A DNA stretch of 64,000 nucleotides from Branchiostoma floridae. Taxonomy: Eukaryota > Chordata > Leptocardii > Amphioxiformes > Branchiostomatidae. Both the position numbers and the translations under genes were made by a program. Position 1 is the first letter of the stretch; the number at the start of each line of letters is the position of its first letter. Shown here piece after piece: positions 1 to 64,000 of the stretch. The notes below the pieces were generated by a model. The model did not search any database, was not told where the DNA came from, and saw nothing but the letters and a program-made list of their open reading frames with translations. The DNA is taken from the NCBI RefSeq assembly GCF_000003815.2, contig NC_049984.1, positions 27,448,631 through 27,512,630 of the forward strand, given 5' to 3'.

Positions 1-215
1 ATCCCAGGCGCAATTCCGCCGGCGAAAAGCGACGTAATCCAACTTATACAGTATGAACACCGATGTATCCCTCTACTAACACCATAGATCCACCTCGCTG
101 TCGTGCACGGAAGAATAAATACGGCCTTTGCAAGTACCGCGATGCACTATTTTAACCCGAACTACTTTTGGGGACGGGGGTCGCGGATAAATACTGTGTT
201 ATGAGACCTTAAGCC
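1..215. repeat. Left copy of a ~210-bp direct repeat
   Basis: This stretch recurs almost exactly at 1548-1752 in the same orientation, with a handful of substitutions and small indels. Shared landmarks are the motifs GACGTAATCCAACTTATACA and AATAAATACGGCCTTTGCAA. The ~1.34 kb between the copies contains no recognisable coding sequence. The pair could be two terminal repeats of one element, or two haplotype fragments joined by the assembler. No ORF in it resembles a known protein. Confidence 0.75.
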
Positions 216-1547
216 AACTTGACCTTGGATTTCTTTACGTTCATACAATAAAACTAGTCAAGATACAAAACCGTACCAAATTTTAGAGCAGAAATCCAAA
301 TGGTTCCTGAGATATGGCCAACTTTGCACTTTGGCGCCTAGCACAGGTGTCGGCACTGTACAAGGACTATCTGAGGGGCCGCTAATTGGCCTCATTATCT
401 CAACAAATTTAATATTCTGGTTGACTTTTTCTGTTATAAGGAGCTTGCCAGACCATATTCTACCGTTCTGAGTGATTGGGGTTGGGGGTTTGTCTTTTTT
501 AGGGCGGAAAAAGGGGGGGGGGGTGGTCGAGCGGGCTTTAGACCGCACTAAGTCCTATACTTAAGCATAGGGAACGGTCTAGGCGGCCGTTGCCATGGTA
601 ACGGCGGGTCAGACGGTAACGAAAATGTTACAGTTCAAGTCAGCCGAGGTCAATTACTAACATATCGGTCAAATTTAATGTGCTTGTCCGTCCCTGGGGA
701 ATTCACGCTGTGGATGAAGGTCTCAGAACACAGTTTTTCGGGTATGGGGATTTACATGGTTAAGGACCCCAAAGTGCAGCCTTGTCAAAACAAGGCGGCA
801 GGCGGCGATTTTAGCCGCCTACTTACATTTTTCCAGCCGGCTACTTTGGGGTAGAATTTCAAAAAATAAAAGTTTAAGTCCAGCGCTCCCTGTTACAAAA
901 TCCCCCAGCAATTTGTTTTGATAAACCTCTGGCAGTTTTCTGATAGTTGGCCCCCGGTTAGGGGTCATAGCGGGGAACCAATGCCGAATTTTTTTGAAAT
1001 TCAGGATTTTTTTGTCAATTCAAAGTTTGAAGATAACGTTAACAATAAAAGTTACCCAAAATACACCCCCAAACCATATTTAGGGGTCTAAATTAAAAAG
1101 TTTTCCCAGGGGGAGGCCCCCCAGACCTCCCCTACGGGACGGGGGGACACCCCCTCCCGTACCTACCCCCCGCTCGCCACTTCGTGGCTCGCCGCAAGAC
1201 GCTACGCGTCTTGCCTGCTCATCATCATCGTTCAGCTGCAGCGCAGGCGACTGCAAGCCTTCTCCAGTTCTGCCTTGCCTGCTACTTTCATGTATTAGCC
1301 CCCTACTCTAAAAGTTTGTGACAAGGCTGAAGTGAGGTGGTTCGACGACTCAAAACCTATAGTAGGGTGCAGATACAATTCACAAGAATTTAGTATGTTG
1401 AAGTTGAGGGTACAAGCTACAAAATATCTGAAGATGAGCATAGATTTGCCGGCTCGTTTTTCTATAACAGACACTTTGATTTGACCCCCAGCGGAGGTCA
1501 TGGAACTGCAGGCGGCGAACAGGAAGTGCCGGTAACATATCAAGGCG
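216..1547. other. Non-coding interval between the direct repeats
   Basis: No gene is supported here. The interval holds a poly-G run near 515-525 and two adjacent small hairpins at 1176-1188 (GCCAC/GTGGC) and 1194-1214 (GCAAGACGC/GCGTCTTGC). A phrase near 948-995 (GGTTAGGGGT...GGGGAACC...ATGCC followed by a T run) recurs twice near 25.9 and 26.05 kb, so part of this interval belongs to a dispersed repeat. Confidence 0.5.
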
Positions 1548-1752
1548 CAAATTCCCGCCGGCCGAAAAAGCGACGTAATCCAACTTATACAGTATGAACA
1601 CCGATGTATCCCTCTACTATTCACCACAGATTCCACCTCGCTGTCGTGCACGGAAGAATAAATACGGCCTTTGCAAGTACCGCGATGCACTATTTTAACC
1701 TGAACTACTTTTGGGGACGGGGGTCGCGGATAAATACTGTGTTACGAGACCA
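1548..1752. repeat. Right copy of the ~210-bp direct repeat
   Basis: Near-identical to bases 1-215. It is followed at 1753-1925 by short repeats of a CTATAGCCACCCTCCCCA-like motif. I see no primer-binding site or polypurine tract convincing enough to call the pair LTRs. Confidence 0.75.
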
Positions 1753-1919
1753 TAAGCTATAGCCACCCTCCCCATAGCCTGGTTACCAAACCCCAGCCCG
1801 ATCTCAAGTTTCTATCGTGCCAACAAAAATATATTTTTGAGGTTGGGGTATGGTATCCAGGCTACCCTCCCCACCGTCCCTATGCTATAGGCTATAGCCA
1901 CCCTCCCCACAGTCCCTCT

Positions 1920-2130
1920 CGCCCCCCTCCCCACAGCCCGTCCCAGCCCACCTCCAGCGAGCAGCGCCTTGGCCCACTCCGGCGCCCGTTGCAGCGGGCC
2001 CGCGCTGCTGTCCGCCCGTTCCAGCGGGCCCGCGCTGCTGCCCTCCCGCCGGGCAGGACCGGGCCGTCCCGGGCCGCTCGGCGGGCCGAAGTGCGGCTCC
2101 GCCCGGAAGCACGTCAGACTGAAGCCGCTG
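1920..2130. other. GC-rich block with internal short tandem repeat
   Basis: This is one of the most GC- and CpG-rich stretches in the first 25 kb. A ~30-bp unit ending in AGCGGGCCCGCGCTGCTG occurs twice in tandem (about 1990-2042), with a third degraded version. Long ORFs on both strands here are a by-product of composition. It may be a CpG island or a repeat-derived block. No first exon could be tied to it. Confidence 0.45.
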
Positions 2131-2367
2131 GGAGCCGGACCCGCCACCTCGCCCATGTTCTCGCACATTCCAGTCTGCAGAGGGACTTGGCTTACAAAAG
2201 GCAGTTGGAGGAGAAAGTAATCATGTTTTTTTCAGAAAGGAAACAACCAGAGAAAGAGAAAGTGGACAAAAAATTTTGCCGGTTTTGCAACGGTGCGGTG
2301 GCCTGACTCAGGACTTGGTGACGTCATTTCCGGATCTGAGTCACCCCGCGCCGGAAGAAGGCAGGAG

Positions 2368-2607
2368 TAATCTCCAAGCAGATCCTGCGGGAGTATAAAA
2401 TAGTATAGTATTAGCAAGGAGGTTCTTTAACCTCCTTGGTATTAGTAATATGAATAATAAGATAGTATCAAAAGCCGGCAGAGGAGTGAAGCCGGCTTAG
2501 GAGTGTGTTTTGCTACATGGAAAATGGACACCTCTTGGCTGACTACACTCCTTGGCCAGCTCCAGTTTGGTATAAACGTTACTATCTTATTTACTAGTGG
2601 AGATTAG
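2368..2607. mobile_element. MITE family A (TTAA type), copy 1, rearranged
   Basis: The terminal inverted repeat begins AATCTCCAAGCAGATCCT and the interior carries the family's AAGATAGTATCAAAAGC and CTCCTTGGCCAG motifs. This copy has extra sequence inserted after the left terminus and a degraded right end. The better-preserved relatives are at 5147-5330 and 7887-8067. Confidence 0.6.
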
Positions 2608-3289
2608 GCTGGAGCAAGTTGCAGATATTCAGATATGTGGATCCAGACAAGGCATCGATGAATTTGGCTTGGCTATGTCCCGTTAGCGTGCACTATGGCT
2701 TGCGAAGCGGTTGCATACATCCCGAACGTTACCACTTAACGTTTAACCAAGAAATCATAAGTTAAATGAAAACACACAGCTAGTTATAACAGTTAAATAA
2801 GTAAAAATGAAAACGTGTACAAGACTGCCTTTAATATTGGTAGTGAAAACAAACATCAAATTTGAAAATCTTAATGGCTTTATATATTAAAGTTTAGGCG
2901 GTTTCCTGACTCGGGCCACCCATCGTGGTGCCCCGGCCCCGTATGGTGAATCTATGGGCGCTCACCAAACCAAGGACAGGGCAAGACGTGAAACAGGCTA
3001 GTGATTTCAGCAGGACAAATGTATCAAGGCAAACCAAGGACAGGACAGGGGGAATGAGTGAGTAGTACGAGGATTAGAGTAGAGAAAAGTAGAGTCTGAG
3101 TAGAGTGGACATCTTTGGTATTGAAAGGAGTTTTGACTCTTTGTCTTGTCTACCAGGACTCCGCGGATCATGGCGCTAGACAAATACGTCAAACAGGTGA
3201 CGTTAATGTTGCACACGGCACGCCAGAATGTGAACTGTTGACCTTTGGCCAGTTGAAGCTGAACCATGGCGGACACTGCAGGGAAGGTA

Positions 3290-3445
3290 CGGAGGGGGTG
3301 GGGTGTTTTAGACACACACGGGGGGTGGGGTAGTTTAGGGGGTCCAGATACACACAGGGGGTGGGGTGTTTTAGACACACACGGGGGTGGGGTAGTTCAG
3401 GGGGCCCAGATACACACAGGGGGTGGGTCAGACACGAGAGTGAGG
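3290..3445 (+). repeat. G-rich minisatellite, ~63-bp unit
   Basis: About two and a half copies of a ~63-bp unit are present: GGGTGGGGTGTTTTAGACAC, then an ACACGGGGG tract, then GGGGTAGTTTAGGGGG and a CCAGATACACACA tail. The copies differ by single bases and small indels. The runs of G on one strand could favour quadruplex formation, but that is inference. ORFs reading GWGVLDTHGG-like repeats across it are compositional artefacts. Confidence 0.75.
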
Positions 3446-3604
3446 GGGTAACGTTAGTGGGAACCTGCACAGAACCTGCTTTTTTTGCAGATAATCCGGC
3501 TAACGTGACGCAACGAGCCCCTCCCCCCTCCCCCCTCCCCATGTGTTTGTGTCACTGTCAGCAAACTTGCACGTGCGTGCGCGTCCACGTTCCAATTCGG
3601 CATA

Positions 3605-5146
3605 GTCTACGAAAACCTCGCCTTCCGCACTGGTGTTCCAGTGCTGAATCAATTGTCTGAACGGCCTCAGCACTGGTTTTCCAGTGCTGAAATTCTTTCA
3701 GCACTCGTTTTCCAGTGCTGATCGGCCTTGTTCGAGTGCTGAAACTCCCTCAGCACTGGTTTTCCAGTGCTGAATTTCTTTTAGCACTGGTTTTCCAGTG
3801 CTGAACTTCTGTCAGCACTCGTTTTCCAGTGCTGAACTGCCGCCAGCACTCGGTCACCAGTGCTGAAATCCGGGGATATCGGGGCCGGGTCAGGTCAAAG
3901 GTCATTCAGCACTGGTTACCCAGTGCTGAAACTGCCGTCAGCACTGGAACCGAGTGCTGATATACAAAAACCTCGCCTTCCGCACTGTACTGGATTTACC
4001 AGTGCTCGGGGACACTTCAGCACTGGAAAACCAGTGCTATGAAATCTTCAGCACTGGAAAACGAGTGCTGACGTCTTTTAAGGACCCAGGAACTATGTGT
4101 GAACCAGTGCTGACGTCCTAATCCAGCACTGGAATCTCCCAGTGCTGAGAGTCTAATGTACAAGACGTAAATTCGAAGGAAAGATAAGTTATTTCGTGCA
4201 AAGAAAATTGTAGTTGTGCTATCCATTCGTTATGTAATTGAATATATGTATACTGTATAAGGGATATATATCAGTTATAAAATGAATGAATGAATGAAGA
4301 CCTTTATTGCACATTTTTTTTATAAAGTACTGATAGCGGTACTAGTAAAAGGACGCAAATTTGATTAAAGTTACTTCGTGCAAAGAAAACTTAGTGTAAA
4401 GTTGTGTATTTTATTCGTTGTACATGTGTAATTGAAAGGTAGATATATGTATATGTGTAAGAGGTGTTTAAGGGATAGCTATCATTATAACAATAAGCAA
4501 CAAATGAAATTGTCTTCATTCATAGTTAGAGTATAAAAGACCTGTTTCTTGCAGATCACTTTAGTGTCACTGATGAAGGAAAGTGGATTCTTTCCGAAAC
4601 GTCTGACCGTTTCAAAACCATATCCAGTTGCTTGAGTAACTATTTTTGGCGTAATAAGCAACTTTATTGTGTGATTGTGATAGATATAGCCAGCCTCCTC
4701 GTTGTTGTTGTCGTTGTCGTTGAAGAGGCGCCACTGAACTTCCAAAAGGATGAGGTCTGCCATAGGTGACGTTTATAATCCAGCAATGTCTTAAGTTTTA
4801 GTAGTAGAGCAAAGGACGTATCGTAATTCCAAATNNNNNNNNNNNNNNNNNNNNNNNNNNNNNNNNNNNNNNNNNNNNNNNNNNNNNNNNNNNNNNNNNN
4901 NNNNNNNNNNNNNNNNNNNNNNNNNNNNNNNNNNCTGATTAGTTCGTCAGCACAGGAAATCCAGTGCTGAATGTTCGTCAGCAGTCGCTGTCCAGTGCTG
5001 AGCCCGGGGTTTCGAGTGCTCAGTGCGCGTCAGCACTGGATTTCCAGTGCTGACGAACATTCAGCACTGGAAATCCAGTGCTGACGCCATCTTCAGCACT
5101 GGGTTCCAGTGCTGAAAAAGGAGGGAGAGGTTTTCGTAGTTTTGCC
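3605..5146. mobile_element. Putative element carrying arrays of a 22-bp palindrome
   Basis: The left edge reads CTACGAAAACCTCGCCTTC (near 3608) and the right edge reads GAGAGGTTTTCGTAG in the opposite sense (near 5127-5140). These resemble short terminal inverted repeats. Between them are roughly 13 palindromic units at about 3625-4150 and five more at about 4940-5117, each close to CAGCACTGGAAATCCAGTGCTG. Spacers are unrelated and about 8-40 bp long. A second CTCGCCTTCCGCACTG phrase near 3970 suggests the array grew by duplication. A 100-N gap lies at 4835-4934. No coding sequence is visible, so it would be non-autonomous. Confidence 0.55.
4835..4934. other. Assembly gap (100 N)
   Basis: Exactly 100 N, the conventional size for a gap of unknown length. 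It interrupts the palindrome-bearing element. Confidence 0.99.
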
Positions 5147-5330
5147 ATAATCTCCAAGCAGATCCTACTATGGCATAAGGGATAAGATAGTACCAAACTG
5201 GCCAAGGAGTGTAGTCAACCAAAAGGTGCCCATTTGCCTCCGGTAGCGAAACACACTCCTAAGCCGGCTTCACTCCTCTGCCAGCTTTTGATACTATCTT
5301 ATGCTACCGTAGGATCTGCTTGGAGATTAA
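5147..5330. mobile_element. MITE family A (TTAA type), copy 2
   Basis: About 184 bp, starting TAATCTCCAAGCAGATCCTA and ending in the reverse complement, AGGATCTGCTTGGAGATTAA. The inner inverted repeats extend through AAGATAGTAYCAAA. It directly abuts the palindrome-bearing element on its left. The TTAA at the element edge suggests piggyBac-type mobilisation, by inference from known MITE families. Confidence 0.8.
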
Positions 5331-5389
5331 TTCGGCAAGCTGTAGTGTGAACAGCTTTGTTTATATGTTAACAACCCTCATGTGTTTGC

Positions 5390-6746
<1,357 letters not shown>

Positions 6747-6747
6747 N
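6747..6747. other. Single N at a probable contig join
   Basis: The 33-bp array stops mid-unit here (GTGAGAAC, N, CTACCGGG) and no further ADH exon appears downstream. The most economical reading is a misassembly or collapsed gap inside the minisatellite. Confidence 0.7.
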
Positions 6748-7886
6748 CTACCGGGTGTGTATGATTATCCCGGCGGCGAACACCTACTCTGGCCCCGTAG
6801 ACAGCCTGCACTAACTACGGTATAAGGCCGTGCCACAATTAGACTGGATTCCAGGTTACTAGAAACCCTGCGAGCTCCATTATTCCTCACGGCGGAGTTA
6901 GGGGAGGGAGGCGACACACTTTTCACACCGAGGGAATAAAGCGAATCGAGAAAGGATGGCGGTATAAGGTTTAAGTGGTACGTGGGTAGTATAAAGCTTT
7001 CGTGTGAACAATGGCATTGCCAACGTGCCGGCTTTATGGTCTCAATCTAAAAGGAATAGGTGATATTCGGTCACACCATTTCTGCTTTCTGAAGTGCTCA
7101 GTTAAAGCATACCTGACCTGATTTTAGCCCACATTAAGAGGTGGCCCTATACTTTTTAGAAGTTTTGTCACTTTTTTCAAGTATGATGTGCCTCTCCTGT
7201 AATACTGGAACGACGGTTGGTTGTCTGTCTGTCAGTCAGTCTATTTGTTTGTCTGTCTGTCTGTCTGTCTGGATGGTTGGCTGGCTGGCTGGCTGGTTGG
7301 TTTGTTGGTTGGTTGGTTGGTTGGTTGGTTGGTTAGCAGGTCGGTAGTTACCATTTTAAGTGCTTTAATGACAATGTCTTAGTTCAGCATCAAGAGGAAC
7401 TCCGGCAATCCCATGAGACGAGAGAGAAATTGACGTGCTAAATTGGATACCATCCTTGTCTAGTCGTCTAGACGTGCTACTTTGTAAGCTATAAGGTTCA
7501 TTTGAAAGGCTTTGATTAAAACAAAACTCTCATCAACTCCTACCATTACGATGCAGAGGGTATCTCCAAATATATGACCTCATTTTGAAGCTGCCATTCC
7601 AGGGTAGCAAACGCCATGGTGCGATAAAATTCACAATTGGTAAATGTATAATGTGCGAAAGTGCTACGTGAGAGTCATTTGGCTTTATCAAGATAGTACA
7701 CAAGAAAAGCTCTCAGCTATCATCCCTTACATTTGATTATTAGACTCGGGAATTGCGGAGTTGCTGTAATCTTGGTCATTTATCTTGCAGAGTAACACAA
7801 TCTAATATCAACATTTTCTCACAATCTTGTTTCAGCGCCAATAATTGGTGAAGCCGCCGACTTGTATGATCTATGGGGACCATCAA
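6748..7886. other. Non-coding interval with simple-sequence tract
   Basis: No gene recognised. A (CTGT)n then (GGTT)n low-complexity stretch lies at about 7217-7335. The remainder is AT-balanced single-copy-looking DNA. Confidence 0.6.
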
Positions 7887-8067
7887 TTAATCTCCAAGCA
7901 GATCCTACGGTAGCATAAGATAGTATCAAAAGCTGGCAAAGGAGTCAAGCTGGCTTAGGAGTGTGTTTCTCTCTACATGGCAAATGTACGCCTCTTCAAT
8001 GGCTGACTATACTCCTTGGCCAGTTTGGTACTATCTTATGCCATTGTAGGATCTGCTTGGAGATTAA
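7887..8067. mobile_element. MITE family A (TTAA type), copy 3 (best preserved)
   Basis: 181 bp with near-perfect termini TTAATCTCCAAGCAGATCCT and its reverse complement. Subterminal inverted repeats spell AGCATAAGATAGTATCAAA on the left and TTTGGTACTATCTTATGCCA on the right. No ORF. The edge TTAA is consistent with the target site. Confidence 0.85.
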
Positions 8068-8365
8068 CCATCAATAACGTTGGTTCACAAATCTTTGCAC
8101 AAGGATTTTTCTTACTACATATCACGGGGAAGAACTTATAACTCGATGCTACAAACAGATTTGTATATATCTTTAGATGTCAGAACTCCCATGATGCAAA
8201 AATAGGCAAATATATCAAGGAGTGCTCTGCTATTAGAAAGAATACCGTAACTAATGATTAGCCTACTCCATTGTAATACTATATCAAAGAATTATGTTAG
8301 CCCTTACTGTTATGTAAATTAGGTTGTTAAGCTTTATTCTTTACCTCTATTTTGTACTTTGTGTA

Positions 8366-8462
8366 ATTATAGTAAGACCTAAAGAACGCTATGGGGGACA
8401 GAGACGTCTGGAAGGAGAGGGTGGACTTGGTCCGGGCAAGCAGCCCGCGATGATGATGATGA
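8366..8462 (+). mobile_element. LINE 3' tail, plus strand
   Basis: One frame reads AMGDRDVWKERVDLVRASSP and ends at a stop in the (ATG)n tail. The same peptide is encoded on the other strand at 19455-19550. A short conserved C-terminus followed by a trinucleotide tail fits the 3' end of a non-LTR retrotransposon. The 5' part is absent. Confidence 0.6.
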
Positions 8463-8744
8463 TAGTTGTTGCCATACATTGTATCATGTACAATTGTCGT
8501 GCAACAAAGTTCTTCTCTTAAAGGAAGTCTTAGGTAACAGAGACTAGGGTCCAGGAAAGTACAGGATGGAGAGTACCAATGGGCCAGTTTCTAGCCAAGT
8601 CACTCATTATATGTAGGTAGCACACCTCTATGACGCCTTTGCAATGATAGGTGATACAAAACCTGAGAATGTCTGAAGTTTGTGAAGATTAGACATCCAG
8701 GTACACAATATTCGAATGCAATGCAATCTGCAATTGGATTTTTA

Positions 8745-8870
8745 AAAAATCGGATATTTACTTCTGGACGTTTCGAGTGACATCCATCACTCTTCTTTAG
8801 CGTTCAAGTATCAGTGACACTGAAGAAGAGTGATAGTGACTCGAAACGTCCGGGAGTAAATATCCAATTT
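8745..8870. mobile_element. Short inverted-repeat element
   Basis: Arms GGATATTTACTTCTGGACGT (8752-8771) and its near complement ending 8870 flank a core with a second inverted pair around CACTCTTCTT. Motifs such as CAGTGACACTGAAG recur near 4560-4620 and 15985-16000, so these are probably related non-autonomous repeats. Confidence 0.55.
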
Positions 8871-9046
8871 TCATCTAGTTGTACGGATTGAATTACCTGC
8901 AAAAATTAAGAATGCCTTCGCTGTCATTTGAAACCGTATCCAATCCATCTTGAATGATCACCAAATCATCAGTAGGTATTGCGCAAGGACATTCATTTCC
9001 CAGGAACCGCCATAGAGATCTCTCGAATGCTCGAAGGTCGTCCTGT

Positions 9047-9281
9047 AAGGCTCCCTTTCCACTAGACGGCGATCGCGCTACGCTCTCACTGCGACCTAAA
9101 TTGGATATGTGTAACCTTTGCTTTCACACTGAATATATCATACAAAACGTAAAGATGTGACTGAGAAGACAACAAAACACAGAAAGTGTTAGAAGATTCG
9201 CTTCTTTTCTATACAATTCGTTGAGCGATATGTCACATTTTAGGCCGCAAAGAGAGCGCGGCGAGAGCGGAAAGGGGTTAT
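9047..9281. mobile_element. MITE family B, copy 1
   Basis: About 235 bp. The left end CTCCCTTTCCACTAGACGGC then GATCGCGCTACGCTCTC matches, inverted, the right end GAGAGCGCGGCGAGAGCGGA then AAGGGG. The centre contains ACAACAAAACACAGAAAGTG and CGCTTCTTTTCTATACAATT. Two relatives lie at 20757-21010 and 22011-22241. Confidence 0.8.
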
Positions 9282-9647
9282 AACTGGCAGAACTTGATCG
9301 AGTTTTGAGAAGTTGTTAGCTGCAAAATTATGGTTTCAGCGCATTTCTGATCCCGTCTGTACGACCTGGGGGCCACCAGGCACGACCTGAGCCGGCCTCG
9401 GGGTGATGAAGGTGATGGATTAACAGATAAGTGCTCTTCACACGCGGATTAATCGGATCAGCGCCCACCTCGGTCAGGTTACGCCGAAGATTGAATCGTT
9501 TCCAAGCCGATGAGCTGAGTAGGTGCACACCTACGGAAAATGCATCAACTCATTCCCTGGAGAGATATGGCGTTCTGGTTCAATGTTACCATGAAAGAGA
9601 AACTTTTCAGGGCTTGTAAGACATTCGAAAGCTATGCCTTTGTTTCA

Positions 9648-9687
9648 TTACCTCCATGAAATGTCATGGAGGTTATATTTTACCCAG

Positions 9688-9729
<42 letters not shown>

Positions 9730-10752
9730 TGTCTGTCAACAAGATAACTCAAGAACGGCTGGATGGATTAGTTTCATACTTAGTGTGTTGGTGGGGTGCG
9801 ATGAAAGCTAAGAGTGATTAGATTTTGGGCCCCCTAGCGGTTTCCTTGGTACTGCAGCGCAACTTCCGATTTTGCTATCTCGTGTTCTGAACACGCTATG
9901 GTCACGATTTTTGAGTGTTAGATAGCTCTTGTGCTCAGGAATAAGTGACATCAGTTTTGGCCCCCTACCGACTAGGTTTGGGATAGCAGGGGCATTTTTG
10001 TCAAAAACTTCTGAAGAGGATAACTCAAGAAGGGAACAATGGATTTCCATGATTTTTGGTATGTAGGTACCTTAGACAATGTTGTACAAGATAAGATACC
10101 AATTATGCAAAATAGTAGTAAATTTGCATAATTAATGAGAATATTCTATCATGGCAGTTTTTTCAATGTATCTCTTGTCCCGGATATGATATAGTCTTGA
10201 CATTTGGGTGGTAGATAGCTTGCAGTGACATGACAAAGTGGGGCAGATTTCAGCCCCCTAACATGTAATTTCGGAACTGCAGGGGCGTTTTTGTCAAGAC
10301 ATTCCAAAGTGGATAACTGCAGAAAGGATTGACGGATTGGCATCATTTTAAGGGTGCAGGTAGCTTAGGCAAAGGTGTTCATAATGATATTCATGTTATG
10401 CAAATGAGGACCTTATTTGCATCATTAATGAGGAATTTGTATAATAACATTATTACTAATAACTGGACTTCAATAAATCATATTAAATGTAACACTTATT
10501 AATTATGATAGATGGAATATAAGCAGATACCAAATATGGTAATGAGGAACTTATTTGCATAATTTATGTAAAAATTGCAAAGCCGCTTTAAGTCTAATGA
10601 TTGGAATTTTATACTTGTGTATAATGACATGTGTACGTTAGTCAATGATGAACAACAACACGCATAAATTATGTTAATGTTTTAGTTAATTGCATGAAAT
10701 TTACAAAAGCTCTAAATTTTCATGGAGGTATGAGGTCGCCGAACTCTAGTTT
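9648..10752. repeat. ~1.1-kb interspersed repeat with internal GT tract
   Basis: It starts with TACCTCCATGAAATGTCATG and ends with TTTTCATGGAGGTATGAGGT. A (GT)n run lies at 9692-9727. Inside are diverged repeats of a ~200-bp module, each with GGCCCCCTA or GCCCCCTA, a CTGCAG or AGCAGG core and a TTTTTGTCAA tail (around 9828, 9958 and 10252), followed by GATAACTCAAGAA or GATAACTGCAGAA phrases. I recall similar CATGGAGG-bounded repeats in other marine invertebrates but cannot name the class with certainty. Confidence 0.6.
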
Positions 10753-13700
10753 TTAATGTATTCGAACAAGAAATATGAAAGCTTTTGCAAGAAACATATA
10801 AAGCGTAGAATTGATTTCCAAATTATCGTATCACTAGCTCTTTGCTATTGAAATACATTGTATATTGAAAATATACATTCGTAGAAGAGGATTCTCTTTA
10901 TTTTAAGGCTAACCATCATAACATGTTTTCATGATCAGTTAATTTGCAATCAATGATATAAATATGCCCTGTAGTATATCGTACTTGTCCACAATGTCAC
11001 AACATTCCCCCATCGGTCAATATTGACCATGGTAAAATCCTAATTGATATCAGCTCTACAGCTAGGGCTATATGAATAAACAGTCCTGTACGAGAATGGC
11101 AGTCTCTGCCACGTAAGGCACATCTGTGAGCTGACTCAGGTCTGTTGCAAAGTTCTTTTATCAGGATCCGCCTTTCTTCTTTGTACGTTCTTCTTTACTC
11201 CACCTTGACAACGCTAGCACCAATTCCAATTCCTTAGTAGAAGTGCAGACATGTCTTTCTCTCGGTGCGATCAGTCGCGCATTTGCCTTTACAGTAAGAT
11301 CTATATCTGGTTAAATGTTGTTACTGTTGCTAAGCCCTGAAGACTGAGCCGGATTTCTACAAGGCGCCACCGAACGGCTGGGGAATAACCAATGACCCGA
11401 ATCTTCTCCTTTCCTCATCAATGTTGGTATCGATCTCATCAACAGCGGCTTTCGAGAACAATCGTTGAATTATGACAATACAAACCTACTCTCTGTTTCA
11501 CTCACAGTCATGTAAGTTTTTAAAAAGTATGCAAACATGGCTTTCTTTCTCTTAGTCTTGCCTTTGTTTCGTTATAATATATAATGATCTATGATAGTAA
11601 ATAACACTATGGTTGGATAGCAACATGCTCTTTCTGTTCAAGAAAACTCTCTTGAAACTGAACTTCATTCCACTTACTCCTAAAATGATTATGTCTCAAT
11701 GGAATATCTGTAGCAATGGTTGATGATAATTCGAAAGCATTATTAGTCTTTATTCTATTCCCGTTTCTTCTGCTCAACAAGCTTATACCCGTCTGAAAGA
11801 GTTAGTCGTGGTGACAAAGATAATACAGGCAGATTACAGAACATAAAAGAAACAATTCAACATAAACCGAAACTAGAATAAGCTACACGTATTACACTAA
11901 ATACTGGTTTAGTCACCCTATCTAAACAAAGTAGATATAGATATAAATAGACAAGTGAATGAATGAATCATTGAAACAATGAAAGGAAAGGGTTGCCGTA
12001 GCAAAGCAGTAATCTTAAATCCCTCATCAGTGTACTGGTAAAGAAAGTGTGTAATCATCACGGAACCATGGGGGATAGATCCTCTACTGTTGCTTTGTAT
12101 TATTTTGTAATTACTGTTCATTTGTTAGAATGCTTTTTGTTCTTAGTTTTTATTTGCTTATTTCTTTTAAGTCTAACTTGCTTGTTTTAACTGTACACTG
12201 GAGGTGTGGGACCTGTAAAGGATCGATGTACTATCTTGTTGGCCACACCTCTTAAGAAATACATAAATAAATAAATCACTAATAACACTGTTAAGATCTC
12301 ACCCCTGAAGACCTAAAGTTACCAACGGGAGGGAACTTGGCCCAAGATTAACCCATAATTTGCAGCAGTAGCCGAAACTCTGCGCAGCAATTTTGTGTTC
12401 CGAGGCCGGACATTCGTCATCGTTAAGGCTACTTCCGTCCATCATTGGTGTATATAATCTTGTCGATTTCTTACTGCTGGAACTAATGTGAACCTTAAAT
12501 TTCAGACTTTCGCGGTTTTTATCCGCCACATTAGGTAAGTTGGAATGCACCTGCCCCCTGTGAAATAAGAGTGTGGAGGAGAGGGGGGATCCCGAGAGGG
12601 GGGGGGGGATCCCACTGGCAAAGTGCAGTCATCTGACAACGTTTTTTGAGATCATTCTAAACATTGGACAATGCATGTATCTTGGACACAGAACTCTTTC
12701 TTTCAAGATGAATAAAATAATTTACTCACATCAGGTTCTTGTGGCGGGGAAGGGGGGGGTGGGGGTTGTGCGCTGTATACATTTTTAAATTTATGATCCA
12801 CTGTCGAAGGTACATTCGAAAATCTAGTATATTGTGTTGGAAATTACTATTCACCATTGCTTCAGAATAGATTTTTTAAGCATATTACAAACCTGCACTA
12901 AACTAAATACGTTACATTTTACAAGTGAGGAAATTAAACTAAACCCCACGACGTAAACGTGGTAAGCTTCAGAAGAGTTACAAGTTTCCCCTTTAATCCG
13001 GCAAACAACAGGTTATCAGTAGTACTCCACTGTGTCCTACTCTGCAGTGGTCGTTATTATTACATGTTATTAAGTCCCAATATTGACTTTATTTATCTAC
13101 GTTGGCAACTTTTCAAATGTTTGAAGATCAAACTCAAATCAGGACGTAAGACAAACCAGCCAAATACTTCTGGAGACTTTAGATGTTAAAAATTAAGATG
13201 CAAGAACGAATGTCATTAAAGCTGCAGGCTGAGTGCAAGTCTGTGAGGTGCCAAGTGACTAAACGTTGGCAATTAAACATAGGGAAAATATGGCCAAGTT
13301 GGCAACGGACCTTGAGTTGGAGGAAAGCCCGCCATCAAACAGTGGCTAATTGCGATTCATCACATCATAGCCATTACTGAAATGACTTCCATTTTCCCTT
13401 CTGTAATTCCGGTTAGGAATAACCGAATTTTGTCTTAATCAACTTCAATCCGCGACGTGTTTGGGGCGAATATCCGAATGTGCTTTTAGGAAAGTAACAT
13501 GAAAATTTGGCTCCGTTTTGGTTGTTGATTAATCTGCGATTCTCAATCTTGTGCTGCGTTTGTTTGTCCAAGTCCGAATAAAAGTCATTCAAGCAACATG
13601 AAGTCTAAAAGCTAGAAACTAATCCTCACGTGGATCTTCGAGTTATTAAATGCCAATTAAGCATAATTCCCTGCAAGATACCTATTAGCAGGTAGGTAAG

Positions 13701-14290
13701 AAGTACGTTTTTATCGCTACTATCTTCCTTTCGCTCCACTTCTCTCTTTCTCGCTCACTCTTTCTTCTTTCCCTTCTCTCTCGCTCAATTTTCCTTCAGT
13801 CCTCTTTGCCTCTATTTTACTCCTCTCCCTGCCTCTCCTATCACTGTCTTCTCCCCTCTCCTTCTCGATTTTCCCCTTCCTCCCTTTATCTCCCTCTCTC
13901 TCTCTCCTTCCCCCTTATCTCTCAATCTATCTATCTCTCCTCTCTCCGACTGAGGCTCGCTCGTGAAAGATATGAAGGGTGTTGGTCAAGGTTGCTGCAA
14001 ACTCTCTGTTTATTTTTGTAGAGGCCGTTTCTGGACATTCATTCCCATCTCGACAATTTACTTTACAACAACCTGCCCGGTTTATCCCCCGTGCTGGCCG
14101 TTAATAAACGTAGCCGAGACCAGATTGAAGGTGAAATTGGTAAAATTGAGTACCTAGCTTCGGCTAGGGCCGTCCCTCGGATAGGACGTTAAATGGGGGT
14201 CCCGTGTCTGGGGAGAGCCATACACATGTGCGATGGTGCAGTATGAGTGGTCCAAAGCCTGCAGTACCTTGTCAGGACCTAGGGAAATTA
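10753..14290. other. Gene-poor interval
   Basis: No coding feature supported. A LINE-like tail (GGTGTGGGACCTGTAAAGGA ... GGCCACACCTCTTAAG then AAATAAATAAAT) lies at about 12200-12277. Pyrimidine-rich low complexity (CT/TCTC) runs at about 13720-13950. Confidence 0.55.
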
Positions 14291-14292
14291 CT

Positions 14293-14406
14293 GTCGTATT
14301 GAGGTCACCTGAGTGGCGCCGAATGGCAGCTCGCTCCAGACACTTGCGACAGTCGTATTGAGGTCACCTGAGTGGCGCCGAATGGCAGCTCGCTCCAGAC
14401 CCTTGC
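14293..14406. repeat. Two-copy tandem repeat, 59-bp unit
   Basis: GTCGTATTGAGGTCACCTGA and what follows, through TCGCTCCAGAC, occurs at 14293 and again at 14352 with a single clear difference near the junction (CACTTGCGA versus CCCTTGC). A recent tandem duplication. Confidence 0.9.
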
Positions 14407-14707
14407 TATTTAGCCCCGCCTATTGTAAGCTCCTCGCAATTCAGCCCCTGGCTGCAAAGAGTCAGTAGTCGGCCCACCCAATAACAGATGTTAGTCCGAA
14501 AATCACGCTGGACAAATCACCGGCACTCAATGCCCGCGCTCATTGCTTCCAGGAAGGCACCCCATCCGTGAAATGAACACAAACATTCCTCTTCCGGGAA
14601 TCGATCACTGCTGGTGGATACGAGCAGGATGGATGGGTCTCTGCAACCAAGATACAATTGGTGCGACGCCTCGTGTGTTCGGTTCTGGGAAGGACACCTG
14701 AATGATT

Positions 14708-14848
14708 CTTGTTCACAGAATGACCCTATCTCCAGCTGTGACGTCAGGAACACGCCACTTTTGCAGGAGGGGGTCATAAGTATCAGAGAGTCTGTGCCGC
14801 CCCTTTTCCTGACGTCACAGCTGGAGATAGGGTCATTCTGTGAACAAG
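14708..14848. mobile_element. Foldback with perfect 43-bp arms containing a CRE
   Basis: The left arm 14708-14750 (CTTGTTCACAGAATGACCCT ... TGTGACGTCAGGAA) is the exact reverse complement of 14806-14848. The loop is 55 bp. Each arm carries the palindrome TGACGTCA, the consensus CREB/ATF site. Perfect arms imply a recent origin or gene conversion. No ORF inside. Confidence 0.85.
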
Positions 14849-15387
14849 GTCGACGGAGTTGACCGAAAATTTAGGGTAAGTCCCTATATTAATTCGTGTT
14901 GGAAAGAAAGTTTAGCAGTTCCATAATTTGTTTTCCAGTACACCCCCTTCTTACTACCTCAGCTATTTGTAGTGGAAGGCGCCTATTGTACAGATTACGC
15001 AATAAGGATTGATATGCTAATCTATAAGGCAATGATAATTTTGTTATAAATGAAGTAATGAATCGATTAGCGTATCATGATAGTTTTCTGATACTTCTTG
15101 ACTTGCTTAGTCTTTATCTAGCTCGAATTGATAAATAGTTTTCATACTCTATTTGTCGTCTAGAGACTAGGCACATAGTGTAGCTTCGTTACCTGTACTA
15201 CTTAGACTTGTTTACTTATCTAAAATGAATGTTGAACGTTGTTTGCATTAGTATTATTTACACAACATCAATCAGTTCCCAGAATTGTCAACTTTGCGTT
15301 AGTGCCAATACTGGTCATGATTTGTCCAATGTGCATTTTTCCAGACCTTATTAGACAACATCATGCAGTGCCGCAGAAAAAATGAGT

Positions 15388-15530
15388 AAATGAGAGAGTG
15401 AGTGAATGTGAGTGAGTGAGTGAGTGAGTGAGTGAGTGAGTGATACAGAAAGAGAGAGAGAGACAGAGAGAGACCAAGGCCATAATCAGAGAGACCACCA
15501 GACAGAGAGATCGACAGACAGGCAGAGAGA
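15388..15530. repeat. GAGT / GAGA low-complexity tract
   Basis: Runs of (GAGT)n give way to (GA)n and CAGAGAGA repeats. A simple-sequence tract with no gene. Confidence 0.9.
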
Positions 15531-15614
15531 GACAGTCACGCCAAAAACAGAACCTCCAGCGAAGGTAACCCTCATTCATCCTTTGTAAAGACACTGCTCT
15601 GAAAACTAGGTCAG

Positions 15615-17130
15615 GTGTTTACCCATGCATTCAAGCTGGGCCATTACTTTCAGATCCATTTCCTTCAAAGAAACGATTTCCCAATCCCTAAAGATGGAGA
15701 TCGAAACAAAATGTACTCTTTTGACAAAGAAAGCAATAGCGTAGGGCAAAGACTGCATTGTCTAAATTGGGTGCCCTCTCCGTTAACTAGGGCGTCAAAT
15801 ACAATAAAGCTTTGGTGTCGCCGTTTAGACTCCCTGCGCTACCGTACAGACTTTGAATTTCTAATTGTAAAATGGTGCAAAGTATATGGTGCATGCCAAA
15901 AAGCACTTACTCAATTTAAAGCAACTTGATTAGATATTGGAAACGGTCAGACGTTTCAGATAGCGTCCACTATCTTTCGGCAGTGACACTGAAGTGATCT
16001 AGCAGAAACTGGTCTGTCATATTCAGTTGCTTGGAATTGAGTGACTGCTTTTTGGCAGATCTTGTTACCTGTATGCCTAATCTTCATTGACGTATATGGT
16101 GCATGATATAATCTTATAAAAGTATGATCTTAAAGACAAGAAACATGCAAAACGCAAAAAAGATTCGTGCTTTATCTACGGAGAAAGTGTCGGGTCATGC
16201 CTCATGCCTTTGGTGACCCAGTATAGGCGAAGCGCAGCCACCGCCTCTACTGGAAAGGGCGTGTAGAGCTGTTTAAAAGAATTACACAGACAACCTTTAC
16301 GAGCATTTCATCAAGTATCACCAAACGGTGCGCCCCCGAATCGGAGTGTGTAATTGCTTTGATCGATATTTACGCACAGCCTTGCCCATATGCCTCCGCA
16401 GCAATCGGAAGTGATGGGGAGGTTTTACTGCATGTAATTAATGTTACAGGCCCCCGTACATATCAGGCAGCTTTTGTTGTTAACCTGCGTTAAACAATGG
16501 ATCTTTTTTATTTGTTAATTATTGATTTTACTCTGGTGATAACACGGATGACACCGTTCTCTAAGATGGTCAAATGTGACTAAAAAGGCACAGGAAATTA
16601 TGAAATCTTTAAGTTTATACCCAGCCCAAACAATAAAAGCTTCATTTGTGGCTCATTCGCATTGCAATGTGCAAACTAGCACAAGGTATACAAAATAGAT
16701 CAGTTCATTTTTCACCCAAACCTATATTGTTTAGGAAAATTCCTCCATTGGAGATATTTTTCAAAATCTTTTAGGACCCACTGGTTGGATATCATAGGCA
16801 TAGGCGTACCCAACGTTACCGGTAATGTTTGTTACAACAAAGTGCTTTTTTCTTCGAAATGATTTACAGAGTTTTTACAGAGGACGTTCCTAGGGACATA
16901 ATACAAGTGGTAGCGTTCTTACACCAGGTTGAATAGAACGTATAAAGCATTGATAAATGTATATGCTGTGGTGTCTTTCATAAAACATAGTAGGTGTCAA
17001 AGTCGAAAAGACTGGCGGCAGCCCTTTTTCACATTTCAAGAACAAATCTCATACAGAACACCTGGCTCCAATAGTAGGTCAAAGGTCACTGGAAGTTTGT
17101 ACCTGCCCCCGTTGATTGACGGTTGAAGGT
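15615..17130. other. Interval with one unassigned ORF and a dispersed repeat
   Basis: A 104-residue plus-strand ORF (15615-15929) has no recognisable domain. It is followed at about 15935-16090 by a repeat with GAAACGGTCAGACGTTTCAG and CAGTGACACTGAAGTGATCT, related to the block near 4555-4625. A small stem, CCAGTATAGGCG / CGCCTCTACTGG, lies at about 16217-16252. Otherwise I see nothing. Confidence 0.4.
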
Positions 17131-17131
17131 A

Positions 17132-17262
17132 ATCTCCTAGCAGATCCTACTTAGCATAAGATGGTATCAAAAGTCGGCAAAGGAGTGAAGCCAGCCTAGG
17201 TCGGCTTCACTCCTCTGCCAGCTTCTAATACTATCTTATGCTACCGTAGGATTAGTTTGGAA
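17132..17262. mobile_element. MITE family A, copy 4, internally deleted
   Basis: About 131 bp beginning AATCTCCTAGCAGATCCTAC and ending CTACCGTAGGATTAGTTTGG. The core is reduced to GGAGTGAAGCC and its complement, so roughly 50 bp are missing relative to copy 3. Confidence 0.7.
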
Positions 17263-19454
17263 GGCCATGTTGCAGATTGCCTCTTTTGTCCTCTCCCCTG
17301 AAAAAGGTATTTTGCTTAGTGTTTTACAAGGTTTTAATCTCTCTCCTTAATCAAGTTAGGGCCCAGATATGCCATGAGAATTATGCCAGTTCCGCGTAAG
17401 TGTAAGATTTTAAGCATAACTGCCAGCGGAACTATCAAACATGTCGACATACCAACAGATTCTTTCTTCATTCAGCTCAGGCTTCTAAACTATTGAACTC
17501 TCTCGATGACAACTGTTTCTATCCTGTACACAATCTTCAAGCTTTCAAAAACAACCGCTATCTCATAGCACGATAATTTCCACCATCCATACTTAGTTCA
17601 TTGCGTAGAAGTGATTATAAGACTTTGTATTGAACGAACCCATCAAAGAATTGTGAGATCAATTCATGGTATTTATCTTCTCATTAATCAACAGGAGATC
17701 CCGTAGTCTGTACATTATGAATAATTTATCATTACTGTAAGATGTTAGGCAGATTCAGCACTGGTGTGTTTGTGCCATTTGTGACACCTCTAAGGCCATG
17801 TTGATATGATTGTATGAATAACATTCCCGCGCGCATCAATTATCGTCTATTTCCAAAAGTTTTCAATCATACTGTAAATCGTATAAAGCATCTGCAAAAT
17901 GAGAAAATATATGCCGTACGTAAGCTGCAAACAGACATCGGAAGACGGAAGTCAGTTTTAAAGACAAAGATGTCAATGTGAAAGAACAAAAATCAATTCG
18001 AAGAATATTTTTTATGACACGCCAAACTCCATGACTATGTGTGTTGTCATTTGTTCAACCATAATGACCACTTAAATTTCATAATTAAGCCAACTTTTTA
18101 TATTTTAGCCAAACTTTTTTTATTCGCATGCTCGTATCAGTTTTGGAGCTTCCAGAGGATGTCATCCATGTAATCAACATGGCCTAAGGACGGAAGGTAA
18201 CTTGCGGTCGCGGTATGCCAGTCGACTTTCGGCGAACCGTTGATCATTATGTGGTTTGTCTTTGATTAAAAATCAATGTTATTCCTAACAAACCATTAAC
18301 CTCTACGACCTCTTCCTTCGACTTCTTCTCTTGCCAATTCGACCAGCACAACCTCCAAGACATCAAAGTAAGTTCTTGGCTTCGTTAGCGATCTGTACAG
18401 ATTGGCGCCTGGCCATGGGCAGAGTGTTGTTGATTTAACCTCTCCGGCCTCTTCCTTTAATTGACCTCCCTACTTCCAAACCGGCACAGTTTTTCGTCAA
18501 CATTACAGTAACTTGCTGGCTTCGTTATCAAGCTGCCAAACTAAGAATTCCATGTGTACAGATTGTATATATATGTATATGATGTTAATTTGTAACCGTT
18601 TTGCTTATACAATGTAAGTTAATGCTAGTGATTGTATGATTCTATGTTTATTGCAGGAAATTGTATCTGTACTATATAACATGTATGTAATTCTTTACCA
18701 GGGTTAGCCCTTGACAATAGCCTATGGCTAGTTTAGCAGCCCTGGCTGTATATATACATATGAACCAATAAATGAATAAATAGACTAAGAACTTTATCAG
18801 CATTTGGCAGACTCCATGTTAAAGCATCCTACTGTTCAACCCCATAATGGTCAAATCATCTTTCCTCTTTGACATGCCCTCTCTGTCCATATCCACCCAG
18901 CACGGTTTTTCTCTAAGGCATGGCAATAACTTCTTGAGGCTTCGTTTGCCGTCCCCGAAAGACCGGAGTGTTGACATAACCTCGAAGGAAGGAGGATGTA
19001 ACATTGAACAAACTTACACAGGATGTAACGACCTCAACATGTCAACTACCACGCCTTCGGGTAAACGCTTCACATCGTTCTCAGTTTACTGCTACAGGCG
19101 GTGACCTTTTCGTCAAAATACCTTCCTTGATGGAAGTGTTTGAATCTAGTTTATTAGAGAGAAAAAAATATCCAGTCGCAAAAGGGGATTTACCTACCGG
19201 TTTGACTACGTGCACCTCATTTCGAATAGTCATAGCGCGGCTATGGCAGGATGTATTTGTCGGATCACTAACTAATTTTCCCACAAACTGTTGTGTTACA
19301 GCTGGGTGAAATTCGGTAGAATAAAATACAGCCGGACGGTGGTTTATAATACTCTCCAAGCTATGCTTCGACTGTTTTTTATGTGCCTTTGTTGGGCTTT
19401 CGATTTTGTGCTGTATTGTTTATGGAAGACATTAAGAAGAAAGTACAAAATAGA
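17263..19454. other. Gene-poor interval
   Basis: No gene supported. A LINE-like tail with AATAAATGAATAAATAG ends at about 18782. Short ORFs at 18.8-19.4 kb overlap on both strands and show no family signature. Confidence 0.5.
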
Positions 19455-19550
19455 AAGCCCAATCATCATCATCGTCGCGGGCTACTTGCCCGGACCAGGT
19501 CCACTCTCTCCTTCCAAACGTCTCCCATGGCGTTCTCCAAGTCTTCAACC
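19455..19550 (-). mobile_element. LINE 3' tail, minus strand
   Basis: On the minus strand a frame reads ENAMGDVWKERVDLVRASSP and then enters an (ATG/GATG)n tail, matching the plus-strand tail at 8366-8462. Only the 3' end of the retrotransposon is left. Confidence 0.6.
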
Positions 19551-20092
19551 CGCAACCCCACTGAACAAATATATGCCAGAAATGCTTTCACTATATATGC
19601 TTTCACTACCAGAAAGTCCAATAAAAACGCCTAACTCGTAAAAGAAGCAGAACCTCTGTTTGGAGAGTAGTTTTGAATACAGTTCGTAACTGATCGCGCG
19701 CTTCCCGAGAAGCTGGTTTGTTACGCTAGGCTAGGGGGCAACTATACTGCCATGGTTAATTGATGTAATAGGAGTACGTGGGTGAACGTTAGAAAGCGGT
19801 AGTTTTCAATAAACACGGCAGGGACGCTACGTAAATTACATAACAAATGTACACTTTCGGAAATCTACGCACTTCCTTTCCTACAGAGGCATAGTGATGC
19901 GATTTCAAAAAAGATTCTCAAAGCCTGGAAATTCTAGAGCAGTTCCATAAAAAGCCACTATGGAAAATTATTCGATATTCCCTTTCACCAACCCACATAT
20001 TAAATATCATTAAGACCCATCCATGTGAACAACTTCTCGAGTTATGCTACATGTATTTGCAAACGGCATTGAACGCCTAACCCTTGGGCAAA

Positions 20093-20230
20093 GGTATCAA
20101 GTACAGAATTATGTTACATATTAATGAGAAGTGTTTCGGTATGAAGTATAGAATTATGTTACATATAAATGAGAAGTGTTTTGGTATGAAGTACAGAATT
20201 ATGTTACATATCAATGAGAAGTGTTTCGGT
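20093..20230 (+). repeat. Three-copy 45-bp tandem repeat
   Basis: GGTATCAAGTACAGAATTAT followed by GTTACATATTAATGAGAAGTGTTTC occurs three times (from 20093, 20138 and 20183) with few changes. The unit length is a multiple of three, so an ORF stays open through it. I see no reason to believe it is translated. Confidence 0.9.
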
Positions 20231-20756
20231 TCCCGTACTTCCTCATCTTGGTCCCTAACGTGTTATCGCTTTCGCTTTCATAAAGAAGAGAAATTCGAAA
20301 GGGACACCAAAAGGCGGGATTCCCGGAATCCCATCAGGCGTCAATTCCAGCAAAAATAAAATACGTAATATACTGTCAAATACTAAAATAAGTAGAAATT
20401 TAACACAAAATGCCCATTCACAACAGTTGACAATAACACACAATAAGACATATTCATGTGTTGTACATGTGATGCTGATGTTTTGCTCTTTTTTGGCACT
20501 TCGAGCGTGGCCCCATAGAACACCTGGCGGTTCCAGGGGTATTTTTTAGTCCAGTCGGGCACCATGAACCAGGTTGACTTTAGGTCGGATTTAAAATGAA
20601 CCCGGGACCCGGTAACAAATAGACACCGTAACCTACCTATGGAGAACACCGAAGGGTACCACCGGAATAGTTTTGTGGCTTCGGAGCACGGCCTGGGCCA
20701 CATCATGCCTGACGGGCACCGGGGCAATTGGGACCTTAGCCTTAGTCAACAATCCT

Positions 20757-21010
20757 AAGGCCCCCTTTCCACTAGTCTACACGACGATCACGCTGCGCCC
20801 TTACTGTGACCTAAATATGATATGTGCAACCTTTGATTTCATACTGAGCATACCATACAGCATATAAAAGTGTGACAACAAAGGGACAACAATACACAGA
20901 GAGTGTAAAAAAAATCATTTCTTTTCTATACAATTGGTTGAACAATCTGTTAAATTTTGCGTCGCAGAGAGAGCGTGACGAGAGCGCCGTCCTAGTGGAA
21001 AGGGGGTATA
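20757..21010. mobile_element. MITE family B, copy 2
   Basis: About 254 bp with ends CCCCCTTTCCACTAG and CTAGTGGAAAGGGGG. Subterminal motifs CGCTGCGCCCTTACTGTGAC and GCGTCGCAGAGAGAGCGTGA pair with each other. The interior closely follows copies 1 and 3. Confidence 0.8.
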
Positions 21011-22010
21011 GCCACTATAGACTACCTTGCCACTGATAGGGACCTTGACCTTCACATGTGCACATGTACATCTATTAATATGCACAACGTGAAGAAAGAG
21101 ATTAATATACGGATATAATCTTAACAGGATCCTATTAAACAGTGCGTGATTGGGGGACCTCTCTGTTCACATTTTAAAGCCTTCCGGCTTCGTACAAGTC
21201 TGCTACAGATGATAAGGAATCGCGGAAATCAATACACGCTGTGTTTCCGGCAAATTGTCTTTTTTTATGTAACAGACGTACATTTTGTATATCAAAGCTA
21301 TCACGCCATCATTCCACTAGAAGCTGAGACCCTGCTGCAACTTAAGATTTGACAGATCGGCCAACAGATTTCATACACAGAATAAATTCTCACGTTTTCA
21401 TGTCTCGTTGTCTTTTAAATCACACTTAAATATCTTGCATCACTTTCGAATCATAAAATCTAAGGTTTGTACAAGTCCAATTCCAGTAGCTGTGTCTGTC
21501 TAGTAGTCTGAGGAAACATATGAGACTTGCTTTTAGTTATCAATGATATGTCTCTAAATCTGAAGAGAGGATGCAAAAAAGGATTTACCAAAAGCACAAG
21601 GAAAATGAAGAGAAAACATATATCATTTGACCAGAGCTTGAACGGAGAGTGGTGTTACATGCAAGAAATCTAAGATCATACAAATGGTTGAAATGAAATA
21701 CACGTAAGGCTAATAGTTTAATTGGCTGCGCATCGGTTGTCATCTTCCTTTTTCCTCCCAACGCCATTTAGATTTGTGTCAGCTTGGTAATTCCATGAGG
21801 GCGAGTCAGGCGAGCTCTTCTTCAATACCTCATGTCGTATACATGGGTCGGAATGGACTGGTGCTAATTTCCTCTACGCAATAAAAAAAATTCTTTGACC
21901 CCAAAACACTTCTCATGCCAATGCCTATCCTAAGGCGCCTTTTTTACTTTTATTTTCCACGAAAACGCCTGAAAAGCGAAAATCAACGTTTACGGTTGTC
22001 ACTTAACTCA

Positions 22011-22241
22011 AGGCCCCGTCACACCAGACGGCAATCGCGTTGCGCTCTCACTGCGACCAAAATAGGATATCTGTATCCTTCGCTTTCACACGGGGTATAT
22101 AATACAGCATGTAAAAGTGTGACCGAGAAGTCAACAAAACACAACGTGTAAAAAGATTCGTTTCTTTTCTGTACACTTCGTTGAGCGATATGTCAAATTT
22201 GAGGTCGCAGAGAGAGCGTAGTTCTAGTGGAAAGGGGGTAT
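22011..22241. mobile_element. MITE family B, copy 3
   Basis: About 231 bp. The left end AAGGCCCCGTCACACCAGAC is degraded. The right end TTCTAGTGGAAAGGGGGTA is well kept. The core GTTGAGCGATATGTCA and flanking GTCGCAGAGAGAGCG match the other copies. Confidence 0.75.
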
Positions 22242-23147
22242 TACTCAGGGACGACAACATCGCATGGCGTTTTACTTAAAAATTTGACAAATTTTAACAT
22301 GATAATTGAAAGAGGTTTATTTCACTCAATTATCGCACATAATCTTAATCATTAGATTACATATCATATGTACTGTTGTAACGTCCGATTTCAACATGTA
22401 TATATATAAGGCTCAATTCTTAATCACAGAACGCACACTTTCGGAAATATGTACAATGACCTACATGTAAAAACGTCCAATCGTATCGTAACAGAGTACC
22501 TTTACAGTACACTCCTGGTGAGCACAGACTGAGCTCAGTTGTTCTTATATATCATATATTATAAAGTTTTACATAATTATAACATTAAGTCATATGTTTT
22601 ATTCCTTGCAACGATAAAAATGAAAACAAAGCGATCAAAATACAGACCTGATATACATTATTGAACATATCTATCGATTTTTTTACAGCTTTGGGGGTTT
22701 ATATTAGTTGTTATTTAACTGGAAGATCGTTAAAATTCTATGGTCAAATTCTATTGACGAGCAGGATATTTTTTTAATTTTCCCTCCTATCAACATTAAG
22801 TGAAATTTGTCTTTATCACTTTGAGTTATCTGTCAACCATTCTACATGCATACATAGATTCACCATGCCTCACAAAACAATGTCATTTGCCTTTAGCAAT
22901 TAACTGCTTGAGGTAAGAAAACCACTAGAAAAAATTCTTATTCTTGGACGCATAATAACCAGATTTCGTGTCCACTTCAAGTTTAAAGCTTGCAAAAATT
23001 GAAATTGATCGAAAACACAGTAAACCGCCATAAGTTAACTGACTTGAGCATCTGCAGTTCAACACTTTTCCGTCAGGTGGTACTACTACAGTATAAGACA
23101 GTCTATAGTAAAAAAATCGCCCCCAAAAACCAATTTCATAACAACGT
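22242..23147. other. AT-rich non-coding interval
   Basis: No coding or repeat feature stood out on either strand. Confidence 0.5.
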
Positions 23148-23358
23148 ACTGTAAATGCAGAAATGTTCGCGGTGGATTAATGTTCGCGGTTTTCGCGGTG
23201 ACCACTTCACCGCGAACTTAAAACCACCGCGAATATTTTTCTATTATGGTATTAGACTTCAGTCTATGGTGTTACCGCGAAATTAAATCCACTGCGAAAA
23301 GTCCTTTTTCCCGCTACCGCGAAATTAAATCCCCGCGAACTTAAATGCATTTACAGTA
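23148..23358. mobile_element. MITE family C (TTCGCGGT type), copy 1
   Basis: Termini TACTGTAAATGCAGAAATGT and the reverse, ACTTAAATGCATTTACAGTA, bound a 211-bp element. It is packed with TTCGCGG / CCGCGAA blocks, at least seven in all, in both orientations. It can fold into nested stems. A second copy is at 39269-39471 and a fragment is near 40424-40502. Confidence 0.8.
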
Positions 23359-23425
23359 TTTCAAATGTATACAAATATTTTGACAAAACAAGTTATTTCT
23401 CTTAAAGATAACGGGGAAAGAAAAA

Positions 23426-23487
23426 CCAAGGAGCTTTTATATCAGATGGCCATCTGATATAAAAGCTCTGATATAAAAGCTCCTTGG
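23426..23487. repeat. 62-bp compound palindrome
   Basis: CCAAGGAGCTTTTATATCAG then ATGGCCAT is followed by CTGATATAAAAGCT and a second CTGATATAAAAGCTCCTTGG. The left arm can therefore pair with either of two overlapping right arms. No family assigned. Confidence 0.8.
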
Positions 23488-23939
23488 AAAAACAAAAGTC
23501 ATTGTATGTGAATGTTGAACATCAAAATCATATCATGACACTGATTGTGTACGACCTTTCGAACATGAGACTTGCATGGCACAAAAATTTATCAATATTC
23601 AAGAAGAGCATAATAATATTTCAAACAAGAAAAATGCAAATGCCCTACACTTCCACATGATTCTGCTAGATGGCGCAGTTGCACATCCAACAAAGGCAAC
23701 TAATGATTAATAATCCTGGCAGTAGATATTTTAAGCATAATAATTATTTTGCTTAAATAAAATGTCAGTCTTTGTTAGTCCTTATCAAGTTTCAGTTCCT
23801 TCAACAACCCTGTCTGTCCTGGTTACGCATGGCGTCCACCTGCAAGACATTCTTTAATCTTCACATTCAGAATCTTTTGTGTTGTGCAAACTTCAGATCC
23901 TCTTGCCCCTCTTGCTTGTTCCTTGTAATTTTGCCCATG

Positions 23940-24660
23940 GCAGACACCTCAAATGACACTTCAGTGAGCTGTCATTTGAGATTGACTTGTGAAACTGACT
24001 TTTCATGTACATGGAAAAGCATCAACTTTGCAAAGTCCTTTCTCTACTGTAACTTTGTCTGGTGTTTCCTTCTCTTTCTGTTTTTTGTCAAGTCCTTTTC
24101 TCAAGCACCTTCTGAGTTAATACCATCTTTAGATCTCGGAGTGTTGCTGTCCATAACTCACGAAGGAGAGCTCAAAGACAAGGCGTCCATCCTGTAGCTG
24201 CAGCTGCCCTCCATGTGTACGTATGCATTCGCATCCAAGGCAGCGGCTGCCATGTATGGACACATCACAGCAGGGTACGGACTTGCACATGTTACGGGAA
24301 TGACCAGTTCGACGTAATGCTCATGTTAGCTTTCCACACGATGTCCAGGTGATCTCGACTAGCCTGGGCTGGAACTGCCTAGCGGACATGACCATATATA
24401 TGCTGTGGCTGAGTCTTGTGATGCTGTCATCTCACGTGACACTTCAGTAAGCTGTCCTTTGCGACTTTTGAGCTGTGCCTTGTGAAACTTAACATGCTTT
24501 TTGTCTACAACAAAAGCATCAAGACCTTTCTTTACTGCAACTTTGTCTGGTGGTTCCCTCTCTTTCTGGTTTTTGTCGAGTCCCTTTCTCCAGCATCTTC
24601 TGAGTCGATATCCGTCTTGAAGGTGGTTCACAACAGAACAGACACACCTAAGGTTTTCAA
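23940..24660 (-). repeat. Diverged tandem duplication of an unidentified, formerly coding segment
   Basis: Two ~230-bp blocks (about 23940-24180 and 24410-24640) share long runs such as TACTGYAACTTTGTCTGGTG and AGTCCYTTTCTCMAGCAYCTTCTGAGT. On the minus strand the right block has an open frame of 101 residues (24359-24664, with CWRKGLDKNQKER and KGQLTEVSREM). The same frame in the left block carries several stops. I do not recognise the protein. It looks like a duplicated pseudogene or repeat-derived ORF. Confidence 0.5.
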
Positions 24661-25439
24661 GCACATGTGTGACAGTTTTGACGTACTTTCTTTTTCGTTA
24701 GTTCCTGGCGATTTCTTGATTTGTGGCAACTAGCTTCCTGTCATGCCCATCTGTCTAGAGAGGCATAATTCCTTTTTCCTTCCAGAGATGCACCAATTCT
24801 CTCATTCTCACTCTTACCCAGCTAAACCAATGCGACAGTGTGATACTCTCCACCAGATGTCAACACACACTTCTGCTTTCAAATACAACAGCTTTGAATA
24901 GGTATTCCAACGCTACCGCGAAAACCCTCTGCCGTACGGCGATCCGTAAATTTGCTACCATCTTCCCACACCCGCGGTACAAAAACTATCCGGTTCTAGA
25001 GGCAAATTTACCCATCAAAATAAAGGATATAAGTTTCTCTTTCCTGTGATGTGTTTATTTTGCTTGTAAATTGTTTAAAACGCCAGAAATTCGTCGGTGA
25101 AAACGGCGCGCCGTAAGCGGGGAGGCCTGGGTTTCAGATCGTGGTTTCAAAACTTCCGGATGCAGCCGCCGTGACCCCTGACTTTACCGCGCTTGCGCTT
25201 CGCCGTCTTAGACCGCAGCAGAATGAAAGTTGTACCATTTGAAAGAGCACATTTCAAGCTTTAAAATGATGCCTGGAACATGAGGAAAAATTAATTTTTC
25301 GGGGGACAAAAGTCAATTTGAAAGGAATCGTCGATCTTTAATGATAAAAATCACCGAACGAACTTTATTTTTTCTTCTTGTTCCTGGTGCCAAACTGACG
25401 ACAAAAAACAGGGCTACGTTTTGATGTAATCAGCATGTT

Positions 25440-25630
25440 TACAGCATGCACACCAGCGAAGCGGCGAGCTGTTTTCCCCGACGATCGCCCCGATTTGGCC
25501 GGCCGGCGGCGCCGCGCGATCCTAACGCGCCAAATTTTGGGCTCCGCGCCCCTCAGAAACGGAGGATGAGTGACTGAAGCGGCACAAATAGAACATTTTT
25601 CGACGCTATGGATGAAGAATTTCAAGGTAA
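25440..25630 (+). promoter_or_regulatory. CpG-rich, promoter-like block
   Basis: A local rise in CpG (GCCGGCCGGCGGCGCCGCGC near 25500-25520) is followed by an E2F-like ACGCGCCAAATTTTGG. A possible start, ATGGATGAAGAATTTCAAG, then meets a GTAAAA donor at 25628. The short peptide MDEEFQ cannot be linked to a later exon with confidence. TM9SF4-like exons begin 2.6 kb downstream, but that family starts with a signal peptide, so this is probably not its first exon. Confidence 0.3.
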
Positions 25631-25857
25631 AATACTTGATACAACTTGTAGTGTTTGGGGGAGGGGGGCATGTTGAAGAAAATGTGCTTTTGAACAATTT
25701 TTTCTCAAGTCAATCCCAGCAATATAATTTCTATGCAGTGTTTTTTTATCCATGTTTTAGTCATGAAACTTACATGTAATGTAAAATGTTTCTTAGTAAT
25801 TATTTCTTATTAATTATTCTTAGTTTATTGCTTTCTTTAGTATATTTTACATATGGA

Positions 25858-26110
25858 TAATTTTTTTCACTTTTGTTGAACTTGAGGCACCGTGGCCCGG
25901 TTAGGTGTCAGCCGGGGAACCTATGCCCAATTTTTTTTAGAAAATATCAATTGTATATTTTCAATGTCATCGTTACTGTTCGTGTGAATCATTTCTTGCC
26001 TCGTTCCAAGTCTAAAATACCACTGTGTATTTTTTTCACTTGTTGAACTTGAGGCACCGCGGGCCCCCGGTTAGGGGTGAGCCGGGGAACCTATGCCCAA
26101 ATTTTTCAAA
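25858..26110 (+). repeat. Two-copy direct repeat
   Basis: CACTTTTGTTGAACTTGAGG then CACCGTGGCCCGGTTAGG and GGGGAACCTATGCCCAATTTTT occurs at about 25868-25940 and again at about 26037-26105. A related phrase is near 948-995 in the window. Confidence 0.7.
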
Positions 26111-28212
26111 ACACGAATGGCATTTTCATTGTCAACGTGAAAAAATTGTGCAACCAGATTGTGTATTCTTTGTCAGATTTTGCCAAGTGATTTTTTGCTC
26201 GACTTTTCTGGTGTAGCAAAAATCATAAATCTGTACTTACCTGCAATATCATATTCTTGTCTCTACTATCAGCCAGGTTCCTACTGACCGGGCGAGGTTG
26301 ACGCAGTTGGTACTGAGGTTCAGTCGCAGAAGATGGCTCAGAAACAGTGACACTTACCTCCTTCCATCTTGTTGCAGGTATTTATCTACTTAATGATAAT
26401 AAGTTAATCTATTCCTTACCCCAACTTGCCTGTCTTTCTTTATTGAATTCTTTATTTCATTATTGGATCATTCTGATCCTTTCGTCACAAGAAAGAAAGA
26501 AGTCATAAGTCATAAGAAAGATGATGATGTAGATGAACATCAGACGTGGTACTGGAGTAGGTCGTCATCCCCTCAGATGTAAGAACATTATCACCATGGT
26601 AGACATGTTAATCATAAAACTCAAATAATTTTGTTTTCCAGGTGGAATGTAGATTGTACCAACTCCCAGATGTAGCTGATATAAGACCGGAGAGCGGAGC
26701 GGAGATATTGAATGGTAGAGGTCAAACATAATGTTGACAAGTTGTGCAGCCAGTTCCATTATCAGCATTAAGTTTGTTTAAAGAATACTGTTGCTACCAC
26801 AGAGAATGATAAGTAAGCTGTGAAAAGTTGTTTACCTTGAATTATTATGTACTAGTATAGTATTGATTAAATAAGGAGAAGTACATGTACCGGTACCTGC
26901 AAGTACATCAAAGAAATCTGTATCGATTGTATGTATTCTGAAGACAGCCTTTGACCTTGAAAAATGTTGAACTTATCCTAATAATTTAGTGTTTTCACAA
27001 TGTCTACATATTGATATTTTATCTCTTATTAGTACTAACATCTGTCTTCTATATTTTATTATACAATTACAAGTGTAAAGTTGTACTGTTGATGCTGTGT
27101 AACATCATGACTTAACATGAAAATAATGCGACATATTCACACACTTACCTTTCACCTTGACCAAGTTGACCTTGTTATAAGGCAATTAATATTGCTGATA
27201 TTCTATGGATGTGACATTGTTGGTATATTTGTTGTGTACATTGCAAAAGTATATGAAGCATGATATTTAATCTTCTGCAATGCGACTCAACTGGTGCAAA
27301 AAACACCATTGACCGTAACCCAAAATGTGAACTTTTAAACCCAAATTTACTTATTTTTTAAAGAATTACAGGTAAGATGACAATTATTGTGTGAAAGGAC
27401 ACCAGTGGGTGCTGTTATGTGTAAAATATTGAAGGAGAGGGTTGTTCCTGTCAAGAGATACAAGTGTGTGATCTTTGGAGGATTTTTCCTTCTCCAGGGG
27501 TCAAAGGTCACGGTGCCACCTGTGTAATTTGTTGTGAAATGCATACTTCGACCCTGTGTAAAAACATAATAAAATGACATGAATGTTCAGAACTCTGTGG
27601 AGTGATTCTATGTAGTACATATTACAGGGAAATAAGATAAAACAAGCTTTGCAGCCTTTACTTACCTTTTCATCAACCCTCAAAAAAGGTATTTTGTTAA
27701 TTTTCATAGTTTATCGCGCAGCCGGCCATATCTGAGGGTAGGTTTTGGCAACTTTGTGGAGCCATATCTCAGCAACCCTTCAAGATATTTGCTTCATTTA
27801 AAAAGCATTTTACTCCTCTTGGTTAGCTCTTTCAGAAACAGTAAAAACAGTCATTGTATTGTGTTTTTGAAATTTTGGTTGGAATACCTAGTATTAGTGT
27901 CACTTCTTTAGGTATGAGTTCCTGTGTTAGGGTACTGTAAGTCTTGAAACTTCTGCTGTAGTTTATTTCCAGTATTGCTGTGACCTCTCCACTGCAAATT
28001 CATGGCACCATCAAAATATCCTTTGTATGGCTGCTGTACTACAGAATTAACTTTTAAACCATTAGTTTAAAACATTACAAAAACATCCTTTTCCCTCCTA
28101 CCAAGAAAGTTGATGAATTACATTAAATTACGTAATATTTGAGTATCGTATCATGTAATACCCACACAGTATACATACATGACTTAGAATAACACTGTTT
28201 GTATTTAACCAG
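26111..28212. other. Interval upstream of the TM9SF4-like exons
   Basis: It probably contains intron sequence of the TM9SF4-like gene. One open, possibly exonic block at 26642-26713 (VECRLYQLPDVADIRPESGA in one frame, between a CAG acceptor and a weak GTAGAG donor) does not resemble TM9SF proteins. Nothing else is supported. Confidence 0.35.
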
Positions 28213-29569
28213 TATTGCAGACAACCTCCCCTCTGCTACAAGGTTTGAGATGCTGGACACAGGACAAGTCATGTATGAGCACGGCTACAGAATCGGATAT
28301 GTGGTGGACAATGTGGTACGTTCTGCTCTCACCCAGGATTTTGAACTTCTTACCAACTTCTATTATTCATCTGTTCAAGTGCTACATGGAATTCAAGTAG
28401 AATCTTACAAGTAGTTGATAATAGTGCTTATGACATGACCATTATTGTGATGTGAAAAAAAAGTGGCCAAAAAAGTATTTACAGGTGACCGTAGGTGTGC
28501 TGGAACCCAGCATGCTGGAATCAATGTAGATTTCAAAGGGCAGGATTTGACATGGCAAGTTATCATTAAAATCAAATGTTTGAATTTTTCTGTTTTCAGC
28601 CATACATCAACAACCACTTGAAGCTTGTGTTGCACTACCACACAGAAGATGAGTAAGTAATTCCCAATGCTTCTTTTTATTAGATTTTTTCATCTGTTCA
28701 TGTTTTCCAGAGAAGAGTACTGTACATTTGCATGCAAAAAGTGATGAAATTGTACCAATTACAAAGTTGTGTGCAGTACATGGATGACATGCATAGAACA
28801 ACTGCATACCTCAGCTTTTGTATACATTTCTATACACGTTGAATTGATGTTATGACAAATGTTGTTCATTAGAAATTTGTATCAAAGTTAAGCAATAAAA
28901 TCGCTCTGTATATGTAAGCATGGCAATGTATTCAAACTGTCACATGCACTTTTACAGAATGGAGAAAAGACACTGACTAATAATAATTTGTTCCTTTTTT
29001 TGCTTGACGTTGTTATCTGACTTTTTTTTCTTTCTCACAGGGAAACCTTCCGAGTAGTTGGCTTTGAAGTGGAGCCAAGGAGGTGGGTAGCGACTTTGTT
29101 CCTTAAGGCTACAGTCACTGTTTTTGAAAATAACTACTTTGAATAACTCTAGCTATAGGAATGAAAGGCACTTCTTCACTCTATCATATTTGGTCACAAT
29201 CCCTCCATCATGCCCCTGTTACACAGCAGGGAAATTGATCAGCGGACAAATCTGCAAGCTCTAAATGACATTTTTAGCAGCAATGCACCCATTACCCAAT
29301 GTTCTCTTGATCTTTGCACAATTGCTCCATCCACAGTGATATGCTAAATTTTCATTTGAAAATTTGATTTGAGTCTCTGTTGATTTTGAATTCAGTATCT
29401 GTACTGCAATATCAACAGAAAAAGCGAAAGCTAGTTAACTGTGCTACAGGGGCTTTAAACTGCACTGCAAAAATGTACTCCTAACACACGTAGACTTTTG
29501 TCCAGTATGTAGAGAAGTCCACCAGTGAAATACTTTGAGATGACTTTGATATTTTTCTCCCCTCAGTAT
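28213..29569 (+). CDS. TM9SF4: TM9SF4-like transmembrane 9 superfamily protein, partial (luminal-domain exons)
   Basis: Exons at 28213-28315, 28600-28652 and 29041-29082 splice in phase with GT-AG borders. A fourth begins at 29567 and is lost in the gap at 29570. They spell IADNLPSATRFEM, YEHGYRIGYVVDN, INNHLKLVLHYHTEDE, and FRVVGFEVEPRSI. The order and motifs match the N-terminal luminal domain of TM9SF4/nonaspanins (the IADNLPVATRLE, EHGYRLGF and HLSFILYYH segments). In the known family these are Golgi and endosomal nine-pass proteins linked to membrane sorting and cell adhesion. None of the membrane-spanning exons is present in the window. Earlier exons (signal peptide) should lie upstream but were not found. 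The exons themselves look intact. Confidence 0.85.
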
Positions 29570-29669
29570 NNNNNNNNNNNNNNNNNNNNNNNNNNNNNNN
29601 NNNNNNNNNNNNNNNNNNNNNNNNNNNNNNNNNNNNNNNNNNNNNNNNNNNNNNNNNNNNNNNNNNNNN
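29570..29669. other. Assembly gap (100 N)
   Basis: A 100-N gap of unknown true size, three bases into a TM9SF4-like exon. The sequence to its right does not continue that gene. Confidence 0.99.
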
Positions 29670-30261
29670 CTGACATCTGTGATGGATTATCTTGTTTACG
29701 TGTTGGCGGACCGGATCGGTCTACTTTGCAGTATTTTCGAACTCGTTGAACATATCATACAACTTATTTGTATTTTACATTGTTTTAATGTGTTTCAATC
29801 CAAGAAGACGTGTTTATGATTTTTTAGTGTTAATCGACCGTGTGTATCAACTGCCCCACTCTCCACTTCTCTGTTGGCTAAAACAAATACCAGCTATTGC
29901 CAGACCTACTTGAGTTGAAGACATATCTATCGTATCAACTGGCAAAAGTAAAATTGTTACAGAACTAATCTTGGTTCTTAATGTTTCATTTCCTTTACAG
30001 AAGCTCGTGAGATGAGGCGAACATCAATCAACACAATATACTGGTGCAGACCATATCAACAGATGGACACCTCCGATAGAGAAGTGTCATACTCTGGTCG
30101 ACAAAGCCAATATCTTTCTGAAATGAAGTCAGCACAGCTTACAAAATTTGATCATTTATTAAAAGGAGGTTCCCAAATTTTTGACTACATTGAAACGTTG
30201 CCATTGGTGGCAGATAAAATCGTGACACATAACTGATGATGTCGATATTTGGCTTGTTGCA

Positions 30262-30400
30262 GAACATCCAACTTACTCAGGGTTTGTTAGTTAGGTCTAT
30301 TGTTACAGCTGTCCAGCCTCTTGGAAACCCAGACTTCGGGGACTGTGCCTCTGGCTCAGTGGGGGCTGGTTCAGCTTAGATGGGTATGTTGGATGTTTGG
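30262..30400. mobile_element. Small inverted-repeat element
   Basis: Flanks AGAACATCCAACTTACTCA and GGGTATGTTGGATGTT are inverted. The interior phrase GGGGACTGTGCCTCTGGCTC then AGTGGGGGCTGGTTCAGCTT recurs identically at about 37774-37812, again followed by GTTGGATGTT. Confidence 0.55.
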
Positions 30401-31439
30401 ACAATTGAAAGTTCACTTTACTACAAAAAGTTATAGATTACAGCATTGACGATTTTGTCAAACGCCAAGTACACTGCCATCACCTGAACAACAGAAGCTA
30501 GTAACATCCTGGATTTGGTCCACAGTATATACAATGTCATAACTTTTCCGTCCCTTTTCAAGTCGATCATCTCCCAACTTAACAGGTCTGTTTTTCTTGT
30601 AAGCAACAAAAAGAGCTTCCTGCTCGAGGTCTTCAAGCTGTACTGATCTGACTCTGAGGTGTGTTAGAATTCTGCATTTCGACCCCTGCTTTCTTTATCA
30701 GAGGGTAGGTTATTAGCATTTGAGTGTTAAAAAGATCAACATGTCGCAACATCTTTTCAAGTCATATCTGGCAACTAATGGGGTTATCTGCATTTAGCTC
30801 AAAACTTTCATTTAGAGCCATAATAGATACAACACAACAATTTAGGTATAAGTTTATATTAAAACAAAGAAAACAATACAATGTGGCGTACCAGAAGGCT
30901 GTAGGACAAGTAACAACAAATGATAACAACCAGAATTCTGATGGTAATAGCCTTGTCTTGTCAAATCAGTTTCCTAAAAGATTGTCAGCCAACGTATTTA
31001 GAACTGGAGGCTGGGATGAAGCTTGGTGGAAAATTATACGCAAATACACCACACAGTAGTTGACTTACTACATGGCTATATATAGGTGATTTCATGCACA
31101 TCTGTATTTTCTTCCGGTATGAACGTTGACCATCAATTTTTATATTGGTCAATCCGTCTGAAGATTATATGACTATCGTACACATACCCTCTGTTCCGCT
31201 TCTTGGTTTCATAATATCTTCGGCGTCTACCATTCAGTGTGATTTTCTTGCATGCCAGTTGCCTTGCACGGTGGTCATCTATCACTGGCAACAGCGGTAA
31301 TACTCTTCTGACAGTTTCTTTGATCAGCAAGCGGTCAGCGATCGCTCCGGTGAGCAGTTTTTTGTTGGAGACGACATCCCATGCTTCACGAGCGAATTTC
31401 TTTAAATGAGAAAACATTGATGTTGTAAAACGGGTATGA

Positions 31440-31870
31440 ATTTCAATTACATCTGAAGGTTTTATTACTGGTAATTGGATGATAGATATCGGCAGTAACT
31501 ACTACTAGTACTACAAAGGTATCGAAGGTTGATTGGGATAATTGATGCCTCGCGTACGCCTTCAGCTGCTGCGTGAGTGCCCTTTCACGCAAGCCGTTAA
31601 TGAACCGGTCGCGCATAGCCCGGTCCCGGTCCTGGTCCTGCACACTACCTGGTCATCACCTCTCGACCCGCCTCAGCAGCTCCTGCAAGGCAAGACCGTA
31701 TCCTCGGTAGGTCTCGTCCGGCCTCTTCTCCCGTCTATAGAATTTAGCCAGCAAGGTGGTACTAGCCGCGGGGTCCCAATATGCCACCCACAACACGCGG
31801 ATGAGGGAATCCACGTCCGTTTTCTCACTCGGTGTGACGCAGGCCACCTCTCGTTTTGCATCCCCCTCTT
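31440..31870 (-). pseudogene. LTR-retrotransposon Gag fragment (Gypsy/Ty3-like), frameshifted
   Basis: Minus-strand reading gives a Gag-like stretch: VTPSEKTDVDSLIRVLWVAY, then a DPAAST...LLAKFYRREKRPDETYR segment and LALQELLRRVER. In another frame it continues with DRAMRDRFINGLRERALTQQ and LKAYARHQLS. The F-Y-x-R-x-Q/K-R-x-x-E-x and R-D-x-F-I-x-G-L patterns are typical of Gypsy-class capsid regions. The two halves are out of frame and stops occur upstream, so it is dead. No pol follows within this locus. Confidence 0.7.
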
Positions 31871-32124
31871 AGTGACACAAAATCAAGTTAGCCCTCTGGC
31901 TTGATGGCGTGCGCCACGAATTGAGTGTACGCTCGACGTCCTCCCACCATTCTTCGAAAAGGTATGCTGGGTCCTTTCCCGAAGACTGACTCTGAAACGC
32001 TTATTTAGTTCCTCAACTGTGGGTCCGTGCACTAATATGTAATCTATGATGACTTCGACTCCCTCGAGACCTCCAACAAGGGTATACTGGTGCAGAAAAT
32101 ATCAACAGATGGACACCTCCATTC

Positions 32125-32480
32125 CTCATCTCCTAAGTGGCATTTCCACCCTTGAAGACATCCAGGTCCAGATTGAAGACGAGCTTGCGGTGATTCCGCT
32201 TGTTGTGTTGGACACAGTCCTGTTTATTCACCGGTGGATGGCCAGCCTGGCGCAGGGCTTCGTTTGTGCCGTTCACATTTCCACTGTCGTTGTCTGCACA
32301 CAGTGTGTCTGGTACCAATCCATTGTGCAAAAGAGCCTCTGTGTTTTCCTTTGCCAACTTGTGCTCACTGGCTCCCATTTTCTCGATCGGAGTGAACGTT
32401 TGTGAGCATTTGGCATGAAACGCCGGCCTTGTCCTCGGTCGATTTTTCGCAGATTTTGCAATGCTGTTGTGCGGTACACA
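32125..32480 (-). pseudogene. Unidentified repeat-family protein fragment, copy 1
   Basis: The minus-strand frame contains MGASEHKLAKENTEALLHNG and VNGTNEALRQAGHPPVNKQD then CVQHNKRNHRKLVFNLDLDV. A parallel frame gives CSQTFTP-like sequence upstream, implying a frameshift near 32375. The same family, NGTN.AL.EAG.PP.EKQDC.QH..RNHR.KVFNL.LDVF, is at 50250-50430 on the same strand. I cannot name it. The presence of two copies, both decayed, argues for a transposon-borne gene. Confidence 0.55.
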
Positions 32481-32699
32481 GTCCCAAAATCATGCTCATG
32501 TTTTGGTTCAGCCTCAAACAGAGCGCATTCTTACTGAGTACCGCCGATACCTAGCTTTGTAAGAGCCACAGCAAACTTAACATTCGTTTTTGCCGGCTTC
32601 CTCTTCCTCTTCCGGTTGAAGCGACCGCAATCATCTCGTTGATTATTCTGTCGCTTATGGGTGGTCAAGGGTCGAGGCCACCGGCCAAGGTTTTAGGTT

Positions 32700-32815
32700 G
32701 TCACATACGCTCGGAGACGATTGAGATGGTAGAGGCTTCGACAGCCACTTGTGGTAGCAGGTTCCAATCACTTATAGTGCGCGGCAAGAAAGAGGCCTTA
32801 CGGTACAATGTCTTA
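32700..32815 (-). pseudogene. LINE reverse-transcriptase C-terminal tail
   Basis: The minus strand reads KTLYRKASFLPRTISDWNLL then PQVAVEASTISIV. The F-x-R-T-I-x-D-W-N-x-L-P motif is the usual end of non-LTR retrotransposon reverse transcriptases. A stop follows shortly after. No upstream RT motifs remain. Confidence 0.65.
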
Positions 32816-33018
32816 CAAACAGGTCGAACCAACTGCCTGTCATGAGAACGGCTTTCGCCCCCTCTTCCTGCCAGGAAAACTCGGCCTCTTCATACAGCTT
32901 AACCGGACCAAACACGAACCCGCACTTGGTACATGTCAAGCTCTCCTCGCAATCGAACCCGCGCCGGGTCTCGCCCGAGGTCGGAAAGGCGCACAGACGG
33001 CTGCATCGAGGATGCTCC

Positions 33019-33291
33019 TCAATTTCGCCAGGAGAGAACCAACCTTAGCCCCTGAACATTACCGTCGTCTTCGATTTTCTTAGCCTCAACTAACTTCTCG
33101 ATGTCGGTCGGTTCCGTGGGTAAGGGACGGAGCCTACCTGGTGTCGGATTGGCACCAGGATTGTCAGACGCCAAGGTCCACACGTCTCTCTTGTGGCGAC
33201 GAATTTCTTTGACGTTGCTGTTGAGCTCTTCTTCAGTCAGGGTCTGCTTCTTTTGGTAGAGGACTGCCGTTTGGTCCAAACTGCCCGGCAT
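33019..33291 (-). CDS. Unrecognised ORF, 90 residues
   Basis: An open frame rich in charged residues (KKQTLTEEELNSNVKEIRRH). No domain recognised. It sits between retroelement fragments and may belong to one of them. Low confidence that it is translated. Confidence 0.2.
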   Translation of the reverse strand: MPGSLDQTAVLYQKKQTLTEEELNSNVKEIRRHKRDVWTLASDNPGANPTPGRLRPLPTEPTDIEKLVEAKKIEDDGNVQGLRLVLSWRN

Positions 33292-34696
33292 TATTCTATT
33301 ATCATTGATGAACCAGTCTTGTTACTTCTAACATGCAAGTGCAAGGATCGGTTTGGCAGACAACCCTTTTGTCTTGTAGAATAGGACTGGCAGACAGGGA
33401 ATTAACACAAGAACCAGAGACTACACACCAAAGACTGCTACATGCATGCATGATATGCAAGGTGTGAACGCGAGTCGTAATAAGACAAACATCACTGTTG
33501 CTAAGGGCACTTGCTATACATACATAGTAGTAAAGATGATATTCAATATTCTCCTAAAATTCCAAATATACCATTGTTACATCCGCTACAGAGTGCTGAC
33601 CTGCAGCAGCTGATCAACTGCAGCAGCTGGGTAGCCTGGCTCTCCTACTTTGATTCCATGTTTGTCATCAGGGAAGACGAGTGCAGTATGTTGTCTGAAC
33701 ATTAATGCCAATTCTTTCATGCAGTGAAAGATCGCAGCAGCATAGTGGCAGTCTCCGTGGTCGTGATTCAACTGCCGACATTGTTTTGTGGTCATGAATT
33801 GCAGCCAGCGCAGAATGTTTGAAGTTTGTGGAGAGTTTCGCCTTGTGATGAGGCTTCTAAACTTGCTGAGGGTGTCGACAATTCTACGCAAGAAAGTTCT
33901 TCTGCCGTTGAAAACCCACATGCTCAATTAAGCTTCCCTGTGAGGTGCTGCAGTAGCGCGAGTTCTTTTTAGGTACCCGCGGTGGTGTTGCTACCGACCC
34001 TATGTACATTCCAGAAGCCAAAGGAAATAGCATGGCTTTTGGAGGCAGTTCTAGAGTTCCTGTTTCTCTTGTTGTATGTCATGTTTTCTGGGCGACAATG
34101 TGTAGAGAGGATACTCTGTCCAATTTGCCACGCTTTAACCTTATCAGATTGAGACATTCGCCCTATATATGATCTCACCCCTCGTCATACCCTTGAGAAA
34201 CTTCGATACAGCTTAACTTAACTAAACTACGAAAGGTTTAAACAAGCAAACACACAAACCAACACAAACATGTTCTTGGAAAACAACACAACATCATCAT
34301 ATCATGCATATACGTCACATGTCCGTATATCTCACGCCAATAAAAAAAAAACACAACAGAATACTGTAACTCTGTCTAAAACCAACATAGCACACTCGTC
34401 ACGGCCCCTTCCTCATACTCAACATCAACATCAAATTCAAAAGAAACTCAACAACAAACCTGACAAGCTCATCAAATCAAATCAACGAAAACATTAAACA
34501 TCGCAATAACAGGACAAGGTCTCATCCACTTCTAATACCTTCCAAATGCACATCCTCAGCTAAAGACATCATACTTTTGCCCAACTACGTTCTCTATAAC
34601 ATTTCAACTTCGTTGTACTAGGCGAGCCTACACGCATTCACAACCACAAAAGTCCGCCCTGCTCTACAATAGAAAATATTGTCCTGTCGTCAAAGA

Positions 34697-34957
34697 CTAC
34701 CTCGTCAACGCAATGATGAACACCATTACGCCTACCTTCTTCTCCTCCACTCCCAACATCTCCTGCAAGACCTTGTGATACATGATAGCACCCCGCAAAG
34801 TGGAGATCTTCGTCACTTTGTGAGGAGTGTCGAAAGCCTCATCAGGCAATATACCCCTCAAACGCTGCATAGCACTTCTAATCTCCGACGAATAGCGTAA
34901 CTGCCGACGGTTAATCTTCACCCTGTCCTCAGGCAAAATCTTCCGGCCTGGCGGCAT
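34697..34957 (-). CDS. Small single-exon bHLH-like protein, 86 residues
   Basis: The frame starts MPPGRKILPEDRVKINRRQL and continues with a helix-loop-helix pattern. Helix 1 is YSSEIRSAMQRLRGILPDEA, the loop is FDTPHKVT, and helix 2 is KISTLRGAIMYHKVLQEML. The K-(x)-(T/S)-K-(I/V)-x-T-L-R-x-A-I-x-Y-x-x-x-L-Q-E-(L/M)-L spacing of helix 2 is characteristic of class A bHLH factors. The basic region is short and lacks the usual E-R-x-R motif. DNA binding may therefore be weakened, as in dominant-negative HLH proteins (inference). It ends 19 residues after helix 2. It has no introns, and the flanking sequence is repeat-rich, so it could be a retrocopy or a fast-evolving intronless gene. Confidence 0.5.
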   Translation of the reverse strand: MPPGRKILPEDRVKINRRQLRYSSEIRSAMQRLRGILPDEAFDTPHKVTKISTLRGAIMYHKVLQEMLGVEEKKVGVMVFIIALTR

Positions 34958-35885
34958 CGTGACATTTGCAGTGAATGGGACATGTCAAACCCAAAGACCT
35001 CGTCACGCTTAATGTGGATCAGGTTGTAACCTTATCTCTTAATTAATAGACCCAAGACACTTTACTCATTACACACTACTGCAAATGTTAGCTCATGGTG
35101 AGGTTCAAATAGCACAGTTGGGTCCTGCTGTTTGTGGTTGATAGATTTATGAACATCATCCGGATATAGATATATTCAGCATGCGAAGCATTCTATAATT
35201 GTCATTGGACAGGAAATTAAGATCAACTCCTCTCTTTAGTTTGACAAAAGAGCTTCATCCTCCTCTGTTGTTGCTTTGCGTTTCCTCCCCCTTCGTTTCT
35301 TTGATGACACTACGTGTTTAAAGACACCAGACCGTAAGTTCCCTTCATGATTTTTATCTTATGGTGAACCTATGGGTGAAATACACAGAAATGAATAATC
35401 GATTTTGTTTTGATACGTAGATGATATTAAATGTAGAACAGTTTGTATATATTAGAATTTATCCTTACTGTAACGGATAGAAAATAGTGAATTATACTTT
35501 ATGTTGAAATATAGTGTAACTTTGGTTTAGCTGTAGGTAACAGGAAGTGAGTAGAGGACATTGTAGTCATGGTCAGTTCCTGGAACAGGACAGGCCGGTT
35601 TGCCTCAGTAATAGGTCACCTATCTGGGTCAAATCCCAGTAGGGAAGGGTATTCCCAGTGTTCGGTTGTGACGTAGGACAAGATAGATCATGCCCATATT
35701 TGGTACAGAGGAGCCCTGGGTTCCTTTTATGGACATGGAAGAACCTGGAAATCTTGGAAACCGTCTTATGACAAGAAACTTAGGAATGTTGTGACTAATA
35801 TTGTGTAGGAAGACTTCCTGTCTTCCTTGGTATATAAGGAGACAGAAACTCTCAGTCAGGGAGTTGCTGGAGGTAGTGGCTGGAG

Positions 35886-37127
35886 TCAGTTGACCAAAGA
35901 TGTAGTCGGTTTGTGCAATGAGGTCAGTCCGTGTTGGTGACCGGTGACATTTGTCTGAAGTAAGTCTGTTCTGTAGTTAACACAACGCAATGTCCTAACG
36001 TAATAATGTTCTGAAGTAGTAATGTCCCAGTAACTTGTCATTATCTTTGTATTATCTGTGTCATATAGTCTGTGATAGCTCTGTTTGTGTTTAATATTAT
36101 CTGTGTGAATAATCTGTATACAAGAACAAAGGACCCAGTGATCGAACATTATTTCTGCTTGATTATAGATATTTAAGGACGTTAAAGCAGAACTGGGTGT
36201 CGTTACACTACCTTTGAAAACTATTTCTTTACATTCAAATCTTACACCTTGTACTTCTGCTTCACAAAGAAGGTTCAATGTATTATGCAATTGTGATGAA
36301 ATAGGCAATCTGTGCCTCACATTTGGGGAAATGTCACCGTCAGTACAAACGTTTGTCTTCCCACTGATTAATTGATACTTAGACATGTTATTCTTTTCCC
36401 TTGTTATTACATACAGGTAACTTGTAAAAATGAGTCAAATGAATCAGGTTCCACTGCATTTGTAACTGTCAGTCATTTTCATTTATTCTTTCTTGAATTA
36501 CGCCTTTACAGTATGTTGCTAGTGAAAGTCTGTTTAAGTCTGATGAAAATGGGACCTTAGCTTTACATGAAGCCTACTTTGCCCGTATTTTCTCATCTAA
36601 AGACTTAAGAAATGTGTCTCAATATTCTTAATGTTTCAGGTTTAGGCTATGGCGCTTTGGTTTCCTCGGCTTTTTGTTTCGTCGCCTTCATTTGTACCTT
36701 GGTGTGTTATCTGTTGTTGCGTTGCCAGTTCAAATTTAGTTCGGTTCTATATTAATTGTATATTACTTCATCTAGATCGGTGACACCCTCTCTGTCAGAA
36801 TATAAATTGTCATGGCACCCTTCTTGCTCCACCGCATGTTTTTCTCGATTGAGTCTTTGATATGCTCTATACCAAGAGACTTCATAGACTGCATTAATCT
36901 CAAGGAGAGGTCTGTCATACTTAGTACCCTTGGATTGTTGAAGAGATAATTCCGTATGAATTGGAATACGCAGTATCCAAAGCAGACTCAAATGGATGTT
37001 GCCTTATATCCCCTTCATTGTCACATGGTCCCGTACTTCTAGAGTATGCTCGGTAGCATGATCTGTGGTATTGGCCTTCTGCTGTTATAAGGTCTCTGGG
37101 AGCCAGACTTATCATTCTGAAATCCAT
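35886..37127 (-). CDS. Unrecognised coding-looking ORFs, probably transposon-derived
   Basis: Three minus-strand frames look coding. One at 36921-37127 has LITAEGQYHRSCYRAYSRST, one at 36752-36991 has EINAVYEVSWYRAYQRLNRE, and one at 35886-36386 has DGDISPNVRHRLPISSQLHN. The H-x-x-C-Y and Y-R-A-Y phrases resemble a family of uncharacterised proteins repeated in amphioxus and fish genomes, as far as I recall. The frames do not join cleanly, so I treat the region as decayed. Confidence 0.3.
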
Positions 37128-38016
37128 TTTTGTTTCTGTGGCCTGTCGTATCTTCTTATCGGATGGTGGAACTTGTGGGGTGGCGTAATTAAGCAGAAGA
37201 CAATCAGTCAGACTTCTAGGACATGGGTACTTCTCTGCATAGGTGAATGCATAAAGGTCCTGGCCTAGATTGAATAGATTACAAAGCTTCGTTAGTACAT
37301 AAGGTACAAAGGGCTCTGACCATTCGTCTCGTACAAACTGTATTAGATTATAACTTACATTTAGGATTGAGGTTCACTGGTTTGTCTCCACCTGCGCTGC
37401 CGTACTTAGCCTTACGATTAAACAGAGACGCCAGAACTTCCGTGTGTTTTCTGGCCTTTGTGGTGCTGGGCTTCATGGGCTTCCGGGATTTTTCTGTAGT
37501 GTAATACATAAAAATGGGATTGCTTTAACAAGATGCTGAGATCAGACACTGCATGTCCTCTCCATCTACTATATTATCTAATCTATCTATACTGAGACTA
37601 TACTATAAAGGGTGGTTTTAACAGATACAGAGGTGTGAAACATTAATATGTCATCCTGATAATGATATGCTGGGAGTGTTGTTATTCATGCAAGGTGTAT
37701 GAAAAATTGTTGGCATGGTGCGAAAAGTTGGAACAATATTTTCACACTGACAGAAAGAAAGTGGGGACTTTGGGGACTGTGCCTCTGGCTCAGTGGGGGC
37801 TGGTTCAGCTTTGTTAGTTAGTTGGGTGTGTTGGATGTTCTTAGTTATCAGTTGCTGACGTAAGGAATGGCACTAACAAAGCCAGGTAGGTTTTGAGGTC
37901 GCAGACTTGCACAAAGCAGATGTTTCTGAAAAGTGTATAAAAGTTGTAAGGATTTGTCAAAACAAGCACTATGCCAATTTTACATATATTGAAATATGTT
38001 ACATTTCTCTAGCCTC

Positions 38017-38592
38017 TTATTGCATAAAAAAAAGGGGCGCGGCCACCGCCTGGTCCCCATCGCCCACGGCCTGGCGCACTGCCTGGTCCCCAGCGTCCAC
38101 CTGGTCCGTGTCCACCTGGCCCCCCGCATCCATGTGCACCTGGCACACAGAGTCCCCTTGAATATTCAATAAATACTTAAAGAGTAGAATGAGCGCAAGG
38201 TGTTCTGAGATTGACCACATAAAAAGAAAAATCAGTGAGTAATTTTAACTTACGTGAGTCAGCAAGTGTGTTTGTATCTACATAGCGGGTAGACTGCCGC
38301 CCTTCTACTGAACAAATCAGTATGCGAGTAAGGATATCAGCATCTAAATGTGGAAAACCAAAATTCCAGAACGAAAAAAGGCAGTAAACCGAATTGTCAT
38401 TCAGAAAACATTCTAGTAGTCAACCAATGACACATGACCAGAAAACTGAGAATTGATTGTTTTAGTTCTTACCAGGTGGTGTTGGACTGTGGTGTTTTTC
38501 ATCCTGTCCAGGTTGTTGTAGGATAGATGTTCTGGTGAGGTGATGTGGCTCCTCAAACCAAACATACAACCAGAATGGCTCTCCGCGCTTTG
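38017..38592 (-). CDS. 3' end of an unrecognised spliced gene
   Basis: Three exons join in phase on the minus strand: 38473-38592 (120 nt, with KRGEPFWLYVWFEEPHHL), 38254-38307 (54 nt, EGRQSTRYVDTNTLADS) and 38017-38156 (ending AAPLFFMQ and stop). All borders are GT-AG. The last exon is acidic and repetitive (VDTDQVDAGDQAVRQAVGDG). It is very GC-rich compared with its surroundings. No family recognised. It may be the end of the gene represented by the exons at 39132-41296, but I could not find the joining exon in frame. Confidence 0.45.
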
Positions 38593-39131
38593 CTAAGAAA
38601 TAAAGATCAATAGATATCAATAATATAATATAATATTATGATATGGCAAATGTAGTTAGACACAACGTCATTGTTGTAAATTTGCATATACTTACTGAAG
38701 CCTGCTGGTCGACCTCGCAATCATAAAGATGGACTGGGTTATCAGAGAAACGCGCATATCAGTCAACGTATTTGAGCATGAGCACTGTTTGACATTAGTG
38801 ATTGATCTCCAAACAAACAAGGCGGTGCTTGTGGTAAGAGTAGAAGGCGGAAAAAAGGAGAGAATTATGTGCCTGTTCATTTTATATTACTTTTTTGTTT
38901 TGTTTTGTTATTTTATCAAGCAGCTACCGACGCACTGGAAGCAGCAACCTCACTCCTCACTGTGGAAAGAAATGAAGGAAATTGACAGATTTTACAGTAT
39001 ATGTAAACTGCAGTATTGACTAGATGATGATGATGATTGACCAGCAATGTGACACTTGCAGGGAGTAGAAATGTCTCTTCAATTATTCAACAATTAAACA
39101 TCTTGGCGGAAAAGTGTGATAAAATTCTTAC

Positions 39132-41296
39132 CACATATAGACAGCAATGTCCGCACCAAACAGGTGCCAGGACTCGACAACGAACAAGTCTGATGAAGCG
39201 AACAGGTTGAAGTCAGCAGCCGTTGCGCTACAAGCAAAAGGTTTAAAAAAAAACAAAGAATACTAAAATACCGTAAATGCAGAAACTTTCGCGGTGGTTT
39301 AATGTTCGCGGCTTGGACGGTGGCCGCTTCACCGCGAACTTAAAACCACCGGGAACATTTTCCATGGCAATAAGATACTACATGGTACCGTGTGATGGGG
39401 CTAACACAAACCGAGCAAAATCCGTTTTACCTTGAAATTAAATCCCCAAGAACTTCAATGCATCAACAGTAATAAATGTCTCATCTGAGCAACACCCCTA
39501 ATTAAGAAAAATCAAGGCAAAAAATTCCTAAACAAACTATAGACTCAATTTATCATCACAATTTACTTACGAAGCGTTGAGCTGTGAGGCAAACTCATAG
39601 CTGACCTCCTGGACCTGGCTAAAGCGGTAAATCAGGTCCTTCACGTCCTTGGGATTGTCCACGAAGTTGTGGTGATCAACAAACTGTATGATGTGCATAG
39701 AAAAATAGCATGTGAATTTGTCATTCCCTTGTTCAGTTACAAGCATTTGCCACCAAAAAGATACAAAAATAGAATTTATGCAGCAGTATCAAGATCACAA
39801 AATGGTCACAAGGGCTCCAAATTGCCTATCTAATAAAGGATAAAAATATCCACAGATTAAAGAAAAAGACGACATGCATCTGCACTAGTGAAATGCTTCA
39901 CCTTCTTATGCTGCCTCCTTGATGTTAACAAACCCAATACTAAGTTTTGATTACCAACTATAACATAGAATGTCAGTATAGTAACATGCATGTGACAACT
40001 AGAATGACTGATGATGCATTGTGAAATACAGTATGGACTCAGAAAGCCAAAATCAAGGAAATGTTTCCTCAACGAAAACAAATAAAGGTGGCTTTTGCTC
40101 TGTTCCTTATGAACGATCCAAATTGTTATTTTAATAATAAACGTAATACTGAATTCTGAGTGTTTCTAAAGCTACTGGTATGTAAGGCAGATGCCGTTAC
40201 CGAAACCCCAGTATACATCTATTGTTTGTAACTCAATAATGAACCCTGGCTTAACTTGTTTACATTTGTATACATTGAAGAAAATTTTGATATCGTTCAC
40301 ATGATCGCATGTGTGTTGTTTTTGCATCACTCCTTGTTCTTTATATCTTACAATGTATTTCGAAGTCGGCCGTGAAAATTACAAGTATGCATTTGGGGAG
40401 GGGGGCACATTTGTAACATACACATCCGCGGAGCAGTAGATTCGCGGCACAATGGTCTCCGCAAATACCGCGAAACTAAAAGCACCCCGGAAATCACAGT
40501 ATGGAGAGCAGTGACCAAGCCGACATACTTTTAAAAAAGAGAAGGTGTCCTTCACAGTTTGAGTGGTTCAAAACTACATCTATTTTCGCCATACCTGGGG
40601 CAATTGCTATAAATTGAGGCCCTGTCTGGAATTATGAAGATTGTCCATGTTTGGTTACAGACCTCGTTGGAGATAAAGGTTGTGGCTTTTCCATATTTCC
40701 ACCATATCATAACGTAATGCTTATCAATGGAAAGACAAAGGTACAGGTCAAATTTGGGCCCCTTGTATGAGACCTAGGTACTGTAGCAGACATACTCTTT
40801 TTTGATCTTAAGAACTACATGTGCTATAATCTTGACATTTAGATAGAAGATAGCGGGTAACATAAGGGGAGAATCTTATTTGGATTGAGATCATGTCATG
40901 GTCAGCGCTGTAGTTATATCTGCTTGGATGGACTGTTATGGTTGACAGTGACCTTGAGATAGCATACCACAACTTTGTACCCACCCGTAGCCTCCATGCA
41001 TCCATTTGCTGTGTATAACTTGTTGGCGACGGTCGGATGGTTGTTAATGTCTTCCAGCAGGTCTGTCTGTAACATAATTATTAATGGACATATTTAATTC
41101 TATTGACATTGATATAACAAATGTCATGTAACAATATGGTTATAATTGGATGTATATTTTGTTATACATGCTTAAACATGGTTTTATTTGTGGTTTTTAT
41201 AAAATGATAATCGGTTGCATGTACCATGAGTTTGTTTCCTCGGGCTTTGTGCAGGCTTATTCTTGGAAACTCTTGTCCGTCGTTGGTATCATTTAG
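39132..41296 (-). CDS. Unrecognised spliced gene, internal exons
   Basis: Well-formed minus-strand exons are at 41225-41296 (LNDTNDGQEFPRISLHKARG then NKLM), about 40985-41066 (TDLLEDINNHPTVANKLYTA), 39571-39683 (FVDHHNFVDNPKDVKDLIYR ... QLNAS) and 39132-39227 (TAADFNLFASSDLFVVESWH then LFGADIAVYM). The first pair and the last pair each splice in phase. The step from 40985 to 39683 leaves a one-base mismatch, so either an exon is missed or the gene is decaying. Amino-acid composition is that of a folded globular protein. I do not recognise the family. Confidence 0.5.
39269..39471. mobile_element. MITE family C, copy 2
   Basis: Begins TACCGTAAATGCAGAAACTT then TCGCGGTGG and ends AATGCATCAACAGTA. 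The right half has lost several CG-containing blocks relative to copy 1. It lies in an intron of the unrecognised gene at 39132-41296. A further fragment with CCGCGAAACTAAAAGCACC is at about 40424-40502. Confidence 0.7.
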
Positions 41297-41716
41297 CTGA
41301 AATAAAGCATATGTACTGTAAGATCATTTTGATGGTAATTGGATCAGAAGGTTTTTGCACCCGTTGATATAGTGTTATTTTCGACAGATAGGAGTTTTTA
41401 GCTAAGACCTACCCCCATGTTGATATTTTTATAGTCCTTCCTTCCTCAGCTAGGTAAAAATGTTCAAGAGTGCAAGAAGACACTTCCCTTCCGTTCGGAT
41501 ATTATCTTTGTGTTATACTTTTTCAGGATTTTCGTTTCGAAGCAGATCTGTCTCTCCAAGTAGAAGAGATTTTAAAGGTTGACAATGCTGCACAATACAG
41601 GCTGAATGTTTGTTAATAGACCAAAGCTATGTTATTCTTATGATAAACAAACAACACCTATCATCATTTATAGATTTGCGCCACGAAACTGAGAGCGCCA
41701 CGCCCCCTTATTCTAC

Positions 41717-42985
41717 TCATTGCTTGTGGAGTGTGAACGGATTGACGGAAGCTAAGTTCAGTAGTACATATATTTTGGTCTTTTTATTGGCCCTGAGGTG
41801 GTAATAACTGAGATATAATTGTCTAGAAATAGGTAGAACATGGCAACAAGATCGACAGCACGATTCGAGTAACCAATCCGGAGTAAGGATAGAGCGCCAA
41901 CGAGAGGCAGAGTCCACCTGTCGCCTCTCTCTAGCAAACTGAACTACTTCCAACTCTGATGGTCCTACTGACAACTGTGGGGGTGGAGGTGGACTCCTCA
42001 TAAAACATATTACTTTACACTTGGATACACATTACTTTACAATGTGATGTGCAATTCAATTGATAGCTAAGATGCAGAAAAAAATAATTAGACTGCTGTT
42101 ATCTGTGCAACCCCTTATCAAAGTTACCATCAGATCAATGCAACTGTAATACATTTAACGCATCGGCCGGTTTGCGCCATAGAATAAATTGTAATAACTG
42201 AAGTCAGAGATCATCAATCATCAAGACTAAACCTAAAGTGGATCTTTAGATATCAGAATGATACAGTAACTTACGTTTGTGTAGGTTGCAGACGTAAAAT
42301 TGTTAGCTGATAGCTGGTTTCCTTGATGTTGTCTGGTGCAATTCGTTGACTATGTACGAACATGCTAATCGATTCTGCCTCAGTGCAGTTCTCCAAGTGC
42401 TGTCTCATTTGCCTTTGGTTGAACTGTACTATGAATGGATCGGTTTCCTTTACAGTAACAGGGATTACTCCATCTTGCTCTTCAGTAAAACTGTCAAACA
42501 TTAGTGAGTTGCTGTCGCAGCTCAGCATTTATAGATGGACTTGTTGCTGATCTGCCTGGAGTACCACTGTATCTCGTAACCCATCAATGCATGTGCTTGG
42601 CATTGCAACAATAAGTTCAGCCATTGCTCTAGCTGTATGAGCACTCTGTCCTCTCGTGTCAAACCGATGTTGTTGATCGTAACCCATTTACCATTCTCCT
42701 ACATCTATTCAGTTGTTTCAGCATCCAAGTCTCGATGTGTGTCACTGTTGTCTCCAGCTCTTTCTTTTGCTCCACAGTAGTATCCAGGCTCACATTGACC
42801 TGAAAGGTAGACCTCATCATTTCCGCATGATGGCCAACCAACCCTCCTTGATCCTCCGCCTTCCACTTTCGGCGCTTGGCCAGCCGCCCAATTTGCAACA
42901 GCCATGAGTCGTAGTGGGCACTTCGCCCTGAGTTGGCCAAGAGGGAATCACACTTTGCCTCCATTTTTCTCTCGTCCTTGATCAC
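41717..42985 (-). CDS. Cluster of unrecognised coding-looking ORFs
   Basis: Minus-strand frames with good codon structure occur at 42659-42985 (SAHYDSWLLQIGRLAKRRKW), 42276-42528 (QRQMRQHLENCTEAESISMF, ending at a GTAAGT donor) and 41717-42001 (PPPPPQLSVGPSELEVVQFA). They may be exons of one protein, but intervening stops and frame changes prevent a model. No family recognised. Confidence 0.3.
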
Positions 42986-43607
42986 ATCAACACAGCTTCC
43001 CTTCCGTCAAATCCGCTGTGACCCACTTCCGACACCAGTGTAACAACGGCAACCGTTTATACCCCAGGCCCTAGGCTCCCTCTCGACTGTCTCCGTACTC
43101 TTGTCTCAATGCGAACCTAAAGCGAGGAGTAAATTTCTGTTTGCTTTTCTAAGATTTCTGTAGGGTAATACGTGAAAGGATTGTCGGTAATTTGTAATGT
43201 TTTTATAGTATAATTTCTGCGCACTAAGTTATCCCCTAACTCTATCCATCTTGCTCTCAACTTGTCAAACCAATTTGCATGTATTTTAGAAAACTTGTCC
43301 TACGCTGACATGCCTGGCTCACTGAGATTCAGCGATACGTCCAGCACATGCATTACAGATATAGGAGCCACGTGGCTTCTTGTTTGTTGGGATCAGAGGC
43401 TTATCCAACAACAGGTCTCCTCGGTACTCGAGACCTTCCCTGGCCTTCTGGCATACCTTTTCAAACAAGGGGCATCGAAAATGCTATACTATAGTTTCGT
43501 AATCCCCTTTTAAAGCAGCCACTATAACAACACTAACCTGTAGAATAGAAGAGAGTAATAATTTTCAGGTTTCATTCAACTGATATAGCTGAGTATGCCC
43601 ATTGTCG

Positions 43608-44925
43608 TCAATTCACCGTATTGGTGTGGTGGATCTGTATACGTAGGTCAACAGTAGGTGTGGATGGATCTTGGTGACATTTTGCAGCAACCTGTTTGCT
43701 TTGCCGTAGAATGTGTCCAGTTTGTCCAAATGCCTCTGGGACTTTGCGCCTCAGCTCGACTTGGTTTTTTATTCTCAGTACACAGATATTAACCACCCGT
43801 CCGTCCGCTTCCACCCAAGTCCTTCTAACAGTAATTCATGATAAAATATCAAGACACGGAACTGTAATGTTTCAGCTGCCTTAGAATGCATCCAGTTTGC
43901 TATCTGTTTAACATCGAACTTTGCTAACAGATCTCGCTTGAACCAGGGAAACGACCATACTGCCTGCCTGCCTGATAGTCAAGGACTGGTCGTATTGCTG
44001 AACAAGCTTCAATATGTACTGAGTGGGGTACAAATTCAAATTTTCCTACTTTGACTCTTTTCTTGTCATCCAAAAATGCAACCATGTCATTCTTTTTTGG
44101 TTTACTGTTGCCTCCTCTTCTCTTCTTCTGTGCTACACAGGGCTGCTGACTCTGTTCTCTCTTTTTTCCTTTGTTAGTTACCTATTGAAAAGATACATTT
44201 GAAAAACTATAAGGACAAACTATGGAACCACTGTGGCATTGCTACGTTGAAGTTCGTATCACAGAGAATCAAGATGCAACTTTGCCTTTTTCTATGAATA
44301 AAAGATTATAGGAGGATTTGCTTTACAATTATGATTAAAAAAAAATAAATGACCTATTGGCAAAGAAGGTTCTCTGAACATTTTTGCTTCACAAAAAGTA
44401 TCATCATCATGTCATGTTCATCTGCTATTTAGGTAGAGGATATGAGGTGATTGATTCACTGGGGTACTACAGTGTATTTGAAATATTATGCATAAGATAT
44501 ATAGGATAAATACAGATATAACAGTAATGTAATTACTCACAGGAGGACAGTTGAGCTCCTTGTTTAGCAGCCTCTGCAGTGCTGTCCTCTGCCCTTCATC
44601 TGATGTTGGTGGAACAGGTGGCAAAGGCTGGAGGTTGTGGAGAAACCAGGATGGAGGTGGAGGATTGGTGGTGGATGGCTGTTGGATTATCTAAAAATGT
44701 CTGCCACTGCTGGTAGTTGAGATGGTCCCTCATTTTTTCGATTGATGATCTTAATTTCTTCAGGTCTTCTTCCTCGAAGTGTTGGCTCCACAAAGGATGG
44801 CTGTCCGGTTGGTATCTGCTGCTTGCCATCAACTTCCTTGAATAGTTGGAGATCTGGGTCCGTTGAGGATGGTCGCCACACAGTGTCGGTTGACCACATC
44901 TTGTGCTGGATGTTGACGTGTTCAC
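43608..44925 (-). CDS. Unrecognised coding-looking ORFs
   Basis: 43608-43814 encodes VVNICVLRIKNQVELRRKVP. 44687-44942 begins after a CAG acceptor and encodes HVNIQHKMWSTDTVWRPSST. An overlapping frame at 44596-44925 encodes FEEEDLKKLRSSIEKMRDHL. They look like remains of a transposon-associated gene, but I cannot assign a family. Confidence 0.25.
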
Positions 44926-45059
44926 TCCTATCTTTAGTAAACCTGAAAAAGAGGTAATCTTTTTGTGGGCTTGTTTGTCATCATGGAAATGATGTCATTA
45001 AGAAGCTGAAGTTTAGCATCATTTTTTTAGACTGGGGCAGCCGCTCACTATAAATGCTG

Positions 45060-45435
45060 TTAAGGCCACACCAATTTAATTTCTTGGTTCACGGATTCGC
45101 TCGCTCCGATTTTTTGGGAAAAAAAATAAAAATAAAAATTATCATTCAGCAAATTTTCACCATTAATGAAACCATTCACCAAATTTCTGGTGTAGCAAAT
45201 TGGCCTTTATATCATAAGCTCCTTAAAATCAACAAACAGGTGCTGTTACTGTACAGTAATAGTGGTTTTGTACTTTTTTTAAGCTGAAAACTTTTTATTC
45301 TTTATATTTTGGATTAGCCCTTACCTTTACCCCAACCATTTAACAATTTTTATTTTTATTTTTATTTCGCCCTTTCGCTCCATATTTCTTATGAAAAAAT
45401 CCGTGAACCAAGGAATTAAATTGGTGTGGCCTAAC
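45060..45435. mobile_element. MITE with ~35-bp terminal inverted repeats
   Basis: The left end TTAAGGCCACACCAATTTAA then TTTCTTGGTTCACGGATT pairs with the right end AATCCGTGAACCAAGGAATT then AAATTGGTGTGGCCTAA. The interior has mirrored AT-rich A/T-runs (AAATAAAAATAAAAATT and its complement). About 376 bp, no ORF. Confidence 0.85.
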
Positions 45436-46716
45436 CATTGTTTGCCATTATTTGTCCCAATGAGCTCTCGTGCAAGCACTTGCAATAAACGTGTTATTCT
45501 AGTAATATCCTAATCAACATATCCACGTACATCTCCCTGCCCCACCCTTCATTCAATATTTGATGATAGTTGAGGAAATGAGCACACATTATATGTTCCT
45601 AAAGCCAGACAGAAGTGTAGCCAGTTCATATACCTGTACATATGAGGCTTGGAATGGCCTTCAATCGGGGCCAAATAATCTGCGAAATCTAGTAAGAACA
45701 GGGCATAAAGAAAGGACTCTGTATACTGTATAACTACCATACTGACCCACTAAACCCTGAGCCTCAACAGCAGTGTTGGCTGTTACATGATAAGTTACGG
45801 AACCTTAAGAGTTTGTCTCTCCGATTGCCAACCAGACACTACAGTTGCATGTAACTGTAATTGTTGCAATATTTTCGATTGACATTTTTTTTCTTTGTTT
45901 TATTACGATCTCCATTAGTGTACATTATCATGACACTACTCTTCCTGGAGTCATACATATATAATAAGATATAAATGAAATGCATGAAATGAAAAACAGC
46001 TTAACAACAAATGCGGATAAGTTAGCGTAAAATGATAAGCAGATGAAAGAAATTTCAAACTGGACATTAGGGCTTTAAGTTTTAAGGAGCGCTTTAGTCA
46101 AGAAGGGGGTATTATTTCCCTACAAATGGCAATTCCAAACCTTATAATACAAGTGAAAACTTCAACTTCTATATAAAGAACTCCAGAGGGTTGTTTGCGG
46201 TCATCAAAAAACGCATCTTGCGGATCGACTCCCATCCTCTGGAAAGGGTGAAGAATCTGCCCATGCCATAGAAATCTACTACTGCCTCTTTTCTTGATTC
46301 AAGCGTGTTGTGATCATCAAGGAAACAGCCAAGTGTTGTTCTGCTGGCCAGTGACACTACTGCCTAGGCCGTCTGACTCGGAACCATCGGTGTTGTTGTG
46401 TATCATCTTGTCTGATGTGAACAGCGCATCCATCAGGGCTCAGACTTTCGATGCTCTGTACTTGTCTGAAGGATTGGACTCGAAGGAAGCGACCTGTGCG
46501 ATGACAGGTGCTGGCACTGCCGCCAGGGTGCACCGATCAGAACTGTAATTGTAAGAAATCTAACAACATTCAAGAATCATGTTTTGCACTGGCACTCACA
46601 ACAGGGAAGTAATTTTATGAAATCATCGCATAGCAGCATTTCAGTATCTACTTCTTGTCATGGCTGGACATGTGAACTATGTAACCAGCTTAAGTTTTAT
46701 CAGTCAACTCAAGTTC

Positions 46717-47373
46717 TCATAACATTCTCAGACTGGAAGTCCCGATAGGATGTGGCGTTGGAAGGCTGGAAGCCCAGACTTCTTCTGGTGTTTGAGTTTT
46801 GAATCTTGAGTCAAACGCAATTGCCTCCTCGAAGAAGTTTGTTACTTCTAGATCTTGGTAGCGTGTTTTCAGATCCTCCCAGATCACTCTCTTTATCTTC
46901 TTAGTGAACTCAGTGTCAATTGCATCATGGGTGCACAGGTGGTTTCTCAGCTTGTCCATCATTGGTTGAACTTGGCCAGATGTTGGCTGCGACAACCGCA
47001 GGATATTGTTCAAGAAAGCGAGCAACCATGGCATACGAACTGTTCCAGCGCGTGTTACAGTCAAGCAGCAAACTTTGGCGAGGGCGATCCAGGGCTTCCT
47101 GACCGCGCCCCTCCCGGATTCCTTGGCCACTGCCGCACTTGGCTTGTAGCTGTCGTTATCATCCTTGTCTTGACTTATGGTGCTTGATTTGCCAGCTATC
47201 TCATCGTTGGCCACTGTCGCACTTGGCGTGTAGCTGTCTTTATCATCCTTGTCTTGACTTATGATGAATGATGTGTCAGCTATCTCATCATTGGGTATCT
47301 GGCAAGCAGGGTGTTCTTTGACCTGGTCAATGTTTACTCTTTGCAGTTTTGATGTTTTATTGTTCATCAACAC
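46717..47373 (-). pseudogene. hAT-superfamily (ZBED-like) transposase fragment
   Basis: A 218-residue minus-strand frame ends with a hAT-like region: MMDKLRNHLCTHDAIDTEFT, WEDLKTRYQDLEVT and FDSRFK, equivalent to the LDPRFK motif. A shifted frame at about 46990-47065 gives DCNTRWNSSYAMVARFLEQY, the classic hAT T-R-W-x-S block, so at least one frameshift separates the parts. The N-terminal part has two tandem ~31-residue copies of NDEIA..S..ISQDKDD.DSY.PSA.VA. A degraded transposon gene. Confidence 0.7.
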
Positions 47374-48984
47374 AACTGTCTTCCCCTTGACTTCCTGAAC
47401 CGAAGCTCTTTTGGGGCATCTCTGCGACTTTGACTCTTTATATTTAAGGACTTTGATGCTTCACTCATTTCTCCGACATGTTTTGCACCTTGTGTGCAGC
47501 ACATGTGAATGCGTAAACCGTCTTCTTTCTTGCGTTTTCCTTATTGGACAGGGTATCCCAGTCTGGAATCATGGATTCAAGCTTTTCCTCTTTCATTTTA
47601 AGAACAGTCTTGTAACTTTGGTTTCTATAGCAGCTCTATGCTTCATATGTGTCAGGATTTGACGTACATGTGCAAAACTTGTATCCACCCCAGTCTTCAA
47701 ATCCTCTTGGCGCCTATTTTGTAGTCAGTGTTAGTAATAGAAATGGGTCTCCACATATGTGATGATCATCATTTCCTTAAAATTGAGATAACATCCTACC
47801 TTTTGAATTTGTCCTTTTACAAAGCTTTCGTTGAGGGAACCTAGGAGTCCTTTTCTGTTCTTGACCCCATTAAGACAACAAGGTACCTTGAGACCAGAAT
47901 TCAGGCAACAATCGGTGCAATTTGGTAGATATGGGACTTTCTATATCCCATGGGCATTAACGCTACCGTGTTATCTCCACCGAGGAGCGATTCCAGATCC
48001 ATATACTGCTCATGTCAGTTTACAACTTCGAGAGGTGTTGGCATGGACAGGAAAAAATAATTTAGGTTAAAGTCTGACGGGGATTTTAGTTCAGAGACTT
48101 GAGACCACATATTTAGGAGTACCATTATCAATTAGACAGATGGTGGTTTCAAGTTTGAATACAAGTTATATCCTTGGATGCCCTTAGTTTAAGCTTATGT
48201 ACAACAGAAATACGCTACTTTGCGCATAAAGGTGAACTGGCATTAGATCTTTTTCTTCAACTTACCATCAGGACAAATCATTGATTAATAATAAATTAAT
48301 GATAAACATACAGAATTCAGGTCTGTCGCTCAGGATGTCGAAAACATGGTCGGTCTCCATGAACCCACCCGGGAAGGGAAAATCATGTCCACCATCAGCT
48401 GGAACAGGGACAGATGGCATCATGTCCAAATCAGTTTCGTTACACTCCACACCCTACTCCACATCCCATGCTGACTGGTGGATCGTATGGAGGGCTGTCC
48501 AATCTGCGGAATGGGTGTGCCTGGTTATTCTTCTACACCTGTCTCTTCTGCCATGTTAGCTTGACGTGGACTCTCCGGCGATGAGACCTCACAAGATGAT
48601 GTGGGTCATCCAGGTGAGTGTTCTGGGGATGACTAAACCGATAAACTCAATAGTTGTAGTATTAGAGGGAAGATGTTGAGGGAACAAGGTAACAAAGTGG
48701 TCAGGGTTAAAGTCTCTCAGGATTACGTCCGCAACAAATGGTACACATGTCCTTGACTCGGTGTCAGCATTGAGTACAGCTACGTTACGCCCCAAAATGT
48801 CACGGGTAAAGCGATTCCTGTGCAACCGTCTGATGGATTGGAATGTTAAGGGCAACACCGACAGCAATGATCTGAAAGGTCGCACTCCAGTCCCCATCTT
48901 TCAACGTAGATTTTAGGAACTCCCCTAATAGAATGTAAAACAAAGAGTCGCTCACCACAATAGTCGGGGCAAAGCTTTTGTAGT

Positions 48985-49105
48985 ATTCATAAGTAGTTAA
49001 TGAACGTGATCAAGTTCTTTGACACACTAATTTCCGTGCTCTCGTCTATCATAAGGGAGACTGCTTTGCAGTTCCGGATTTCATGTAGCATGGCCTCATC
49101 TATGA
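48985..49105 (-). pseudogene. DUF4371/hAT-like fragment fused to Gypsy RT
   Basis: Minus strand: IIDEAMLHEIRNCKAVSLMI then DESTEISVSKNLI, matching the I-D-E-S-T-D-I-S-x-x-K/S motif of DUF4371/hAT-related transposases. It continues directly in frame from the Gypsy RNase H-proximal sequence at 49105-49184. Confidence 0.6.
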
Positions 49106-49388
49106 TCGCTGACATGAACTTCGCAAAGTAGTTGACCATACCAAGAAAACGTTGCACTGCTTGCACATCTTCTGGTTGCGGCATCTCTTGTATGGCTCGT
49201 ACCTTCTCTGGGTCGGAATCCGTTCGCTGTCAGTAGCTGTCCCATATAAGGTACTTCTTTCAGCTTGAGTCGCATTTTCTTCTTGTTCAGGTTTCTCTCT
49301 GTTGCTCTTACTAGGAGCTTGTATAGATTCTCGTCATGATCTTGGATGGCGTCTGCTTCCGTGTCGCCACATCCAAACACGAGGATGT
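49105..49388 (-). pseudogene. Gypsy/Ty3 reverse-transcriptase 3' part, frameshifted and truncated
   Basis: Minus strand: LVFGCGDTEADAIQDHDENL, KKKMRLKLKEVPYMGQLLTA, then after a frame change PQPEDVQAVQRFLGMVNYFA KFMS. This is the palm end and thumb/connection of Gypsy RT (the I-L-V-F-G, G-x-x-L-T-x-x-G and R-x-F-L-G-M-x-N-Y motifs). The YxDD catalytic motif is missing. The sequence breaks at a perfect small stem, GCTAGAGGGACGT / AAGTCCCTCTAGC, near 49389-49425. Confidence 0.75.
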
Positions 49389-49763
49389 GCTAGAGGGACG
49401 TCAACACCTTAAAGTCCCTCTAGCACTTCGTGTTGTCTCCTCTGATATTCCTCTGGGGCCGTGGAAATCCAGATTTGACGGGAGAAAAATGGTGGACGGC
49501 CGTGGGCACATAAGTGTATTTGTTGGGTGGCATCGCCTTGTCCATGACTTTGCCTGCTGTGCGATGGAGTCCAAAATATTGTGCACATGATACACCGTTG
49601 GTGTTAGTGCTTCAGCTACGCGATACATCTCGGTATGTCGGACACATCTCGGTATGTCGGACACCCCTCGCCTCCTGTCTTCTGCTGGTTTTGGCTGTCG
49701 CGCTGTCTGTCACAGGCCTTCCTTTTCTGGTGAGGTTTGCTATGCCAATCACCTCCGCGGCTG

Positions 49764-50051
49764 TCATTGCGCGACCTCGTGTACGTGTTGACGCCGGTAG
49801 CTCACAACTTGTAGGCAGCCGTCACATCCGCACTTCTCCCATGGACACTTTCCTTGTGGCACCTTTACGCCGTGTACCCTACACTTCTTACAGTGGTACT
49901 CCTTCCTCTCCATGATGTTGGCAAGTCTGGGTTGACGGGTGCATCGGTCCTCATTTATATGCCCTTCGTACCCCTCGGTACCCCGCCCTCGTCGGGACCA
50001 CCGACGTCGTTGGTTGTTTTTTCCCTTCACTTCAGAGCACAGGAGCACGCA

Positions 50052-50096
<45 letters not shown>

Positions 50097-50156
50097 TGGG
50101 ATGGGAAATATGGTGTGTGACTTTTTTCCTGGCATCAGTTTTTGTTCTGTTTCCAC
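49764..50156 (-). CDS. ORF with shortened DM (doublesex/mab-3)-like zinc motif
   Basis: The minus-strand ORF contains YHCKKCRVHGVKVPQGKCPW then EKCGCDGCLQVVSYRRQHVH. The C-x2-C-x2-H-G, C-P-W-x-x-C-x-C-x-x-C and following R-R-Q spacing match the DM domain. The loop between the first His and the next Cys is shorter than in DMRT proteins and its second zinc-binding His is missing. It ends soon after the motif. The upstream half of the ORF runs through a (CA)n microsatellite (50055-50095) and is not likely real protein. It lies amid transposon fragments, so it may be a decayed DMRT-like pseudogene or a transposon zinc finger. Confidence 0.4.
50055..50095. repeat. (CA)n microsatellite
   Basis: About 20 uninterrupted CA dinucleotides ending in AGATGGG. 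Confidence 0.95.
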
Positions 50157-50249
50157 TAGTCAAAGCAGAGCCAATCAACCTCCACCAACTCAACAGCCTG
50201 ATTGCAGATCCACCACATTTATTCAGGATAATTTTCCAGAAATCCATTA

Positions 50250-50430
50250 TCCGCCGTCTTGCCTCGCGGCTTTGGTATTGTTCCCTCCCGCAAATACATC
50301 CAGGCACAGGTTGAACACTTTATTCCTGTGATTTCTACTGATGTGTTGGAGACAGTCTTGCTTTTCGGCAGGAGGCAAACCGGCTTCACGTAGGGCCGTG
50401 TTGGTGCCGTTGAAAATTTTAGAATCATTT
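50250..50430 (-). pseudogene. Unidentified repeat-family protein fragment, copy 2
   Basis: Minus strand: NGTNTALREAGLPPAEKQDC then LQHISRNHRNKVFNLCLDVF, ending shortly after in stops. It is about 60% identical by eye to the fragment at 32125-32480, in the same orientation. Confidence 0.55.
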
Positions 50431-50659
50431 TACAATGATGATTTGATCAGCTGACGTGTTGCGTGCTGCCAAACAAAGAATTTGCACGGAATTGTGTCAA
50501 CGTGGATTTGCAAGTTGGAAGTAATTAAGTGCAATGAGTACTGTGGCAGATTCATTTCCACAATTGGTTTGCAATGGTGAAAATTTGATCAACTGAAGGG
50601 CGAAGAAGTTACACCAAATTATATCTATCGATGTCTTTTTGTGATTTTGAAGTTAACAA

Positions 50660-51207
50660 CTATGACAACATCAGCCAAGATGTTGGTTTTTGATGGTGGC
50701 TTCCTGTTCCCCATGTTTGAGTTCCGCCGGGCCGTCCATCATCAATGTGTACCAGTGAACCTTCATCCGATCCTTCAACGCTTTGTTCACGCCTACATCC
50801 AAGGGCTGGAGGACACTGGTGAGCCCGTGTGTCGACCTTGCGTTCTGTCAGCAGCTGTTTTATTTCACCGCATAAGTGGAACTGGCGGAATCCCACACGA
50901 GCAGCCGGCGTGCCGTCTTGGCGGACGGGGAAGATGTCGATGTGTCCCGAGCCAACTTCATGCAACCATCCTCATCATTCCACGCGCTAGGCATGACCCA
51001 CACCGGGAACTTGCAGCCAGGAGGGAGGACGCCGGCCCCTTGCTTCCTCTTCCCACGGAAGATCACTGACAGCGGGTACTTCCCGCCGTCAGCGGTCACG
51101 GTGCACACAACGGTGCATCGCTTCTTACCGGCCCCGGTCGTCTTCATCTTGCAGTCTTTCTTCCCGGTGTAGTCGATGGTTGTGTCCGATGGAAGGTTGA
51201 AAGTCAT
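50660..51207 (-). pseudogene. pogo/Tigger-type DDE transposase fragment
   Basis: Minus strand: MTFNLPSDTTIDYTGKKDCK then MKTTGAGKKRCTVVCTVTAD, GKYPLSVIFRGK and LLVWDSASSTYAVK. It then continues with IKQLLTERKVDT and, in another frame, QPLDVGVNKALKDRM. This is the catalytic core of Tc1/mariner-pogo transposases (DDE_1). The second Asp is visible in LLVWDS. The first (DET) and the N-terminal DNA-binding domain are missing at the 5' end. A frameshift lies near 50845. Confidence 0.8.
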
Positions 51208-51225
51208 GAGTGTTTAGTTGGCAAA

Positions 51226-51435
51226 CTAGATTGATTGTATTCTTCTGTTTGCTATTTGCTGATTTCCCTTTTCTATTTGCTGATTAAGATGTATCAGGAC
51301 ACTAGGCAGTGATTTGTAAAGGGCATCCGTTGCATCGTCATGCGACAACCACCTGACCTCCTTTGGCTGCTTCAGTTTCAGCTCCATCTCATGGAGGATT
51401 TTCTGTAGGAAAAGATGCATTGTAATGATGAACAA
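51226..51435 (-). pseudogene. DUF4371/KRBA2-like transposase fragment
   Basis: Minus strand: ILHEMELKLKQPKEVRWLSH then DDATDALYKSLPSVLIHL. The R-W-L-S-H-x-x-A motif is typical of hAT-related DUF4371 proteins. In an intact gene it would follow the DEST motif, but here that motif (48985-49105) lies downstream, so the pieces come from rearranged or separate insertions. Confidence 0.6.
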
Positions 51436-51689
51436 ATGCTTTAGAATATTGCAGAAAGAGAATTGTTCAGTTGATGTCTTACAAGTTTTATGGCTCTTTT
51501 AGAAATTATTAACGTAAATTTGAATGACTTCATTTTACACAGGTACCGGGAGCGGCTGATTTAAATTCTACATTTGTTCAAAAAGTGATTTATATTGTGG
51601 CACTTATATGTGTAGCATATGTTTCCAACCCCAGAAGGTCCGTAACGTTTGCTAATGATTAATTAGTTATGAATACGCGAAAATGTTTA

Positions 51690-51870
51690 TCTTTGGGCTC
51701 TCCGGAGGGGCGCAGTCGGCTCTGTGGGAATGGCGAAGTAATCCCCGGGTAGCTTTGCGCATGCGCTCTGTTAACCGGGGAAAGAAAAATGGCCGCCATG
51801 TTTTCTCCCGATTCCCCCAAGTTATAATTACGGCCCGACTCGACGCGATTTTGCTCGAAACAAACTGAGT
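51690..51870. promoter_or_regulatory. CpG-rich promoter-like patch with NRF-1 and YY1 sites
   Basis: Contains GCGCATGCGC (51757-51766), the full NRF-1 palindrome, and AAAATGGCCGCCAT (51786-51799), a palindromic YY1-type ATGGC site. Both are common in TATA-less housekeeping promoters. A YY1-like AAGATGGCGAC recurs at 52014. No exon could be attached on either side. The local ATG gives only a 12-codon ORF. Confidence 0.45.
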
Positions 51871-52009
51871 TTGTAGCGTTGGTACTATGTATAAACATCT
51901 ACAGGGGATTGTCATTTTGGACGATTATTTTTGCTCTAGTATCTCACCAAGTCAGCCGATTTCGACCGTGTGTTGGGCCTCTGTCTGCACACTTCTCATT
52001 TGTTTTGAC

Positions 52010-52260
52010 TAGAAGATGGCGACGGAACTACGTGTACATAAGATCACATAGCGATGTGTCCTCTGCTGATATTTTCCTACTTGCTATAACTTACCCGGAA
52101 ATTGTAGCGTTTATGCGTTTGTGATAACATCTAAGAGTTTATATTGGCATTTCGAAAACTGTATCTGAAAACTGTTGTTTGTAAAACGGCGACGGACATC
52201 TTACATAGCTACATACCGATGTGTTCTCTGCAAGAATTTTTCTTACTTACCATTCAAAAT
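52010..52260 (+). repeat. Diverged ~90-bp duplication
   Basis: GGCGACGGAACTACGTGTAC ... CGATGTGTCCTCTGCTGATA then TTTTCCTACTTGC near 52017-52085 recurs as GGCGACGGACATCTTACATA ... CGATGTGTTCTCTGCAAGAA near 52187-52245. Confidence 0.6.
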
Positions 52261-52746
52261 ATTCCAAATACTTTCATATTGACGAAGTTTGGGTTTGGTA
52301 AGTCTGATCCTACTGTGGTGTTCATGCAACTAAATAGCAATTTTGACAATGTTGCAGTCAAGGCAACACTGACAAAGTTACATGTTACATATAAACACAC
52401 CAGCCGGTGAAAGACTGTGTCCAACATGCCATGATAATATTGAAAATGAATCCCACTTTATAAAGGATTGTCCAACTTATAGATTATGATATAGAGAGAC
52501 AAAAAATATTACAGTCTATTAAATGCAAATCTGATACAATGTTACCACCTTCCAAGACAGAAATGTTAAATATGTTACTATCATGTTACTGATATATCTG
52601 CCTATGTCGGTCAATTTATATTTAACTCATTTAAAAAACGAGACAATATTATACTATCATGAACCAGCACATAGGGCTAGCCTGATTGTAAATATTATAT
52701 ACCACGTAATTGTATAAAATAGATTAGTCTCTTAGATTTTTAGATA

Positions 52747-53588
52747 CAGTCAAACCTGCCCGAGCGACCACCTCTTCTCAGCGACCACCTGGGCATTTCG
52801 ACCGCTTTTTCTCGGTCCCGATTTTTTTTCCTATTGACGTAAGCATTAAGCGACCTTTTCTCAGCGACCACCTGGCCAACGCGACCGCGACCGGCCCAAA
52901 TTGGGCCCCTTAACGACCGCATCATTTTCAAAATTGAGGTTTTCATCGATTTTTGATGATAACTAGTGCGATTTTGTGCCGAAATCGACCAGTTTGCGTC
53001 GGATTTTGACTGTCATTACGATGTTATGTTTAGAATAAAGATTGCGGCGGTCAATGGGTGGGTCAATGGGGCTGTCTACCGTAATATGGGAGGAAATTTC
53101 TAAGAAAGATCTGTGTAGCTCAAACCTTTTAAAGAAAGATCTGTGTGAGTGCTTTTGTCCAACTGTACTGTACATTCACCCTTGGGTAAGTACGCTATTT
53201 GGACGTACCGGGCATAGAATTCGAAAGGTGCACCGTAGTTATTTCGGATACGACGATCAAGAACACAGCGACGCATAAAGGCTTGTATGGTAACTGACAG
53301 CATCAAAGTTTCCTTACTGTCTAAAACGTTAGTGTACAAATATTAAACTGTATCGTATAAAAGCTGGGGTTAAATTTACAATTTACAGTGTGCGTGTTGT
53401 ATTTGACATTAAATACCTCGCTTCTTTGCGTGCGTGCAGTGTGCTTGCTATTTGCCATTAAACACAACGGAAACCGTTATACTTTGCATAGGGCATGTTT
53501 TGAGTCGATACTCTTCTCAGCGACCACCTGTCCAAATCGACCGTTTTTGTCCGGTCCCCCGGGTGGTCGTCTTGGGCAGGTTTGACTG
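52747..53588. mobile_element. pogo-type non-autonomous element with TA target site
   Basis: 842 bp starting CAGTCAAACCTGCCCGAGCG then ACCACC and ending GGTGGTCGTCTTGGGCAGGT then TTGACTG, flanked on both sides by TA. The subterminal GCGACCACCT motif is repeated four times near the ends (52763, 52780, 52862, 53519). The interior has short ORFs without transposase motifs, so it would depend on an enzyme such as the pogo-like one decaying at 50.7-51.2 kb. Confidence 0.85.
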
Positions 53589-53589
53589 T

Positions 53590-55355
53590 ACTAGTAACTC
53601 ATGTAGTTAAACTGTTCTGTATGTATTGTATGTACAAGTTGCCAAACACTGTATCCTCTACAGTTGTCGTGCAATAAAGTTCTATCTATAAAAGTTACCA
53701 ACGTCAGTAACGTCTGTAGTAATACCTCATACCTCCCCAGTGCAGTGCACATACACCTTCGTACGCAGGACTTGTTCGCATAGCTGATATGGCACACAAA
53801 GAAACCCGTTCTGAACTACCAAGAAGATTTTGAAGGCATTTTCGAACATGCTACAGCGCTGACGTCAGCTACATAATCAATGATCTCTAAGTATCTACTG
53901 TCTAAGCAGATTTATTTATTTATTTATTAGGATTCTCCACACTGGAGGGTATGTTGGGAAGGAAGATCGTAATTTTTCGTGACTTCTTCCAGATTGATTG
54001 ACACATTGGATATCGATATCACGGAGTGGACTTTTATGGTTGTAACATTATCTATTATGTTTGCCCTATATGAAGGCATATGTGTAGGCGAAATGTTTGA
54101 AGGAAATTCATGACTGACAAATAGTAATTTGCTTTTCTTTAAACTTCAGTCAGCCAATGTTGTTTCAAGTCCCTGACACTTTCCGCGAGAGAAGGCTGGC
54201 CGGTGATTCTCATGTCACTGACTATTTTCTGCTATCTGGTGTCTGTTTACAGAGAGACATCAGATCAGTGAACAGAGATAGTGATCATCCGACCCACAGT
54301 CGTGTTTTGAAAGCCTGGCTATACAGTCCTAATAGTGTTTTATGTTATAGAAAGTCACCTACAATATTAAAACAAAAAGGGTGACAAGGAACGCTAAGCT
54401 AAATTGAATATCACTGAGACTCTATAAGAAAACACACACACAAGAGCATATCAAATTTAGTTACCTTTACTTGAACATAGAAGTTATATTTACAGTTTTT
54501 TACAAGCAAAGTGAGGATGAGGAGAAGGTACAAAATATGTTTTGTGATTACATGAAGTGGTATATGTTGTAAAGTTTTTTGTTTTTGCCTTTCCATTGTG
54601 ATGCATTATAATGTTAACCCTTGCAAGAACTTTTTCCAAAAACAAAACAAAAATACAATAGTTGTCAACAGAATATAATACTAAGTTATGTACCTTCCAG
54701 GTCTTCTTTGATGTGTCTCCATGTTGCAAACGAACTGTGTCCTGAAGTACCACAGAAGCTACTGTACTATTGTGCCTTCCAGGTTGACAAGAGGTTTCAT
54801 CTGTATCACTTAAACTGCATTACATGTCGGAGAACACATAAGCCCTAACTAAGTTTCTAAGGCTATGTCAAGAAATAAACGATTATAATGTTTATCCTTG
54901 CAAGAACGTTTCCAAAAATATATTTGTCAACAGAATATAATACAAAGTTATGTGCCTTCCAGGTCTTCTTTGATGTCTCCATGTTGCAAACGAACTGTGT
55001 CCTGAAGTACAACAGAAGCTACTATACTATTGTGCTGAAGTGGTATATATTGTAAAGTTACGTTTATGAAAACAAAGGAAAGTAAATTGAAAAAAAAATG
55101 CTGCGGTTGTTTCAAAACGTTAAAGCCATGATAGGAAGACAGTGTGTACAGTGTCTGGTTGACCAAACCGACTGTCCACCTACCATGGCTTTACTTTTCT
55201 AAAAAACATGGAAAGTCAACCTTGCAAAAAAAAAAACTTAGAAATGTGGCTTAAAGCCACTGTCCCCGCTTGCTGTTCTTGTAGGGCGTGGTGCGGGAGG
55301 TCTGGCGGGCAGGGCCCCCAGAGGTTCCGCTTCTGGTCCCGCAGCGGCAGACGGG
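53590..55355. other. Interval with a duplicated segment
   Basis: No gene supported. A ~130-bp block (CCTTGCAAGAACTTTTTCCA ... TGTATTATA ... ACTGTGTCCTGAAGTAC) at about 54617-54760 recurs at about 54897-55040. A LINE-like TTTATTTATTTATTTATTAG end is near 53910. Confidence 0.5.
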
Positions 55356-55673
55356 CTAGGTGGTAGTGGCCAGGTCCACAACATCGACGTGGTACACCTG
55401 TACAGGAAAAGAACAGAAAAAAGCAGATCAGTGTTTGCATTACTACAAATGTATATCAAATGCACTTAGTCAAAAAGTCCTTTTAGAAAGGTTATATATA
55501 CTTACTTCTCCATGCCTCTGGTCGGCAACCCTGCCGTCATGTAGGCGGATTGGATCTGAAGGGTCAGCGAACCGGGCCCGCATCACCCAGCGCACCTCCT
55601 CTGGGTACACGTAGGTGGGCGTGTCCCGCCCTGGCGCCCGGGAACTCGCCCCAATCCTCCCGTTGGAGCCATG
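55356..55673 (-). CDS. Last two exons of an unrecognised gene
   Basis: Minus-strand exons 55506-55673 (56 codons, with TYVYPEEVRWVMRARFADPS then IRLHDGRVADQRHGE) and 55356-55397 (VYHVDVVDLATTT, stop) join in phase 0. The sites are AG/C, GAA/GTAAGT and CAG/GTG. GC content is much higher than in neighbouring DNA. The fold is unknown to me. Earlier exons must lie at higher coordinates, perhaps in the 762-N gap, or beyond the RAG1-like gene. In the latter case that gene would sit inside an intron of this one. Confidence 0.6.
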
Positions 55674-55849
55674 CTAACAAGGGATAAACCAACATAGACC
55701 AGGTTCACTCAACAATTTATGCATTACTGCAAGATTTTATATAGTGAACGATTATACCCATTTCAGGATTTCATGCATAACACATTATGATAAAACTGCA
55801 CTTCATTTATTGTTATTTTTTCAACAACAATGGAATTTTGTAGCTCACG

Positions 55850-56267
55850 TCTGAATCTTACCAGCAGCTTAGTCTGCGCATCCTAGACTGCGCAGGTGAC
55901 GTATTGGATATTTAATGAGGTCAGTTGGCCATGCACCACCATGCGACATCTGGCAACATTGCAGGTCTAGAACTGCTACCATCACTTCTAACCAATGATA
56001 TACCAGGATTTCGATCACGTGGTTCCTTCATTTTGGAGAAGACGGCAGCTATTGTTCCTGGCTTTCTCGCGTTTCGGCCGAAATTTAGCGTTCATCGGGC
56101 CGCTGGAAGTGCCGCGTCAGCACAACTACGTGCAAGATCATGTGTAGAAGTAAAATCGAGATTTTTACATCAAACGGAGTTTTGATGCCGCTAAAAAGCA
56201 CGGATATAGTTCGTCAAAGCTACCAAACGTCATCCTGTGGACAGCTCTGCAGCGTATGTTTTTTTTA
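55850..56267. promoter_or_regulatory. CpG-containing block next to the gap
   Basis: Contains an inverted pair TCTGCGCA / TGCGCAG near 55872-55896 (two NRF-1 half sites) and a CpG-rich run near 56040-56130 (TCTCGCGTTTCGGCCG). It could be the promoter of the gene ending at 55356, or of something in the gap. Weakly supported. Confidence 0.3.
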
Positions 56268-57029
56268 NNNNNNNNNNNNNNNNNNNNNNNNNNNNNNNNN
56301 NNNNNNNNNNNNNNNNNNNNNNNNNNNNNNNNNNNNNNNNNNNNNNNNNNNNNNNNNNNNNNNNNNNNNNNNNNNNNNNNNNNNNNNNNNNNNNNNNNNN
56401 NNNNNNNNNNNNNNNNNNNNNNNNNNNNNNNNNNNNNNNNNNNNNNNNNNNNNNNNNNNNNNNNNNNNNNNNNNNNNNNNNNNNNNNNNNNNNNNNNNNN
56501 NNNNNNNNNNNNNNNNNNNNNNNNNNNNNNNNNNNNNNNNNNNNNNNNNNNNNNNNNNNNNNNNNNNNNNNNNNNNNNNNNNNNNNNNNNNNNNNNNNNN
56601 NNNNNNNNNNNNNNNNNNNNNNNNNNNNNNNNNNNNNNNNNNNNNNNNNNNNNNNNNNNNNNNNNNNNNNNNNNNNNNNNNNNNNNNNNNNNNNNNNNNN
56701 NNNNNNNNNNNNNNNNNNNNNNNNNNNNNNNNNNNNNNNNNNNNNNNNNNNNNNNNNNNNNNNNNNNNNNNNNNNNNNNNNNNNNNNNNNNNNNNNNNNN
56801 NNNNNNNNNNNNNNNNNNNNNNNNNNNNNNNNNNNNNNNNNNNNNNNNNNNNNNNNNNNNNNNNNNNNNNNNNNNNNNNNNNNNNNNNNNNNNNNNNNNN
56901 NNNNNNNNNNNNNNNNNNNNNNNNNNNNNNNNNNNNNNNNNNNNNNNNNNNNNNNNNNNNNNNNNNNNNNNNNNNNNNNNNNNNNNNNNNNNNNNNNNNN
57001 NNNNNNNNNNNNNNNNNNNNNNNNNNNNN
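56268..57029. other. Assembly gap (762 N)
   Basis: An N run of estimated size just beyond the 3' end of the RAG1-like gene. Any right-hand terminus of a transposon carrying that gene may be hidden here. Confidence 0.99.
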
Positions 57030-57521
57030 ACCTATTGGTTCTCTGTTTTCTATATTTCCAAACAGATTACTCACTCCTGTGATTTCTCCCACAATATTGA
57101 CATAATTTGTAACTTGTATACAGTCGTACTGATTGGCACTACATAATTTTTGTATACAGTAATGATGACCTGAAGTGACAAGATCAGTCCATGACAGAAG
57201 ACGACTCCTTCCTTGACTGAAGATGGTATGCAGGTAATACTGATTCACACTACATGCCGATTGACATTATACAGTACATAGTATACAGTAAATCACTGAA
57301 TGAGTAATACTAATTCTAACTAACTAGTAATAACTAGTCTACATGCTGTCTGACATTGTATTGGTAGTAATTTGCAGTTCATGCAACATTTTTTCACGTG
57401 ACTACAGGCAGGGGAGTTGACATTACATGTAGAACACTCCGAAGTACCTGCACTGTTTTTGTATCTTACTTTTTACTTGTGCATTTCTTGTGTATCATTG
57501 AAATGTAAGATCATGGGAAGC
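57030..57521. other. Sequence downstream of the RAG1-like gene
   Basis: Presumed 3' UTR and flank of the minus-strand gene. A loosely repeated ACTGATT..CACTACAT phrase occurs at about 57127 and 57238. No further coding sequence, and no obvious partner for a terminal inverted repeat. Confidence 0.4.
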
Positions 57522-60500
57522 CTAGCCTATGGTGTTGGTTGGGCAGACCCCGATCAGATGGCTTGTGAGTGTTGACTTGAGTCGTGCCACAGGGTCGGGA
57601 ATGGTACAGGTGGGTCTTGCCAGGGAGTTAAACAGTGCATGGACATGCTCAACTCCCTGCTCTGCCATGAACCCCAGCCCGAACCCCCACCTCCTGATGC
57701 AGGGAACCACATGATCTTCTAGCATGTGCATCTTTATTGGTACGGTGCCATTGGGGACATTGCTTCTGTAGTATGACATGAAGTCTTTGATGGCTTTGTC
57801 TGGAAAAGCAAATAAGAGTAAGCATAAATGAGTGTACGTTAAGAAGCGGGTTGTATTGACAACGTTGGTTAAGTAGAAGAATGTACTTAATATTCTAAGA
57901 AAATAGTTTGTACATGTACATACCTAGCTCACATACTGCAGTCTCCTCCATGGGACCTCCATGGGAGTAGAGCTTGTGACATCTTGCAAAACGACTGAAC
58001 AGCTCCTTGTATGTCCCCGCCGTTGACGTCGCTCTGGGCACAAGGGATAGCGGCAGATCTGGAAACTTGTCCATGATCTTGGTCACTGTACGTTCCACCA
58101 TCCCTGTTAGTTCATCTATGGCATCATCCTGTGTATAAAAAAAGGAATAAGTCACAATAGACTCAATATTATACAAGGCACAAAGTCTGTGTGACCGACA
58201 TAAACTCCCAAACTAAAAATAATAACTAGCTTAGTACTTGCCTGCAACATTCTGTTAACGTGGTTTCCATTGAAGGAGTTGCTGTGGAAGGCCTGCCTCT
58301 TCACACGGAGGGTCTGCAGGAGGTCATCCAGTTGGCTCGTTAAGGGTCCATCCCCCTTCTTTATGGACGCCTTCAGTCGCATTTCTTCTGCCTTAGACCT
58401 CTGCATGAATAAGTAGATGTATACAATGTAAGACATATCCCAATTATATAATCAAGTCACATTCATCCATATATATTGATCTTTAATAAATCTTGTTAAG
58501 AATATGTATGTGCCAACTTTGTACATGGTGAATTTACCAGTGAATCTTTCTGACGCACAAGCTCCTCTACCATGGAGCAAGCTTCTGCAAAGACAGCTTC
58601 ATCTAACTTCTCTGTTGTTCCGTTGCAGCAGGCGAGCCAAGCCAGCTCATTTTCCTGGTCATGGAGCTCCTCCTCCACGAGGTCAGCCTCGTCGTCCAGA
58701 CCCCGGGCCTGTTCGATGGCCTGTACGTAGCACCTGAACTTTCCGAGGTGGACGTCGGCCAGCAGGGCCTCCTTGGACACCTCCCCCTCGTGTAGCACTC
58801 CACACAGGTACGACTGCAGCTTTAGGTCAAGCTCATGCATATCTGTCTCCATTAGCTTGAAGGCACGAAGGTATAGCCCCAAGCTTATATGTAGACCAGG
58901 TATGATGACCTGTGAACAAATAGACAGATTTTGCCATAAGTTTAAACAATTATGTGGTGTTCCGCAAGTAAGCAATGGTCCATTTAGCAGTATTGTCAAA
59001 TTGATACTTTTTTAATTAGTTTACCTGGTCTACTGGCAATGCGAACATCACGGGGGCGATCACATTGTGATGTTTTTTGGCTAATGACAACTTGCCATTA
59101 GCCTGCTCCATGAAGTCATGGTAGTGCTGCTGCAGGGTTGCCAAGGTTCTTGGTGGGATGCTTAGCCTCCGATCTTCTGACTCCGGGTTGTTCATTTCCA
59201 TTTTGGTGATGTCACACCACAGGCATGGGTGGACAGCTGTGGTAAAAGTGTTAAAACAATTATTACATAGTATAACTATATATCTTTATGAGAAATAAGT
59301 CATTAACATTTTTGAAGGCTCTGTTTTCAAGAAAGAAAGTGGAAAGGGCCCTTACCACTTGCTCCGGACAGCCCGTACCAAAGGCACAGGAAGGCATAGT
59401 CTCCTGTGCCAAACACACGCATCGTATGCTCCTTGCCATCCTTGGCCCTGCAATGTGAATTTGAATCAGGTTCATTGGGAGGTGACATAAGAAAATGGTA
59501 CAAAGTTAACACAGGTTTAGCTACTTGTCAAAGTAAGTACTAACTGGAAGCTCACCTCCACTTTGACCCTTGCAGATCGCCCAGTTCCTGGGCATACCGG
59601 CCGATGGCAAGCATCAGATTTTCCCGGCTGTCCTTTGCCTCAAAAATGCTGAACACAGCGGTGTTCTGCCGGGAGTTTGGATGGTCCCTGTTGAGCAGCT
59701 GGAAGGTCAGTTTGAAGGAGCCTCCCCCGTGGTCTCCCCCGACCTTTACCCAGATCTCATCTTGGGGGATTTTCCCCCCATGCCATGTAAGGCACCTGTA
59801 GAAGATAGATAATTTCCTGTAAATCACTTTTACTTTTCAACCTAGACATATATAAGCAATAACATTCTTTTTATGTACACAGGGTGACACCATAGCTGGT
59901 TGCCAGATCTTCTGTGTTGCACCAACTGTCAAATAGACTAAGGGTTAGATGAGATGAGACAAACATGCAAGCTGAGAAAATTAATGCTTTCTTACTCTGA
60001 CTCCTGACACTTCTCCAGGTAGTCAAAGATGGCAGCGCCGACTGGGGAGATGTACGCACACGGAAGCAGTTGCACCTTCGTGGGGTCCGACCCATCTTTC
60101 TTCGCTCCCTTAACACAGAAAGGTAGGGTTTCGGCGTGCATGTCATATGCAGTAAGGCGCTCCCTGGCGGCCCTTCTCGTCAGTCGCTCACTCTCCATTG
60201 AGATGTTGTACATCTTAAGCCAGCTATAACAGAACAGACAACTCTGTTTAGACTATGTATACCAGTAAGGTTCTTTGTACAAGAATGTTGTAAATGTAAC
60301 TTATGTTGTCTACAGAAAATGGTTTTCAATTTTACCTTCTGAGTTTCCCAAGTTGATTGTAGTTCAGTCCTATCTTTACTTTTGCCTCCAGCTGGTGACC
60401 AGAAGGGATGACAACTTGATCGAACTTCAGCTGGTGCAGCATGCTCCTCAGCTCGTCCCGTGGCACCCTCCGCAGTTCCTCCCGGAGCAGCACTCCAGGA

Positions 60501-62061
60501 TCCCCACCACTCACCCTGTCTCTCACCTCCTCCATAACCCTAGCCTTCTTTCGAACGGTAGAACGGGCTGCCTCTGCTGAGGACTTTCTGGGCTTGGGGA
60601 CATGCATGAGACGTAGGGGCTAAAATTGAAAAAAGAGACACACATTTCATTATCTGTGGGAGGGGGGAAGGTGGGAGGGAAAGAGAGTTTTTGCAAACCA
60701 AGACAAAGAGGTAGGGCGGGTGGAGACAGAATCTATAGCTGCTCTTACCATAAATTCTTATTGTCATATTGTCTATCCGACTGCTGCCTACCCCTGTGAC
60801 AGGGGTCCCAGCAGCAAAAATGGATACGACGATAAATGTAAAATGTCAATTAGAGAAAACTTATGATACATACCTGTCCTGGTGTTTTTGCCTCAACAAT
60901 CCTCGGGTCACGGGAGAGAGATCTCATCCGACAATACATCGAATAAAAGGCATCCTGCTGGTCAGGTGTCAGGGGACCTTTCTCACTTAGACCAACTGTT
61001 ACCTTATCACTGGTAACAGATGTGGAAGGTTGGGCATCACGGGAGGAAGGAGGAGGACAGGTAGCAGGGGCAGGTGTAGTAGTCATGGTAGTGGAGGGAG
61101 GGGTTAACACTGTGCTAGGAGTGGAAGGAGGTACAGGTACATGTACGGGTGGTGGGATCACCTGAGTGTTAGTGTGAGGCACCATAAGGAGATATCTCCT
61201 TCCAGGTAGCAGAGGCGGTGTTGTGGTGTGAGAAGGAGCAGGCATTTGTGTTGTGTTTGTAGGACATTCATTATGATACTTAAGTTCATCCAGCCTCAGC
61301 TGTGCACAACAGTTTCTACAGTTAAAAATTAATTGAGCATAGCAGGACCTCCAGGTCCTGTGAACAGATGTCAGGTCACTTGCTTTTATTTGTGCTTTGC
61401 ATATAGCACAGTCAGCATTGTTATTTCCAGCTATCTGGAACAACTTATGTAAGCATTCAAAGCAAAACACATGAGCACATAGTGCTTGCACGGGTAGGTA
61501 TACAAAACACTGGCAAATACCACATTTGTATGCCTCCAAACTACAGATTGGTTTGAATCGATCCTCATCAAGAGGGAAGTCATCTAATGTGCTTAAGAGT
61601 TCAGAGAAAGTCTCTTCACTCATAGTTTTGGCACACTCTTCCACCTTTTCACCTTTCTCATTTTTGCCTTTCTCAGTTTTCTGAGTTTTTGGCCTACCTG
61701 GAGACTTCTTTTTTACTGGTCTCCCCCCTTTTGTCAGTGTTGCTACCTTCTCACAAGGAATGCAGGTTTTTCCATACCAGTGAGGATACCATGACACTCG
61801 TGTTGGTAGCGTGTCAGATTTCCTGTACAGTTTGCACCTACACCTATGGCAAAAGGGTGGGGGATGTAGGTAAGACCTGTCCTTTTGGACATCTACCAAC
61901 CACACTTCTTTAATCTTATCGGCAAACTCAACACATGAAAGCAGTTTGACTTGTTTTGCCCTGTCTTGGTTTGTCTGCACAAACTCGCCACAAAACCGGC
62001 AAAGCTTTGCAAGGTTTTTGATGTGTTCTTGTAGTTGTGAATCAGTGCTGCAGGCAGACAT
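57522..62061 (-). CDS. RAG1 N-terminus-like RING protein with Chapaev/CACTA-type transposase core (N-RAG-TP-like), 10 exons, 1085 residues
   Basis: Exons: 60874-62061, 60336-60619, 59996-60223, 59556-59795, 59356-59447, 59025-59236, 58538-58909, 58242-58400, 57924-58128, 57522-57799. All phases agree and there is no internal stop. Zinc sites as in RAG1: C21-x2-C24, C71-x2-C74, H94..C100-x2-C103. A C3HC4 RING runs from C180 to C221 (CGIC, CAHVFCFEC, CAIC), followed by C248-x2-C251..H263..C266. Two GRP AT-hook-like motifs lie at 113-123. A proline/threonine-rich linker spans 270-345. Core: D588 in VKVGGDHGGGSFK, D663 in FGTGDYAFLC followed by C682-x2-C685, and E1040/E1044 in AEQGVEHVH. These fit a DDE RNase H triad. 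The D-then-CxxC layout resembles CACTA/Chapaev rather than Transib. Expected role: DNA-binding transposase or a domesticated derivative, acting in the nucleus. The start is the first ATG, 20 residues before the first zinc pair. Confidence 0.88.
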
Positions 62062-64000
62062 TTTGTACAGTTGAGAAAAAAACTAGCAAGGTTCATGGAC
62101 ATCTACATCTGAAAATTGCAATACAGGTATATATTCACTATATGAATAGACAATATGAATTGTTTATCCAATGTACTACTAGTATTGTTGTTTTGACAAC
62201 ATAATTTTAGTAGTGCAGCAAAGAGATGTCTCCTATTTTTCTCATCTATAAAGTATTCACATTATCAATTCTAGGAGACAGTCTGTATTTTGTATCTATT
62301 GTATTATTGTTGTCACAAGAAAAGTTTAATAAGCATCAAAGAAATGTCTCCCTGTTGTTTTTTCTCTCAGCTCTTTGTAACATTCATTACATAAAGAACT
62401 CTGATGGTGGGGAGGGGGGCACATTCAGCGATATTTATCTACTTCAATACAACAACAATTTGATATGATCAGTCTCCTGAGTATTTTATTCAGGTAGAAC
62501 AATTTTCTTAGGGATACAATTTAATTTAGAACAGTATAGAACGAAATACAAGACTCTACAGTAACTGATATTGTTCTAAATATGACCTACAGGTCGTGCA
62601 CTCTTTGTCATTTTATCCGCTCGTAACACAAAGGAAAGAAAGCAAATGAAGAAAAGAAGCACGGATATTAGTAGTGGTAAGTATGAGATTGACAACAGAT
62701 ACAAAGATTACCGGTGGATAACTCCGGGAGAGGAGCAGTGCTCAGATGAAGAAGAGCAAAGTCAAGGGTATGATAAAAGTTTGCCCGGTGAAGCCCTATA
62801 CCCGGAAGTGCGTGTCATGTCCCCGTATGTTTGTGATTAGAAATTATATATCCCCACAGGTCTCCTTTCATCAATGAGACCTTACAGGGCAGGATATAAA
62901 CTCAAGTAAGACAACTTCTTTGAGGTTGATATGTGGTTTATTTGCTCAAAAACACCTTAGTTACGGCAAGTAAATATTCAGTTGCTATGCCGGCACGTGG
63001 GCTGCCCGTGCCGGCGTAACACGATATGACCATATTTGGGAGTGCCTCGCGATGCCGCGCAGGCGCACACTAAGGGAGCAGGATGAGAACTTTAGGCGGT
63101 GACGTGAGCTGAACTTGGGATAATTTTTTCCTGTTTTTATGGGATCATTTTTTTCCTTTGTTTTTATCGTGGCAACTATCATTGCTTGAGCTGAAATGAA
63201 TTGTCTGATTCATGAATGAACAAAAACAGGTTAATCATGTGTGTCAAGTTGAAAGGCAATTAGAGAGAAACGGCGTCAATGCCAACATAACTGACCCACA
63301 ATCCCCGGAAAAGTGCGGCTGCCAGCCGGCGACGGGGCCCCCAGTCCGGCCGGGTGGTGTTCGCCGAAGCTTCGTGGGCCATGTGCAGCAGCACGTGCCT
63401 GAGGCCAGCTGGCATTGTGAGTAACGTACGATTTGCTCTAAGGACACTGACGAAATATGGCAAAGCTCGTGCATGCTATAGAAAATATTCAGATCTGCTT
63501 TACTTACTATCACTATCAGTTCTCTTAGCGTTCAGTATGACTAGAACCTACACTCTCTAGCCTCCTTCTCACACCAGCATTTACGTGGCGGTGGTGGTGG
63601 GTGTTGAGCGTTGATTCGCGATTTTCAAGACGACCGAAGAATCTCTTGCCATGGGAAATCGTTTTGCTGCCACTATCTCCCATGACCAAAGATTCTTCGC
63701 CCGTGTTGAATATAGCGAACCAGCGCCCCCTAAAAAATATTAAACGCCGGCGCTACAATAACAAGTCTGTGGAGGACTACTACTTGAATACGTAAAAATA
63801 CTACTACTTATTTTGCATCTTTTCACACACTAGATTTTTACCAGCACTATTCTGAGCGAGAACAGGGCAAACTTTTTTTTTTTTCAATTACAGATTGCAC
63901 TGTCTTCAAACCAAATATGACACGTTCTGGTCGTCAAAATTGTACAATTTACATACCCGCTCTGCTCGAAAAGCTGCTCGAGGGCGGTCACAGCATTGTA
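62062..64000. other. Upstream flank of the RAG1-like gene
   Basis: No gene is firmly supported. A possible short first exon on the plus strand at 62646 (MKKRSTDISSG before GTAAGT) would be divergent from the RAG1-like gene, 585 bp away. Its unspliced frame ends after 64 codons. A stem GCCGGCACG / CGTGCCGGC is at about 62990-63017. CpG-richer sequence with overlapping ORFs of no known family is at 63300-63420. Confidence 0.35.

Follow-up and report, generated by a model that had tools for sequence, protein, structure and literature searches.

The closest described systems are the Chapaev transposons, whose transposase is the DUF1280 domain (PMC3985635). In the portions of their 2015 paper drawn on here, Kapitonov and Koonin named the Chapa domain after Chapaevs of lancelet and sea anemone and described two Chapaev subgroups in which Chapa is followed by a RING, as in RAG1; the same portions infer that the fusion of Chapa, RING and core was present in an ancestor shared by Chapaev, Transib and RAG1 (PMC4411706). 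In the CMCT signature, a C(2)C pair and an H(3-4)H pair lie between the second D and the E of a D-D-E triad (PMC12730594).

Comparable N-termini have also been described in RAG-like elements. According to the sections of Martin et al. (2020) consulted, amphioxus ProtoRAG RAG1L carries three N-terminal zinc motifs and a RING, and the RAG1L RING is present in molluscs and absent in echinoderms (PMC7204232). The Aplysia N-RAG-TP (Panchin and Moroz 2008, via PMC8355894) also has a RAG1-type N-terminus in a mobile element; the excerpt of PMC8355894 consulted states that it consists solely of sequence like the RAG1 N-terminus and repeats the hypothesis that N-RAG-TP was the donor of this part of RAG1.

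We analyzed a window of 64,000 nucleotides from Branchiostoma floridae (NC_049984.1, positions 27,448,631 to 27,512,630), which contains an intact transposase gene. As the best explanation of the evidence as a whole, its product is very probably a Chapaev (DUF1280) transposase within the wider CACTA-Mirage-Chapaev-Transib/RAG1 group. The gene is a well-preserved representative of an already known transposase type.

Gene model and exon structure

The gene runs on the minus strand from 62061 to 57522 in ten exons, with a coding length of 3258 nt (1085 codons plus TAG). We confirm the gene: the exon count, span and length given in the preliminary description were reproduced exactly, and the joined frame has 0 internal stops, in agreement with its claim of an apparently uncorrupted copy. 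The nine introns are 108-254 bases long, with GT-AG borders in eight and GC-AG in one (exon 8 to 9).

Exon 1 (60874..62061) encodes residues 1-396, is open for 396 codons, ends at a GT donor and contains the Chapa zinc domain, basic GGRP/GRPK motifs, the RING, a C2HC finger and a proline-rich linker. Exon 2 (60336..60619) is followed by exons 3 (59996..60223) and 4 (59556..59795), which together carry the DUF1280 match (residues 537-641), with the first catalytic aspartate, D588 (GGDHGG), in exon 4 at 59734-59732. The second, D663 (GDY), lies in exon 5 (59356..59447) at 59401-59399, and the zinc pair C682/C685 in exon 6 (59025..59236) at 59225-59214. The helical insertion between the second aspartate and the glutamate begins in exon 7 (58538..58909), and is followed by exon 8 (58242..58400), which has the GC donor, and exon 9 (57924..58128). 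Exon 10 (57522..57799) provides H1018/H1023 at 57728-57711 and the TAG stop; it also holds E1040 (57662-57660) and E1044 (57650-57648), and we assign the catalytic glutamate to one or the other of these two.

The annotated relative P0001 (LOC144875275, Branchiostoma floridae x B. japonicum) is itself a gene model; it matches residues 401-1085 without a gap, with 6 substitutions in 685 residues (99% match). Because this match is gapless, introns 2-9 are concordant with the gene model of another pipeline. P0001 begins in exon 2, at residue 401, and has no exon-1 region. The exon 1-2 join is supported by relatives that are continuous across it (P0006, P0008, P0010, P0011 and P0019), and T393 and P397, which flank the intron 1 join, are kept in all four rows of alignment A5.

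All 124 tblastn hits in the window fell within the gene itself, so no second copy was found there. The preliminary description had placed the gene among dead transposons. We checked this in part, by a Pfam scan of 20 other window ORFs (11 lying in the 54.9-63.8 kb region), and one of the 20 matched a transposase above cut-off (Mutator, at 32136-32489).

The RAG1-like N-terminus and the DDE core

The protein begins with the Chapa/RAG1_imp_bd zinc domain (61753..62061, minus strand; residues 1-103), which includes C21, C24, C71, C74, PH94, C100 and C103. Pfam PF12560 matches residues 1-118 at E 2.9e-8, and RAG1_imp_bd scores 28.5 bits, above its cut-off of 23.3. The domain is followed by a basic GGRP...GRPK stretch (61687..61728, minus strand; residues 112-125), which resembles an AT-hook and in which G112, G113, R114, K119, S120 and G122 are invariant in a four-row alignment. 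The C3HC4 RING (61399..61524, minus strand; residues 180-221) retains all eight zinc ligands (C180, C183, C195, H197, C200, C203, C218 and C221) and adopts a RING fold in the model, with zf-C3HC4 scoring 19.0 bits, slightly below its cut-off of 21. A C2HC finger (61264..61320, minus strand; residues 248-266; ligands C248, C251, H263 and C266) adjoins the RING, and the RAG1 alignment extends into it. Every residue that the preliminary description listed as a RAG1 non-core zinc feature (C21/C24, C71/C74, PH94, C100/C103, the RING and the C2HC set) is present. The order of N-terminal zinc sites C1-C3, RING and second finger is shared with vertebrate RAG1 and ProtoRAG RAG1L, whereas the GGRP stretch lies after the RING in RAG1 and before it here, a match that is not significant.

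We compared RAG1 with generic RING proteins over the first 270 residues, a comparison that the preliminary description had named as able to overturn its reading, and full-length RAG1 ranked first. A single-sequence query against the PDB placed full-length RAG1 at the top (3.7e-07), with RNF125 as the best non-RAG1 match (6.8e-05). A profile of four N-termini (window protein, P0019, P0011 and P0006) gave 2e-18 for full-length RAG1 and 2e-11 for the best non-RAG1 RING among the best 60 of 150 matches. With a four-sequence profile of the pre-RING part (118 window residues), the solved RAG1 N-terminal domain 21wb_A was found at 2.8e-10 and the next non-RAG1 row at 0.031, leaving RAG1 alone below E 0.03; the RAG1 signal therefore lies in the zinc domain at the front and in its placement ahead of the RING. 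The RING by itself shows no RAG1 preference, since the isolated RAG1 RING structure (1rmd) ranks under RNF125, UHRF1 and BRCA1 with the single query and under TRAF6 with the profile.

RINGs are common, and this lack of RAG1 preference is what a generic RING in a gene assembled by chance would also show. The probability of such a spurious gene is nevertheless negligible, because an exon-1 ORF of 396 codons has P ~3e-11 per start point (window base composition, simple composition model). Chance assembly is further refuted by the 685-residue gapless match to P0001 and by the RAG1 ranking, including the pre-RING result.

A protein search with residues 1-275 gave a single match with E no higher than 1 among 343 candidates, a sea-urchin DUF1280 protein, and did not find RAG1. 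The exon-1 structure prediction had a mean pLDDT of 50.6, with the RING part alone usable, and its fold comparison returned RING, U-box and similar chains from many proteins (50 matches listed). As the usable model is confined to the RING, we conclude nothing on the fold of the zinc domain ahead of it.

The DUF1280 match scores 46.4 bits against a curated cut-off of 25. The preliminary description was right in calling this a transposase gene whose N-terminus resembles that of RAG1. The CMCT signature is complete (D588, D663, C682xxC685, H1018xxxxH1023, E1040/E1044), with both zinc pairs placed between the second D and the E, and the catalytic residues are all retained. The spacing of the second aspartate and of the C2 and H2 residues is presumably like that of RAG1. 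The core of P0001 is predicted to have the RAG1 fold, a likeness to both vertebrate RAG1 and ProtoRAG RAG1L in which the superposed core model and the RAG1/RAG1L chains are only 14-18% identical (ranks 1-26). Searched against the PDB, core profile A1 gave no RAG1 at E up to 10; its matches were four unrelated chains, mostly coiled-coil. The relation of the core to RAG1 is one of fold likeness, without a recognizable sequence relation. The original label "RAG1-N-terminus-like" is correct for the N-terminus and too narrow for the protein, which belongs to DUF1280 and whose close relative P0001 has a core also predicted to be RAG1-like in fold. The Chapaev assignment is made from sequence features, namely DUF1280, the D-D-E/C2/H2 pattern and the Chapa domain.

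Relatives, element ends and mobility

A whole-length protein search, which scored the 8000 candidates sharing most words and is no census, returned at least 18 proteins, at least 11 of them with Branchiostoma names. For the tree we used the C-terminal 600 residues of each relative and residues 531-1085 of the window protein; P0018, of which only 137 residues match, was excluded from the tree and from alignment A1. Ten Branchiostoma relatives and the window protein form one clade of 11 rows with support 100/99, in which the species are interleaved. Among the 18 proteins listed, the relatives from B. lanceolatum, B. belcheri and B. floridae x B. belcheri reach at most 59% identity over 61% of the length, with the exception of a B. 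belcheri piece of 67% over 137 residues that lies within another gene model.

These relatives bear on whether the gene is a live element or a domesticated one, the two outcomes that the preliminary description had envisaged. A former Chapaev transposase kept by selection for a cellular role in the host could account for an intact ten-exon gene, for terminal repeats that are not established and for the annotation of a nearly identical protein, P0001, in a named amphioxus assembly. It is improbable in view of the several relatives with interleaved species, the low identity of the listed relatives from B. lanceolatum, B. belcheri and B. floridae x B. belcheri and the retention of every catalytic residue. 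Because the relatives are multi-copy with Branchiostoma species interleaved, a transposon is favored over domestication, and the evidence, as far as the sequences go, leans that way; the likeliest reading of the copy is a recent insertion or an element still able to move, and not a host gene. The intact frame is no proof of activity, since 59% of copies would stay stop-free at 0.5% neutral change (12.5% at 2%; substitutions only).

The ends of Chapaev elements are CA..TG terminal inverted repeats flanked by a 2-5 bp target-site duplication. In the described Chapaev transposons (PMC4411706, in the portions cited above) the DUF1280 transposase, Chapa followed by RING, and the amphioxus host resemble this locus, whereas such ends and duplication are not seen here. 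A scan for terminal inverted repeats with 3-5 bp duplications gave six matches of 12 in 16 bases, scattered and with no common end; all had 3-bp duplications, none was CAC-initial, and five base shuffles (dinucleotides not kept) gave 0, 0, 1, 0 and 0 such matches. For CA..TG ends with 3-5 bp duplications, the best pair scored 6, against best scores of 6 to 10 in 20 Markov-resampled controls. Of 47 inverted repeats near the gene, none of the 25 listed spans it convincingly.

CACTAC words face outward on both sides of the gene, at 57137 and 57248 and, in reverse, at 62210 and 62671. The nearest pair (57137/62215) agrees at 13 of 20 bases and has no 2-5 base duplication; this agreement was reached in 415 of 1000 resampled flanks, so that as a repeat the pair is no better than chance. 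Two occurrences of the word per side were rare, at 3 of 500 resampled flanks, but the word had been chosen with the sequence in view; counting all 6-letter words that recur in this way gives an ordinary value, four against a mean of 2.5, reached in 112 of 500 (700-base right flank). The search for ends was limited by a run of N of 762 bases (56268..57029), ~490 bases past the stop codon, in which the 3' terminus of the element may be concealed, and by the window edge, which cuts the 5' flank within 2 kb of the start codon. With no terminal inverted repeats and duplication established, the element is defined by its protein alone.

The same results could reflect a recently dead copy, still intact through its youth and immobile since its ends were lost or silenced. 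The lack of established terminal repeats with a duplication, the best CA..TG pair not exceeding its controls, would fit this, as would the basic C-terminal tail PxPVxRK, which is present in eight of ten Branchiostoma rows and missing from the window protein and P0001. On the other hand, the ends may lie just out of view, in the gap or beyond the window edge, and we regard a dead copy as possible but doubtful.

Putative mechanism and relation to RAG1

In all likelihood, the locus is a cut-and-paste Chapaev-type DNA transposon of the amphioxus genome with its coding sequence intact. By analogy, its transposase would dimerize, with the N-terminal zinc domain and the basic GGRP/GRPK stretch aiding nuclear entry and DNA binding. 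The RING might be an E3 ubiquitin ligase and, in the manner of RAG1, modulate the enzyme or promote its turnover. The core, as in RAG1 and Transib, would pair both element ends, which D588, D663 and E1040 or E1044 may then cut, and the cut ends would be joined to new target DNA.

The preliminary description had suggested that the gene bears on how RAG1 was put together, with N-RAG-TP as a donor. This was too strong, since Chapa and Chapa + RING Chapaevs were described in 2015; the architecture was already published there, with the host of the Chapa + RING subgroups not stated in the portions cited (PMC4411706). The donor proposal also lost ground: RAG-like transposons of amphioxus and molluscs themselves carry N-terminal fingers, which makes an N-RAG-TP donor unnecessary for RAG1, as far as the cited sections go (PMC7204232). 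A true N-RAG-TP as Panchin and Moroz meant it, with an N-terminus that passed to RAG1 by recombination with a Transib, would share with this gene a transposase with a RAG1-type N-terminus, and the hypothesis is restated in the excerpt of PMC8355894. By the description given there, however, N-RAG-TP has N-terminal-like sequence only, whereas the window protein adds a full DDE core; the same fingers already occur on RAG-like transposons (PMC7204232), and common descent is the explanation offered in the cited part of the 2015 paper (PMC4411706). We therefore consider this origin very improbable. The picture of how RAG1 was assembled is unchanged, and an intact full-length protein with a predicted RAG1-fold core is consistent with the common-ancestor proposal, as outlined in those portions, without establishing it (PMC4411706).

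A further difference from RAG1 and RAG1L is that no RAG2 partner was recognized nearby: none of the 11 ORFs between 54.9 and 63.8 kb matched a RAG2-like kelch gene, which short exons or the gap could hide. More tentatively, the protein could be a functional, RAG2-independent transposase of full-length RAG1 architecture, either mobile in amphioxus or a second RAG1-like host gene beside ProtoRAG, a reading we hold to be possible and no stronger. If true, it would offer a direct view of the roles that the RAG1 N-terminus and RING had in a transposase before immunity. Were the protein active, it would provide experiments with a Chapaev transposase that has a whole RAG1-type N-terminus, and the role of the N-terminus and RING in transposition would therefore be separable from RAG2.

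Two relatives share parts of this architecture. P0006 (LOC118422598, Branchiostoma floridae; 1141 residues) has Chapa and a DUF1280 core and is 44% identical over 75% of the query, but by eye a repeated proline-rich stretch stands where the RING would be. Because the P0006 and P0008 models have no RING (by eye), RING presence appears to be variable within the family. P0019, an uncharacterized protein of 983 residues from the sea urchin Diadema antillarum, has a DUF1280 core and, by eye, Chapa-like cysteines, RING cysteines and then a C2HC-like set; within the N-terminal 275 residues, 94% of which are covered, identity is 29%, and Pfam RAG1_imp_bd and RING both fall short of cut-off. When the four-row profile A5 was used to search proteins more widely, P0001 alone came back, probably because words from the proline-rich linker swamped the search, and we base nothing on this result. 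Our literature search found no paper joining ZAD with RAG1 and transposase; in P0006 we observed a weak zf-AD match (19.9 bits against a cut-off of 28), a hint of likeness between Chapa and the insect ZAD domain.

The N-terminal region and its exon

The annotated protein LOC144875275 (P0001, from Branchiostoma floridae x B. japonicum) is 99% identical to the window transposase, and its public gene model starts at residue 401. The RAG1-like exon (60874-62061) is therefore absent from that model.

Within this exon, the Chapa domain, the RAG1-type N-terminal zinc domain, is directly followed by a basic stretch, GGRPVKKKSPGRPK (61687-61728, minus strand). RAG1 has a GGRPRQ stretch of its own, which lies C-terminal to its RING in the profile comparison, although this match was not significant. 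On this non-significant match, the basic motif stands on opposite sides of the RING in the two proteins, before it in the window protein and after it in RAG1. With respect to the fold, zf-AD, the insect ZAD zinc domain, gave a weak Pfam match, under the cut-off, on residues 17-81 of the B. floridae relative LOC118422598 (P0006), in the Chapa region. The N-terminal domain of RAG1 might have the ZAD fold as well.

The C-terminal end

Both the window protein and P0001 end in CPTNTIG (57522-57560 in the window) and lack the basic tail PxPVxRK, which is present in 8 of the 10 Branchiostoma rows of the alignment of relatives. P0018, a B. belcheri fragment outside that alignment, also lacks this tail. 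The last 137 of its 712 residues are 67% identical to the window transposase C-terminus, while its remaining content is unrelated. The transposase-like end of this gene model may stem from either a fusion or an error in the annotation.

Flanking words and other repeats

Two outward-facing CACTAC words lie on each side of the gene (57137-57254 and 62210-62676), possible candidates for element ends or subterminal repeats. No duplication of at least 3 bases was found at these words. The best pair agreed at 13 of 20 bases, a value reached by 415 of 1000 resampled flanks.

Upstream of the gene, an imperfect inverted repeat (63608-63726; 55 bases, 78% complementary, 9-base spacer) is possibly a small hairpin element. 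Elsewhere, the window holds a Mutator-like transposase fragment (32136-32489; PF20700, E 2.9e-11) and direct repeats of 118, 38 and 24 bases (54553-55060), 89-96% alike, with copies about 260-480 bases apart.
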